From the NCBI GenBank assembly GCA_017538105.1, contig JAFYJN010000079.1:1-48542 (forward strand): DNA of 48,542 nucleotides, read 5' to 3'. Shown in pieces: positions 1 to 48,542 of this stretch. The first letter of the stretch is position 1. The number at the start of each line of letters is the position of its first letter. The position numbers were made by a program, and so were the translations under genes. The notes below the pieces were generated by a model. That model saw only the letters and a list, made by a program, of their open reading frames with translations, was not told the origin of the DNA and made no database searches. The DNA is from Prevotella sp. Lineage in GTDB: Bacteria > Bacteroidota > Bacteroidia > Bacteroidales > Bacteroidaceae.

Positions 1-1161
1 CGCCGCCTCCTCGGCGGCCTTTTTCCTGGCAGCCTCATCGGCCCTGGCAGCGGCGATGCGTCGCTCCGCCTCACGGGCGGCAGCCTCGGCCTCGGCCTTC
101 TTACGTGCCTCTTCGGCTTTCTTGCGGGCAGCCTCAGCAGCGGCCTTCTTACGTGCCTCCTCGGCGGCCTTGCGCTCCGCCTCAGCTCGCTTGCGGGCCT
201 TCTCCACCTCGATGGCCACGAGGCGGTCGATTTCCGCATTCAGTTGGGCATCTTTCTTCTGTTGCTCGGCAATCAGGCCCTGTATCGTTTTCTGTTCACG
301 CTGAAGTCCATCCACAGCCTTTTGTTGTTCACCCTGTTTGGTCTGCAATGCGCGCTGTGCCTCCTTTCCTTTGTTGAGCAACTGGTTCTTGGTGCCTTTG
401 GCCTGCTGCAGCTGGTGGTTTTTCTGGTTCAGTTCTTCCTGCTTCTGTTTGATCTGTTCACCCTGCGCCCGTTGGTATGCGGCATATTCACGCACGAAAC
501 GCAACCGTCGGTAAGCCTGCGTGAGACTCTTGGCACTGAAAATGAACATCAGCTTGTCTTGAATGGTGCGGTATTTGCCCATGTATCGCATGGACTTGAC
601 ATATTTCTCCTTTCGCTCATCGAGTTGTCGCTGCAGCGTGCTCACCTGGGAGCGAAGGATATCGATATTGTTGTCGATACCTTTTATTTCCGTTTCATAA
701 CCCTCGATGGCCTTCTGCTTGTCGTCAATCTCGCTGTTGATGACCATCAGGTTCTGCAGGCGCTGAGCCACATCGGCCTGGTTGGCCTGCAGCTTGCCCT
801 GTTGAGCCTTGATCTCCTGTTGTATCTTTGTGCGCTGGCTCTGCAGGCCCTTGATCTCATCGGTGGTGTATGTCTGCGTCTTGGAACCTTTCTTGCTACC
901 TTTGCCGCGCTTGCCCCCCTTCTGTTGCTTGCCTTGTTGGGCAGCGGGTTGCTTGGTCTGTTGCTTGGTCTGTGTCTTGCCAGACTGCTTGGCCTGCGTC
1001 TTGCCTTGTTGGGCGGCAGACTGTTTGGTCTGTGTCTTGCTAGATTGCTTGCTTTGTTGCACGGTGGTTCGCGTTCCCCCTTTTTGGGTGGTACGTCGCT
1101 GTTGTGCGCCCACCGAAAGGCACACCAACATTGCCAGACCTATCATCAGTTTTCTCATCAT
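1..1161 (-). CDS. EnvC-like murein hydrolase activator (M23 family), C-terminus outside window
   Basis: About 387 codons are present, and the gene runs off the left edge. The start is ATG at 1161 (a second in-frame ATG lies at 1158), 4 bp after the stop of the DUF4292 gene. A short signal peptide (MMRKLMIGLAMLVCLSVGAQ) is followed by roughly 60 residues of Gln/Lys/Thr-rich low-complexity sequence built from SKTQTKQ / AAQQGK-like repeats, then long heptad-rich coiled coil. The last visible part is an Ala/Glu/Arg/Lys-rich helix (EEARKKAEAEAAAREAERR). This is the architecture of EnvC/NlpD-type proteins, in which a periplasmic coiled coil precedes a degenerate LytM domain that activates amidases for septal peptidoglycan splitting. 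The LytM domain itself is not visible, so the call rests on coiled-coil layout and operon context. It is the last visible gene of the dut operon. Confidence 0.75.
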   Translation of the reverse strand, partial: MMRKLMIGLAMLVCLSVGAQQRRTTQKGGTRTTVQQSKQSSKTQTKQSAAQQGKTQAKQSGKTQTKQQTKQPAAQQGKQQKGGKRGKGSKKGSKTQTYTTDEIKGLQSQRTKIQQEIKAQQGKLQANQADVAQRLQNLMVINSEIDDKQKAIEGYETEIKGIDNNIDILRSQVSTLQRQLDERKEKYVKSMRYMGKYRTIQDKLMFIFSAKSLTQAYRRLRFVREYAAYQRAQGEQIKQKQEELNQKNHQLQQAKGTKNQLLNKGKEAQRALQTKQGEQQKAVDGLQREQKTIQGLIAEQQKKDAQLNAEIDRLVAIEVEKARKRAEAERKAAEEARKKAAAEAARKKAEEARKKAEAEAAAREAERRIAAARADEAARKKAAEEAA

Positions 1162-1165
1162 CGCA

Positions 1166-2041
1166 CTATTCTCCTCCAAATATTTTCCGGAGCACGCTCT
1201 CCGCGTCCATTCTCTTGTATTTCGACGACACCTTGGTGCGCGTCTCCCAATCACTGTCGTTCGACAGTTTGTCAAGTCGCAGGTCCATAACCGTCACCTT
1301 CACCCTGCCATCGGTCTGGGCACGCACCTCCACATGGTGTTTCGTGGGGAAGAACTTACTGCCCATGGCCTTGAAAGCGTCATAGTTCCATGAGAGTGTC
1401 GAAGCACCGTTGCGACTGTCGGTATAGGTGGCGCACGCCTGGGTGATGCGTCCGCGCGTAGCCTTTTCGGTGGAAGTGGTCCAATCGAACTTCATCTTGT
1501 CTCTCTGCAACGACACCTTGCCGCCATCCACCTCGAAGCGAGCCAGTTCCTCCTCGCCGATTTTTGTGACTCCCGGCAGGAACAGCTGATTCCAGAACAG
1601 TGCTTGCAAGGTATAGAAGTCTATGCCGTTTCGTTGTAGGAATGCCAGGTCGGAATAACTCCCTTGAATGTATTCCTTGTGTACCCTGTCCATGAAAAGC
1701 ACCTGGTCCTGTGTGAACTCTATACGCGCCACCTCGAACAGGCCCAAGGGAGCCAGTTGTAGGCGTATGACATCGTTCTTTCGCATGTGCAGCTGTCCGT
1801 CGAGCGACACATCACGGTCGCTGGTCTTGACGGAAAATTTGATTTTCGCCACGATATCATTGCTGTAGACCGCGTTGTCGGCCACGCTGCGCATATAGTC
1901 GATGTTGCTCGTGCCGGCAGTGGAAACCGTCGGACTGGTCGGTGAGGTCGTGGTGGTCGTTGTCAGCGCTTTTTTCGAGCCACACGACGAGACCATGAGA
2001 GCCATCGCCAGGATGATGTATGGAAGGAAGGTTCTCTTCAT
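1166..2041 (-). CDS. DUF4292 family outer-membrane lipoprotein
   Basis: 291 residues. The start chosen is the ATG at 2041, 1 bp after the upstream TPR gene's stop. It gives a clean lipoprotein signal (MKRTFLPYIILAMALMVSSC) with Cys at position 20; an upstream in-frame ATG at 2107 would bury this signal. The mature protein begins with a Thr/Ser-rich linker and then a beta-rich domain of the DUF4292 type, a Bacteroidota family resembling periplasmic lipoprotein-carrier folds. The function is not established. It lies between a TPR protein and an EnvC-like protein with almost no spacing, so it is probably translated from the same mRNA and may work in envelope maintenance (inference). Confidence 0.85.
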   Translation of the reverse strand: MKRTFLPYIILAMALMVSSCGSKKALTTTTTTSPTSPTVSTAGTSNIDYMRSVADNAVYSNDIVAKIKFSVKTSDRDVSLDGQLHMRKNDVIRLQLAPLGLFEVARIEFTQDQVLFMDRVHKEYIQGSYSDLAFLQRNGIDFYTLQALFWNQLFLPGVTKIGEEELARFEVDGGKVSLQRDKMKFDWTTSTEKATRGRITQACATYTDSRNGASTLSWNYDAFKAMGSKFFPTKHHVEVRAQTDGRVKVTVMDLRLDKLSNDSDWETRTKVSSKYKRMDAESVLRKIFGGE

Positions 2042-2042
2042 G

Positions 2043-3791
2043 TTATTTCTTCTCAATATATTTTTTCTGTTTGAGTTTCTCTTCGAGCAAAGCCGTGCCG
2101 CCACCACGTTCCACCGCCCAGCGCCAGAACGCCACGGCCTGTTCCATGTCGCCTGTCATGGCATAGATATCGCCGGCATGTTCGAGGATGGTGCCATCGG
2201 GCGTGGTGTCGTTCTTCAGAGTCTGATCAATATATATCTTGGCCTCCTCATAACGACCTTGTTTGAAGAGTATCCACGCATAGGTGTCTAGGTAAGTGCC
2301 ACTGTTGGGCTGTGCCTTGATGGTGCGGTAGCTCATCTGCTCAGCCTTGGCCAGGTTCTCTCCCCTGAGGCTGAGGTAATAGGCGTAATTGTTCAGACAT
2401 CCAATGTTGTCGGGTTTCCAGTGCAGGCAACTGTCGTAGGCGGCGAAAGCCTCGCGGTCCATGCCTTTTTGGTGGTAGATGTCGCCCATGATGGCATAGA
2501 AGTCGCTCACGATGTCGACGTTGCTCTCCGAATTGATTTGGCTCACCCCTCGTCGGAACGCTTCGAGGGCCGCGTCGTTCTCATCTTTCTGGAAATGGGC
2601 GAGGCCGAGGAAATAGTAGAACGCCATCTCGTCGGGGTTGTATGCCAGCGCCGGCCGACAGAGGTCAATCACCTCGTCGTAGTTCTCATCGCCCCAAATC
2701 AGTTGGATGAGTTGCAGCCGCGCCGGGGCATTGTCGGGGGCGATGTCGAGCACGGTGTGTAGCGCCTCGTTGATGCTTTCCTTCGGCATGTGCTTCAGAC
2801 TCATATACGCCACCCTCAGCTCCGCCATGTCGGCACTCGGCTGTTTACGCTGCAGTATCTCGTCGAAGAGACGGAGCACCAGTGTACTGTCGCCATCGGC
2901 CATCTCGTTGTCGTAGATGAACTGTCGCATCACCACCGTCTTGCTCTCCATCGGTGTCTTGTCGCTGAGCAATATCTGCCGGGTGAGCGCATCGGTTTGT
3001 CCCTGCATGTTCTCGCTGCGATAATAGTCGAGCAGCGCCATCTGCGCATTTACATTGTCGGGCTCTGTCTTCAGCACCGCGGTATATTCTTTTAATGCCT
3101 CTTTCTTCCTTTCGTTTTGCATCAGCCAATTACCCATCATCACACGGTAGTTCAGGTCGTTGGGATGGTGGGCCACCAGCTCTTTCAGCACATTCAACTC
3201 CTCCTCTTTCTTCCCTTGGAGCGAATAGGCCTGCATCTTGGCCAATGCCGTCTCTTCCGACACGCCGTCGATGAGTTCGACACGCTCGATGGTGGTAACC
3301 AGACTGGCGTAGTCTTTCTTGTACTGATACAGTTGTCCGAGCACGCCGAGCACATCGGTGCGCCGACGGTTGTTGGCGGCCAGACGTTCATAGGTCTCGA
3401 TGCCTTTCTCCAGGTTCTGCGCCTTGAGATAGGCCTGTCCGAGCCGTTCCAGATAGGTGTTGTTGTCAGGTTCCAGACGTGCCGCCACCTCCATGGCCTC
3501 AATCATCCTGTTGTCGTCATCCATTTCGGCATAATAGGAGGAGAGCGCAAAATACACCTCCGCCGTAGGTTTCAGTTCCAGACAGTGGCGGAAGAGCTGG
3601 AAAGCCTCGGCATACTCGCCGGCCACCTGTTGCTTGACCGCCTCGGCAAAGAAATAGGCGTATCTCCTGTCCAACAGCGACGATGACGGAGTCGACGGCA
3701 CACCCACCGTCGACGTCTCCTGTGCCTGTCCCATCGTTGGAACAAGCAAAGAGAGCAACAGTCCTGCCAATGTGGAGAGAAGGAATTTCAT
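2043..3791 (-). CDS. Secreted tetratricopeptide-repeat protein
   Basis: 582 residues starting MKFLLSTLAGLLLSLLVPTMGQAQ, a typical signal peptide ending in AQA/Q. The rest is almost entirely helical TPR units (for example AYLKAQNLEKGIETYERLAA, AHFQKDENDAALEAFRRG, AWILFKQGRYEEAKIYIDQT). It most resembles the Bacteroidota periplasmic TPR proteins found beside DUF4292 and EnvC-like genes. TPR arrays bind partner proteins, and no catalytic domain is seen. Its ATG directly follows the dut stop codon (dut ends at 3792) and its stop lies 1 bp before the DUF4292 start, so the operon is very compact. It may be a scaffold for envelope assembly (inference). Confidence 0.88.
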   Translation of the reverse strand: MKFLLSTLAGLLLSLLVPTMGQAQETSTVGVPSTPSSSLLDRRYAYFFAEAVKQQVAGEYAEAFQLFRHCLELKPTAEVYFALSSYYAEMDDDNRMIEAMEVAARLEPDNNTYLERLGQAYLKAQNLEKGIETYERLAANNRRRTDVLGVLGQLYQYKKDYASLVTTIERVELIDGVSEETALAKMQAYSLQGKKEEELNVLKELVAHHPNDLNYRVMMGNWLMQNERKKEALKEYTAVLKTEPDNVNAQMALLDYYRSENMQGQTDALTRQILLSDKTPMESKTVVMRQFIYDNEMADGDSTLVLRLFDEILQRKQPSADMAELRVAYMSLKHMPKESINEALHTVLDIAPDNAPARLQLIQLIWGDENYDEVIDLCRPALAYNPDEMAFYYFLGLAHFQKDENDAALEAFRRGVSQINSESNVDIVSDFYAIMGDIYHQKGMDREAFAAYDSCLHWKPDNIGCLNNYAYYLSLRGENLAKAEQMSYRTIKAQPNSGTYLDTYAWILFKQGRYEEAKIYIDQTLKNDTTPDGTILEHAGDIYAMTGDMEQAVAFWRWAVERGGGTALLEEKLKQKKYIEKK

Positions 3792-4229
3792 CTATTTTAC
3801 GCCAGTATGTCCATAGCCTCCCTCACCACGCTCCGTCTCATCAAGCGATGTCACCAAATTGAACTTCGCCTGTTCGTGACGCGCCACCACCATCTGGGCG
3901 ATGCGTTCGCCGTCGCGTATCACGAAGTCGGTGTCGGAAAGATTCACCAACAACACCATCACCTCGCCACGGTAGTCGGAGTCAACGGTGCCGGGGGAGT
4001 TGAGCACCGTGATGCCATGTTTAAGCGCCAGACCGCTGCGCGGACGTATCTGCGCCTCATAGCCTTCAGGAAGTGCGATGTGCAGTCCTGTGGGCACCAA
4101 ATGACGCTGCATGGGTTTCAAGACGACGTCGGCATCGATATTGGCCCTGAGGTCCATGCCAGCACTCTGTGGCGTGGCATAAGCCGGAAGAGGCTGATGC
4201 CCCTTGTTGATAATGTTGATTTCAACCAT
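3792..4229 (-). CDS. dut: Deoxyuridine 5'-triphosphate nucleotidohydrolase (dUTPase)
   Basis: 145 residues, the normal size of a trimeric dUTPase. It hydrolyses dUTP to dUMP and pyrophosphate, which keeps uracil out of DNA and supplies thymidylate synthesis. Visible motifs, in order, are AGMDLRAN (motif 1), [11 protein letters not shown] (motif 2), [10 protein letters not shown] (motif 3 with the catalytic Asp), GERIAQMV (motif 4) and the flexible C-terminal [11 protein letters not shown] (motif 5). The start at 4229 ([10 protein letters not shown]) matches the family N-terminus; an in-frame extension to 4376 would run through the promoter region. It is the first gene of the minus-strand operon and divergent from dgt. 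Confidence 0.97.
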
Positions 4230-4257
4230 GATAGTCGTTGATTCTACAATTTTTCCG

Positions 4258-4265
4258 CAAAAATA
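4258..4265 (-). promoter_or_regulatory. Predicted -7 box of the dut operon promoter
   Basis: On the minus strand this reads TATTTTTG followed by C, matching the Bacteroidota -7 consensus TAnnTTTG. It lies 28 bp upstream of the dut ATG. No convincing -33 TTTG was found at the usual spacing. Confidence 0.6.
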
Positions 4266-4330
4266 GCGATTATTCTTCACATAGCTGTTATTTTGTGCTT
4301 CAAAAAGCGAGTTTTTAGTCAATTTTAGAT

Positions 4331-4338
4331 TACTTTTG
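4331..4338 (+). promoter_or_regulatory. Predicted -7 box of the dgt promoter
   Basis: TACTTTTG followed by C fits TAnnTTTG and lies 40 bp before the dgt ATG. The dut and dgt -7 boxes are divergent and about 65 bp apart, so the two genes share a short control region. Confidence 0.6.
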
Positions 4339-4378
4339 CGGAATAAAAGAAAAAGAACCCTGCTAAAAAACGACATCC

Positions 4379-5716
4379 ATGGATTGGCATCGACTCATCT
4401 CCAACAAACGCCTGGGACAGGAGGAGCGTCATGTGAAACGTCATGACGACCGTTCGGAATTCAAACGCTACTACGATCGCCTGATTTTCTCCGCCCCTTT
4501 CCGGCGCATGCAAAACAAGACACAGGTGTTTCCCTTGCCAGGCAGCGTGTTTGTGCACAACCGCCTGACACACAGTCTGGAGGTGGCCAGTGTGGGCATG
4601 TCGTTGGGTAACGACGTCGCACGGGCACTGTGCAACAGTCATCCTGAACTACGCAACACGTTGTTTGAGGAGATTGGCACCATCGTGTCGGCAGCATGCC
4701 TCGCCCACGACATGGGCAACCCGCCATTCGGCCATTCGGGCGAGAAAGCCATCCAGACCTTTTTCAGTGAAGGCGAGGGCATGTCGTTGCGCCGACACAC
4801 CAGCGCATCGTTCTGGAACGACGTCACCCATTTCGAGGGCAACGCCAACGCTTTCCGCCTGCTCACCCACCAATTCAAGGGTCGTCGGAGAGGTGGATTT
4901 GTGATGACCTATTCGATGCTGGCATCCATCGTGAAATATCCTTTCGCCTCGTCGCTGGCGGGCGACCATGGCAAATTCGGTTTCTTTTCCACCGAACAGG
5001 CGTATTACGAGCGCATCGCCGACGAGTTGGGCATCCTCCGTCTCAGCGCACAGGGCGAGCCATTGCGCTACGCCCGCCATCCGTTAGTTTACTTGGTCGA
5101 GGCCGCAGACGACATCTGCTATGAGATTATGGACATCGAGGATGCCCACAAACTGCGTCTGTTGTCCTTTGAGGAAACCTCCCGACTGTTGTTGGGATTT
5201 TTCAACGAAGATACGAAGGCAAATATCCTCCACCGCATCGAGGAAGAAGGGGTGACCGACGACAACGAGAAAGTGACTTACATGCGGTCGTGTGTCATCG
5301 GACTGTTGGAGCATGAATGTGCCGAGACATTCATTCGGCATGAGGCCGACATTCTCAACGGCACCTTCAGCGGCAGTCTCGTCAAACACACCAACGAACA
5401 AGTGCGGACAGCCTACGACATCTGTAAAAAGATTTCAAAACAAAAAATCTACAATAGCAAACCCGTTCTCGACGTGGAACTGTCGGGTTACAAAATCATG
5501 GAAACACTCATGAGCCACATGACGCGTGCCGTTGTCACGCCCGACAGGTTTTATTCACAACAGCTCATCGGTCGTGTGAGCAACCAGTACCATATCGACG
5601 CGCCCGACCTGGAGACACGCCTAATGGCCGTCATCGACTATATCAGCGGCATGACGGACATCTACGCCCTCGACGTATATCAAAAAATCATGGGTGTGGC
5701 ACTACCGATAGTGTAA
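4379..5716 (+). CDS. dgt: Deoxyguanosinetriphosphate triphosphohydrolase (dGTPase), HD superfamily
   Basis: 445 residues. It hydrolyses dGTP to deoxyguanosine and tripolyphosphate and so controls dNTP balance. The N-terminus has the family start (RLISNKRLG, then [11 protein letters not shown]) and the HD-domain metal ligands: His65 in [10 protein letters not shown], the His110-Asp111 pair in [16 protein letters not shown], and a later Asp in the [13 protein letters not shown] helix. [10 protein letters not shown] is a dGTPase signature. Length fits the Bacteroidota Dgt class, somewhat shorter than the E. coli enzyme. It is transcribed divergently from dut, so two dNTP-sanitising enzymes stand back to back. 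It is followed by a repeat-bearing gap and the accessory R-M segment. Confidence 0.95.
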
Positions 5717-5826
5717 TTATCTTAGGGAAATTATCGCTTCGTTTGGAAGTTAACGGGAAGTAAGCCGCTTCACTCCGGAAGTTAAAAAGACTATCGTCTG
5801 CCATCAAAGAGATACGTCAAGACACC
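5717..5826. repeat. Gap with imperfect ~25-bp direct repeat
   Basis: Two similar stretches, each containing CGCTTC and then GGAAGTTAA, occur at about 5731-5755 and 5768-5790. Similar GGAAGTTA words recur near 34084. The motif GACTATCGTCT here (about 5790-5800) also occurs between murE and mraY near 17678. No clear terminator or attachment site was seen between the converging genes. Confidence 0.45.
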
Positions 5827-8733
5827 CTATGACTCTTTAATTATTCTTACGCAATCATCCGTGACCAAAGAAGAATTATCCTTTATCTTACCAGGCAAGC
5901 CAGGTCCTTGCACTTCCTCACCTTTTAGTTCTCGCTCATATAAGCGATTATTGAGGTTGAGAAGAAATTGCAGGATATCAGTTTCGCGGCTCATGCCGTA
6001 TGCTTCGCGGACAGCGTTGTCAAGTTGGGCCTGAACCTCTGATACAGGATTGTCTGAAGTATCATCCATTATGCGATATAACTGACGAAGCGTATAGTGA
6101 TGTCTCTCCATCATCTCATTACGCTTGTCTCGCAGAGCTTTTGCCTGCTTTGCCACTTCCTCAATCTGCTTTATCGTAGGATTCTGAGGCCAAGGGAACG
6201 AATCGAAGACCGTATCTGAAGTATATCTCCAATCTCCCTTAAGAGTTGAACATCTGGCAACAAACCATTCCCAATGAATGGAGGATTGCAGAATACCAAA
6301 TGAATAGTCATCATCAAGAGGAAATGCCTGTAAAGCAGCATTAGGGTGTATCTTACTACTGATAAATTCAAATATAGGACGCTTTGTTACGCACGAACAG
6401 ACGATGTAGCGATCTATCGATTCAATAATATCCATCAGTTTATCACGACTCCTAAATAACTTAAACCATGTTTTGAAAGCGCTTTGATGGTCTTTCTTTT
6501 CCCGATAATCAGGCTTTATCTTCTTTGCTGCTTCATTTCGTTCTATCTCCTTGTCTGCCTTTTCCTTGAATAAGGGATATACATACTTGTGAATGTGTTC
6601 ATAGAGATTTTTGTATGCAGCAACCTCAAAAACATCCTTGGCCTTGCGGAAATCTATGACATAGCGCTGAGGCTGAGACCGAAATTGGCCAAGCAATTCC
6701 TCACCAATCAAGTAGGGATGTATGACTTTCCTGTTCTTTTCATCTTTTTGATATTCCTTTGCCTGCTCTTTGGTCAAAAGAAAAAACTTATTGCCATGTG
6801 TCTGCCCTTGATAACAAGCTGTGGATTGACTATTGCATAATAGTCTTTTGGCTTTAGTAACATCAGACAGACTTAACGCAGAATTAATCTCATCTAATTC
6901 GTAGTTCTCAAAGGGAGAGTCTTTACTATCGCCTACTTGGAATGTCAAAGTCTTCTTTCGTTTCTCTTCTCCCTTTTTCCATGTCGCAATTGACACATAG
7001 ACTGCAGCATCGCCTGACCACACTTCTGTTGAAACAGAATCGAGAATAGTTCCCCCATTCCCAACAATATAGTCAAGACCTCCCATACGAGAATAGTTCT
7101 GGCGAATGGTATTGGTACCAACAAGGCCAGCATACTGTCCTTCCTTCATCAATTCATGTGCCTTGCGGAACCAATAGACGCAGAAATCCGCACGACCAGG
7201 AACGTCTGGGAACTTCTGTCGTACACTGTCAACGTAAGCAGCTCCCAATTCCTCTATCATTTTATTCTTTGACTGATAGGGAGGGTTACCTATTACTACA
7301 TCAAACTCTGGCCATTCATCAAATAGAGCGTCTTGACACAGAACGTTTTCGTCCATATTATCCAGAGGTAATGTACTGTCGAAATTAAAAGAGCTGCCAT
7401 AATGTTGAGAAATCCGCTTCTGATAATTGGTCTCGCAAAGCTCTTTGGCAATCATCATAGTCATTTTAGCCAGTTCAACAGCCATTGGCTGAACATCTAT
7501 CCCAAAGAACTGTTTGGTGTTGATGACTGATCCAAAAGGGAAAATCTTGCTATTAACACTCGGGAACTCAAAGAGTCGGTCAATAACCTGACATTCCAAA
7601 TCTTTCATTTCTCGATAAGCAACAAACAAAAAGTTGCCACAGCCACATGCAGGGTCAAGTACACGATACTCACCCATCTGACGACGTACATCCTTCAGCT
7701 CATCTATGGTTTTTGCTTTGGCAATCTTTTCTTTCCAAGGGCGGATGATGGTAGGCGTAATAACACGCATCATGTCCTGTTCACTTGTAAAATGTGCTCC
7801 ATACTTATGACGTTCATTTGAACGCATGGTACCTTCAAATAGAGCACCAAAAATGGAAGGGTTGATGTTTGTCCAATCTTTATCGGCAACCTCTTTAAGC
7901 ACTTTCAGGCAATGCTCATCAAGATCAACAGGGTCAACATCATTGAAGAGACCGCCATTGAAGTAACGGATATCCTTGAACTTTCCACCTCTTGCAGGTC
8001 TCTCACTCGCCATCTGACGGAACAGATTACCTATCTCATCGTATGGGTTTGCCTTTCCTTCAATACAGTCTTGAATAATTTGAGTAAAGAATCCTTTTGG
8101 GAGCAACTCAATATCTTCTGAGAACAAAGCCAAAACACATTGTAAGATGAAGTGCTGTGTACGATTCACATCTTCATTCTTTTCAAAGGTAAGATATTGG
8201 TATAGTTCGCCTATTAAATTAGCGGCATCCTTTGAAACACTTTCCGTGTTGTTATTGAAGATTGGAGTATTTCCCTCCAAGAAACTCATGCAAGTGTATC
8301 TTTCTGGAAGTTCATCAATGGTCACTTCGTCAACCTTATTGAACTCATCATAGATGACAAAGCGCTCGAAATTACAGAGTATTACATATCGAGGTTTCCT
8401 GCAACCTGGCCCAATATCGATGGAAGGCTTGAGGTTGTCCCAATAATCACGAGCTTGTTTTAAATGAGATTCCAAGTCCTTGATTTCTTTCTTCTTCATT
8501 TCTATCAAGACCCCGTCTTTCCCTGGAGGACTCCAAAGACAATCAATATAATTGGTCGTATTAGTATCCGCAATTTTAATACGTGCTTCTAACTTGCCTT
8601 GTGCCTCATAGATTCCCTTTTGTCCATATGCTCGAAAAAGACGGTCACAAAACGTCTGCGCCTGCCCTCTTTCATCACCACTCAAATCATTTTTAACGAA
8701 AGAAACGAATTCGATGATTTCTTGTTTTCTCAT
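5827..8733 (-). CDS. Type IIG (MmeI-like) restriction endonuclease/adenine-N6 methyltransferase fusion
   Basis: 968 residues combining nuclease, methylase and target recognition in one chain. The N-terminal PD-(D/E)XK site is Asp64 (YIDCLW) with Glu78-Met-Lys80 (VLIEMKKK). A helical spacer follows, then the segment YGAHFTSEQDMMRVITPTII typical of this family. The SAM-binding motif I is VLDPACGCGNF (358-368) and the catalytic motif IV is NPPY (483-486), indicating adenine-N6 methylation. Roughly residues 640-860 should be the target-recognition domain, followed by a helical C-terminus. Such enzymes modify one strand and cut at a distance from the site. The length is close to MmeI (about 920). 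No separate specificity or methylase gene is needed. It probably shares a transcript with dinD, whose stop lies 62 bp upstream. The recognition sequence cannot be read from the protein. Confidence 0.88.
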   Translation of the reverse strand: MRKQEIIEFVSFVKNDLSGDERGQAQTFCDRLFRAYGQKGIYEAQGKLEARIKIADTNTTNYIDCLWSPPGKDGVLIEMKKKEIKDLESHLKQARDYWDNLKPSIDIGPGCRKPRYVILCNFERFVIYDEFNKVDEVTIDELPERYTCMSFLEGNTPIFNNNTESVSKDAANLIGELYQYLTFEKNEDVNRTQHFILQCVLALFSEDIELLPKGFFTQIIQDCIEGKANPYDEIGNLFRQMASERPARGGKFKDIRYFNGGLFNDVDPVDLDEHCLKVLKEVADKDWTNINPSIFGALFEGTMRSNERHKYGAHFTSEQDMMRVITPTIIRPWKEKIAKAKTIDELKDVRRQMGEYRVLDPACGCGNFLFVAYREMKDLECQVIDRLFEFPSVNSKIFPFGSVINTKQFFGIDVQPMAVELAKMTMMIAKELCETNYQKRISQHYGSSFNFDSTLPLDNMDENVLCQDALFDEWPEFDVVIGNPPYQSKNKMIEELGAAYVDSVRQKFPDVPGRADFCVYWFRKAHELMKEGQYAGLVGTNTIRQNYSRMGGLDYIVGNGGTILDSVSTEVWSGDAAVYVSIATWKKGEEKRKKTLTFQVGDSKDSPFENYELDEINSALSLSDVTKAKRLLCNSQSTACYQGQTHGNKFFLLTKEQAKEYQKDEKNRKVIHPYLIGEELLGQFRSQPQRYVIDFRKAKDVFEVAAYKNLYEHIHKYVYPLFKEKADKEIERNEAAKKIKPDYREKKDHQSAFKTWFKLFRSRDKLMDIIESIDRYIVCSCVTKRPIFEFISSKIHPNAALQAFPLDDDYSFGILQSSIHWEWFVARCSTLKGDWRYTSDTVFDSFPWPQNPTIKQIEEVAKQAKALRDKRNEMMERHHYTLRQLYRIMDDTSDNPVSEVQAQLDNAVREAYGMSRETDILQFLLNLNNRLYERELKGEEVQGPGLPGKIKDNSSLVTDDCVRIIKES

Positions 8734-8795
8734 CTTTAACTATTGTTTGTTATTCGAAATAAAAGTGATTTCGTATCCACTTACTATAAAAACTT

Positions 8796-9653
8796 CTATT
8801 TCTTCGGCAGTTTCGACGTTTCCTTTTGCATGTTTTTCTCGTCTTTTGCAACACGTCGTTCCACCTTCTTGATGTCTTCGGCCGGTGGCAGTTCTTCGGG
8901 TTTGATACCACGCTGACTCAACATACCACGGACGCTACGATTGTTTTGTATATGTTCTGCAGTTATACTGGTTTCACCATAGAGGTCTTTCTGCTCAACA
9001 TTATAATTAGTCATCTCCGTAGCAAGATTCTTAGCTGCAATTGTCAATGTTGGAAGATAATCTGCCAAAGCACCACTCTTTATGCCAAGTCTGCGCTTCA
9101 TTTGTTCTGTAGAAAGGCCTCCAAAAAGGGCATAATCTCCTTTAGAGCGGATACGACCAAACCCTCGGTCATCCACTCCGCGCTGATAGATATTACGGCT
9201 TAGCTGTTTTTCAGATGCACGCAAACGCTCACGGGTATTCAAACGAGCCATTTCGGTCAACCGCTCTTCTATAATTTCTGCTTTTCGGGTCTGAACGGCA
9301 AAATAACTTTGGGCAAAGGCTACCTCTTCTTTCTTAGGGTCAGCATTCTGAGCTATCAGGTAACAGGCGTATCGAGTAAGCATAAAATCCTGCACTTCAC
9401 GCTGAGCACCCTTGGCCAATGCTATCATTTTCGTGACCTCACGAAAATGATCATCCACATTGACTCCCAATGTCTTACACGATTCTATGGCACGGCCAAC
9501 AGCAACGACGAAATTTTCCCAACGGGCATAGCCTAACACTTGTTGCAGTTCACGGGCATACCATACCTCAATGGTCTTTTCTTCGTCATCTTTGATATTC
9601 TTTGTAATCAAGTCAAAAGCTGTTTTATACTGCTGTATCTTCTGAATATCCAT
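8796..9653 (-). CDS. dinD: DNA-damage-inducible protein D
   Basis: 285 residues, close to the E. coli DinD length (about 274). The N-terminal BRO-like domain is recognisable from EVWYARELQQVLGYARWENF, followed by DDHFREVTKMIALAKGAQRE, YACYLIAQNADPKKEEVAFA and QSYFAVQTRKAE, all characteristic of DinD. E. coli DinD is SOS-regulated and inhibits RecA-mediated strand exchange; that role here is inferred from family membership. The C-terminus is a charged Lys/Glu tail. It sits directly upstream of the type IIG R-M gene on the same strand. DinD-like genes are often carried within restriction or defence loci. No SOS box could be identified. Confidence 0.88.
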   Translation of the reverse strand: MDIQKIQQYKTAFDLITKNIKDDEEKTIEVWYARELQQVLGYARWENFVVAVGRAIESCKTLGVNVDDHFREVTKMIALAKGAQREVQDFMLTRYACYLIAQNADPKKEEVAFAQSYFAVQTRKAEIIEERLTEMARLNTRERLRASEKQLSRNIYQRGVDDRGFGRIRSKGDYALFGGLSTEQMKRRLGIKSGALADYLPTLTIAAKNLATEMTNYNVEQKDLYGETSITAEHIQNNRSVRGMLSQRGIKPEELPPAEDIKKVERRVAKDEKNMQKETSKLPKK

Positions 9654-9690
9654 AATAAACTAAATTATCTGGTTAACATTTGATGTGGTA

Positions 9691-9698
9691 CAAAGATA
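9691..9698 (-). promoter_or_regulatory. Predicted dinD/R-M promoter
   Basis: On the minus strand the -7 box TATCTTTG is preceded, 23 nt upstream, by a TTTG (CAAA at 9722-9725 on the plus strand) that can serve as a -33 element. The box lies 37 bp before the dinD ATG. No equivalent box lies between dinD and the R-M gene, which supports one transcript. Confidence 0.55.
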
Positions 9699-9784
9699 CA
9701 AATAAATAATGAAAAAGCGTGCAAATCTGGAATAAAAACAATTAAGTTGATAAAAGAAAGCCAGTTGACAAGAACTAATTCAAC

Positions 9785-9824
9785 AAAAAAGTCTGAACAG
9801 ATTGAATAAGGTTCCTGTTCAGAC
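9785..9824 (-). terminator. Intrinsic terminator of glsA-glsB
   Basis: Read on the minus strand: a perfect 10-bp stem GTCTGAACAG / CTGTTCAGAC with a 14-nt loop is followed by TTTTTT. It lies about 28 bp beyond the glsB stop codon. Confidence 0.85.
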
Positions 9825-9852
9825 AAATCTGTAAAAATATTTCACAATATAA

Positions 9853-10842
9853 TTATTTCTCCGGATAAATCAGTTTGTTAGCACCCGAGGTGAGGCGAAG
9901 GGCTTCGGGATGTTGGGAGATGAAGGTGTCGATATGGCGGACACGTTTCTTCTCCAGAATCTCGTCAACGGCAATCAGGATACCCGTCTCCTCCACGTCG
10001 CCAAAGCCATCGTTAATGGCCGTGCCAAACATCTTCATGGTGGGACTCAATCCCATGTACGCATTGACAAGAGGCGGGATGTTATAGCCCAATTTACGTA
10101 TCTCACGATTGAGAATCAGGTAATCTTCCTTGAACGACGACCCATTGAACAGTGCCTCCAACTCCGCGGGGTCTGCCTCTATCTTAAGCGGGTTCATCGG
10201 GATGATGAGGTGGTCCTTGTCATCAAAATGTTTCTTTAGGAAGAAAAGAATCATGTCGCGCCCCTTGCGCACGTAAGATGGATACATGGTCATCTTGCCG
10301 AAGAAATACTTCACTTCAGGCATGATGACGGTCAGCGCGCCCAGTCCGTCCCACAGGTTGTCAAGGGCGAAGAGACTCTTCGCGCCCATCTTCGAACTTT
10401 GGTAAGGCAACGTGACATAAGAACGGGCCAACTCAATGGTACAGGGCAAGTATTCCTTGATGAATTTCTCGGAGAAATGGAACATATGACCGGTGGCCAA
10501 AATGGGCTGTCCATTCTCGTCGAAGTCCACCTCTGTACCCAATTTGTAACGGTAACCGCCAATAATCTCCTCAGCCTCCGGGTTCCAAACGATGAGTTGC
10601 TTGTAGCAGTTGTCCATGAGGTCGAACTCATCGAGGTCAAGTTCCTTGCCCGTCCCCCCACCAGCGGCACGGAACGCCTCCTCGCGTTGACGCCCTATCT
10701 CGCGCAACACGTTGGGAGCGTTGTGTATATCGACAATGTATATCTCGTTATGACTCTTGTTGGTCATACGGAGCTGTCTGTCGGGAGTGAGTTCGCTTTT
10801 CAGCAAGTCTTTGCTCACAGGAGGGATGATAGGTTGCAGCAT
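9853..10842 (-). CDS. glsB: Glycine N-acyltransferase of glycine-lipid synthesis (GNAT-fold, OlsB-like)
   Basis: 329 residues. The family is the 'putative hemolysin' / ornithine-lipid OlsB-like N-acyltransferase group. In Bacteroides thetaiotaomicron the equivalent enzyme (GlsB) transfers a hydroxy-fatty acyl chain to glycine. Recognisable stretches are REIGRQREEAFRAAGGGTG, DLDEFDLMDNCYKQLIVWN, EIIGGYRYKLG and ELARSYVTLPYQ, which match the acyl-ACP N-acyltransferase pattern. It is likely cytoplasmic or membrane-associated. It begins 11 bp after the stop of the partner O-acyltransferase, so the two are co-expressed, and it is followed by a strong terminator. An alternative in this family is ornithine as substrate; glycine is favoured by the paired arrangement in Bacteroidales. 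Confidence 0.85.
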   Translation of the reverse strand: MLQPIIPPVSKDLLKSELTPDRQLRMTNKSHNEIYIVDIHNAPNVLREIGRQREEAFRAAGGGTGKELDLDEFDLMDNCYKQLIVWNPEAEEIIGGYRYKLGTEVDFDENGQPILATGHMFHFSEKFIKEYLPCTIELARSYVTLPYQSSKMGAKSLFALDNLWDGLGALTVIMPEVKYFFGKMTMYPSYVRKGRDMILFFLKKHFDDKDHLIIPMNPLKIEADPAELEALFNGSSFKEDYLILNREIRKLGYNIPPLVNAYMGLSPTMKMFGTAINDGFGDVEETGILIAVDEILEKKRVRHIDTFISQHPEALRLTSGANKLIYPEK

Positions 10843-10853
10843 GATAAGAGTGA

Positions 10854-11693
10854 CTAATCGTTACTATTGAGTTGATAGACTTTGTCTTCTACGTATTCCG
10901 CCCATTGGACCGGCGTTTTCGACTTATCGAAGGTTTGCCATGGGATGGGTTTGCCAATGGTGACCGTGAATTCCTTGTGCACATTCTTGTACATCTCGTC
11001 GACAAGGAACAGCATGGCCACATTGAACTTGATACCCAGTTTCTTGGACCAGTTGGCCAGGCGATAGAACTTGTTAGAGTTCTGCCCACTGAAATGGATG
11101 GGCACCACATCGCGGTGAGTCTGCACGCTCTTGGTGATGAACGTCTTCGTCCAAGGTAGGTCGTGTATCTTACCATTGATCTTTCGCGAGCACAACCCTG
11201 CGGGGAACATAAGCATGTGGAGATCGCTCTTGAAACCCGCCTCCACCATGGCTGGGAACTGTCGACTCTGACTGCCCGTCTTGTTGATGGGTATACACAA
11301 CGGAGCCAACCCCGGCAGATTCATCAACAGGTCGTTCACCAGATAACGGAACTGTCCGTCGCAATGCCGCCCGATGATGGCACCCAACGCCACGCCGTCG
11401 GCTCCGCCAAGGGGATGGTTGCTCACATACGTATACAGTTTGCCATCGTCAACGGGAGGCAGATTCTCACGCCCCTTAACATGCAGCGTCATGTCGAGAT
11501 AGCGCACACATTCCTCCAACCAGTCGACGCCCACTTTGTCGCGACTTTCCCACAAGTAGGCATTCACCTCGTCTTGGTGAACGATGTGCTTCAGCCAACG
11601 ACGAACAAAACCAGGAACATATTTGGCTTTGGCACCCATTTTCCCGTTGAGTATCTCGTCGATGTCAATGGTTTTTTCCGTTATTTCATTCAT
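10854..11693 (-). CDS. glsA: O-acyltransferase of glycine-lipid synthesis (PlsC-like)
   Basis: 279 residues of the lysophospholipid acyltransferase-like family. The catalytic His-Asp pair is seen in SNHPLGGADG (about residues 110-119). The spacing is HX5D rather than the classical HX4D of PlsC, which I believe is usual in this Bacteroidota branch. The substrate-binding block is MLMFPAGLCSRK. In the glycine-lipid pathway GlsA adds the second, ester-linked acyl chain to the N-acyl-3-hydroxy-acylglycine made by GlsB. It is the first gene of a two-gene operon with glsB. A predicted promoter lies just upstream, giving a very short leader. Confidence 0.85.
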   Translation of the reverse strand: MNEITEKTIDIDEILNGKMGAKAKYVPGFVRRWLKHIVHQDEVNAYLWESRDKVGVDWLEECVRYLDMTLHVKGRENLPPVDDGKLYTYVSNHPLGGADGVALGAIIGRHCDGQFRYLVNDLLMNLPGLAPLCIPINKTGSQSRQFPAMVEAGFKSDLHMLMFPAGLCSRKINGKIHDLPWTKTFITKSVQTHRDVVPIHFSGQNSNKFYRLANWSKKLGIKFNVAMLFLVDEMYKNVHKEFTVTIGKPIPWQTFDKSKTPVQWAEYVEDKVYQLNSND

Positions 11694-11708
11694 GGCTCAA
11701 ATATTCTG

Positions 11709-11716
11709 CAAAAATA
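11709..11716 (-). promoter_or_regulatory. Predicted -7 box of the glsA-glsB promoter
   Basis: On the minus strand it reads TATTTTTG followed by C, 15 bp before the glsA ATG. The -33 element is not clear. Confidence 0.5.
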
Positions 11717-11946
11717 CGTCATCTTTTTCAAATAGTGGCATTTTTGTGAAAAAAAGTGATTTTTTTCTTTCTTTTTGTTCTATATGTGAAGTTCTCCCGC
11801 AAACTTCTGCAATATCCCATCTGTGTTTGTCCGCATCACCTATCCAATCCATGTCCAAAAAACGATGCCGATGGCATCCGTCAAAGCTTCGCCAAAACGG
11901 GAAATTCAGTTAAAAAATGCTAAACCCAAAAATATTTGGAAAAAAG

Positions 11947-11988
11947 TGGGGGATTGTGGGGAATTATGGGGAAAAATATGTACCTTTG
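11947..11988 (+). promoter_or_regulatory. MraZ operator (three TGGGG repeats) and dcw promoter
   Basis: Three direct copies of TGGGG start at 11947, 11957 and 11967, separated by exactly 5 nt each. This is the TGGGN-N5 triple repeat bound by MraZ in E. coli. The -7 box TACCTTTG follows at 11981-11988, 29 bp before the mraZ ATG. The repeats therefore cover the -33 region, as expected for autorepression of the dcw cluster by MraZ. Confidence 0.9.
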
Positions 11989-12017
11989 TAACCCAAATCT
12001 TTATCTAAGGTGTAACA

Positions 12018-12482
12018 ATGAGGTTCATAGGCAACATAGAAGCGAAGGTCGACGCGAAAGGCCGCGTGTTTCTGCCCGCCGTATTCCGCAAGGAGCTGGC
12101 GGGAGAGGGCACGGCAACACTCATGTTGCGCAAAGACCTCTTCCAGGACTGTCTGGTGCTCTATCCCGAGAGTATCTGGAATGAGCAGACTGATGCCCTG
12201 CGCTCGCGCCTGAACCGCTGGGTGAAGGAAGAACAGCAGTTCTTCCGCGAATATGTGTCAGCGGTGGTGCGCGTTCCTCTGGACAGCAACGGCCGTCTGC
12301 TCATCCCCAAGCGGTTCCTTTCCATGGCCGGCATCGACCAGAGCGTGCGCTTCATCGGCATGGACGACTGCATCGAGATATGGAGTGAGGAAAACACAGA
12401 GCAGCCCTTCGTTGAACCCGAAGAACTGGCAGCGCAACTGAGCCGACTCATGAGCGGCAACCCGCAGAACCCCTCCGCATAA
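12018..12482 (+). CDS. mraZ: Transcriptional regulator MraZ
   Basis: 154 residues, the usual length. It contains two AbrB-like half-domains: MRFIGNIEAKVDAKGRVFLP with FRKEL, and FFREYVSAVVRVPLDSNGRL with LLIPKRFLSMAGI. Each carries the D-x-K/N-GR-x-x-(L/I)P signature. MraZ forms a ring-shaped oligomer that binds the repeats upstream of its own gene and represses the division cluster. The operator is intact here. It is the first gene of the dcw cluster, with rsmH starting 15 bp downstream. Confidence 0.97.
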   Translation: MRFIGNIEAKVDAKGRVFLPAVFRKELAGEGTATLMLRKDLFQDCLVLYPESIWNEQTDALRSRLNRWVKEEQQFFREYVSAVVRVPLDSNGRLLIPKRFLSMAGIDQSVRFIGMDDCIEIWSEENTEQPFVEPEELAAQLSRLMSGNPQNPSA

Positions 12483-12497
12483 CATCCTCAAAAACAG

Positions 12498-13424
12498 ATG
12501 GTGAACACCATTGAGACATATCATGTACCGGTGCTCCTGAAGGAGAGCGTCGACGGCTTGGATATTCAAGCCGACGGAACGTATGTGGACGTTACCTTCG
12601 GCGGTGGCGGACACAGCCGCGAAATACTCGGGAGGTTGGGTGAGAAAGGCCATCTCTACAGCTTCGACCAAGATGCCGACTCAGAAGCGAACATCGGCGA
12701 AACGTTTAGAGACGACCCACGCTTCACGTTCGTGAGGAGCAATTTTCGCTATCTGGCCAATTGGATGCGCTACTACGGTGTGGAACAGTTGGACGGTGTG
12801 CTGGCAGACCTGGGCGTGTCGAGCCATCATCTCGACGACGAACAGCGCGGTTTCTCTTTCCGCTTCGACGCGCCGCTTGACATGCGGATGAACAAGCGGG
12901 CTGGCATGACAGCCGCCGACATCGTCAATAACTACGACGAGGAGCAGTTGTCCACCCTCTTCCACCTATATGGCGACATGAGGAACGCCCGCCGTGTGGC
13001 GAAAGCCATCGTCAAGGCACGTGACGCATCGCCTATTCTCACCACGACGCAGTTCATTGAGAGTATCGACGGTGAGATTGGTCGTGAACGTGAGAAGAAA
13101 GAGTTGGCGAAAGTCTTTCAGGCCTTGCGCATCGAGGTGAACCAGGAGATGGAAGCGCTGCGTGAGATGCTGACAGCCGCCATTCGACTGTTGCGGCCAG
13201 GAGGCAGGCTCTCCGTCATCACCTACCATAGCGTGGAAGACCGTATCGTGAAGAACATGCTTCGCGCCGGCAACCTCGAGGGCAAGATGGAACAGGACTT
13301 CTTCGGACGGGTGACATCGCCCATGGTGCCTCTCTCCAACAAAGTCATCGTTCCGGACGAGGAAGAACAGGAAAACAACCCGCGCAGCAGAAGCGCGAAA
13401 CTAAGAATCAGTATCAAGCAATGA
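12498..13424 (+). CDS. rsmH: 16S rRNA (cytosine-1402-N4)-methyltransferase
   Basis: 308 residues. It methylates N4 of C1402 in the 16S rRNA decoding centre. It has the family N-terminus HVPVLLKESVDGL, the SAM-binding motif VDVTFGGGGHSREIL, then VLADLGVSSHHLD, RGFSFRFDAPLDMRM, QALRIEVNQEMEAL and the C-terminal ITYHSVEDRIVK. This set is diagnostic of RsmH (MraW). Its stop overlaps the start of the ftsL-like gene by 4 bp, so translation is probably coupled. Confidence 0.97.
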   Translation: MVNTIETYHVPVLLKESVDGLDIQADGTYVDVTFGGGGHSREILGRLGEKGHLYSFDQDADSEANIGETFRDDPRFTFVRSNFRYLANWMRYYGVEQLDGVLADLGVSSHHLDDEQRGFSFRFDAPLDMRMNKRAGMTAADIVNNYDEEQLSTLFHLYGDMRNARRVAKAIVKARDASPILTTTQFIESIDGEIGREREKKELAKVFQALRIEVNQEMEALREMLTAAIRLLRPGGRLSVITYHSVEDRIVKNMLRAGNLEGKMEQDFFGRVTSPMVPLSNKVIVPDEEEQENNPRSRSAKLRISIKQ

Positions 13425-13918
13425 ACGAGAAGAAGAAGAACATCGACATAGACGAAGAGCGCTACGAAGCCTACCTTCCTGGTGAGGAGCAGCACACCGA
13501 AGACGCGGCATCCTACCCTGGGGAACAGGAGAATGACCTCGCCTCCTTCAAGCAGACCATCGAGGAACATGCGCGTGAAGACGAAGACGAGCAGTCGTCG
13601 AACCTGACCCTGCGCAAAATCCTCGGCGGCGACATTCTTACGGCCGACCTGCTGCGCCGACAGATATGGCTCATCCTGCTCATCGTGGCCTTCATCATTG
13701 TCTATGTGGCCAACCGTTACAGTTGCCAGAAATCGATGTTGGAAATCAACCGGCTGAACAAGGAATTGGTGGACACCAAGTACAAGATGCTGTCGCTATC
13801 GAGCGTTCTCACCGAACGTTGCCGCGAGAGCCATGTCATGATGCTTCTGCGCGAGAACAACGACACCACGCTGCACACCTCCGACCAGCCACCATATATT
13901 ATCGACACAAGCAATTAA
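13421..13918 (+). CDS. ftsL: FtsL-like divisome protein
   Basis: 165 residues and bitopic. An acidic cytoplasmic region of about 80 residues (rich in Glu/Asp) is followed by a transmembrane helix around residues 85-103 (WLILLIVAFIIVYVANRY) and a short periplasmic coiled coil (KSMLEINRLNKELVDTKYKM). This matches the Bacteroidota FtsL-like family, which occupies the ftsL position between rsmH and ftsI. It should bridge the FtsQ/FtsB complex and the FtsW-FtsI synthase. The cytoplasmic tail is longer than in E. coli FtsL. It overlaps rsmH by 4 bp and ends 3 bp before ftsI. Confidence 0.85.
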   Translation: MNEKKKNIDIDEERYEAYLPGEEQHTEDAASYPGEQENDLASFKQTIEEHAREDEDEQSSNLTLRKILGGDILTADLLRRQIWLILLIVAFIIVYVANRYSCQKSMLEINRLNKELVDTKYKMLSLSSVLTERCRESHVMMLLRENNDTTLHTSDQPPYIIDTSN

Positions 13919-13921
13919 AGC

Positions 13922-16069
13922 ATGAACAAATTAGACCATAAGAACACCATACCACGCTATTCCTTCATCGCCTTGGTCGTGGCACTCCTGGCACTCATCG
14001 TGCTGGGCAAGGCACTATATACCATGACGGCGAAACGCGACTATTGGATGAAGGTGGCCGACCAACAGAAACGCGACAGCGTACCCCTGCAACAGACACG
14101 CGGCAACATTCTAAGTTGCGACGGACAGCTCATGGCCAGCTCGCTGCCTGAATACAGTATGTTCATGGACTTCCAGGTGGGCGGCGAGAAGAAGGACTCT
14201 CTGTGGAACGCCAAACTGGACAGTATCTGCATGGGACTGGCGCAGATTTTCCCCGACAAGACCGCCGAGCAGTTCCGCGAAGACCTGGAGAAAGGACATG
14301 CCAAGCAGAGTCGCCACTGGCCGATATATAAGAAACGAGTACCCTACAACGTATATACCGAGGTGAAGAAACTGCCCGTGTTCAACATGCCTCCCAACGC
14401 CGGCGGCTTCCACTATGAGAAGAACAACGCACGCAGCCGTCCCTTCGGCACACTTGCCGGACGCACCATCGGTGCGATGTACGGCAGGAAAGACACCGCT
14501 CGCTTTGGACTGGAACTGTCCTACGACTCCGTGCTACGCGGCACACCAGGCATCGCCCACAGTCGCAAGGTGCGCAACCAGATACTCAAGCTCACCGACA
14601 CGCCTCCCGTCAATGGCGAGGACATCGTGACGACCATCGACGTGAAGATACAGGACATCGCCGAGAAAGCCGTTGTCGATGAGATGCGCGAGGTGGATGC
14701 CAACGTAGGCGTGGCCATCGTCATGGAAGTGGCCACGGGCGACGTGAAGGCTATCGTCAACATGGAGAGATGTGAAGACGGCACTTACCAGGAGATGCAG
14801 AGCCACGCTGTGAGCGACCTGATGGAACCCGGTTCGGTGTTCAAGACAGCCTCCATCATGGTGGCCCTCGACGACGGTGTTGTCGATACCACCTATAAAG
14901 TAAACACAGGCGGTGGTGTATATCCGATGCACGGTCGGGAGATGCGCGACCATAACTGGCGCCGGGGTGGATATGGTACGCTCACCGTGCCACAAATTAT
15001 CCAGAACAGTTCGAACATCGGCACCAGTGTCATCATCGACAAGTTCTACGGCAATGAACCGGAGAAGTTCGTACAGGGACTCTACCGCATCGGTATTGCC
15101 GAGGACCTGCATATCCCACTCGTGGGTGCCGCCAAGCCACGCATCCGCATGCCAGAGAAAGACGAGCACGGCATCTACACCAACTGGAGCAAGACCACCC
15201 TGCCGTGGATGAGTATCGGTTACGAGACGATGGTCCCGCCCATCTCCACCGTCACCTTCTACAACGCCATCGCCAACGGCGGGCGTATGATGCGTCCACG
15301 CTTCGTCAAACAGGTGATGCGCGAGGGTAAAGTGGTGCGCGAATACCCGCCGCAGGTGATCAAGGAGCATATCTGCAAGGAGTCGACACTGGGCAAGGTG
15401 AGAAAAATGCTCGAACAGGTGGTGTCTAAAGGTACTGGCAAGAAAGCCGGCTCCACGAAATTCATCGTGGCGGGCAAGACGGGAACGGCACAGGTGGCCA
15501 AAGGAAAACTCGGCTACAAGTCGGGCGTGATGAACTACCTGCTCAGCTTCGTGGGCTATTTCCCCGCCGACAACCCACGTTACACCTGTATCGTTTGTCT
15601 GCAAAAGACCGGCCTGCCGGCATCGGGCGGTATGAGCGCCGCTGTGTTCCACAACATCTCCGAAGGCGTGATGGCCCACGACATCAAATTGGCTGTGGCC
15701 GATGCTCACGACGAAACATCATCGGCCATACCCGATGTGAAGGCGGGCGACATGGAGGCTGCGGAAAAAGTGCTCGGACTGCTCGGACTGGCCGTGTCAC
15801 AAGGATGGAGCCATGAGAAAGACGCCACGGGCGACATCTGGGGCATCGCCCGGCGTACGACAGGAGGCGTGAAGATGGAAAAAGCGGCTGTCTATCAAAA
15901 CGATGTCATGCCCGACGTATTGGGCATGGGTGCGCGCGATGCCATCTACGCCATCGAAAGGCGCGGTGTGGCCACACGCATCTTCGGACGTGGCAAGGTG
16001 GTGTCGCAGAGTCTGGCCGCTGGCCATCACATCGCACGCGGCGACACCTGTGTGCTAAGGCTGGAGTAA
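13922..16069 (+). CDS. ftsI: Septal peptidoglycan transpeptidase (class B PBP) with C-terminal PASTA domain
   Basis: 715 residues. An N-terminal anchor (about residues 13-33, FIALVVALLALIVLGKALYT) is followed by the PBP dimerisation region (RGNILSCDGQLMASSLPEYS). The transpeptidase domain has Ser305 in S-V-F-K, the S363-S-N365 motif and K519-T-G. The last 60-70 residues form one PASTA-like repeat (PDVLGMGARDAIYAIERRG). PASTA-ended FtsI is usual in Bacteroidota, unlike E. coli. The protein cross-links septal peptidoglycan together with FtsW. A GC-rich palindromic repeat starts 4 bp after the stop. Confidence 0.95.
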   Translation: MNKLDHKNTIPRYSFIALVVALLALIVLGKALYTMTAKRDYWMKVADQQKRDSVPLQQTRGNILSCDGQLMASSLPEYSMFMDFQVGGEKKDSLWNAKLDSICMGLAQIFPDKTAEQFREDLEKGHAKQSRHWPIYKKRVPYNVYTEVKKLPVFNMPPNAGGFHYEKNNARSRPFGTLAGRTIGAMYGRKDTARFGLELSYDSVLRGTPGIAHSRKVRNQILKLTDTPPVNGEDIVTTIDVKIQDIAEKAVVDEMREVDANVGVAIVMEVATGDVKAIVNMERCEDGTYQEMQSHAVSDLMEPGSVFKTASIMVALDDGVVDTTYKVNTGGGVYPMHGREMRDHNWRRGGYGTLTVPQIIQNSSNIGTSVIIDKFYGNEPEKFVQGLYRIGIAEDLHIPLVGAAKPRIRMPEKDEHGIYTNWSKTTLPWMSIGYETMVPPISTVTFYNAIANGGRMMRPRFVKQVMREGKVVREYPPQVIKEHICKESTLGKVRKMLEQVVSKGTGKKAGSTKFIVAGKTGTAQVAKGKLGYKSGVMNYLLSFVGYFPADNPRYTCIVCLQKTGLPASGGMSAAVFHNISEGVMAHDIKLAVADAHDETSSAIPDVKAGDMEAAEKVLGLLGLAVSQGWSHEKDATGDIWGIARRTTGGVKMEKAAVYQNDVMPDVLGMGARDAIYAIERRGVATRIFGRGKVVSQSLAAGHHIARGDTCVLRLE

Positions 16070-16072
16070 GAC

Positions 16073-16131
16073 CTCCCGGCAAACCTCCCCCAGGCAAACC
16101 TCCCCCGCCCCCTCCCAAGGAGGGGGAGAAA
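16073..16131 (+). repeat. GC-rich palindromic element, copy 1 (after ftsI)
   Basis: Two partial copies of a CAAACCTCCCCC word lead into the palindromic core CCCCTCCCAAGGAGGGG (about 16109-16125). The sense orientation follows ftsI. A near-identical copy is embedded in the TPR-CHAT gene at 33120. Confidence 0.8.
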
Positions 16132-16183
16132 AAAAGGACTATAATTGGGGATTTGGAAAGGAAAGAATAAGAATACAACATAT

Positions 16184-17638
16184 ATGATGAAACTTGAACA
16201 ACTGATTAGAGACATCACCACCCAGAAGGTGGTCGGCACTACCGACATCGACATCTGTGGGGTCGACATCGACTCGCGGAAGGTGGCGCAAGGCCATCTC
16301 TTCGCCGCCATTCGCGGCACCCAGGTCGACGGTCACCGCTTCATCGACAAAGCCATTGCGGGGGGAGCAACAGCCATCCTCTGCGAGACACTGCCCGAAA
16401 CGCTCATTGAAGGCGTCACCTATGTGGTGGTCAATAATACAGAGGAGGCCATCGGTCCTGTGGCCACCACGTTTTTCGACAAGCCGTCGGAGAAATTGAA
16501 ACTGGTGGGCGTGACAGGAACGAATGGAAAAACGACCATCGCCACCTTATTATATAATATGTTCCGTAAGATGGGACACCGCTGCGGATTGCTCTCCACG
16601 GTGTGCAACTACATCGAAGACGAGGTGCTGCCCACCGAGCATACCACACCCGACCCCATCGAGTTGAACGAACTGCTCCATCGCATGGTGGAGGCAGGCT
16701 GTGAATATGCGTTCATGGAATGCAGCAGCCATGCCATACACCAACACCGCATCGGCGGACTGCGCTTCGCGGGAGGCATCTTCACCAACCTCACACGCGA
16801 CCATATGGACTATCACAAGACGGTGGAGAATTACCGCAACGCCAAAAAGGCGTTCTTCGACGCGCTGCCTCGTGACGCCTTCGCCATCATCAACGCCGAC
16901 GACAAGAACGGCGCGTTCATGGTGCAGAACAGCAAAGCCACGGTGAAGACCTACTCCACACGGGCCATGGCCGACTTCAGGGCGAAAATCCTGGAATGCC
17001 ATTTCGAGGGGATGTACCTCGAAATCGACGGCCATGAGATAGGCGTGCAGTTCATCGGCAAGTTCAACGTGAGCAACCTGCTGGCCGTATACGGCACCGC
17101 CATCATGTTAGGCAAGCCTGCCGACGAGGTGCTGTTGGTGATGAGCACGCTGAAGAGCGTGAGTGGACGACTGCAGCCCATCCGCTCCCCCCAAGGATTC
17201 ACCGCCATCGTCGACTATGCCCACACTCCCGATGCATTGGCCAACGTGCTCAATGCCATTCACGAGGTGCTCAACGGCAAGGGCCAGGTCATCACGGTTT
17301 GCGGCGCGGGCGGCAACCGCGACAAGGGCAAGCGTCCGCTGATGGCCCAGGAGGCAGTGCGCCAGAGCGACAAACTAATTATCACCAGCGACAACCCGCG
17401 TTTCGAGGAGCCACAAGCCATCATCGACGACATGATGGCAGGACTGACGCCTCAGCAACGCAAGAAGACACTCACCATCGTCGACCGCCGCGAAGCGATT
17501 CGTGCCGCCGTGATGATGGCTTCGAAGGGCGATGTGGTGCTGGTGGCTGGCAAAGGTCATGAGAACTACCAAGAAATCAAGGGCGTGAAACATCATTTCG
17601 ACGACTGCGAGGTTGTCAGCGAACTATTTAATTCATAG
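16184..17638 (+). CDS. murE: UDP-N-acetylmuramoyl-L-alanyl-D-glutamate--2,6-diaminopimelate ligase
   Basis: 484 residues from the ATG at 16184 (an adjacent in-frame ATG lies at 16187). An upstream ATG at 16145 would add 13 residues with no family match. MurE adds the third amino acid of the stem peptide. Visible motifs are the N-terminal UDP-binding region (GVDIDSRKV), the ATP loop [44 protein letters not shown] and the C-terminal [14 protein letters not shown]. The motif DNPRFEEP includes DNPR, the signature of meso-diaminopimelate-adding MurE, so the peptidoglycan is expected to be DAP-type. The gene follows a palindromic repeat but has no obvious promoter of its own. Confidence 0.96.
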
Positions 17639-17724
17639 TGATGAGTGTTTAGGGTTTAGTGTTCTTTCGGAAACGGACTATCGTCTACACTCCTACACTT
17701 CTACACTCCTTAACTCCAAGATAT
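17639..17724. repeat. Repeat-bearing murE-mraY spacer
   Basis: 86 bp holding a run of CTACACTCCTACACTTCTAC-like words (about 17690-17712). Its reverse complement aligns with the GGAGTTTAGGAGTTTGG-type words at 44278-44306 downstream of gpmI. This looks like a dispersed intergenic repeat rather than a regulatory site. Confidence 0.5.
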
Positions 17725-18993
17725 ATGCTATATTACCTCTTTCGTTTTCTCGAGCAATTTGGCATCCCCGGTTCACACCTATGGGGATACATCTCGTTCC
17801 GTGCACTCCTCGCACTGATCCTCTCACTGGTCATCTCCGCCTGGGTGGGCGAGAAATTCATCGCTTACCTGCGCAGGAAGCAGATCACCGAGGTGCAGCG
17901 CGACGCCAAAATCGACCCCTTCGGAGTGAAGAAGATAGGTGTTCCGTCAATGGGCGGCGTCATCATCATCCTGGCCATTCTCGTGCCCGTGCTGCTGTTG
18001 GGACGCATGCGCAACATCTACCTCATCCTGATGATCATCACCACCATTTGGCTGGGAGTGCTCGGTGGTCTGGACGACTACATCAAAATCTTCCGCCACA
18101 ACAAGGAAGGCCTTCACGGCAAATTCAAGATTGTGGGTCAGGTGGGCCTGGGATTCATCGTGGGCCTGGTGCTCTGGTTGAGTCCCGACGCGAAGATTCA
18201 CGAGAACGTGGCCACGGAGCGCCAAGGACAGGAGGTCGTGGTCACCCACAAGACCGAGGCGGAGAAATCGCTGAAGACCACCATCCCCTTCGTCAAGGAG
18301 CATAACCTCGACTACTCCGACCTGATGGGCTTCTTCGGTAAATACAAGAACGCCGCCGGATGGATCCTCTTCGTCATCATGACCATCTTCGTGGTCACCG
18401 CCGTCAGCAACGGCGCCAACCTCAACGATGGCATGGACGGCATGTGCGCGGGCAACTCCGCCATCATCGGCGTGGCGCTTGGCATATTGGCTTATGTGAG
18501 CAGCCACGTGGAGTTCGCCTCCTACCTCAATATCATGTATATACCGGGGTCGCAGGAGTTGGTGGTGTTCATGTGCGCCTTTGTGGGGGCACTCATCGGC
18601 TTCCTATGGTATAACGCCTATCCCGCACAAGTGTTCATGGGCGACACGGGGTCGCTCACCATTGGCGGCATCATCGCCGTGGGAGCCATCATCATCCACA
18701 AGGAGCTGATGCTGCCCATCCTCTGCGGCATCTTCTTCGTGGAGAGCCTGAGCGTCATCATCCAGGTGTGGTACTTCAAGCGGGGCAAGCGTCATGGTGT
18801 GCGACAGCGTATCTTCAAGCGCACACCCATCCACGACAATTTCCGCACCGAGGATAGCCAGCTCGACCCCGACTGCAAATACATGTTCAAAAAACCGCAC
18901 GGAGTGGTGCATGAGTCGAAAATCACGTTGCGTTTCTGGATCATATCCATCCTGCTGGCCGTGCTCACCATCATCACGCTGAAAATCAGATAA
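17725..18993 (+). CDS. mraY: Phospho-N-acetylmuramoyl-pentapeptide-transferase
   Basis: 422 residues starting MLYYLFRFLEQFG at 17725; an upstream in-frame ATG at 17659 lies in the repeat. It is a polytopic membrane enzyme that forms lipid I from UDP-MurNAc-pentapeptide and undecaprenyl phosphate. Recognisable are FGVKKIGVPSMGGV, LGGLDDYIKIF with the catalytic Asp pair, NGANLNDGMDGMCAG, YPAQVFMGDTGSLTIGG and KRTPIHDNF (the HIHH-like C-terminal loop). It is about 60 residues longer than the E. coli enzyme. The extra sequence is mostly a hydrophilic insert (around residues 150-205, ENVATERQGQEVVVTHKTEA) between membrane segments, typical of Bacteroidota MraY. Confidence 0.96.
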   Translation: MLYYLFRFLEQFGIPGSHLWGYISFRALLALILSLVISAWVGEKFIAYLRRKQITEVQRDAKIDPFGVKKIGVPSMGGVIIILAILVPVLLLGRMRNIYLILMIITTIWLGVLGGLDDYIKIFRHNKEGLHGKFKIVGQVGLGFIVGLVLWLSPDAKIHENVATERQGQEVVVTHKTEAEKSLKTTIPFVKEHNLDYSDLMGFFGKYKNAAGWILFVIMTIFVVTAVSNGANLNDGMDGMCAGNSAIIGVALGILAYVSSHVEFASYLNIMYIPGSQELVVFMCAFVGALIGFLWYNAYPAQVFMGDTGSLTIGGIIAVGAIIIHKELMLPILCGIFFVESLSVIIQVWYFKRGKRHGVRQRIFKRTPIHDNFRTEDSQLDPDCKYMFKKPHGVVHESKITLRFWIISILLAVLTIITLKIR

Positions 18994-19016
18994 CCGATAC
19001 AAAACCATACGCTATC

Positions 19017-20348
19017 ATGTCAAGAATCGTCATTCTAGGAGCCGCCGAGAGCGGCGCGGGAGCCGCCGTGTTGGCCAAGACGAAAGGGTTCGACGTGTTC
19101 GTGAGCGACATGTCGGCCATCAAAGACCGCTACAAGGAACAATTGGAATCCCACCATATCGAATGGGAGGAGGGACACCACAGTGAGGAGAAAATCCTCA
19201 ATGCCGACGAGATCGTGAAGAGTCCCGGCATCCCCGACAATGCGCCCATCATCGTGAAGGCCCGGGAACAAGGCATACATATCATCAGCGAGATAGAGTT
19301 CGCAGGTCGCTATACCGACTCGAAGATGATATGCATCACCGGCAGCAACGGCAAGACCACCACCACATCGCTCATCTACCACATCTTCAAGGACGCAGGA
19401 TACGACGTGGGACTGGCGGGCAACATCGGGCGCAGTCTTGCCCTGCAGGTGGCCGAAGATCCCCACGCCTACTACGTCATCGAGCTCAGTTCGTTCCAAC
19501 TCGACAACATGTACGACTTCAAAGCCGACATCGCCATCCTGCTCAACATCACCCCCGACCATTTGGACCGTTACGACAACTGCATGCAGAACTACGTCGA
19601 CTCGAAGATGCGCATCGTGCAGAACCAGACCGAAGCCGACAGTTTCATCTATTGGAACAACGATCCCATCATCAAGCGTGAGCTGTCGAAATACGATATC
19701 CGTGCCATCCAATATCCCTTCTCGTTGTTGAAGGAAAATGGCAGCATCGGCTACATCGAAGAGGGCAAATACGTCATCGAACGTCCCACACCCTTCAACA
19801 TGGAGCAAGAGGAACTCAGCCTGTCGGGTGTGCATAATATCTACAACTCGCTGGCAGCCGGTATCGCCTCGAACATCGCCGGCATCAAGAAGGAAAACAT
19901 CCGCAAGAGCCTGAGCGACTTCCCTGGCGTGGAACACCGTCTGGAGCGCGTGGCAACGGTGCACGGCGTGACATATATCAACGACTCGAAGGCCACCAAT
20001 GTGGACGCCTGCTGGTATGCCTTGGAGAGCATGACACAACCCACCATCCTCATCGTCGGCGGCAAGGACAAGGGCAACGACTATGCGCCCCTCATGGAAC
20101 TGGTGAGAAAGAAATGCGCTGGATTGGTGTTCCTCGGTGCCGACAACAGCAAATTGCACGCGGCGTTTGACGGTGTGGGATTGCCCGTGGCCGACACCCA
20201 CAGCATGCGGGATTGCGTGGACGCCTGCTACCGCATGGCACAACCTGGCTATACCGTATTGTTGAGTCCCTGCTGCGCCAGCTTCGACCTGTTCAAGAAC
20301 ATGGAAGACCGCGGCGAACAATTCAAGACATTGGTAAGGAACCTATAA
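19017..20348 (+). CDS. murD: UDP-N-acetylmuramoylalanine--D-glutamate ligase
   Basis: 443 residues. It adds D-glutamate to UDP-MurNAc-L-alanine in the cytoplasm. It opens with a Rossmann-like UDP-binding loop (IVILGAAESGAGAAVLAK) and carries the ATP loop CITGSNGKTTTTSLIYHIF. Further motifs are LAGNIGRS, ELSSFQLDN, LNITPDHLDRY, FPGVEHRLE, the DSKATN block and ILIVGGKDKGNDY, all standard for MurD. The ending (SPCCASFDLFKNMEDRGEQF) is the family C-terminus. ftsW starts 1 bp after the stop. Confidence 0.97.
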   Translation: MSRIVILGAAESGAGAAVLAKTKGFDVFVSDMSAIKDRYKEQLESHHIEWEEGHHSEEKILNADEIVKSPGIPDNAPIIVKAREQGIHIISEIEFAGRYTDSKMICITGSNGKTTTTSLIYHIFKDAGYDVGLAGNIGRSLALQVAEDPHAYYVIELSSFQLDNMYDFKADIAILLNITPDHLDRYDNCMQNYVDSKMRIVQNQTEADSFIYWNNDPIIKRELSKYDIRAIQYPFSLLKENGSIGYIEEGKYVIERPTPFNMEQEELSLSGVHNIYNSLAAGIASNIAGIKKENIRKSLSDFPGVEHRLERVATVHGVTYINDSKATNVDACWYALESMTQPTILIVGGKDKGNDYAPLMELVRKKCAGLVFLGADNSKLHAAFDGVGLPVADTHSMRDCVDACYRMAQPGYTVLLSPCCASFDLFKNMEDRGEQFKTLVRNL

Positions 20349-20349
20349 G

Positions 20350-21621
20350 ATGGAAAACAAGATCAGCGGCATATTCAAAGGCGACAAGGTGATATGGATG
20401 GTGTTTTTCTTCTTCCTTATCATCAGCGTGGTGGAGGTGTTCAGCTCCTCCAGCACCCTGTCGTACAAGTCGGAGAACTACTGGGCACCTGCCATCAAGC
20501 ATTTATCTACATGGGCCCTCGGCATCTTCCTGATGATTGGCGTGCTGAACATTGACTGCAAATATTTCCGCATCGCCACGCCTTTCCTGCTGCTCGTCTC
20601 CTTCGTCACACTCTGCTACGTGCTGGTGGCCGGCGTATCGGAAAACGGAGCCAGCCGATGGATCAACGTCTTCGGCTTCCAGTTCCAGCCCTCCGAATTG
20701 GCCAAGACCACCTTGGTGCTTGCCACGGCACAGGTGCTCAGCGCCATGCAGACGGAAAACGGCACGGAGAAGAGCACCATGAAATACGTGATGGTCACCT
20801 GTGCCTTCCTCATCGGCCCTGTGGCTTTCGAGAACCTGTCCACGGCCATGCTCATGGGTTTGATCATGGTATTGATGATGTTCATCGGCAAGGTGCCCTA
20901 TCGCCAACTGGGCAGGTTGCTTGGGGTTGTCTTCCTAATAGCGGCGTTTTTCGTAGGTCTCGTGATGCTCATCGGCTCATCGGAGGAGAAGACCAACGAC
21001 AAGCAAAACCTCAGCGAACAGTTTGAGAGCAAGGAGAAAGATGACCCCTCGGTGTTCGAGAAGATTTTCCACCGTGCCAGCACATGGAAGGGACGCATCC
21101 AGAAATTCCTGAGCAACGAAGAAGTGAAACCCGAGGATTACGACCTCGACACCTATTCACAGGTAGGCCACGCCAACATCGCCATCGCCTCGTCGAACGT
21201 CGTTGGCAAGGGTCCTGGCAACAGCGTGGAGCGCGATTTCCTGCCACAGGCTTTCTCCGACTTCATCTATGCCATCATCATCGAGGAGATGGGCATATGG
21301 GGCGGAGCGGTGGTGGCCCTGCTCTACATCATCCTGCTGTTCCGCACCGGGCGTATCGCGGCGCGTTGCGAGAACAACTTCCCCGCGTTCCTGGTGATGG
21401 GACTGGCCCTGATGATGGTCACGCAGGCCCTGTTCAATATGTTGGTAGCCGTAGGTCTGGCTCCCGTCACGGGCCAGCCGTTGCCACTCATCAGCAAGGG
21501 AGGGTCGTCGATAGTGTTCAGCTGTATCAACATCGGTGTTATCCTGTCAGTGAGCCGTTCGGCACGCCGCAAGGGGGATACCACGAAAGAGCGCAAGCGG
21601 GGGTCGGTGGTGCCGGCATGA
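20350..21621 (+). CDS. ftsW: Septal peptidoglycan glycosyltransferase FtsW (SEDS family)
   Basis: 423 residues with about ten membrane segments. SEDS proteins polymerise lipid II, and FtsW pairs with FtsI at the septum. Visible are the early ENGASRWINVFGFQFQPSELAK block, a long hydrophilic loop (SSEEKTNDKQNLSEQFESKE, around residues 215-240), GKGPGNSVERDFLPQAFSDF with IYAIIIEEMG (catalytic-loop region) and the C-terminal PVTGQPLPLISKGGSS, the SEDS signature. A 13-residue Lys/Arg-rich tail follows. It is coupled to murD by a 1-bp spacer. The next gene, murG, has its own predicted promoter. Confidence 0.95.
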   Translation: MENKISGIFKGDKVIWMVFFFFLIISVVEVFSSSSTLSYKSENYWAPAIKHLSTWALGIFLMIGVLNIDCKYFRIATPFLLLVSFVTLCYVLVAGVSENGASRWINVFGFQFQPSELAKTTLVLATAQVLSAMQTENGTEKSTMKYVMVTCAFLIGPVAFENLSTAMLMGLIMVLMMFIGKVPYRQLGRLLGVVFLIAAFFVGLVMLIGSSEEKTNDKQNLSEQFESKEKDDPSVFEKIFHRASTWKGRIQKFLSNEEVKPEDYDLDTYSQVGHANIAIASSNVVGKGPGNSVERDFLPQAFSDFIYAIIIEEMGIWGGAVVALLYIILLFRTGRIAARCENNFPAFLVMGLALMMVTQALFNMLVAVGLAPVTGQPLPLISKGGSSIVFSCINIGVILSVSRSARRKGDTTKERKRGSVVPA

Positions 21622-21671
21622 AAAAAGTGAGTTTTTTTGTCGGAAAATGCTTATAAGCGAAAAAAAAGTCG

Positions 21672-21679
21672 TACTTTTG
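21672..21679 (+). promoter_or_regulatory. Predicted internal promoter before murG
   Basis: TACTTTTG followed by C matches TAnnTTTG and lies 22 bp before the murG ATG, in an A/T-rich 80-bp gap that is the largest gap of the 3' half of the cluster. A 10-bp palindrome GCTTATAAGC (21649-21658) sits near the expected -33 position. Confidence 0.6.
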
Positions 21680-21701
21680 CATATCAATAGCGAAAACGTT
21701 C

Positions 21702-22817
21702 ATGGACAACGGTTTAAGAATCATCATTAGCGGCGGTGGAACGGGAGGACATATCTTCCCGGCCATCTCCATAGCCAACGCCATCAAAGCCAAGCGTCCC
21801 GACGCCGAGATACTGTTCGTGGGCGCTCAGGGGCGCATGGAGATGCAACGTGTGCCAGCCGCCGGCTATGAGATTGAAGGCCTTCCCATTGCCGGTTTCG
21901 ACAGGAAGAACCTTCTGAAGAACTTCGCGGTTCTTTACAAGATATGGAACAGCCAACGCAAGGCGAAGAAGATTATCAAGCGGTTCCGTCCCATGGCGGC
22001 TGTGGGTGTCGGTGGTTATGCCAGCGGTCCCACGCTGAACAAATGTGCGGCACTGGGCATACCATGCCTGATACAGGAGCAGAACTCCTACGCCGGTGTC
22101 ACCAACAAACTGCTGGCGAAGAAAGCCAAGAAGATTTGTGTGGCCTACGAGGGCATGGAGCGCTTCTTCCCCGCCGACAAAATCGTGATGACGGGAAACC
22201 CTGTGCGTCAGGCGCTGCTCGACAGCACTGTCACACGCGAGGAGGCCATCCGTCAGTTTGGCCTCGACCCCTTGAAGAAAACCGTCCTCCTGGTGGGAGG
22301 CAGTCTGGGAGCGCGCACTATCAACGAGAGCGTGCTGGCACATCTCGACTTGGTGGCATCATCGGGCGTGCAGTTCATCTGGCAGACGGGTAAGTATTAC
22401 CACGCCGAGATGATGGAGCGCCTGAAAGAACACGAAGCACTGCCCATGCTTAAGGTGACTGACTTCATCAGCGACATGGGTGCCGCCTACAAGGCTGCCG
22501 ACTTGGTCATCAGCCGTGCCGGCGCGAGCAGCATCTCGGAGTTCTGCCTCATCGGCAAGCCTGTCATTTTGGTTCCATCGCCCAATGTGGCCGAAGACCA
22601 CCAGACGAAGAACGCCATGGCATTGGTCAACAAAGACGCGGCACTCTACGTCAAGGATGCCGAAGCCAGAGAGAAATTGTTGCCGCTGGCCGTAGAGACG
22701 GTGGCCGACGACCAACGTCTCAGCACGCTGAGCGCCAACATCCTCAAGATGGCTCTGCCCGACTCCGCCGACATCATTGCCGACGAAGTGATTCGTCTGG
22801 CCATGGGACAGGAGTAA
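21702..22817 (+). CDS. murG: Undecaprenyl-PP-MurNAc-pentapeptide:UDP-GlcNAc GlcNAc transferase
   Basis: 371 residues, GT28 family. It converts lipid I to lipid II on the inner face of the membrane. The N-terminal glycine loop is IISGGGTGGHIFPAISIANA; later come GVGGYASGP, EQNSYAGVTNK, a second Gly-rich loop LLVGGSLGARTINE, the UDP-GlcNAc binding region ISRAGASSISEFCLIGKP and PSPNVAEDHQTKNA. All are typical of MurG. It is the first gene after the internal promoter, so murG-murC-ftsQAZ may be expressed at a different level from the upstream genes (inference). Confidence 0.97.
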   Translation: MDNGLRIIISGGGTGGHIFPAISIANAIKAKRPDAEILFVGAQGRMEMQRVPAAGYEIEGLPIAGFDRKNLLKNFAVLYKIWNSQRKAKKIIKRFRPMAAVGVGGYASGPTLNKCAALGIPCLIQEQNSYAGVTNKLLAKKAKKICVAYEGMERFFPADKIVMTGNPVRQALLDSTVTREEAIRQFGLDPLKKTVLLVGGSLGARTINESVLAHLDLVASSGVQFIWQTGKYYHAEMMERLKEHEALPMLKVTDFISDMGAAYKAADLVISRAGASSISEFCLIGKPVILVPSPNVAEDHQTKNAMALVNKDAALYVKDAEAREKLLPLAVETVADDQRLSTLSANILKMALPDSADIIADEVIRLAMGQE

Positions 22818-22844
22818 TGTCTGTTATCGAGAAAAAGGAAGAAA

Positions 22845-24224
22845 ATGCAACTGAAAGATATCAAATCCGTATATTTCATAGGAGCCGGTGGCATAGGCAT
22901 GAGCGCCATCGCCCGCTATTTCCTACACCAGGGACTGGTGGTGGCTGGTTACGACAAGACACCCACGCCACTCACCGACAGTCTGGCGAAGGAGGGCATG
23001 GCCATCCATTTCTCCGATGACGTGTCGCTGATACCCGAGGCTTGCAAAGATGCGGACTCTACACTGGTGGTCTACACCCCGGCCATTCCAATATCGCACA
23101 GCGAGCTGACCTTTTTCCGCGACAATGGGTTTGAACTGCAGAAGCGGGCACAGGTGCTGGGAACCCTGGCCGAGGCCTACAAGGCGCTGTGCGTGGCAGG
23201 CACACATGGCAAGACCACCACGTCGGCCATGCTGGCACATATCATGCACGAGAGCACACCGCGCTGCAACGCTTTTCTCGGTGGCATATCGAAGAACTAC
23301 GGCACCAATTACCTACTTGCCGACAGCGACTTTGTGGTGCTCGAGGCCGATGAATACGACCGCTCCTTCCATTGGCTCCGTCCGTGGGTGAGCGTCATCA
23401 CCGCCGTCGACGCCGACCACCTCGACATCTACGGCACCGAAGAGGCCTACCGCGAGAGTTTCCGCCACTACACCTCGCTCATCCGCGAGGGTGGCGCGCT
23501 GGTCATCCACAGCGGAGTGAACCTCACCCCCGCCGTGGCCGACGGCGTGACGGTGTACACCTACGGTGAGCATGAGGGCGATTTCCATGCCGAGAACATT
23601 TGCATCGACAACGGGGAGATTACCTTCGACTTCATCTCGCCGATGGGTAACATCACGGGTGTCAACCTCGGCCAGCCCATCCCCATCAATGTCGACAACG
23701 GCGTGGCCGCCATGGCCGTGGCCCAGATCAGCGGATGCAGCGCCGAAGAGATACGCGATGCCATGGCCACATTCGCCGGTGTGGACCGCCGCTTCGATTT
23801 CAAGGTGCGCACGCCGCGCCATGTGTTATTGAGCGACTATGCACACCATCCTAAAGAGATTTACCAGAGTGCACGCAGCATTCGCGAACTGTACAAAGAC
23901 CGCAAGATAACCGTCATCTTCCAGCCACACCTCTACACACGCACACGCGATTTCTACCAGGACTTCGCGGCGAGTCTGAGCCTGCTCGACGAAGTGGTGC
24001 TCTGCGATATCTACCCAGCTCGCGAAGAGCCTATCCCCGGGGTCAGCGAACGGCTTATCTACGACCACCTGGGCGCAGGTGTCAAGAAACAGCTCATACG
24101 TCGTGCCGATGTCATCGACTTCGTGAAGAGCCGCGACTTCGACGTGTTGCTCATCCTCGGAGCCGGCGACCTCGACAACGAGGTGCCGCAAATAGCACAA
24201 CTGCTGTTGGAAAAGGAAGCCTAA
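22845..24224 (+). CDS. murC: UDP-N-acetylmuramate--L-alanine ligase
   Basis: 459 residues. It attaches L-alanine to UDP-MurNAc, the first step of stem-peptide synthesis. The start at 22845 gives the family N-terminus IKSVYFIGAGGIGMSAIARY. The ATP loop is CVAGTHGKTTTSAM, followed by LEADEYDRSFHWL, the DADHLDIYG motif, the VDRRFDFK block, LLSDYAHHPKEI, FQPHLYTRTRDF and the C-terminal LILGAGDLD. No motif is missing. It lies 27 bp after murG and 24 bp before the ftsQ-like gene. Confidence 0.97.
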   Translation: MQLKDIKSVYFIGAGGIGMSAIARYFLHQGLVVAGYDKTPTPLTDSLAKEGMAIHFSDDVSLIPEACKDADSTLVVYTPAIPISHSELTFFRDNGFELQKRAQVLGTLAEAYKALCVAGTHGKTTTSAMLAHIMHESTPRCNAFLGGISKNYGTNYLLADSDFVVLEADEYDRSFHWLRPWVSVITAVDADHLDIYGTEEAYRESFRHYTSLIREGGALVIHSGVNLTPAVADGVTVYTYGEHEGDFHAENICIDNGEITFDFISPMGNITGVNLGQPIPINVDNGVAAMAVAQISGCSAEEIRDAMATFAGVDRRFDFKVRTPRHVLLSDYAHHPKEIYQSARSIRELYKDRKITVIFQPHLYTRTRDFYQDFAASLSLLDEVVLCDIYPAREEPIPGVSERLIYDHLGAGVKKQLIRRADVIDFVKSRDFDVLLILGAGDLDNEVPQIAQLLLEKEA

Positions 24225-24248
24225 ACACCGTCATAGAAACAAGGAATC

Positions 24249-25253
24249 ATGCACATCAGTAAGAGGCACATATTCATCCTGCTGGATGTTCTCTTGGCGG
24301 TATATCTCGTCTTCGCCATCACATCGTTCAACAAACATGACGATGGTGAACAGACGTGCAAAGAAGTGAGAATCACCATCACCGACAACCACGACATGGG
24401 GTTTCTCTCGGCCAACGACATCAAGACGGCCTTGCAGCGCAGCAAACTGTACCCCGAAGGACAGGTGATGTCGACGGTGAACCCTCGCGCCATCGAAGAC
24501 GACTTGAAAAAGAACCCCTTCGTGAGCGCGGCGCAATGCTACAAGACACAGAACGCCACGGTGTTCATCGAGGTGACACAACGCACCCCCGTTGTGCGCG
24601 TGAAGAGTGAAAACGGCGAGGACTACTACATCGACAACCGCGACAGCATCATGCCCGCCTCGGGATACACGTCGAATCTGCCCATCGCCACAGGCAACAT
24701 CACCAAATGGTATGCCCGCAACTACGTGGCTCCATTATGCCGCCATATGGCAGAGAATGAATTGTGGAACAACCAGATAGAGCAGGTGAATATCCTGCCC
24801 GACAAGACGGTGGAGCTGGTGCCACGCGTGGGCGACCACGTGGTGAACATCGGCAAACTGCCCGAGCAAACAGACAATACACGACGCGAACAGACCATCT
24901 TCCAGTTCGTTGACAACAAACTCACACGTCTGGAGAAGTTCTATCGTTACGGACTGAGCCAAGCGGGATGGAACAAATACTCCTACATCAACCTGGAGTT
25001 CGACAACCAGATTATCTGCAAGCGCCACAAAAAGGAAACGGCGTCGGCCATCATCGACGAACCAGCCGAAGAGAAGCCGAAGACGGGCACCGAGGCCAAG
25101 AAACCCACGACGGACACGAAGCCCAAGACGGACACAAAGCCCAAGACGAGTACCGACGCGAAGAAACCTACCACAGAGAAGAAACAGGAGAAAAAGCCTT
25201 CGGCAGACAAGAAAAGCTCCGATAAGAAAAGCTCCGACAAGAAAAAACAGTAA
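24249..25253 (+). CDS. ftsQ: FtsQ-like divisome protein with a long Lys/Thr-rich C-terminal tail
   Basis: 334 residues. A short cytoplasmic stretch and one membrane helix (IFILLDVLLAVYLVFAITSF, about residues 9-28) precede a periplasmic POTRA-like region (MGFLSANDIKTALQRSKLYP) and the FtsQ beta domain. The position between murC and ftsA fits FtsQ. Unusually, the last 60-65 residues are a hydrophilic tail made of short repeats such as TDTKPK, KKPTT and SSDKK, rich in Lys, Thr and Ser. The encoding DNA is also internally repetitive (about 25070-25245). The tail would lie in the periplasm, where a strongly basic segment could contact peptidoglycan or partner proteins (inference). Confidence 0.88.
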   Translation: MHISKRHIFILLDVLLAVYLVFAITSFNKHDDGEQTCKEVRITITDNHDMGFLSANDIKTALQRSKLYPEGQVMSTVNPRAIEDDLKKNPFVSAAQCYKTQNATVFIEVTQRTPVVRVKSENGEDYYIDNRDSIMPASGYTSNLPIATGNITKWYARNYVAPLCRHMAENELWNNQIEQVNILPDKTVELVPRVGDHVVNIGKLPEQTDNTRREQTIFQFVDNKLTRLEKFYRYGLSQAGWNKYSYINLEFDNQIICKRHKKETASAIIDEPAEEKPKTGTEAKKPTTDTKPKTDTKPKTSTDAKKPTTEKKQEKKPSADKKSSDKKSSDKKKQ

Positions 25254-25288
25254 CCGTGATTATTAACTGAAACATAACCTCTTATATT

Positions 25289-26755
25289 ATGCCACAGATA
25301 AAGGATTTTATTGTAGCCATTGAACTAGGGTCCGCGAAGATTACAGGCATCGCGGGCAAGAAGAACGCCGACGGCAGCCTCAACGTGCTGGCCATCGCCG
25401 AAGAAGACTCATCGTCATGCATCCGCAAAGGCATGGTCTACAACCTCGACAAGACCAGCCTGTGCCTGACCAACATCCTCAAGAAACTACGCCAGACGCT
25501 GAAATCGGAAATCGCCATGGTGTATGTGGGAGCCAGCGGACAGTCTATCCACTGCGAGAAGAACGTCATCGCCAGACAATTGCCCGACGACACCATCATC
25601 ACGCAGGACATGATCAACGACATCATGGACAACAACCGCGCCATGGTCTATCCCGACATGGAGATTCTCGACGCCATCACACAGGAATACCGCGTGGGCG
25701 CACAATTGCAGGCCGACCCCATCGGCATCCAAGCCAAAAAGTTGGAAGGCAACTTCCTGAATATCTTGCAACGCAAGACCTACTACCGCAACCTGAACCA
25801 GTGTTTCGACAAGGCGGGTATCAACATTGCCGAGATGTATCTCGCCCCGATGGCCATGGCCGAAAGCGTACTCACCGAGAACGAGATGCGTGGCGGTTGT
25901 GTGCTCGTCGACTTGGGAGCAGAAACCACCACGGTGCAGGTGTATTACAAGAATATCCTCCGCCACCTGGCAGTCATTCCCTTGGGAGGCAACAACATCA
26001 CCAAGGATATCGCCTCACTTTCCATGGAAGAGGCTGATGCCGAGCGAATGAAACTGGAATATGCCAGTGCCTATACTGACATCGAAGACATCGAGGAGAA
26101 TGGCACCTACAAGGTGAAAGAAGACGTGACGATTAGCAGCAAAGTGTTTATCGAATGCGTGGAAGCCCGCGTGCAGGAAATCATCGAGAACGTGTCTATG
26201 CAGATTCCTCAGGAATACCGGAACCGTACTCTCCTCGGTGGACTCATCCTCACTGGTGGAGGCTCCAACATGAAAGATATCAAGAAGGCGTTCCGCAACC
26301 ACACCAAAATTGAAAAGGTGCGCATCGCCAATACAGTGAAACAAACTGTCACATCGAGCATACCGGAGATTAACGCCCAAGACGGCACGATGAACACCGC
26401 CCTCGGTCTGCTGGCCAAAGGCGACATGAACTGTGCTGGAACGCCTGTGAATAGGATGGGAGACCGCGACTTATTCAGTAGCAATGATCCACAACGAGGT
26501 TCACAAGAAATCCGTAGCGAAGGGCCCAAACAACCTGGTGTAATACTCTCACCAGAAGAGCGAGCCGCTATCGAGGCAAAACGTATACGGGAACAAGAAA
26601 TTGCAGCAGAAGCAGCAGCAGCCAAAGCAGCAGCTACAGCCAATACTGAAGCCACCGTTTCTGAAACCGAACAGGGCACTAAAAAAGAACCCTTCTGGAA
26701 GAAATTGGGTCGCGCCGTCACCGACTACGGCAAAAAGATTGTTTCCGATGAATAA
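25289..26755 (+). CDS. ftsA: Cell division protein FtsA
   Basis: 488 residues, actin-like ATPase fold. FtsA tethers FtsZ to the membrane and recruits the divisome. The phosphate-1 region is FIVAIELGSAKITGIAG. SHS2-type segment 1C follows, then the phosphate-2 block GCVLVDLGAETTTVQVYYK and LGGLILTGGGSNMKDIKKAF. The C-terminus has an Ala/Glu-rich linker (AAEAAAAKAAATANTEATVS) and ends in an amphipathic membrane-targeting helix, PFWKKLGRAVTDYGKKIVSD. The protein is longer than E. coli FtsA (420) mainly because of this linker. It ends 18 bp before ftsZ. Confidence 0.96.
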   Translation: MPQIKDFIVAIELGSAKITGIAGKKNADGSLNVLAIAEEDSSSCIRKGMVYNLDKTSLCLTNILKKLRQTLKSEIAMVYVGASGQSIHCEKNVIARQLPDDTIITQDMINDIMDNNRAMVYPDMEILDAITQEYRVGAQLQADPIGIQAKKLEGNFLNILQRKTYYRNLNQCFDKAGINIAEMYLAPMAMAESVLTENEMRGGCVLVDLGAETTTVQVYYKNILRHLAVIPLGGNNITKDIASLSMEEADAERMKLEYASAYTDIEDIEENGTYKVKEDVTISSKVFIECVEARVQEIIENVSMQIPQEYRNRTLLGGLILTGGGSNMKDIKKAFRNHTKIEKVRIANTVKQTVTSSIPEINAQDGTMNTALGLLAKGDMNCAGTPVNRMGDRDLFSSNDPQRGSQEIRSEGPKQPGVILSPEERAAIEAKRIREQEIAAEAAAAKAAATANTEATVSETEQGTKKEPFWKKLGRAVTDYGKKIVSDE

Positions 26756-26773
26756 CCTATACAACAGATACTT

Positions 26774-28111
26774 ATGGCAAAGAAACAAGAAAAACCTGAC
26801 AGCTATATGGACAAAAACGACAATACGCTGGAATTCGGTTACCCTGACGTAACCAACAGCATCATTAAAGTTATCGGCGTGGGTGGCGGCGGAGGCAATG
26901 CCGTGAACCACATGTTCCGTGAGGGTATCCATGATGTGACATTCGTGGTGAGCAACCTCGACCAACAAGCCCTCAACGACTCTCCAGTTCCCGTTAAGCT
27001 GCTTCTCGGCACCGAGGGATTGGGTGCTGGCAACAAACCCGAGAAAGCGCAGAAGGCTGCCGAGGAGAGCGTCGACGATATCCGCAAACTGCTCAATGAC
27101 GGCACAAAGATGGCTTTCATCACCGCCGGCATGGGTGGTGGTACGGGCACTGGCGCCGCTCCCATCATCGCCCGCGAATCGAAAGAAATGGGCATCTTGA
27201 CGGTGGGCATCGTCACCATCCCCTTCCTTTTCGAGGGTCCGAAGAAAATCATCCAGGCCCTCGACGGCGTGGAGGAGATGGCCAAGCATGTGGACGCGCT
27301 TTTGGTTATCAACAACGAGCGTCTGCGCCGCATTTATCCTGAACTGACCGTGCTTGACGCTTTCGCCAAGGCCGACGACACGCTGAGCGTGGCCGCCAAG
27401 AGCATTGCTGAGATTATCACCGTCCACGGACTCATCAACCTCGACTTCAACGATGTGAAAACGGTACTCAAGGATGGCGGTGTGGCCATCATGAGTATGG
27501 GTTACGGCGAAGGCGAAGGCCGCGTGCAAAAAGCCATCAAGGATGCGCTCCATTCTCCGCTGCTCAACGATAACGACATCTACAATTCGAAGAAAATCCT
27601 CCTTAGCATCGCCTTCGCCAACAACAATGGCTCGTCTGGTCTGATGATGGATGAGATGAACGATGTGAACGACTTCATGGCCAAATTCGGCGACGAGTTC
27701 GAAATCAAGTGGGGTCTGGCCATAGACCCCGAACTTGGCGACAAGGTGAAAGTGACCATCTTAGCCACTGGCTTCGGCATCGAAAATGTGGACATGATGC
27801 CCCAGCACCTGAACGAGCGCGAGAAACAAAGTCTGCTGGATGCCAAGCGCCAGGAAGACCAAGACAGAATTGATGAAGTGTATGGCAAGAACGGACAGCA
27901 GGTGAGCAAGCGCCGTCCGCAACTGTTCCTCTTCAAGCAGGAAGACCTCGACAACGAAGACATCATCCTCGCTGTGGAAGATACGCCCACCTACAAACGC
28001 ACCAGTTCACAACTTAAGGAGATCAAAAATCTTTCAACTGTGCAGAGTGTGGTCAACGAGAAAGAAGAGGAAAAGCCAACTGAGTCTGTCACGGGAAAAG
28101 TAGTATTCTAA
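26774..28111 (+). CDS. ftsZ: Cell division GTPase FtsZ
   Basis: 445 residues. The tubulin-like GTPase forms the Z ring. The N-terminal GTPase domain shows IKVIGVGGGGGNAVNHM, SNLDQQAL, the signature GMGGGTGTGAAPIIA and the synergy-loop region DFNDVKTVLKDGG. The T7-side domain ends near LATGFG, followed by a long charged linker. A PTYKR motif (DTPTYKRTSS) resembles the conserved C-terminal peptide that binds FtsA, but another ~35 residues follow it (ending SVTGKVVF), so the peptide is not at the very end. The start at 26774 (MAKKQEKPDSYMDKND) is 18 bp after ftsA. Confidence 0.97.
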   Translation: MAKKQEKPDSYMDKNDNTLEFGYPDVTNSIIKVIGVGGGGGNAVNHMFREGIHDVTFVVSNLDQQALNDSPVPVKLLLGTEGLGAGNKPEKAQKAAEESVDDIRKLLNDGTKMAFITAGMGGGTGTGAAPIIARESKEMGILTVGIVTIPFLFEGPKKIIQALDGVEEMAKHVDALLVINNERLRRIYPELTVLDAFAKADDTLSVAAKSIAEIITVHGLINLDFNDVKTVLKDGGVAIMSMGYGEGEGRVQKAIKDALHSPLLNDNDIYNSKKILLSIAFANNNGSSGLMMDEMNDVNDFMAKFGDEFEIKWGLAIDPELGDKVKVTILATGFGIENVDMMPQHLNEREKQSLLDAKRQEDQDRIDEVYGKNGQQVSKRRPQLFLFKQEDLDNEDIILAVEDTPTYKRTSSQLKEIKNLSTVQSVVNEKEEEKPTESVTGKVVF

Positions 28112-28123
28112 TCCACCACATCC

Positions 28124-28573
28124 ATGGCACTATTCGAACAGATCAGCGAAGACATTAAGTCGGCGATGAAGGCACGCGACAAGGTACGTCTGGAGACCTT
28201 GCGTAACATTAAGAAGGTGTTTCTGGAGGCCAAGACCGCTCCTGGAGCCAACGACACGCTCGACGATGCCGATGCCCTGAAGATTATCCAGAAACTGGCC
28301 AAGCAGGGTCGTGAGTCGGCTGCCACCTTTGCGCAGCAGAACCGTCAGGACCTGGCCGATGCTGAAATGGCCCAGGTGGCCGTCATCGAGGAGTATCTCC
28401 CCCGTCAGTTAAGCGAGGAAGAGATAGAGGCTGAGGTGCGTGAGATTATCACTGCCACGGGAGCCACGACGATGAAGGACATGGGGCGTGTGATGGGTCT
28501 GGCCAGCAAGAAGATGGCTGGCAAGGCCGATGGCCGCATGATTTCCACCGTGGTGAAACGACTGCTCGCTTAA
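28124..28573 (+). CDS. yqeY: GatB/YqeY family protein
   Basis: 149 residues with the full YqeY domain: FEQISEDIKSAMKARDKVRL, LRNIKKVFLEAKT, VIEEYLPRQLSEEEIEAEV and MKDMGRVMGLASKKMAGKAD. The domain resembles the tail of the GatB amidotransferase subunit and is thought to bind tRNA, but the role of stand-alone YqeY is not established. It lies 12 bp after ftsZ and is the last gene before the dcw terminator. Confidence 0.93.
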   Translation: MALFEQISEDIKSAMKARDKVRLETLRNIKKVFLEAKTAPGANDTLDDADALKIIQKLAKQGRESAATFAQQNRQDLADAEMAQVAVIEEYLPRQLSEEEIEAEVREIITATGATTMKDMGRVMGLASKKMAGKADGRMISTVVKRLLA

Positions 28574-28607
28574 TCTTTCAAGAAGATAAAGGGAGATAAA
28601 AGAAGAT

Positions 28608-28646
28608 AGAGGACAATTCCAAGTATTTGGGATTTGTCCTCTTTTT
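28608..28646 (+). terminator. Intrinsic terminator at end of the dcw cluster
   Basis: A 13-bp stem (AGAGGACAATTCC / GGATTTGTCCTCT, one mismatch) with a 9-nt loop is followed by TTTTT. It lies between yqeY and the converging GNAT gene, whose stop codon begins at 28647, so it may also serve the minus strand, though there the U-run is weaker. Confidence 0.85.
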
Positions 28647-29402
28647 CTATTCCATCGCTATCATCTTTTTACCACTTTTGTAGCAGTTCTGGCAATAGTT
28701 GAAGTTTGTACTGCCGTCAGCATTGGTGCCGCAGTCCTCAACACAATTTAAGGGCATGCCGCAACTATGGCAGAACAGAGGCAGTTGGCCCTCCTGAAAC
28801 GCTTTCTCCTTCTTAGGAAATGTCGCTTCATAGGCCTCGAAAGCCTCTGGATTATCATCTGCCACAAAATAACCCTTGGGTGTGCAGTAACAGGCCTCAG
28901 TGATGCCATTTGATTTCAGCCAACCGGGAATGAGTTCCTGTGCAAGGAAGTAAGGAACCTCGGCATCCTTCGGCTCTGAATGATAGTGGATGTTGAACTT
29001 GCTGGCAAGGTCGAAACCGGCGTGTTTGTAAAACTCGATGTTACCCTCCATACAAAGGAAACCAATGCCCATCTCGCGGGCCTTACCCAGTGCATACTGA
29101 AGCAACTTCAGTCCATAGCCTCTGCGTTTGTAGTCGGGATGGATGCTGATGGGGCCAAAAGTCCATGATGACGTGCGGTAGCCATCGTCATGCAGCAGCT
29201 CAGCCTTTGAGAACATGATATGACCGATAATGCTCTTCTCTTCCAGAACGAAATCCAGCTCAGGAATAAAGTCAGGATTTGTTCTATACTGATGAAGAAC
29301 GTAATGCTCTGTGCATCCTGGACGGTAAACGTTCCAAAATGCTTCCCTTGTAAGGTTCTCTACCTCACGGTATTCATTGGGGTGTTCTAATCTGATAACC
29401 AT
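28647..29402 (-). CDS. GNAT-family N-acetyltransferase fused to a C-terminal zinc ribbon
   Basis: 251 residues. The N-terminal half is a GNAT domain of the YhbS type: EHPNEYREVENLTREAFW at the start and the acetyl-CoA loop HPDYKRRGYGLKLLQYALGK (around residues 95-114). The C-terminal ~45 residues carry cysteines in the pattern FCHSCGMPL ... CVEDCGTN ... YCQNCYKSGKK, a putative zinc-ribbon domain. The substrate is unknown. The ribbon could bind a nucleic acid or a protein target (inference). It lies 93 bp downstream of recO on the same strand, separated by a GC-rich palindromic element, and has no clear promoter of its own. Confidence 0.85.
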   Translation of the reverse strand: MVIRLEHPNEYREVENLTREAFWNVYRPGCTEHYVLHQYRTNPDFIPELDFVLEEKSIIGHIMFSKAELLHDDGYRTSSWTFGPISIHPDYKRRGYGLKLLQYALGKAREMGIGFLCMEGNIEFYKHAGFDLASKFNIHYHSEPKDAEVPYFLAQELIPGWLKSNGITEACYCTPKGYFVADDNPEAFEAYEATFPKKEKAFQEGQLPLFCHSCGMPLNCVEDCGTNADGSTNFNYCQNCYKSGKKMIAME

Positions 29403-29461
29403 TGTTCTGTTCTATCAAGACATTTATTCTTCTTCTTTTTTCTTCTTCCCTCTTCCCTCTT

Positions 29462-29495
29462 CTCCCCTCCCTTGGGGAGGGGTCGGGGGTGGGTA
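29462..29495 (-). repeat. GC-rich palindromic element, copy 2 (after recO)
   Basis: Read on the minus strand it starts TACCCACCCCCGACCCCTCC and continues with the complementary CAAGGGAGGGGAG. It abuts the recO stop codon (29496) in sense orientation. It differs from copy 4 at 34034 in only about three of 34 positions. Confidence 0.85.
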
Positions 29496-30221
29496 TTATT
29501 CAAACATTTCCCGCATCACCGAGGTACTGTTCAGCTCAGGGAAACCAGGCACATGGAGACGGTAGTAATCGATGATGACATCGATGCAGCGGTTGCGCTC
29601 GGCACGTGTCATGCGGAAGAGGTGCATCGTCTCATAGTTCAGGCGCATGAGCGTACCGATATGTGCCGCCTCGTCGGGAGGTATCACGTCGCGATGACCA
29701 GGCATCTCCACACTATAACAACCGTTCTGCAGGTCGAAGAAACATCCCGGACGGTAATCCTCGGTATTGGGAAAGAAACCCACAAAACGTGTCAGCCTCA
29801 TCATCATCACCAAATGGAAATTGGCCAGGCTGCCCGTTGCCGCGTCAAGCCATTCCATGCTCTGCGCCACGTAATGGAAAAGTGCCACGTTTTGCTGTTC
29901 GCCCCGTGTGGCGTGGTAGAGAAACTCCGCGAGAAAGAGTGCGAGGGCATTTTTAACCGGGTCCATGCGCAGGAGCGTATAAGGTACCCACAACGAAGCA
30001 TCGCGCAGTTGGAAAAGTGACACATGGGGTCTCTGGTCGTACTCAATGTCGAGCAAGGTAAGCGGTTGGAAAAGCGGTTTGCGGAACTTCCCCTTTTGCG
30101 ACTTGGGCAGACGGGCCACAACGGAAAGTCTGCCGTCGGTCTCAGTGAAGAGATCGACAATCACTTTTTGCTCTCCATATTTGATGGTTCGCAGCACTAT
30201 GGCCTTCGTTTTCCGCAACAT
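29496..30221 (-). CDS. recO: DNA repair protein RecO
   Basis: 241 residues. The start at 30221 (MLRKTKAIVLRTIKYGEQKV) matches the RecO OB-fold N-terminus; an in-frame extension to 30281 adds only a family-unlike Phe/Leu-rich stretch. RecO loads RecA onto SSB-coated single strands together with RecR. The OB fold (about 1-80) precedes a helical domain (KNALALFLAEFLYHATRGEQ). The CxxC zinc motif seen in some RecO proteins is absent here. The predicted promoter is so close to the start codon that the mRNA may be leaderless. It is divergent from tRNA-Glu. Confidence 0.92.
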   Translation of the reverse strand: MLRKTKAIVLRTIKYGEQKVIVDLFTETDGRLSVVARLPKSQKGKFRKPLFQPLTLLDIEYDQRPHVSLFQLRDASLWVPYTLLRMDPVKNALALFLAEFLYHATRGEQQNVALFHYVAQSMEWLDAATGSLANFHLVMMMRLTRFVGFFPNTEDYRPGCFFDLQNGCYSVEMPGHRDVIPPDEAAHIGTLMRLNYETMHLFRMTRAERNRCIDVIIDYYRLHVPGFPELNSTSVMREMFE

Positions 30222-30228
30222 ACGAGTG

Positions 30229-30236
30229 CAAAAATA
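30229..30236 (-). promoter_or_regulatory. Predicted -7 box of recO
   Basis: On the minus strand it reads TATTTTTG followed by C, only 7 bp before the recO ATG. Transcription would start at or just before the start codon. No convincing -33 TTTG was seen. Confidence 0.45.
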
Positions 30237-30307
30237 GCCAAAAAGAGAGGAATGGCGGCATAAAAACAAGGAAAAAAGCATGTTGAAAAGAAAAAATCTT
30301 GAAAAAA

Positions 30308-30339
30308 TTTGGTGGGTATTGAAAAATGGTGTAACTTTG
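30308..30339 (+). promoter_or_regulatory. Promoter of tRNA-Glu - rpsT
   Basis: TTTG at 30308-30311 (-33) and TAACTTTG at 30332-30339 (-7), with 20 nt between them, match the Bacteroidota primary sigma consensus well. The tRNA starts 21 bp downstream. Confidence 0.8.
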
Positions 30340-30360
30340 CACCCGCAAAATTAAGTCGAT

Positions 30361-30432
30361 GGTCCCTTCGTCTATCGGTTAGGACGAGAGATTTTCATTC
30401 TCTAAAGAGCAGTTCGACTCTGCTAGGGACTA
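30361..30432 (+). tRNA. tRNA-Glu (anticodon TTC)
   Basis: 72 nt. The acceptor stem GGTCCCT pairs with AGGGACT (first pair G-U), followed by discriminator A. The anticodon stem AGAGA/TCTCT encloses the loop TTTTCAT with anticodon TTC. The T arm has the TTCGACT loop. CCA is not encoded (ACA follows). The same promoter leads into rpsT 32 bp downstream, so the tRNA must be excised from a joint transcript. Confidence 0.95.
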
Positions 30433-30464
30433 CAAATTAAGAACAAAAACAACTAACAACAGAG

Positions 30465-30719
30465 ATGGCAAACCATAAATCAGCACTTAAGAGAATCCGT
30501 CAGGACAAGAAGAAGAACCTTCACAATAGGTATTACGCCAAGACTATGCGTAACGCCGTGCGTAAGCTACGCGCTATTACCGACAAGGAAGAAGCCTTGA
30601 AGCTTTATCCCAGCGTCCAGAAGATGTTGGACAAGTTGGCTAAGACCAACATTATTCACAAGAACAAGGCAGCCAACCTGAAGTCGAGTCTGACGCGCCA
30701 AATCAACAAGATGGCTTAA
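30465..30719 (+). CDS. rpsT: 30S ribosomal protein S20
   Basis: 84 residues, the standard length. The sequence [20 protein letters not shown], then [17 protein letters not shown] and [20 protein letters not shown], is characteristic of S20, a helical protein binding the 5' domain of 16S rRNA. It is expressed behind tRNA-Glu from one promoter and ends at a strong terminator 25 bp after its stop. Confidence 0.98.
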
Positions 30720-30743
30720 TAGGTATACGACACGATAAATGAG

Positions 30744-30778
30744 TGCCGCAATTGCTTCGTGCAGTTGCGGCATTTTTT
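30744..30778 (+). terminator. Intrinsic terminator of rpsT
   Basis: A 12-bp stem TGCCGCAATTGC / GCAGTTGCGGCA (one G-T pair) with loop TTCGT is followed by TTTTTT. Confidence 0.92.
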
Positions 30779-30781
30779 GTA

Positions 30782-30811
30782 ACCCACCCCGGCCCTCCCA
30801 AAGGGAGGGTG
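30782..30811 (+). repeat. GC-rich palindromic element, copy 3 (after rpsT)
   Basis: ACCCACCCCGGCCCTCCCAA followed by AGGGAGGGT. It lies immediately after the rpsT terminator, in sense orientation, and 110 bp before the TPR-CHAT start. Confidence 0.8.
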
Positions 30812-30892
30812 TAAGTAGCTGATGGATGATGGGGGAAAAAAGAATAGAGGTGGAAAAACGGCGTAATGCTTGGTGGATGTCCAAAAAATGGA

Positions 30893-30900
30893 TATATTTG
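30893..30900 (+). promoter_or_regulatory. Predicted -7 box of the TPR-CHAT gene
   Basis: TATATTTG followed by C, 20 bp before the ATG at 30921. A TTGG near 30870 is a weak -33 candidate. Confidence 0.55.
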
Positions 30901-30920
30901 CAAAACCAACCCATCACACC

Positions 30921-33900
30921 ATGAAAAGACTGTTCACGCTTCTCATCATAGTAACGGTTGCCTCCCTGACGACGGTAACCGCCCAGACCGTGGCCCAGAT
31001 GAACGAATGGAGCCAGCGGGCGCAAGAGGCTGAAGACAACAAACAATATGCCGAGGCCATCAGCAATTATGAGATGTACCTCGAAGGCTATGCCAAAAAC
31101 TATTCGCAGGAGGATGACACCTATGCCCTCGTCCTCTTCAAACTCGCCCGTTGCTATTACAACACTGGCAATTATCTCAAAGCTGCTGAGTACGGAGAGA
31201 AGGAAGCCGCCGTCACACTAGCCTTATACGGAAAGAACGACGAGGAATTTGCCACATCGATGCAGAACCTGGGAGTTTATTATGCCCGTCTCGGCGATAA
31301 CACCAAGGCACTCGACTGTGGCCGTGCCTCCGCCGAAGCCTACAAAGCGGCCGTGGGGGAACAACATCCCAAATACGCACAGGCACTCAGCAACCTGGCA
31401 CGATTCCACTCCGAGGTGGGCAACTACAGCGATGCCGTGAGACAGGAGACGATGGCCATGCATATTTTCAAGGCTGCCCCTGGAAACAACAACGAGAGCT
31501 ACCTGACATCGCTGAACAACCTGTCCGTTTACTACTCACAACTCGGCGATGCCACCAAAGCCCTGGAATATGGGATGATGGCTCAGGAGCAGTACCTCTC
31601 GGAGGGACAGACCGACAATGCCGAGTATGCCATGACGCTCGACCACCTGGCCAACTACCACGCGTCGGCAGGCGACTATAGCAAAGCCTCGGAACTGTGC
31701 ATGCAGGCATTGCGAATCCTCCGCAATACCGTAGGCACCGTTCATCCCGACTACGCCACCGTGCTGAGCGATCTGGCCAACAACACCTCGCTGCTGGGCA
31801 ACCAACGCCGAGCCATCGAGATGGGCACACGCGCACTGACCATCCGACAGGACGCATTGGGACGATACCATCCGCTGTGCGCACAGTCGCTGAGCAACCT
31901 GTCGCATTATTTCTCCGCCCTCGGCGACAATGGCAAGGCCGTGGAATATGGCGAACAGGCACTGGCCATCTGGCAGCGGGAGGCCAACGGCATGAACACC
32001 GACTATGCCGCCTGTCTGAGTAACCTGTCGAACTACTATTCGGCTCTCGGCAACACCGACAGAGCCGTGGAATACTGCGTAAGAGCCGCAGAGATACGCA
32101 AGGCCGTGCTCGGTGCCACACATCCCGACTACGCCATGTCGCTCAACAACCTTGCCTCGCTCCTCTTCCGCCACGGTGAATATGAACGGGCCAAAGAGAC
32201 GGGCTCACGAGCCATGATGACCAGCCGCACGAGTCTCGGCGAACACCATCCCAACTACGCCACGGCACTGAGTAACCTCGCCGGCTACCATGCCATGCTC
32301 GGGCATTACGACGAAAGCCTCGACTTCTTCAGCCAGAGCATCAGCATCAGCTACGACAACGTGCTGCAACAGTTCGCCGGACTGACCGCCAAACGGCGGA
32401 CGCTGTTCTGGAACAATATCAGCGACGACTTCACGGTCGTTTACCCCACCTATGTCTTACGGTCGCAGGCCACCACGGCACCCGACCTCTACGACAAGGC
32501 GGCTCTCTTCGCCAAGGGGCTGCTGTTATCTACAGAGATAGAGATGAACCGTCTCATTCAGGAGAGCGGCGACAAGGAGGCCGTGAAGATGTTCGAGAAC
32601 CTGCAACTCAACCGCCTGCAGCTGCAACGGCTCTATGAGACACCCGTAACCCAGCGACAGGTCAACACCGATTCGCTGGCAAGAGCCATCAACAGGATGG
32701 AACGCGACCTCATACGGCGATCGAAGGTTTACGGCGACTTCACCATGAAACTGCGTTCATCATGGAAGGATGTGCAGGGGGCACTGAAGAACGACGAGAT
32801 AGCCGTGGAATTCCTGTCGTTCAATGTCTATGGCACCGACAGCACCATGGTGGTGGCCCTCACCCTGCGCAAGGACGACAAGGAGCCGAAATTCATCCCG
32901 CTCTTCGAGCAGAGACAGCTACAAGGCGTGAGTGACCCCGTGTATTACCACTGTCCCGAGCTCACCCAACTGGTGTGGCAACCTTTGCAACAGGAGCTGA
33001 AAGGGATACACCGCATCTATTTTTCCCCCGCCGGAGCACTCCATAATATAGGTATCGAATATGCGCCTGGCATGGAGGAATATGAGATGTACAGACTGAC
33101 ATCAACGAGGGAGATAGAGACCTCCCCCAGCCCCTCCCAAGGAGGGGAGAAAGGGGCTGTATTATATGGTGGCGTGGATTACAATGCTTCTCTCGCCAGC
33201 AGCCCTCCTTCAGGGGGAATGGGCGAGGTCTCCGAGGAGGCTTTAAATGTATCCTATGACCTCCATCGCGCCTTGATAGACAGTCTGGATGTGCGCGGGT
33301 TCTCCGCCAAATACCTGCCGGGCACACTGAGCGAGGTGGAAGCCATCAAACAGTCCCTTGACAGACAACACCAACTGGCTGTGATGCACACGGGAAAGGA
33401 CGCCACCGAGACATCGGTGAAAGAAGTGAGCGGGCACGCCCCACGTCTCCTCCACCTGGCCACCCACGGATTCTATTTCACCGCGCAACAGGCGAAGGGA
33501 CAGAACAGATTGCGCTTCCTGGGACAGAATGACGCACAGGGCAGTGCCAGACTCGCCACCTCCTCCCTGGGAGGGGGACAGGGAGAGGCTTCTCTGTCCG
33601 AAGACAAAGCGCTCACACGCAGCGGTCTGCTCTTCGCCGGAGCAAACAACGCTCTGGAAGGACAAGTCATGCCGATGGATGCCGACGACGGCATACTCAC
33701 GGCACAGGAAATCTCACGCCTCGACCTGCGCGGCCTCGACCTCGTGGTGCTCTCCGCCTGTAAGACGGGACAGGGTGACATCAACCAAGGCGAGGGTGTC
33801 TTCGGTCTGCAACGTGGCTTCAAGAAAGCGGGTGCCAAGACCATCGTCATGAGTCTGTGGGAAGTGGCTGACGAGGCTACGCAGATTCTCATGACCACGT

Positions 33901-34031
33901 TCTACGACCATCTGCTCTCGGGTCAGTCGAAACGCGAGGCCTTCCGAGGGGCACAGCGTTATCTCCGTGCCATCGACAACGGACGCTTCGACCACCCCGA
34001 GTTCTGGGCCGCCTTCGTGCTGCTAGATTGA
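30921..34031 (+). CDS. Secreted TPR-CHAT domain protein (caspase-like fold)
   Basis: 1036 residues. The start at 30921 gives a signal peptide (MKRLFTLLIIVTVASLTTVT, then AQ). Residues of about 25-480 are kinesin-light-chain-like TPRs of ~42 residues, with repeated HPDYATVLSDLANNTSLLGN-like units. A helical linker follows, and the last ~330 residues form a CHAT domain. The CHAT caspase-type dyad is intact: His849 in HLATHGFYF and Cys947 in VVLSACKTGQGD, followed by GEGVFGLQRGFKKAGA and a C-terminal FWAAFVLLD. CHAT proteins are caspase/separase relatives. Cytoplasmic ones act in defence, but this one carries an export signal. Three in-frame GC-rich palindrome-derived inserts lie at about residues 734, 761 and 880. 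The substrate is unknown. Confidence 0.9.
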   Translation: MKRLFTLLIIVTVASLTTVTAQTVAQMNEWSQRAQEAEDNKQYAEAISNYEMYLEGYAKNYSQEDDTYALVLFKLARCYYNTGNYLKAAEYGEKEAAVTLALYGKNDEEFATSMQNLGVYYARLGDNTKALDCGRASAEAYKAAVGEQHPKYAQALSNLARFHSEVGNYSDAVRQETMAMHIFKAAPGNNNESYLTSLNNLSVYYSQLGDATKALEYGMMAQEQYLSEGQTDNAEYAMTLDHLANYHASAGDYSKASELCMQALRILRNTVGTVHPDYATVLSDLANNTSLLGNQRRAIEMGTRALTIRQDALGRYHPLCAQSLSNLSHYFSALGDNGKAVEYGEQALAIWQREANGMNTDYAACLSNLSNYYSALGNTDRAVEYCVRAAEIRKAVLGATHPDYAMSLNNLASLLFRHGEYERAKETGSRAMMTSRTSLGEHHPNYATALSNLAGYHAMLGHYDESLDFFSQSISISYDNVLQQFAGLTAKRRTLFWNNISDDFTVVYPTYVLRSQATTAPDLYDKAALFAKGLLLSTEIEMNRLIQESGDKEAVKMFENLQLNRLQLQRLYETPVTQRQVNTDSLARAINRMERDLIRRSKVYGDFTMKLRSSWKDVQGALKNDEIAVEFLSFNVYGTDSTMVVALTLRKDDKEPKFIPLFEQRQLQGVSDPVYYHCPELTQLVWQPLQQELKGIHRIYFSPAGALHNIGIEYAPGMEEYEMYRLTSTREIETSPSPSQGGEKGAVLYGGVDYNASLASSPPSGGMGEVSEEALNVSYDLHRALIDSLDVRGFSAKYLPGTLSEVEAIKQSLDRQHQLAVMHTGKDATETSVKEVSGHAPRLLHLATHGFYFTAQQAKGQNRLRFLGQNDAQGSARLATSSLGGGQGEASLSEDKALTRSGLLFAGANNALEGQVMPMDADDGILTAQEISRLDLRGLDLVVLSACKTGQGDINQGEGVFGLQRGFKKAGAKTIVMSLWEVADEATQILMTTFYDHLLSGQSKREAFRGAQRYLRAIDNGRFDHPEFWAAFVLLD
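33120..33157 (+). repeat. Intragenic GC-rich palindromic element a (in CHAT domain)
   Basis: ACCTCCCCCAGCCCCTCCCA continues with AGGAGGGGAGAA. It matches copy 1 at about 16098-16130 with roughly two mismatches and one indel. It is translated in frame as TSPSPSQGGEKG (residue ~734). Confidence 0.85.
33201..33233 (+). repeat. Intragenic GC-rich palindromic element b, degenerate
   Basis: CCCTCCTTCAGGGGG followed by a G-rich tail, translated as SSPPSGGMGEVS (residue ~761). It is less similar to the consensus than copy a, and assignment rests on the CCCTCC/GGGGG arms and the similar peptide. Confidence 0.55.
33558..33591 (+). repeat. Intragenic GC-rich palindromic element c, degenerate
   Basis: CCTCCTCCCTGGGAGGGGG, a palindromic core, translated as TSSLGGGQGEAS (residue ~880), between the catalytic His and Cys of the CHAT domain. 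Confidence 0.6.
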
Positions 34032-34032
34032 A

Positions 34033-34070
34033 TACCCACCCCCGGCCCCTCCCAAAGGGAGGGGAGGGGT
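34033..34070 (+). repeat. GC-rich palindromic element, copy 4 (after TPR-CHAT)
   Basis: ATACCCACCCCCGGCCCCTC followed by CCAAAGGGAGGGGAGGGGT. It begins 1-2 bp after the TPR-CHAT stop codon, in sense orientation. Confidence 0.85.
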
Positions 34071-34212
34071 GAGAGGAAGTGAAAGGAAGTTAGAAGGAGT
34101 TAGAAGCCAATAGCCTTGAAGGGGAAAAGGGTAAAAGAGTAAAAAGGGAAAGAGGTAAAAGAGTAGAAAACGATATTTTCTTAATTTTTCTTTATTGATG
34201 TTACTTTCACTT

Positions 34213-34252
34213 GGAAAAGCGAAAGAAAAGCCTGCTTTTCTTTCGCTTTTCC
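34213..34252. repeat. Perfect 19-bp inverted repeat beside the gyrB promoter
   Basis: The arms GGAAAAGCGAAAGAAAAGC (34213-34231) and its exact complement (34234-34252) are separated only by CT. The second arm ends 12 bp before the gyrB -7 box. It could be a cruciform-prone regulatory site or a terminator hairpin for the upstream gene. Confidence 0.9.
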
Positions 34253-34264
34253 CTCATTTTTTCG

Positions 34265-34272
34265 TAACTTTG
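34265..34272 (+). promoter_or_regulatory. Predicted -7 box of gyrB
   Basis: TAACTTTG followed by CAC, identical to the tRNA-Glu -7 box and its next bases. The mRNA leader would be about 75 nt. The expected -33 position falls inside the second arm of the inverted repeat. Confidence 0.7.
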
Positions 34273-34354
34273 CACCTGTGTTTTCGGGATAGGTTTTTCC
34301 CGTAGGGAAAAAAGAATTCATTTATCCTGCTTGACTAAGAACTTCATAACCAAA

Positions 34355-36331
34355 ATGGCAGAAATACAAAACAACGAAACGAATTATTCAGCCAGCAACA
34401 TACAAGTGTTGGAAGGCTTGGAGGCCGTGCGCAAACGCCCGGCCATGTATATCGGTGACATCAGCGAGAAAGGTCTGCACCACCTGGTGAACGAGACGGT
34501 GGACAACTCCATCGACGAGGCGATGGCGGGGTTCTGTACCCACATCGACGTGACCATCAATGAGGACAACTCCATCACCGTGCTCGACAACGGACGCGGC
34601 ATCCCCGTGGATGAACATAAGAAACTGCATAAGTCAGCCCTCGAAGTGGTGATGACCGTGCTCCATGCCGGCGGTAAGTTTGACAAAGGCTCCTACAAAG
34701 TGAGCGGCGGCCTTCACGGCGTGGGCGTGAGTTGTGTGAACGCCCTGTCGGCGCACATGCTCTCGCAGGTGTACCGCGACGGAAAAATATACCAACAGGA
34801 ATACAAACAGGGAAAGCCCCTCTATCCCGTCAAAGTGGTGGGTGACACTGACCAGCGCGGTACGCGCCAGCAGTTCTGGCCCGACCCCACGATTTTTACC
34901 ACCACCACCTATCAGTGGGACATCATAGCCCGCCGCATGCGTGAACTGGCTTACCTAAACGCCGGTATCACCATCACGCTACGCGACATGCGTCCCGACG
35001 AGGAAGGCAAGACGAAAGAAGCCACCTATCACGCCAAAGAGGGCTTGAAAGAATTCGTGCGTTACATCGACCGCCACCGCAGCCATCTCTTCGATGATGT
35101 CATCTACCTGAAGACAGAGAAGCAAGGCATCCCCATCGAAGTGGCCGTGATGTACAACACCGACTACTCGGAAAATATCCATTCCTACGTCAATAATATT
35201 AACACCATCGAAGGTGGTACCCACTTGATGGGATTCCGCATGGCCCTCACCCGTACGCTGAAAAAATATGCCGACAATGACCCGACTATCGCCAAGCAGA
35301 TTGAGAAAGCGAAGATAGAGATTGCCGGAGAAGACTTCCGCGAAGGACTGACCGCCGTCATCTCCATCAAGGTGGCAGAGCCGCAGTTCGAGGGACAGAC
35401 CAAGACCAAGCTGGGCAACAGCGAGGTGACGGGTGCCGTGCAACAGGCTGTGGGCGAGGCCCTGGCCAACTACCTGGAGGAACACCCCAAGGAGGCCCGT
35501 CAGATATGCGACAAGGTGGTGCTCGCCGCCACGGCACGTATCGCAGCACGCAAGGCACGTGAAAGCGTGCAGCGCAAGAATGTGATGTCGGGCGGTGGAC
35601 TGCCCGGTAAGCTGGCCGACTGCTCAAACAAAGACCCGAAGGAATGTGAGATATTCCTCGTCGAGGGTGACTCCGCCGGTGGCTCTGCCAAGCAAGGTCG
35701 TGACCGCTATACACAGGCCATCCTTCCCCTGCGCGGTAAGATATTGAACGTGGAGAAGGTGCAGTGGCATCGCGTTTTCGAGGCTGAGTCGGTGATGAAC
35801 ATCATCCAGAGCATCGGCGTGCGCTTCGGTGTTGACGGCGAGGGCGACAAAGAGGCGAACATCGAGAAGTTGCGCTACGACAAGATTATCATCATGACCG
35901 ATGCCGACGTCGATGGCTCACACATCGACACCCTCATCATGACCCTCTTCTATCGTTTCATGCCAAAGGTGATTCAGGAAGGGCATCTTTACATCGCCAC
36001 GCCACCGCTCTATCTCTGCACCTACAAGAATAAGGTGAAAGAATACTGCTACGATGAGCGGCAGCGACAGGCCTTCCTTGACAAATACGGCAACGGGGCA
36101 GAAGACACCAAGAGCGGTATCACTATCCAGCGCTACAAAGGTCTGGGAGAGATGAACCCCGAACAGCTGTGGGAGACGACCATGGATCCGAAGACCCGTC
36201 TGCTCAAACAGGTGACCATAGAGAATGCCGCCGAGGCTGATGAGATATTCTCAATGCTCATGGGCGACGATGTGGAGCCACGCCGTGAGTTCATTGAGAA
36301 GAACGCCACCTACGCCAATATCGACGCTTAA
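34355..36331 (+). CDS. gyrB: DNA gyrase subunit B
   Basis: 658 residues from ATG 34355 (MAEIQNNETNYSASNIQVLE). An upstream in-frame ATG at 34331 has no family support. It is the ATPase and strand-passage subunit of gyrase, which introduces negative supercoils. GHKL ATPase motifs are RKRPAMYIGD, ETVDNSIDEAMAG, LDNGRGIPVD and SGGLHGVGVSCVNALS. The Toprim domain shows IFLVEGDSAGGSAKQGRDR, LRGKILNVEK and MTDADVDGSHIDTLIMT, and the end has QRYKGLGEMNPEQLWETTMD. The length without the extra ~165-residue E. coli insert is normal in this phylum. ParE is the alternative, but the N-terminus and IGD motif fit Bacteroidota GyrB. The next gene starts 21 bp later. Confidence 0.95.
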   Translation: MAEIQNNETNYSASNIQVLEGLEAVRKRPAMYIGDISEKGLHHLVNETVDNSIDEAMAGFCTHIDVTINEDNSITVLDNGRGIPVDEHKKLHKSALEVVMTVLHAGGKFDKGSYKVSGGLHGVGVSCVNALSAHMLSQVYRDGKIYQQEYKQGKPLYPVKVVGDTDQRGTRQQFWPDPTIFTTTTYQWDIIARRMRELAYLNAGITITLRDMRPDEEGKTKEATYHAKEGLKEFVRYIDRHRSHLFDDVIYLKTEKQGIPIEVAVMYNTDYSENIHSYVNNINTIEGGTHLMGFRMALTRTLKKYADNDPTIAKQIEKAKIEIAGEDFREGLTAVISIKVAEPQFEGQTKTKLGNSEVTGAVQQAVGEALANYLEEHPKEARQICDKVVLAATARIAARKARESVQRKNVMSGGGLPGKLADCSNKDPKECEIFLVEGDSAGGSAKQGRDRYTQAILPLRGKILNVEKVQWHRVFEAESVMNIIQSIGVRFGVDGEGDKEANIEKLRYDKIIIMTDADVDGSHIDTLIMTLFYRFMPKVIQEGHLYIATPPLYLCTYKNKVKEYCYDERQRQAFLDKYGNGAEDTKSGITIQRYKGLGEMNPEQLWETTMDPKTRLLKQVTIENAAEADEIFSMLMGDDVEPRREFIEKNATYANIDA

Positions 36332-36352
36332 CACTCCACATACCATTGAGGA

Positions 36353-39166
36353 ATGACCAATCTGCGGAAAATAGTGCTCATCCTCATTGTCTGTCTCGTT
36401 GACCTGACCACCATAGGCCAGACCAACGAGATAGTTGTTGATAGTCTCTTCCAACAATATCGCCAACAGAGTGGTTCCGCACAGATGGAAACAGCCAATC
36501 TGTTGGTCAGGCTGTTACATGACGGAGAACATGTCGACACGCTACTCCATTTCGATGCCACCAACATCATGGTCATGCCGTTCCACGTGTACAACGGTAT
36601 GTCGGCCTTTTATTTCGACACCAACCAATACAACAAGGCGGCGGATTGTGGGAAAAAGGCACTGAAGAGTTACGTTTCCGACATCGATGACGAAAGCTAT
36701 GCCTCGTGCTTGTTCAACATGAGCATCATCTACCAGCGGATGGGCAACCCCTACGAAGCCATCCAATACCAAAAAATGTGCTATGAGCTGGATGTGGCTT
36801 CGGGCAACAAGGAAGACATCAGTTCGTCGCTGAACAACCTGGCCACGCTCTACCTGTCGGCCAAACAGCCCACCGAGGCTCTCGACTTCGCCAACAAAGC
36901 GATTGCCCTGGAGCGCGATTTGGGGCGCAAAGATCGTCTGGCCATCCGTCTGGGTGTGGCCTCGGAGATATACCTGCAGCTGAACCAACCCGAGAAAGCC
37001 CTTGAGCTGGCACAGGAGGCCTATGAGATAGACCGTGCCGAGGGACGTGTAGACAAAGCCGCCATCCGACAAACCATGATGGCCAACGCGTTCATCAGCC
37101 TACACCGCTACGATGAGGCACGAAAAGCCATGGAAGATGCACTGCCTGTACTTGAAGCAGCCAAGAACACCAACTCGACGGTTATCTGCCACAACCAGAT
37201 GGGCAGACTCCTGTTGCTCCAAGGGCGAAAAGAACAGGCCGCATACCATTTCGAACAGGCATTGGCGAAAACCCAGTCATTGGGCAACCGCTACTTGGAA
37301 AAAACGGCACGCTATGGACTGTATGAAGCCCTGCGCGAGAGCGACCCGCAAAGAGCCCTCGACCAGTTGGAGATTTACTCCCAACTCAGCGATTCCATCT
37401 ACCATTCCGAGACGGCCCAGCTGCTCAGCCAGTTCCACTCGCGTTACCATGCCGATGAGCTGAAAGAGAAGAACAACGACCTCAGCCAACAGAATGAGAT
37501 GCAGCGACGCCTGAACATCGCCGCCGTATGTGCTATCTTGGCACTCGTCGTGTTGTTGGGTATATTGTTCTACGCCCTCCGCATGCGCACGAAAGCCAAC
37601 GCCATGATGAAAAAGGTAGAAGAGATGCGTCAGGACTTCTTCACAAAGATTACCCATGAGTTCCGCACCCCTCTCACGGTCATCATGGGCATGAGCGACA
37701 ACATCGCCGAGGGACGCACCACCGAGGAGAAAGAAATACGCAAGGCTGGACGCATCATTCTGCGCAACGGCTACCACATGCAGAAACTCACCAACCAGTT
37801 GCTCAACATCTCACGGCTCCGCTCCAACCATGTGAAGCCCGAATGGCAACACGGCGACCTCGTGCCCTATACAGCAATGATTGTGGAGACATTCTACGAA
37901 CTGGCCCATCAGAACGCGCTGACCCTCCATTTCACGCATAAGGAACAACCGTTGATGGCCGACTTCGTGCCCGACTTGTACCACACGATGTTGTACAACC
38001 TCTTGTCGAACGCGGTCAAGTTTACGCCTTCAGGAGGAGACATCACCCTCACCCTCGAAGAAAACAACGGCTTCGCGATGATTGACGTGAGCGACACCGG
38101 CGTGGGTATCGCAGAGAAAGACCAGCCCCATGTATTCGAGGAGTTCTACACCTCCGAAAAAGAAAGTTCAAGCATCGGCACGGGTGTAGGTCTGGCATTG
38201 GTAAAACAAATTGTCACCGTGGTGGAAGGCACCATCTGGATAACGAGCCAAGAAGGTGAAGGCACCACGTTCCACATCAAGCTACCCCTGAAACACGGCA
38301 CACAGCAATGGCCCTCCTTCTCTGGCGAGGAGAAGATGGAGAAAGCATACACACCGTTCAGGGAAGACGAGGATAAACATGACGACGCATTGGCATCAGA
38401 CCAGCGTGAACGCGTGCTCATCGTCGAGGACAACGACGACGTGATGGGCTATATCCGTTCGCTGCTCCATAGCGACTACGCCCTGTTCATGGCCAGCAAC
38501 GGGAATGAAGGACTGGAGAAGGCGCGCAATATCATCCCCGACATCATCGTCACCGACCTGATGATGCCGGGAATCGACGGACTGCAACTGTGCCAACAGG
38601 TGAAAAGCGACCCCCTGCTCAGCCATATCCCCGTGGTTGTGGTGACGGCAAGAAACGAGGACAACGACCGTATCCTCGGTTTGAAAGCCGGTGCCGATGC
38701 CTACCTTGTCAAACCATTCATCGCCAACGAGCTATTGGTGCGCGTGGAACAGCTGTTGCTCTCGCGCCGCCAGCTACGTGAACGGTTCAGCCAAGCCATC
38801 AAGGAACATGAGGAGCAACCCAAGGAACAGCTCAATGCCATCGACCAACAACTCCTCGACAAACTGAACGCCACGGTGATGAAAGAGTTGGAAGAGGGAC
38901 ATGTAGATGTGGAAACTATCGCCTCGGCCATGTGCATGAGCAGCAAACAACTGCGCCGCAAACTATTCGCCATCACCGGCGAGACAACGGCCTCCTATAT
39001 CATGCACCTGCGCTTGAACCATGCGAAGCACCTGCTCGACAATGCGCCTGAGTTGAACATCGGCGACATCGCCCTGCGCTGCGGATTTGAAGACAACGCC
39101 CATTTCGCCCGTTCCTTCAAACAATATTTCAACCTTACCCCAACACAGTATAGGAAGAAGGCTTAA
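36353..39166 (+). CDS. Hybrid two-component regulator: TPR sensor, histidine kinase, receiver, AraC-type HTH
   Basis: 937 residues. A signal peptide/anchor (MTNLRKIVLILIVCLVDLTT) is followed by a periplasmic TPR array (about 80-365) and a membrane helix (388-409). The HisKA domain has His435 in FFTKITHEFRTPLTV. The HATPase follows with LYNLLSNAVKFTP, DTGVGIAEKD and GTGVGLALV. The receiver has phospho-acceptor Asp735 in IIVTDLMMPGIDG and a VVVTARNED...AYLVKPF end. The C-terminal AraC HTH (about 840-937) ends HFARSFKQYFNLTPTQYRKK. Bacteroidota hybrid regulators usually sense glycans with a beta-propeller; here the sensor is TPR. It starts 21 bp after gyrB and may share its transcript. Candidate targets are the GH95 unit downstream (inference). 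Confidence 0.92.
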   Translation: MTNLRKIVLILIVCLVDLTTIGQTNEIVVDSLFQQYRQQSGSAQMETANLLVRLLHDGEHVDTLLHFDATNIMVMPFHVYNGMSAFYFDTNQYNKAADCGKKALKSYVSDIDDESYASCLFNMSIIYQRMGNPYEAIQYQKMCYELDVASGNKEDISSSLNNLATLYLSAKQPTEALDFANKAIALERDLGRKDRLAIRLGVASEIYLQLNQPEKALELAQEAYEIDRAEGRVDKAAIRQTMMANAFISLHRYDEARKAMEDALPVLEAAKNTNSTVICHNQMGRLLLLQGRKEQAAYHFEQALAKTQSLGNRYLEKTARYGLYEALRESDPQRALDQLEIYSQLSDSIYHSETAQLLSQFHSRYHADELKEKNNDLSQQNEMQRRLNIAAVCAILALVVLLGILFYALRMRTKANAMMKKVEEMRQDFFTKITHEFRTPLTVIMGMSDNIAEGRTTEEKEIRKAGRIILRNGYHMQKLTNQLLNISRLRSNHVKPEWQHGDLVPYTAMIVETFYELAHQNALTLHFTHKEQPLMADFVPDLYHTMLYNLLSNAVKFTPSGGDITLTLEENNGFAMIDVSDTGVGIAEKDQPHVFEEFYTSEKESSSIGTGVGLALVKQIVTVVEGTIWITSQEGEGTTFHIKLPLKHGTQQWPSFSGEEKMEKAYTPFREDEDKHDDALASDQRERVLIVEDNDDVMGYIRSLLHSDYALFMASNGNEGLEKARNIIPDIIVTDLMMPGIDGLQLCQQVKSDPLLSHIPVVVVTARNEDNDRILGLKAGADAYLVKPFIANELLVRVEQLLLSRRQLRERFSQAIKEHEEQPKEQLNAIDQQLLDKLNATVMKELEEGHVDVETIASAMCMSSKQLRRKLFAITGETTASYIMHLRLNHAKHLLDNAPELNIGDIALRCGFEDNAHFARSFKQYFNLTPTQYRKKA

Positions 39167-39243
39167 CTCCTCCCAAAACCCACTTTGTCCGAAAAATACT
39201 ATTTTTTGTCCGTTTTTGTCAATTATGATGGCAATAATTGACA

Positions 39244-39251
39244 TACCTTTG
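39244..39251 (+). promoter_or_regulatory. Predicted -7 box of a short transcription unit
   Basis: TACCTTTG followed by C matches TAnnTTTG. A TTTG at 39215-39218 is 25 nt upstream, slightly further than usual. Transcription would start near 39257. Confidence 0.6.
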
Positions 39252-39270
39252 CAGCAGAAAACAACAACCG

Positions 39271-39327
39271 ATGAAAGGTGTTGTAATACTTGCTGAAACT
39301 TTTATCATATATTTAGATTCTTCTTAG
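39271..39327 (+). CDS. Possible 18-residue leader peptide
   Basis: ATG at 39271 to TAG at 39325-39327 encodes MKGVVILAETFIIYLDSS, a hydrophobic peptide, about 14 nt after the predicted transcription start. There is no run of one amino acid as in classical amino-acid attenuators and no strong ribosome binding site, so it may be fortuitous. Confidence 0.3.
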   Translation: MKGVVILAETFIIYLDSS

Positions 39328-39376
39328 TTAAAGACACTAAGCAAATGTATTAAGCGTAAAGTTTTGTTATCTTCAC

Positions 39377-39420
39377 ACATGGTTGCCGCGAGGTAACCAT
39401 GTTGTTTTTGTTCGTTTTTT
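39377..39420 (+). terminator. Intrinsic terminator with GNRA loop
   Basis: An 11-bp stem ACATGGTTGCC / GGTAACCATGT (one G-U pair) is capped by the tetraloop GCGA and followed by a T-rich tract (TTGTTTTTGTTCGTTTTTT). It is 210 bp beyond the regulator's stop codon and upstream of the GH95 promoter. Confidence 0.8.
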
Positions 39421-39507
39421 CCTCTATTCACCTTATCTTTTTACCTTTTCATCGTCATTTTTCATTACTTTTTTACCTTTATTCTTTTTTACCTTTAAAA
39501 GTTTTAC

Positions 39508-39515
39508 TATTTTTG
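39508..39515 (+). promoter_or_regulatory. Predicted -7 box of the GH95-araC operon
   Basis: TATTTTTG followed by C lies 39 bp before the GH95 ATG and downstream of the terminator. Confidence 0.55.
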
Positions 39516-39554
39516 CATGTCTTTCGTTGTCATAAACCTTACTACAACTTCAAC

Positions 39555-41933
39555 ATGAACATACGACATGCATCTGTCATCTTTTCCTTGCTCCTGGCAC
39601 TTACCTCCACAGCACAGCAAGCCCCCATGCTCATCTGGGACAAGGCACCGGCCACCTATTTTGAAGAGTCGATGGCCCTGGGCAACGGCAAACTGGGCGC
39701 GTTGGTGTATGGCGGCACCGACGTGAACACCATACAGCTGAACGACATCACCATGTGGACAGGAAAGCCCGTGGACCAGGAGGAAGACAAAGGAGCATCG
39801 CGATGGATAATACCCATCCGCGAAGCACTGTTTGCCGAGGACTATGCCAAGGCCGACTCGTTGCAGTTGCATGTGCAAGGACACAACTCACAGTTCTACC
39901 AACCGCTGGCCACCCTGCTCATCACCAACAAGAACACCGGTGCCGTGAGTGGCTACCGTCGCACACTTGACCTCGACAGCGCCCTGTGCCATGACCACTA
40001 CACCCAAGGAGGGCATGTCATCCATCGCGAATATTTCGTTTCCAACCCCGACAAGTGCGTCGCCATTCGTATATGTGGCGACCAGCCACATGCCATCAAC
40101 TGCGACATCGCGCTCACCTCGTTGGTGCCACACAACACACGTGGGCGCGGCTCACAGCTCACCATCATGGGACATGCCATGGGCGACCCCAATGAGAGCA
40201 TCCATTTCTGCGGCATCCTCACCGCCAAGAGCAGCGATGGACAGGTGAACGCCACCGATTCGATCATCCATGTGACAGATGCCACCGACATCACCCTCTA
40301 TTTCGTCAATGAGACCTCGTTCAACGGATTCCGACAGCACCCGGTGACGGAAGGAGCACCTTATCTGGACCGAGCCATCGACGAGGCATGGCATCTGGTA
40401 AACTACAGTTACGAAGAACTTCGCCAACGCCATGTGACCGACTATCGGCAGTTCTACACACGCATGAGCCTGACGCTCGAAGGGGCGCGCGAGGACACCA
40501 CGCGCACCACCGCCGAACAGCTGAAAGCCTATACTGACGGTTCAGAGGACAACCCCTATCTGGAAACACTCTTCATGCAGTTTGGCCGTTACCTGCTCAT
40601 CTCCTCCTCACGCACCGAGGGCGTGCCGGCCAACCTGCAAGGGCTATGGGCACCACAACTCTATTCTCCATGGCGCGGCAACTATACCGTGAACATCAAC
40701 CTCCAAGAGAACTACTGGCCCGCCGAAGTGGCCAACCTGGGTGAGATGACCATGCCGCTGAACGCTTTCGTGGCGGCATTGGCCGAAAACGGTCGACATA
40801 CTGCTGCCAATTACTATGGCATCAACAGAGGGTGGTGTTCGTCGCACAACTCCGACATCTGGGCGATGACCAATCCCGTGGGCGAAAAGAATGAGAAACC
40901 TGAATGGGCCAACTGGAACATGGGCGGCGCATGGCTCGTCAACACCCTTTGGGAGCATTTTCTGTTCAGTGTCGACAAAGACTACCTTCGCCACACCGCC
41001 TATCCCCTGATGAAAGGAGCGGCCGAATTCTGTCTGGACTGGCTCATCCCGAACCCCAACCATCCTGAAGAACTTATCACCGCACCCAGCACATCGCCTG
41101 AAAACGAATATGTCACCACAGAAGGCTACCATGGCATGACCTGCTACGGAGGAACAGCCGACATGGCCATCATCCGCGAGTTGCTGGCGAACACCCTTGC
41201 TGCCGCCGAGATACTCAAGACCGACGCCGCCTTGCGCAAAGAGCTGTCGAAAGTTCTGCCACGGCTGCATCCCTACACTGTTGGTCATCGCGGCAACCTC
41301 CAAGAATGGTATCACGATTGGCGCGATTTCGACGAATGCCACCGCCATCAATCACACCTCATCGGTCTTTATCCTGGCAGTCATATTTCCTATAGGGACA
41401 CCAAACTGTCATCAGCATGTCGTCGCTCATTGGAAATCAAAGGCGACGAGAGTACAGGGTGGAGCACCGGTTGGCGCATCAACCTATGGGCACGCCTGCA
41501 TGATGGAGAACACGCCTATCGTGTACTCAGGAAACTGCTCACTTATGTGACACCCGACAAATATGATGGGCCCGACAAACGTTGGTCGGGCGGCACCTAT
41601 CCCAATCTGTTCGACGCCCATCCCCCCTTCCAAATCGACGGCAACTTTGGCGGCACCGCCGGTATCTGCGAGATGCTCATCCAAAGTCAACCGGGAGTGA
41701 TAGAACTGTTGCCCGCCCTACCCCCGTCGTGGCCATCGGGCAGCGTGAAAGGCCTGCGTGCCCGTGGTGGCTTCGAGGTGGACATGACGTGGAAGGACGG
41801 CTGGATTACCAAGGTCACCCTCCGTAACACCCTCCCAGGAGAAGTCATCATAAGAGGCAATGAAACGCATAAAAAGATACGCTTCACCAAGGGTCACTCC
41901 TCAGAATCATTTGCACTATACCCAGAAAGATGA
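39555..41933 (+). CDS. Glycoside hydrolase family 95 enzyme (alpha-L-fucosidase or alpha-L-galactosidase)
   Basis: 792 residues from ATG 39555, with signal peptide MNIRHASVIFSLLLALTSTA. A 52-residue in-frame extension upstream is T-rich noise crossing the promoter. The N-terminal beta-sandwich (LIWDKAPATYFEESMALGNG) precedes an (alpha/alpha)6 catalytic barrel. Predicted active-site residues are Asn380 and Asn382 (YTVNINLQENYWPAE), Glu516 (STSPENEY) and Asp695 (FQIDGNFGG). GH95 inverts terminal L-fucose or L-galactose linkages. At the position before the Asn pair, fucosidases have His (HTNIN); here it is Thr378, as recalled for an L-galactosidase of Bacteroides. There is no SusC/SusD pair nearby. 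The stop overlaps the start of an AraC regulator by 4 bp. Confidence 0.92.
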   Translation: MNIRHASVIFSLLLALTSTAQQAPMLIWDKAPATYFEESMALGNGKLGALVYGGTDVNTIQLNDITMWTGKPVDQEEDKGASRWIIPIREALFAEDYAKADSLQLHVQGHNSQFYQPLATLLITNKNTGAVSGYRRTLDLDSALCHDHYTQGGHVIHREYFVSNPDKCVAIRICGDQPHAINCDIALTSLVPHNTRGRGSQLTIMGHAMGDPNESIHFCGILTAKSSDGQVNATDSIIHVTDATDITLYFVNETSFNGFRQHPVTEGAPYLDRAIDEAWHLVNYSYEELRQRHVTDYRQFYTRMSLTLEGAREDTTRTTAEQLKAYTDGSEDNPYLETLFMQFGRYLLISSSRTEGVPANLQGLWAPQLYSPWRGNYTVNINLQENYWPAEVANLGEMTMPLNAFVAALAENGRHTAANYYGINRGWCSSHNSDIWAMTNPVGEKNEKPEWANWNMGGAWLVNTLWEHFLFSVDKDYLRHTAYPLMKGAAEFCLDWLIPNPNHPEELITAPSTSPENEYVTTEGYHGMTCYGGTADMAIIRELLANTLAAAEILKTDAALRKELSKVLPRLHPYTVGHRGNLQEWYHDWRDFDECHRHQSHLIGLYPGSHISYRDTKLSSACRRSLEIKGDESTGWSTGWRINLWARLHDGEHAYRVLRKLLTYVTPDKYDGPDKRWSGGTYPNLFDAHPPFQIDGNFGGTAGICEMLIQSQPGVIELLPALPPSWPSGSVKGLRARGGFEVDMTWKDGWITKVTLRNTLPGEVIIRGNETHKKIRFTKGHSSESFALYPER

Positions 41934-42814
41934 ATGAGAAAAAACTAACAAACGCCACGGTGGCGTTGGCCAAACAAGAATTAGAGGGTGGTCATTACAT
42001 TGACGACGACCTGATACTTTTCGATCGTTTCGAGGACGTGCCATTACCTATGGAGCCCCGTCGCCTCAACTGTCTATTTGTGGCCTTGTGCCTGGAAGGA
42101 ACAGCCGAATACACGGTCGACACGCTGGAATATCAAGCTGGGAAGAACGATGTCATCCTTATCAATGCCGGCCACGTTACCAACAACTATTCTCTCAGTA
42201 GCGACTGCCGTGGAATAGCCATGATGTGTTCGAACAGTTTTTTCCAAGAAATCGTTATGGAGATTCATGAAATCTCTTCCCTCTTCCTTTTTGCCCAGTC
42301 ACACCCCGTTTTCCATATCAAGGAAGAGACGGCACAGACCTTCGTTGAATATTTCAACCTGATACAACAGAAGGTGAAAGACGACTCACACCGGTTCCGC
42401 AAGGAATTGGTCAGCGTATTGCTCAAAGGTATGCTTTACGATATCGGCAATGAGATATATCAGCTACAGTTGAACACCACCAACAAGCAGACACGTGCGG
42501 AAAAGATTTTCTATGATTTCATATTGTTGCTACAGGACCATTTCCGCCATGAGCGTAGGGTAAACTGGTATGCCCGTCAACTGGCCATCACGCCCAAGTA
42601 TCTCAGCGAATCAGTGAAACAGGTAAGTATGCGCCCCCCCAACGACTGGATTGACAGATATGTTGTCATGGAGATGCGAGTGCTTCTGAAAAATTCCACA
42701 CTCAGCATCAAAGAGATAGCCCAGGAACTGCATTTCCCCAACCAGTCGTTCCTCGGCAAATATTTCAAGGAACACGTTGGCATGTCACCGTTGAAGTACA
42801 GGAAAGGGGGATGA
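41930..42814 (+). CDS. AraC-family transcriptional regulator
   Basis: 294 residues. The N-terminal half is a cupin-like sensing domain (PRRLNCLFVALCLEGTAEYT, then YQAGKNDVILINAGHV). The C-terminal ~100 residues hold two HTH motifs (WYARQLAITPKYLSESVKQV and LSIKEIAQELHFPNQSFLGK), ending HVGMSPLKYRKG, the AraC/XylS signature. Its ATG overlaps the GH95 stop (ATGA), so it is translationally coupled to the enzyme. An enzyme-regulator operon of this kind suggests feedback control of the GH95 unit or of a remote glycan locus (inference). Confidence 0.92.
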   Translation: MNEKKLTNATVALAKQELEGGHYIDDDLILFDRFEDVPLPMEPRRLNCLFVALCLEGTAEYTVDTLEYQAGKNDVILINAGHVTNNYSLSSDCRGIAMMCSNSFFQEIVMEIHEISSLFLFAQSHPVFHIKEETAQTFVEYFNLIQQKVKDDSHRFRKELVSVLLKGMLYDIGNEIYQLQLNTTNKQTRAEKIFYDFILLLQDHFRHERRVNWYARQLAITPKYLSESVKQVSMRPPNDWIDRYVVMEMRVLLKNSTLSIKEIAQELHFPNQSFLGKYFKEHVGMSPLKYRKGG

Positions 42815-42878
42815 ATGGTGAGTGGTGAGTGGTGAATGGTGAGTGGTGAATGGTGAGTGGTGAATGGTGAGTGGTGAA
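42813..42878. repeat. Tandem 14-bp repeat after the AraC gene
   Basis: The unit GAATGGTGAGTGGT occurs four times (42813, 42834, 42848, 42862), with one extra half unit after the first. It begins inside the araC stop codon. Confidence 0.9.
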
Positions 42879-43016
42879 TTATCGCTGACGCGATTATGAA
42901 TGACGAATTACAATTACGAATTCTTCATTGTTAAATCGTAATCGCGAAGCGACCATTCATAATTCAAAATTCAAAATTCAACATTCAACACTCAACACTC
43001 AAAATTCCCAATTCCT
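42875..43016. repeat. AT-rich dispersed repeat with ~92-bp imperfect palindrome
   Basis: A palindrome with ends TGAATTAT and ATAATTCA spans 42875-42966. Inner arms TCGCTGACGCGATTA and TAATCGCGAAGCGA pair with one gap. It continues as ATTCAAAATTCAAAATTCAA and CAACACTCAACACTC words running into the DUF3109 3' end. A related element lies upstream of gpmI in inverted orientation. Confidence 0.75.
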
Positions 43017-43581
43017 CAAGCTTTTTATACCATGCTTCGCCAAATCGGCGGATGAGCGGTTCCTTGAGAAACTGGTAAATGCGGATGTTTTTCTTTCTGC
43101 CTAATGTCACGGCATCCTGACAGATGGCCCATCGATGGTAGTTCAGGCCCACCATGCCATTGGAAAAGCGTTTCTCGCGAATGGGATAGAGCGAGCAACT
43201 GATGGGTTTGCACCAATGCGTCTTCCCCTCACGGAATACTTTTTCCAAAGCACAGAGGCAACAGCCCTCTTCGTGGCACGTAAACACACAGTCTTTATTC
43301 CCAACGATGCTTGTCACCAAATCGCCATCGCGGTCGGTATAAACCACCCCCTGTCGGTCAATCACCGACTGTGCCTCAGCCGCGAGGTGCGGCCAAGCCT
43401 CATCGAGAGCCTTCTCAAGCTCGTCCACCTCTTCGAGGGTCACCGGCGCCCCCGCATCGCCCTCCACACAACATGCGCCATGGCAACTGTCGAGGTCGCA
43501 GCAGAAAAATTCAGTCAGGATGTCGGACGAAAGCAATACGTCGTCCACCTGCAAAATCGGAAGAACTCGTTGTTTGTCCAT
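42985..43581 (-). CDS. DUF3109 family cysteine-rich protein
   Basis: 198 residues. The family is recognised from FFCCDLDSCHGACCVEGDAG, VFTCHEEGCCLCALEKVFRE and KPISCSLYPIRE. The Cys clusters (CCxxxxCxxxCC, CxxxxCCLC) suggest a metal or Fe-S centre; the function is unknown. The gene starts 3 bp after ung and is surely co-transcribed with it. The last ~9 codons (LGILSVEC) and the stop codon are read from the AT-rich dispersed repeat, so the natural C-terminus may have been replaced when the repeat inserted. Confidence 0.9.
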   Translation of the reverse strand: MDKQRVLPILQVDDVLLSSDILTEFFCCDLDSCHGACCVEGDAGAPVTLEEVDELEKALDEAWPHLAAEAQSVIDRQGVVYTDRDGDLVTSIVGNKDCVFTCHEEGCCLCALEKVFREGKTHWCKPISCSLYPIREKRFSNGMVGLNYHRWAICQDAVTLGRKKNIRIYQFLKEPLIRRFGEAWYKKLEELGILSVEC

Positions 43582-43584
43582 ATC

Positions 43585-44250
43585 TCACCATTCTATGGGA
43601 GTCATGCCATGTTCCGTCAAGTAGCGGTTTGCCTGTGAGAAATGATGGTTACCAAACCACCCTCCCCTATTGGCAGACAATGGCGACGGGTGTACAGACT
43701 CCAGCACCAGGTTCTTCGTCCTGTCAATCATATAACTCTTGCCCCTGGCATAACCGCCCCACAGCATATACACGATATGTTCACGTTCTTTCGCCAACAC
43801 ACGAATGGCCGCATCGGTGAATGAGCGCCAACCCAATTGGGCATGACTATTGGCCGCATGGGCCCGAACCGTGAGCGTGGCATTGAGCAGGAGCACCCCC
43901 TGGTCAGCCCAACGTGTGAGGTTGCCCGTGGTGGGTATAGGCGAACCCACATCGTCGTGAATCTCTTTAAAAATGTTCTGCAGCGATGGAGGGAATGGCA
44001 CTCCATCGCATACAGAGAAACTCAGTCCATGTGCCTGTCCTGGCTCATGGTAGGGGTCTTGGCCAATAATCACCACCTTCACACGGTCGAAAGGACAACG
44101 GTCGAAGGCGTTGAATATCAATCGTCCTGGAGGATAACATTCATGCGTGCGGTATTCCTCGCGCACCGCTTGGGTGAGCGACACGAAATAGGACTTGTCG
44201 AATTCGCCTTGAAGTCGCTCCTTCCACGAGGAATCAATCCGCACATCCAT
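43585..44250 (-). CDS. ung: Uracil-DNA glycosylase (family 1)
   Basis: 221 residues, standard length. It removes uracil from DNA to start base excision repair. The water-activating loop is IGQDPYHEPGQAHGLSF with the catalytic Asp. LLLNATLTVRAHAANSH is the beta-strand 2 region, and the DNA-intercalation loop is HPSPLSANRGG. All key residues are present. It pairs functionally with dut, also in this window. DUF3109 follows by 3 bp. No clear promoter was seen, and it may be read from gpmI through a repeat-filled gap. Confidence 0.97.
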   Translation of the reverse strand: MDVRIDSSWKERLQGEFDKSYFVSLTQAVREEYRTHECYPPGRLIFNAFDRCPFDRVKVVIIGQDPYHEPGQAHGLSFSVCDGVPFPPSLQNIFKEIHDDVGSPIPTTGNLTRWADQGVLLLNATLTVRAHAANSHAQLGWRSFTDAAIRVLAKEREHIVYMLWGGYARGKSYMIDRTKNLVLESVHPSPLSANRGGWFGNHHFSQANRYLTEHGMTPIEW

Positions 44251-44261
44251 GGTTTTTCAGA

Positions 44262-44417
44262 AGATAAGAAGTTTAGGAATTAAGGAGTTTAGGAGTTTGG
44301 GAGTTTGGACAATTCCCCCTGGCATTTCTCTCACCTCTCACCCCTCACCCCTTCCATCCCCCTCCCTTTGGGAGGGCTGGGGTGGGTGTCCCCTTGGGAG
44401 GGCTGGGGTGGGTGCTT
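44262..44417 (-). repeat. gpmI-ung spacer with GC-rich palindromic element, copy 5
   Basis: On the minus strand the element follows the gpmI stop (44426) in sense orientation. The 21-bp block CACCCACCCCAGCCCTCCCA+A is present twice (44368-44388 and 44394-44414 on plus, period 26), and the inner copy is completed by AGGGAGGGGG. Downstream are CACCCCTCACC words and the GGAGTTTAGG-type repeat (44278-44306) shared with the murE-mraY gap. Confidence 0.8.
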
Positions 44418-44425
44418 GCTCCTAA

Positions 44426-45946
44426 TTAATTGTTACTGATGAGGTTCTCGCCCGTCATGTCGGCTGGCTGCTCCAGTCCCATAATATGGAGGATGGAGGG
44501 AGCCACGTCAGCCAGTCGTCCGTTTTTCACCTTGGCACTGTTGTTGTCGGTCACAAAGATGAAAGGCACGGGGTTGAGCGAGTGTGCCGTGTTGGGTGTG
44601 CCGTCTTCGTTGACGGCATTGTCGGCATTGCCATGGTCGGCGATGATGATGGCCTCGTAGCCGGCAGCCTTAGCGGTTTCTATGACGTCGTGAACACAGT
44701 GGTCGACAGCCCATACTGCCTTGGCGATGGCATGGTATACTCCCGTGTGCCCCACCATGTCGCCATTGGCGAAGTTGACGACGATGAAATCATATTTCTC
44801 CGTCTTGATGGCCTCCACCAGTTTGTCCTTCACCTCATAGGCGCTCATCTCTGGCTTAAGGTCGTAGGTAGCCACCTTGGGCGATGGCACGAGGATTCGG
44901 TCCTCACCCTCGAAAGGCGCCTCGCGTCCACCGTTGAAGAAGAACGTGACATGAGCATATTTCTCCGTCTCAGCGGTATGCAGCTGTTTCTTTCCCAGTT
45001 TGCTGAGGTATTCGCCGAGGGTGTCTTCCACATTCTCCTTGGGGAAGAGGATATGCACGCCCTTGAAATTGGCATCGTAAGGAGTCATGCAGTAATATTG
45101 CAGACCAGCGATGGTGTGCATGCCCGCCTCGGGCATGTCCTGCTGGGTGAGCACATGGGTAAGCTCCTTGGCACGGTCGTTGCGGAAATTGAAGAAGATG
45201 ACCACATCACCTTCCTGGATGGTGCCATCGACAGTGCTGTTGTTGATGGGTTTGATAAACTCATCGGTCACACCTTCTTCATAGCTCTCCTCCATGGCCT
45301 TCACCATGTTGTCGCTCTGCTTGCCCTTACCTTCAACGAGCAAGTCGTAAGCCTCTTTCACCCTTTCCCAGCGCTTGTCGCGGTCCATGGCGTAGAAACG
45401 ACCTACGATGCTGGCGATATGCGCGTCGTTGGCCTGACACACCTGTTCCAGTTGGCTGATGAATCCCACACCACTCTTCGGGTCGGTATCACGGCCATCC
45501 ATGAAACAGTGAACGAAAGTTTGGGTAAGGCCATATTCCTTGCCTATCTCCACCAAGCGGAACAGATGGTCAAGCGATGAATGGACGCCACCATCAGACG
45601 TAAGTCCCATAAGGTGCATTTTTTTGCCGTTCTCCTTGGCATAGGTATAGGCGTTGACAATTTCTTTGTTTTTCAGTATCGAACCATCACGACAGGCGCG
45701 GTTGATCTTCACCAAGTCCTGGTATACCACACGTCCAGCACCGATGTTGAGGTGTCCCACCTCCGAGTTGCCCATCTGTCCGTCGGGCAAGCCCACGTCT
45801 TCACCCGAGGCTGCCAACTGTGAGTGGGCGCTTACTGCGTTGAGATAATCCAGATAAGGAGTGGGGGTATTGAAAATCACGTCACCCTCACCATGTTTGC
45901 CGATACCCCATCCATCGAGTATCATCAGAAGAGCTTTTTTTGCCAT
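44426..45946 (-). CDS. gpmI: 2,3-bisphosphoglycerate-independent phosphoglycerate mutase
   Basis: 506 residues from ATG 45946 ([20 protein letters not shown]). An in-frame extension to 46033 is encoded by a dispersed repeat and is not credible. It interconverts 3- and 2-phosphoglycerate in glycolysis using a phosphoserine intermediate and Mn2+. The metal/Ser region is [19 protein letters not shown], followed by [23 protein letters not shown], the [10 protein letters not shown] block, [14 protein letters not shown] and [13 protein letters not shown]. All are hallmarks of the alkaline-phosphatase-like iPGM. The predicted promoter is about 275 bp upstream, giving a long repeat-filled leader. Confidence 0.97.
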
Positions 45947-46175
45947 ATTATTTGAGTTTGTAAGTTTTTGAGTTTGTGAGTTTTTTAGAATTTGAAATTT
46001 GGAATGTTGAATGTTGACGAGTTGTTGAGACATATGTCGAAAAATTGTCGCTTCGCGATGAAGAATTATTGAATGTGGAATGATTATTCGTCATTATTTT
46101 TCCTGAATCGCATGAGCGACCATTCGTCATTCGTAACTCCGTCATTCGTTATTCATCATTCCTTATTCTTTTTCG
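45947..46175. repeat. AT-rich dispersed repeats upstream of gpmI
   Basis: Two copies of TTTGAGTTTGTRAGTTTTT are followed by GAATTTGAAATTTGGAATG words and a hairpin with arms GTCGCTTCGCGAT (46047-46059) and ATCGCATGAGCGAC (46107-46120). CATTCGTCATTCG words close the element. It is the inverted relative of the repeat at 42875-43016. Confidence 0.7.
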
Positions 46176-46220
46176 GCTGCGAAATTACAAAAAAAACGCG
46201 AAACGGCATTGCACAAACTG

Positions 46221-46251
46221 CAAAAATAAAAGGGAGCACTGCCAATTGGCA
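46221..46251 (-). promoter_or_regulatory. Predicted gpmI promoter with 12-bp palindrome
   Basis: On the minus strand TATTTTTG followed by C (46228-46221) is preceded by the perfect palindrome TGCCAATTGGCA (46240-46251) around the -20 to -33 region, an operator-like position. Confidence 0.5.
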
Positions 46252-46290
46252 AGATAGTAGGTTGCCAAACTGTTAAATTAAATTAAATAT

Positions 46291-46334
46291 ATGGTTGCAA
46301 CCATGTATAAACCCGAAAAACTCCCTTATATTTG
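46291..46334 (+). promoter_or_regulatory. Predicted YiiX-like gene promoter with 14-bp palindrome
   Basis: The perfect palindrome ATGGTTGCAACCAT (46291-46304) lies just before or over the -33 position of the -7 box TATATTTG (46327-46334, followed by C). The ATG at 46370 is 35 bp downstream. Confidence 0.6.
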
Positions 46335-46369
46335 CACTTAATAAACGAGAGTTATAGTAGAAAGCATAA

Positions 46370-46993
46370 ATGACCACCAAAAAAAGTATCAATATTCTCC
46401 TCTTCCTATTGGCTTTGTTGCCCATTGTCGTTGGTTGTGGAGGTATTGACGGCGAACGATGCATCATGCCAGCGGGCACTTCTCTGCAGACAGGCGACGT
46501 GGTATTCCGTCGCGGAGGCGGTTTTACAAGCCATGCCGTTTTGTTGGCCGACCGTCATGGTCACTATTCCCATTGTGGCATCGTCATCGACTCTGCGGGA
46601 GTAAAGATGATTGTCCATTCCGTGCCAGGCGAGCCTGACTTTGAAGGTGATGAAGATCGTGTGAAAATGGACCGGCCAGAGTGGTTTTTCTCTAACCAGT
46701 TCGCCAATGCCGGTGAGATATGTCGGCCCAAAGACTCATTGGTGGCACAAAAGGCAGCCGACTATGCGTTGCGAGCCTACCACAGGCATACGCTCTTCGA
46801 CCATGACTACGACAGCAATGACACCACTAAACTCTATTGCACCGAATTGGTGGTCAGGGCATACGAAGCAGCCGGAGTACGACTAACGGGAGAACCAACC
46901 CACGAGTTCCACCTGCCCGCAGTGAACACCATTTGCTGGTTACCCTCCGATTTGAGAAACTCGTCATACTTAGAGACGACTATATTTTTCTAA
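46370..46993 (+). CDS. YiiX/YebB-like permuted papain-fold hydrolase, probable lipoprotein
   Basis: 207 residues. The N-terminus MTTKKSINILLFLLALLPIV followed by VGCGG is a lipoprotein-type signal. The domain is the permuted NlpC/P60-like YiiX family: TGDVVFRRGGGF, the catalytic His in HYSHCGIVID and the catalytic Cys in LYCTELVVRAYEAAG, then IKxx-like FHLPAVNTICWLPSDL. Members are thought to cleave amide or ester bonds in the envelope; the substrate is unknown. A further lipoprotein gene follows 20 bp later. Confidence 0.88.
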   Translation: MTTKKSINILLFLLALLPIVVGCGGIDGERCIMPAGTSLQTGDVVFRRGGGFTSHAVLLADRHGHYSHCGIVIDSAGVKMIVHSVPGEPDFEGDEDRVKMDRPEWFFSNQFANAGEICRPKDSLVAQKAADYALRAYHRHTLFDHDYDSNDTTKLYCTELVVRAYEAAGVRLTGEPTHEFHLPAVNTICWLPSDLRNSSYLETTIFF

Positions 46994-47013
46994 CTTTATA
47001 AACACTTACAACA

Positions 47014-47430
47014 ATGAGAAAATTTTTAGGCTTTTTCGCTGCTATCGCAGCTGTGGCATTCATGAGTTGCAGCGGTGGTGCTAATGGTGCTGCCACTCCG
47101 ACCGAATTGGCTGAACAGTCAATGAAGTGCATCCAGAACAAGGACTACAAAGGCTATGTTGACCTGATGAACTTCCCCGAGACCATGAAACCTGAAGAGG
47201 TGAAGACTCAGAAGGAGATGTATGTGAACATGATGGAGAACAAGATGAAAGAGTCGGTAGAGAAAGCCGGCGGCATCAAGGAATTCAAGGCAGCTAGCGA
47301 GGAGAACGTGACCGACACCACAGCTACTGTGAAGGTGAACGTTACCTATGGCAACGACTCCACCGCTGTTCAGGATGTACAGTGCGTGAAAGCCAAGGAT
47401 GGCAGCTGGAAGCTGAAGAACAACAAGTAA
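47014..47430 (+). CDS. Small DUF4878-like lipoprotein
   Basis: 138 residues. The lipoprotein signal is MRKFLGFFAAIAAVAFMSCS with Cys at 19. The mature part, TPTELAEQSMKCIQNKDYKG then KVNVTYGNDSTAVQDVQCVK and DGSWKLKNNK, has the NTF2-like pattern of DUF4878 proteins. The function is unknown. It follows the YiiX-like gene by 20 bp without a promoter box and ends at a strong terminator, so the two form an envelope operon. Confidence 0.82.
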   Translation: MRKFLGFFAAIAAVAFMSCSGGANGAATPTELAEQSMKCIQNKDYKGYVDLMNFPETMKPEEVKTQKEMYVNMMENKMKESVEKAGGIKEFKAASEENVTDTTATVKVNVTYGNDSTAVQDVQCVKAKDGSWKLKNNK

Positions 47431-47456
47431 TCTTTAGTTGCTAAACAACACGAGTT

Positions 47457-47484
47457 CGGGCTTGGCACATGCCAAGCCCGTTTT
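47457..47484 (+). terminator. Intrinsic terminator after the DUF4878-like gene
   Basis: A perfect 10-bp stem CGGGCTTGGC / GCCAAGCCCG with loop ACAT is followed by TTTT. The helicase start codon lies only 12 bp further on. Confidence 0.88.
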
Positions 47485-47496
47485 CATGCAAAAACG

Positions 47497-48542
47497 ATGT
47501 CTGCCAACAACGCCATACAGGAACTGCAACGTCAGCGGCTGCTGCTCGAAATAGAGTACAACTGCGAGAAAGAGGCCTACCGTCGCCAGAGCGAGACGAT
47601 GGGCTTGCAGCGTCAGGTGAAGCGTGGCGACGCTTGGTATCCCATCCGTGTGGGCAGGAGCTATTACAACTCACTCAACCAACTGTCGTTGGAGGTATTC
47701 CGCACCGACGATGAAGAGATTACCCACAACTTTGAGTACGGACGGCCCATATGCCTGTTCCGACTGGAGGAACATGAGGGCAAGACGGAGATACGTTATG
47801 CCCGAAATCCGGGCATGGTGAGCTATGTCGACGGCGACCGCATGGTCATTACTCTGCCCGATGAAGCCAACGTGTCCGACTGGCAGGGACGAGACCATGT
47901 GGGCATACAACTATTCTTCGACGAGACATCCTACCGGCTGATGTTCGAAGCCCTTCAGCGAGTGATGCAAGCCAAGAACAACCGCCTGGCCTACCTGCGC
48001 GACTTGTTCTACTCGCACCAAGAAGCGCAACGATTCCATTTTGAGTCATGCCGTTTTCCATGGCTCAACACCACCCAGGAGCATGCCGTCAACGAGGTGC
48101 TCCGCGCCAAGGACGTGCTGGTGGTGCACGGTCCTCCGGGTACGGGGAAGACAACGACTCTTGTTGAGGCCATTGATGAGACGCTGCGACGTGAGAGTCA
48201 GGTATTGGTATGCGCACAGAGCAACATGGCCGTGGACTGGATATCAGAACAGTTGGTGGACCGTGGCATCAACGTGCTGCGCATCGGCAACCCGACCCGC
48301 GTGAACGACAAAATGCTGTCGTTTACTTATGAAAGGCGTTTCGAAGCCCATGCCGACTATCCTCAGTTGTGGAGCATACGCAAGACCATTCGCGAGATGC
48401 GCGGTCAACGCCGTAAGAGCGGCGAGAGCTACCACCAACGGCTCGACCGTCTGAAGTCAAGGGCCACGGAAATAGAGTTGCGCATTCACCACGAGTTGAT
48501 GGACAGCGCACGTGTCATCGCCAGCACCCTTGTAGGAGCCGC
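47497..48542 (+). CDS. Superfamily 1 DNA/RNA helicase (UPF1/DNA2-like), 3' end outside window
   Basis: 348 codons are visible, starting MSANNAIQELQRQRLLLEIE at 47497; the rest is beyond the right edge. After a ~200-residue N-terminal region comes the Q/I region WLNTTQEHAVNEVLRAKD with Walker A VVHGPPGTGKTTTLVEAI, then motif Ia region VLVCAQSNMAVDWISEQL and RIGNP. The visible end (ARVIASTLVGA) leads towards the Walker B segment. This is the pattern of UPF1/IGHMBP2-like SF1B helicases. The start codon lies 12 bp after a terminator with no room for a promoter between them, so transcription must come from read-through or from within the upstream gene. Confidence 0.9.
   Translation, partial: MSANNAIQELQRQRLLLEIEYNCEKEAYRRQSETMGLQRQVKRGDAWYPIRVGRSYYNSLNQLSLEVFRTDDEEITHNFEYGRPICLFRLEEHEGKTEIRYARNPGMVSYVDGDRMVITLPDEANVSDWQGRDHVGIQLFFDETSYRLMFEALQRVMQAKNNRLAYLRDLFYSHQEAQRFHFESCRFPWLNTTQEHAVNEVLRAKDVLVVHGPPGTGKTTTLVEAIDETLRRESQVLVCAQSNMAVDWISEQLVDRGINVLRIGNPTRVNDKMLSFTYERRFEAHADYPQLWSIRKTIREMRGQRRKSGESYHQRLDRLKSRATEIELRIHHELMDSARVIASTLVGA

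Follow-up and report, generated by a model that had tools for sequence, protein, structure and literature searches.

The DNA analysed here is a 48,542-nucleotide stretch of a Prevotella sp. genome (contig JAFYJN010000079.1; hereafter the window), in which a gene for a predicted protease contains short GC-rich palindromes that resemble repeats lying between genes elsewhere in the same DNA. This raises the question of how a dispersed, apparently non-coding element came to be protein sequence, and what may have carried it there. In the following, G000 is the genome that holds the window, G019, G143 and other G-numbers are relatives from the same genus, and L- and C-numbers denote loci and contigs, respectively. 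The G000 assembly has 3.6 Mb in 102 contigs, with an estimated contamination of 5.5%.

Palindromic Elements Within the TPR-CHAT Gene

The gene in question encodes TPR repeats and a CHAT domain (Pfam PF12770, E = 3e-57), and its product is a predicted protease. The sequence after its likely start codon appeared signal-peptide-like by eye, and the CHAT part had no match in the PDB. The gene and the element copies of the window are as follows.

30870..34031, + strand, TPR-CHAT gene (open reading frame from TTG 30870; likely start ATG 30921)
33120..33157, + strand, site 1, kind B element in frame (ETSPSPSQGGEKG; read as TSPSPSQGGEK)
33201..33233, − strand, site 2, degenerate reverse-oriented element (SPPSGGMGEV)
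33558..33598, − strand, site 3, reverse-oriented element (TSSLGGGQGEAS), missing in L058 and several paralogues
30779..30815, + strand, kind A copy, intergenic, upstream of the CHAT gene
34033..34069, + strand, kind A copy, intergenic, directly past the CHAT stop codon
16095..16131, + strand, kind B copy, intergenic, after the ftsI reading frame (named as in the initial annotation), nearest window relative of site 1
29459..29495, − strand, kind A copy, intergenic
44354..44390, − strand, kind A copy, intergenic, best match of the element model
44389..44414, partial second copy beside the preceding one

The coding palindromes of the CHAT gene are real. An initial annotation of the window had described 33120-33157 as nearly identical to the palindrome at 16098-16130 and as translated in frame, and both statements held: identity is 93% over 28 nt (33120-33147 versus 16098-16125), followed by one indel, and the frame is open with the peptide that had been given. 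The relatives it had reported at 33201 and 33558 are also genuine, to which we add that their orientation is opposite, the minus strand carrying the C-rich arm. The nhmmer profile did not detect the copy at 33201, which is too degenerate, and this element is better kept in paralogues (GTPPLEGTGEAS). Copies flank the gene on both sides, as had been claimed, so that five lie within 3.3 kb. The residues that had been numbered His849 and Cys947 are preserved; counted from the TTG they are His866 (in LATHGF) and Cys964 (in SACKTG), the offset of 17 being the difference between the TTG and ATG 30921. We take them to be the putative catalytic pair of the CHAT protease.

At site 1, the span from RL to DY has 30 residues in the window protein and 28 in the element-free homologue of G028. 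The site 1 loop is therefore barely longer than in distant element-free homologues, which indicates that its residues were lost or largely replaced by the element. Site 3 measures 105 nt in the window compared to 60 nt in element-free paralogues, a gain of 45 nt.

Sequence, Kinds and Copy Number of the Element

The element is about 33 nt long and consists of a C-rich tail, ACC(C/T)(A/C)CCCC, two to three variable bases, and a CCCTCCC-loop-GGGAGGG hairpin. It is REP-like in being a short palindrome of high copy number that lies mostly between genes. A covariance model of 37 positions, built from 22 copies, had at least 159 matches in G000 (E up to 1, with all listed matches below 0.005; 150 of 1318 first-look candidates were scored). 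At E 0.001 the model matched 151 places in G019, 124 in G143, 16 in G028 and 10 in G059, and none in G148 or G049. Two sets of deduplicated copies were used. The first has 171 copies from 419 kb of G000 DNA that had been picked for matches and is thus a non-random sample; the second, made with a stricter E-value and looser merging, has 179 copies, and duplicates are possible among its 170 non-CHAT copies.

Kind A, ACCCACCCC-NN-CCCTCCC-nAA-GGGAGGG, predominates outside the CHAT loci, its tail being present in 146 of the 170 non-CHAT G000 copies. The tail of kind B (ACCTCCCCC-NN-CCCCTCC-CAA-GGAGGGG) was found in only 9 of these 170, compared to six of nine profile matches at CHAT loci. Pattern matches to kind D (loop TTTGGAAAA) numbered 90 in G143, 10 in G019 and three in G000, with none in three other genomes. 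The window also contains a 14-nt tandem repeat (TGAATGGTGAGTGG; 42812-42884) and AT-rich inverted repeats separated by about 3 kb (42932-43018 and 45977-46168), which belong to another repeat family.

Two properties of the element bear on its presence in genes. No blocked frame was found in any of the six in 128 of the 170 non-CHAT G000 copies, compared to 13.8% of random 33-mers from the window. The mean number of blocked frames was 0.34 in element copies and 0.89 in shuffled copies, and as the latter are also fairly open, composition accounts for a good part of this openness. The second property is a short-loop G-quadruplex motif on the G-rich strand, present in 145 of the 170 copies versus 0.1% of shuffles. 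The palindromes could accordingly be selected RNA or transcription signals, with the copies inside genes being regulatory and translated by accident, and several intergenic copies of the window do lie just past gene ends. However, the motif fits only two of the nine CHAT copies of G000, and CHAT copies are found in either orientation and differ from one orthologue to another. We regard this explanation as highly unlikely.

Variation of the Three Sites Among CHAT Genes

TPR-CHAT genes are multi-copy in some genomes of the genus, with five each in G000, G019 and G143 (two of them adjacent in G143 contig C40) and several in G148 (L016 and L053-L056); 90 of 150 genus genomes had no match. A search of a contig collection for CHAT relatives returned three loci only. 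We compared the sites in 16 sequences, that is, the five copies each from G000, G019 and G143 together with L058, an orthologue of 78% identity.

Site 1 was occupied in 13 of the 16, by one to three copies of kinds A, B or C or of a variant of A. In the window gene and its G019 orthologue, B is the only element; it follows A in L041, L044 and L046, is accompanied by a truncated A in L039, and is degenerate in L040. In G143, A is joined by kind C in L048, L050 and L051 (with an extra partial copy in L048), and the remaining occupied copies have A alone or two copies of the A variant. L058 has A and a degenerate second element, and L042, L045 and L047 have none. Site 3 was full in six sequences, partial in two and empty in eight, L058 among the latter. 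The prediction that the inserts should be variable or absent in relatives was thus borne out, in that their presence, number and kind differ between orthologues and paralogues. The accompanying expectation of perfectly matching flanks was not, because the relatives have diverged. The window's site 1 insert is 97–100% identical in five relatives, and the flanks of these, taken as about 110 codons upstream, show 98% identity in the G019 orthologue and 74–78% in four paralogues. For L040 the insert is 83% and the flank 76% identical to the window.

The element-bearing copies agree in frame and orientation at each site, which argues that the sites are old. At one of the sites, element kind differs by lineage. 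In the second slot of site 1, as we define it, kind B is found in all seven element-bearing copies of G000 and G019 (one of them degenerate) and in none of five from G143. A CHAT tree computed without the loops groups the genes otherwise: the G143 copies are split among three groups that also contain G000 and G019 copies (supports of 73, 86 and 88, the 73 being that of the window group with L048), and links between groups are weaker. Element kind therefore follows the genome, through conversion between copies or through new insertion. Kind D is a possible source of the G143 kind C, although its intergenic copies are not identical to kind C, and one exact core match was found outside the CHAT genes, in G143 contig C22.

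These data can be compared with a single ancestral insertion into the CHAT gene, after which gene conversion alone, and no recent mobility, produced the identity between paralogues. That all element-bearing paralogues share sites, frame and orientation favors this history, as does the high identity seen by eye immediately downstream of site 1 in several of these paralogues. It fits less well that the window gene and L058, which form a clade with a support of 87, differ at site 1 and that site 3 of L058 is empty, or that the second slot in G143 holds kind C and the A variant. We therefore think it somewhat unlikely that one insertion explains the sites, but it is compatible with our preferred explanation, given below, for part of their history.

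It could also be argued that the loops are convergent, low-complexity Ser/Pro/Gly surface loops that drifted to resemble the palindrome by composition only, and in support of this the loops of CHAT homologues are generally variable in length and site 2 of the window is degenerate. A core search of the window with up to three mismatches nevertheless gave six matches (two of them representing one overlapping copy) compared to 0.01 expected from dinucleotide shuffles. When the site 1 peptide was re-encoded with the codon usage of the window, at most two differences from the intergenic copy, as in the observed 26/28 identity, arose in 3.5e-5 of draws. The shuffles and the synonymous-choice test led us to reject chance or composition. 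Additionally, the hairpin is retained in many coding copies (by eye), element kinds follow the genome, and none of 28 distant CHAT homologues from the genus, 27 of which have residues at sites 1 and 2, was seen by eye to have the loop peptides. The outcome that would have counted against the initial annotation, the same loops in element-free orthologues, was therefore not encountered. Convergence is extremely improbable, and the annotation's proposal that a dispersed non-coding element turned into protein sequence is supported by identity, site variation and the synonymous-choice test. G053, G086 and G023 have many element matches, yet their CHAT homologues are without loop elements, which counts against the explanation that we propose below.

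Element Copies in Other Genes

Thirty of the 171 G000 copies were candidates for lying in long open reading frames, and we judged 13 of these frames credible; the other 17 copies were upstream, antisense or in spurious frames. Nine of the 13 are in four CHAT genes, two in the linker of a DUF559-ArgB reading frame, one in a CcsA/ResB cytochrome biogenesis gene and one in a tandem-element tail after a THUMP-like frame. The expectation that the element would be found inside other reading frames was thus confirmed by the CcsA/ResB gene and the DUF559-ArgB linker. A codon-score filter for coding copies was discarded as too strict, as it missed known CHAT copies.

The CcsA/ResB insert is present in two of 13 aligned sequences, those of G000 and G019 (the latter locus flagged with one stop), is absent from the other 11, and sits between apparent transmembrane segments. 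The THUMP-like frame (L085:1443-2822, − strand) ends in about 55 residues from four tandem elements, by eye; this end may be a run-on tail.

DUF559 Genes Are Often Flanked by Palindromes

REP elements in other bacteria are associated with RAYT transposases, and we looked for such a partner in G000. No match to PF01797 (Y1_Tnp) was found there, although five of 14 control genomes were matched; a RAYT is therefore not at hand as a partner in G000 and was ruled out. The DUF559-ArgB reading frame with elements in its linker pointed instead to DUF559 (PF04480) as a candidate. This family scored above the Pfam cut-off in 87 of 150 genus genomes, and in 28 of 28 reading frames scanned.

We analyzed 46 distinct DUF559 loci of the genus, namely 26 of the 30 best-scoring (four duplicates were dropped) and 20 picked by hand, chiefly from element-rich or complete genomes. 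A strict test required similar palindromes in inverted order on both sides, within 600 nt and with a score of at least 19. It was passed by 34 of the 46 loci (19/26 best-scoring and 15/20 hand-picked) and missed by 12. Controls passed rarely: none of 101 random intervals, none of 216 intervals in G000 element-bearing loci, and five of 336 ATG reading frames from those loci and the window. The tails of the 34 inverted pairs point outward in 17 and inward in two, with no clear direction in 15. The density of GC-rich hairpins was 5.05 per kb up to 150 nt from the DUF559 domain, fell to 1.68 between 150 and 300 nt, and was 0.07–0.44 past 300 nt. Hairpins were two-sided at 35 of the 46 loci and at five of 140 control reading frames, the controls being drawn from the window and distant CHAT loci rather than from DUF559 genomes at large. 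As the loci come from related species, 20 were chosen, and some fusions are inherited, these counts are not of independent events.

Phylum-wide, seven of the 30 best loci passed the strict test (23 missed it) and eight the hairpin test, which indicates a weaker or more decayed association at this level. Of ten plasmid-collection records, from 36 that matched DUF559, three passed the strict and four the hairpin test.

Individual units connect DUF559 to the elements of the CHAT genes. In G143, the end palindromes of a DUF559-RNase H unit match site 3 of L050, a CHAT gene of the same genome, over 32/33 and 32/34 nt. The genome's other DUF559 gene has kind D flanks, so that the two bear different palindrome kinds (B and D). 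The DUF559-ArgB units of G000 and G019 have kind A palindromes, the G000 unit scoring only 15 in the strict test, and the palindrome flanking the second DUF559 gene of G000 (contig C60) differs from the CHAT elements.

Alternatively, DUF559 may be a passenger that settles in or near palindrome clusters, for example by homing or repeat-mediated recombination, while the palindromes spread otherwise, by replication slippage, a lost RAYT or recombination. In a tally of 150 genomes (up to 44 candidates scored per genome, making the element counts minimal, and kinship uncorrected), 66 had both, 14 the element only, 21 DUF559 only and 49 neither. The genomes with one and not the other are in keeping with a passenger, as are DUF559 genes without flanking palindromes and the presence in G000 of just two DUF559 genes against its many element matches. 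A passenger does not readily account for inverted palindromes at both ends, with tails more often outward than inward, for the distinct kinds at the two genes of G143, or for DUF559 being present in 22 of the 23 genomes with at least 20 element matches. We consider this alternative unlikely. DUF559 and the palindromes are strongly associated, and the association is compatible with dependence in either direction.

DUF559 in Frame with Host Proteins

In 17 of the 46 genus loci, DUF559 shares a reading frame with a host protein. The partners are IspF (4), RNase H (4), guanylate kinase (4), an ArgB-type kinase (2) and a SpoU/TrmH-type methylase (1), and DUF559 is internal to an ABC-F-like ATPase (1) and an AAA helicase (1). 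In each of the 15 N-terminal fusions the linker contains a GC-rich hairpin, and no ATG lies between this hairpin and the host domain. A GTG or TTG is present there in six of the 15, and the host protein could therefore start separately in these. Because fusions recur in related genomes, the 15 reading frames do not equal 15 events. One IspF fusion (L295:892-1941, − strand) seems to hold an extra element within its IspF part (RRPSQPGGEGGG before LLGHSDADV), besides that in the DUF559 linker.

Elsewhere in the phylum, DUF559 shares a reading frame with LeuRS, MetH and HsdR (two genomes each) and also with a type ISP enzyme, other DNA methylases and a GATase. Individual cases, including two DUF559-ArgB frames from the genus, are as follows.

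L350:526-3312, + strand, DUF559 in frame in the LeuRS editing domain (another genome of the phylum)
L353:1-2775, − strand, DUF559 in frame in the LeuRS editing domain (a second genome of the phylum)
L370:1-3327, + strand, DUF559 between the two cobalamin-binding parts of MetH, with a palindrome at each border
L376:1-3321, − strand, DUF559 between the two cobalamin-binding parts of MetH, with a palindrome at each border
L314:1315-2577 (G000, C49), DUF559-ArgB reading frame joined via several palindromes
L318:1589-2899 (G019, C25), DUF559-ArgB reading frame joined via several palindromes

In L350, residues 301-460 occupy the place of three residues in the Thermus LeuRS, and in L370, a stretch of 164 residues stands where a methionine synthase of solved structure has 19. 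Palindromes were found at both borders in three of the four LeuRS and MetH cases. Among ten internal cases, with stems judged, GC-rich hairpins were at both borders in seven, at one in two and at neither in L350. The DUF559-ArgB frames of G000 and G019 differ in element number with the frame kept; their linker has no ATG, and GTG codons within the elements could act as starts. No self-splicing (Hint) family was present among the Pfam matches (E ≤ 1e-5) of 28 DUF559 reading frames.

A Proposed Origin of the CHAT Loops

The explanation that we find best supported, and consider probable, is that solo copies of REP-like palindromes, whose likely partner is DUF559, make up the CHAT loops. A DUF559 nuclease, of the Vsr-like PD-(D/E)XK kind, would cut or nick at or near target DNA, and either a palindrome-nuclease-palindrome unit or a single palindrome would be copied into the break. 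Events that survived would be those in frame in tolerant loops, or those fused to genes indispensable to the host. After entering the CHAT gene as solo copies, REP-like palindromes would have persisted there, since they can be read through in most frames and translate into short, hydrophilic Ser/Pro/Gly loops. The sites would be old, with their content renewed by gene conversion, from paralogues or genomic copies, or by fresh insertion. We infer mobility, of both the palindromes and the DUF559 units, from these patterns.

We also propose, tentatively and as an idea that could well be wrong, that DUF559 together with its palindromes is a selfish element of a new class, residing in frame and without splicing in housekeeping genes. 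Its targets would be the loops or starts of leuS, metH, gmk, ispF, argB, rnhA and a trmH relative. Such an element would be a nuclease bracketed by stop-poor palindromes that persists by fusion to indispensable genes, and the scattered single palindromes, including the CHAT loops, would be its non-autonomous derivatives.

For the spread of REP-like palindromes where there is no RAYT, DUF559 is a concrete candidate partner, and one that is present in Escherichia coli K-12 (ycjD). In the CHAT family, a dispersed repeat rewrites coding sequence, and its kind tracks the genome and not the gene. If the bracketed in-frame endonuclease is indeed mobile, then selfish DNA is living in essential proteins without splicing, and the spread of palindromes into proteins by this means would be a route not described before. 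In the accessible parts of the open-licence literature we found no link between DUF559 and palindromic repeats; subscription papers lie outside this coverage, and priority for the partnership is therefore not proven.

Comparison with Known Systems

RAYT genes have REPs on both sides, in inverted orientation. In the REP/RAYT systems (TnpA-REP, REPtrons) the bracketed gene is a Y1 transposase, whereas here it is a PD-(D/E)XK DUF559 gene that often shares its frame with a host protein. Neither of the REP tags GTAG and CGTC was seen by eye at the ends of the element, whose copies begin ACC(C/T)(A/C)CCCC. REP elements are described as high-copy palindromes of 20–40 nt, some of them inside open reading frames (PMC3733652, PMC8266576, PMC2817692), and the accessible part of a REP survey mentions neither a DUF nor a transposase (PMC12306157). 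As for the nuclease, a DUF559 protein is described as Vsr-like (PMC12907096) and YcjD as a PD-(D/E)XK member (PMC1189080).

In E. coli KE47, three elements of the same layout follow ycjD, by eye. The ycjD-fabI gap of MG1655 (L388:6041-6761) also has three by eye, two of them degenerate, and the pattern finds one. Of 5,426 E. coli genomes, 5,353 and 5,375 were matched by queries from the ycjD gap, with respective medians of 18 and 17 places per genome. We take these repeats to be the boxC family. The E. coli arrangement differs in that the elements are on one side of the gene only; the strict test gave no inverted pair for ycjD of KE47, which was set aside as a case of that kind.

That REPs and Rickettsia palindromic elements can lie in frame inside open reading frames is already established, the latter being dispersed short palindromes in frames that likely encode functional proteins (PMC3733652). 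The parallel with Rickettsia that the initial annotation drew is one of the mode of in-frame insertion. A further likeness is the existence of relatives without the insert, here for the CHAT sites and CcsA/ResB. The host phylum differs, however, and here there is a candidate partner nuclease bracketed by palindromes and a single paralogous family with three fixed loops and turnover of element kind.

Inteins and homing endonucleases also place an endonuclease domain in frame in conserved, often essential proteins, where its loss would be costly. The DUF559 insertions differ from inteins in showing no splicing domain among the Pfam matches of the 28 reading frames and in having, as their borders, palindromes that encode linkers.
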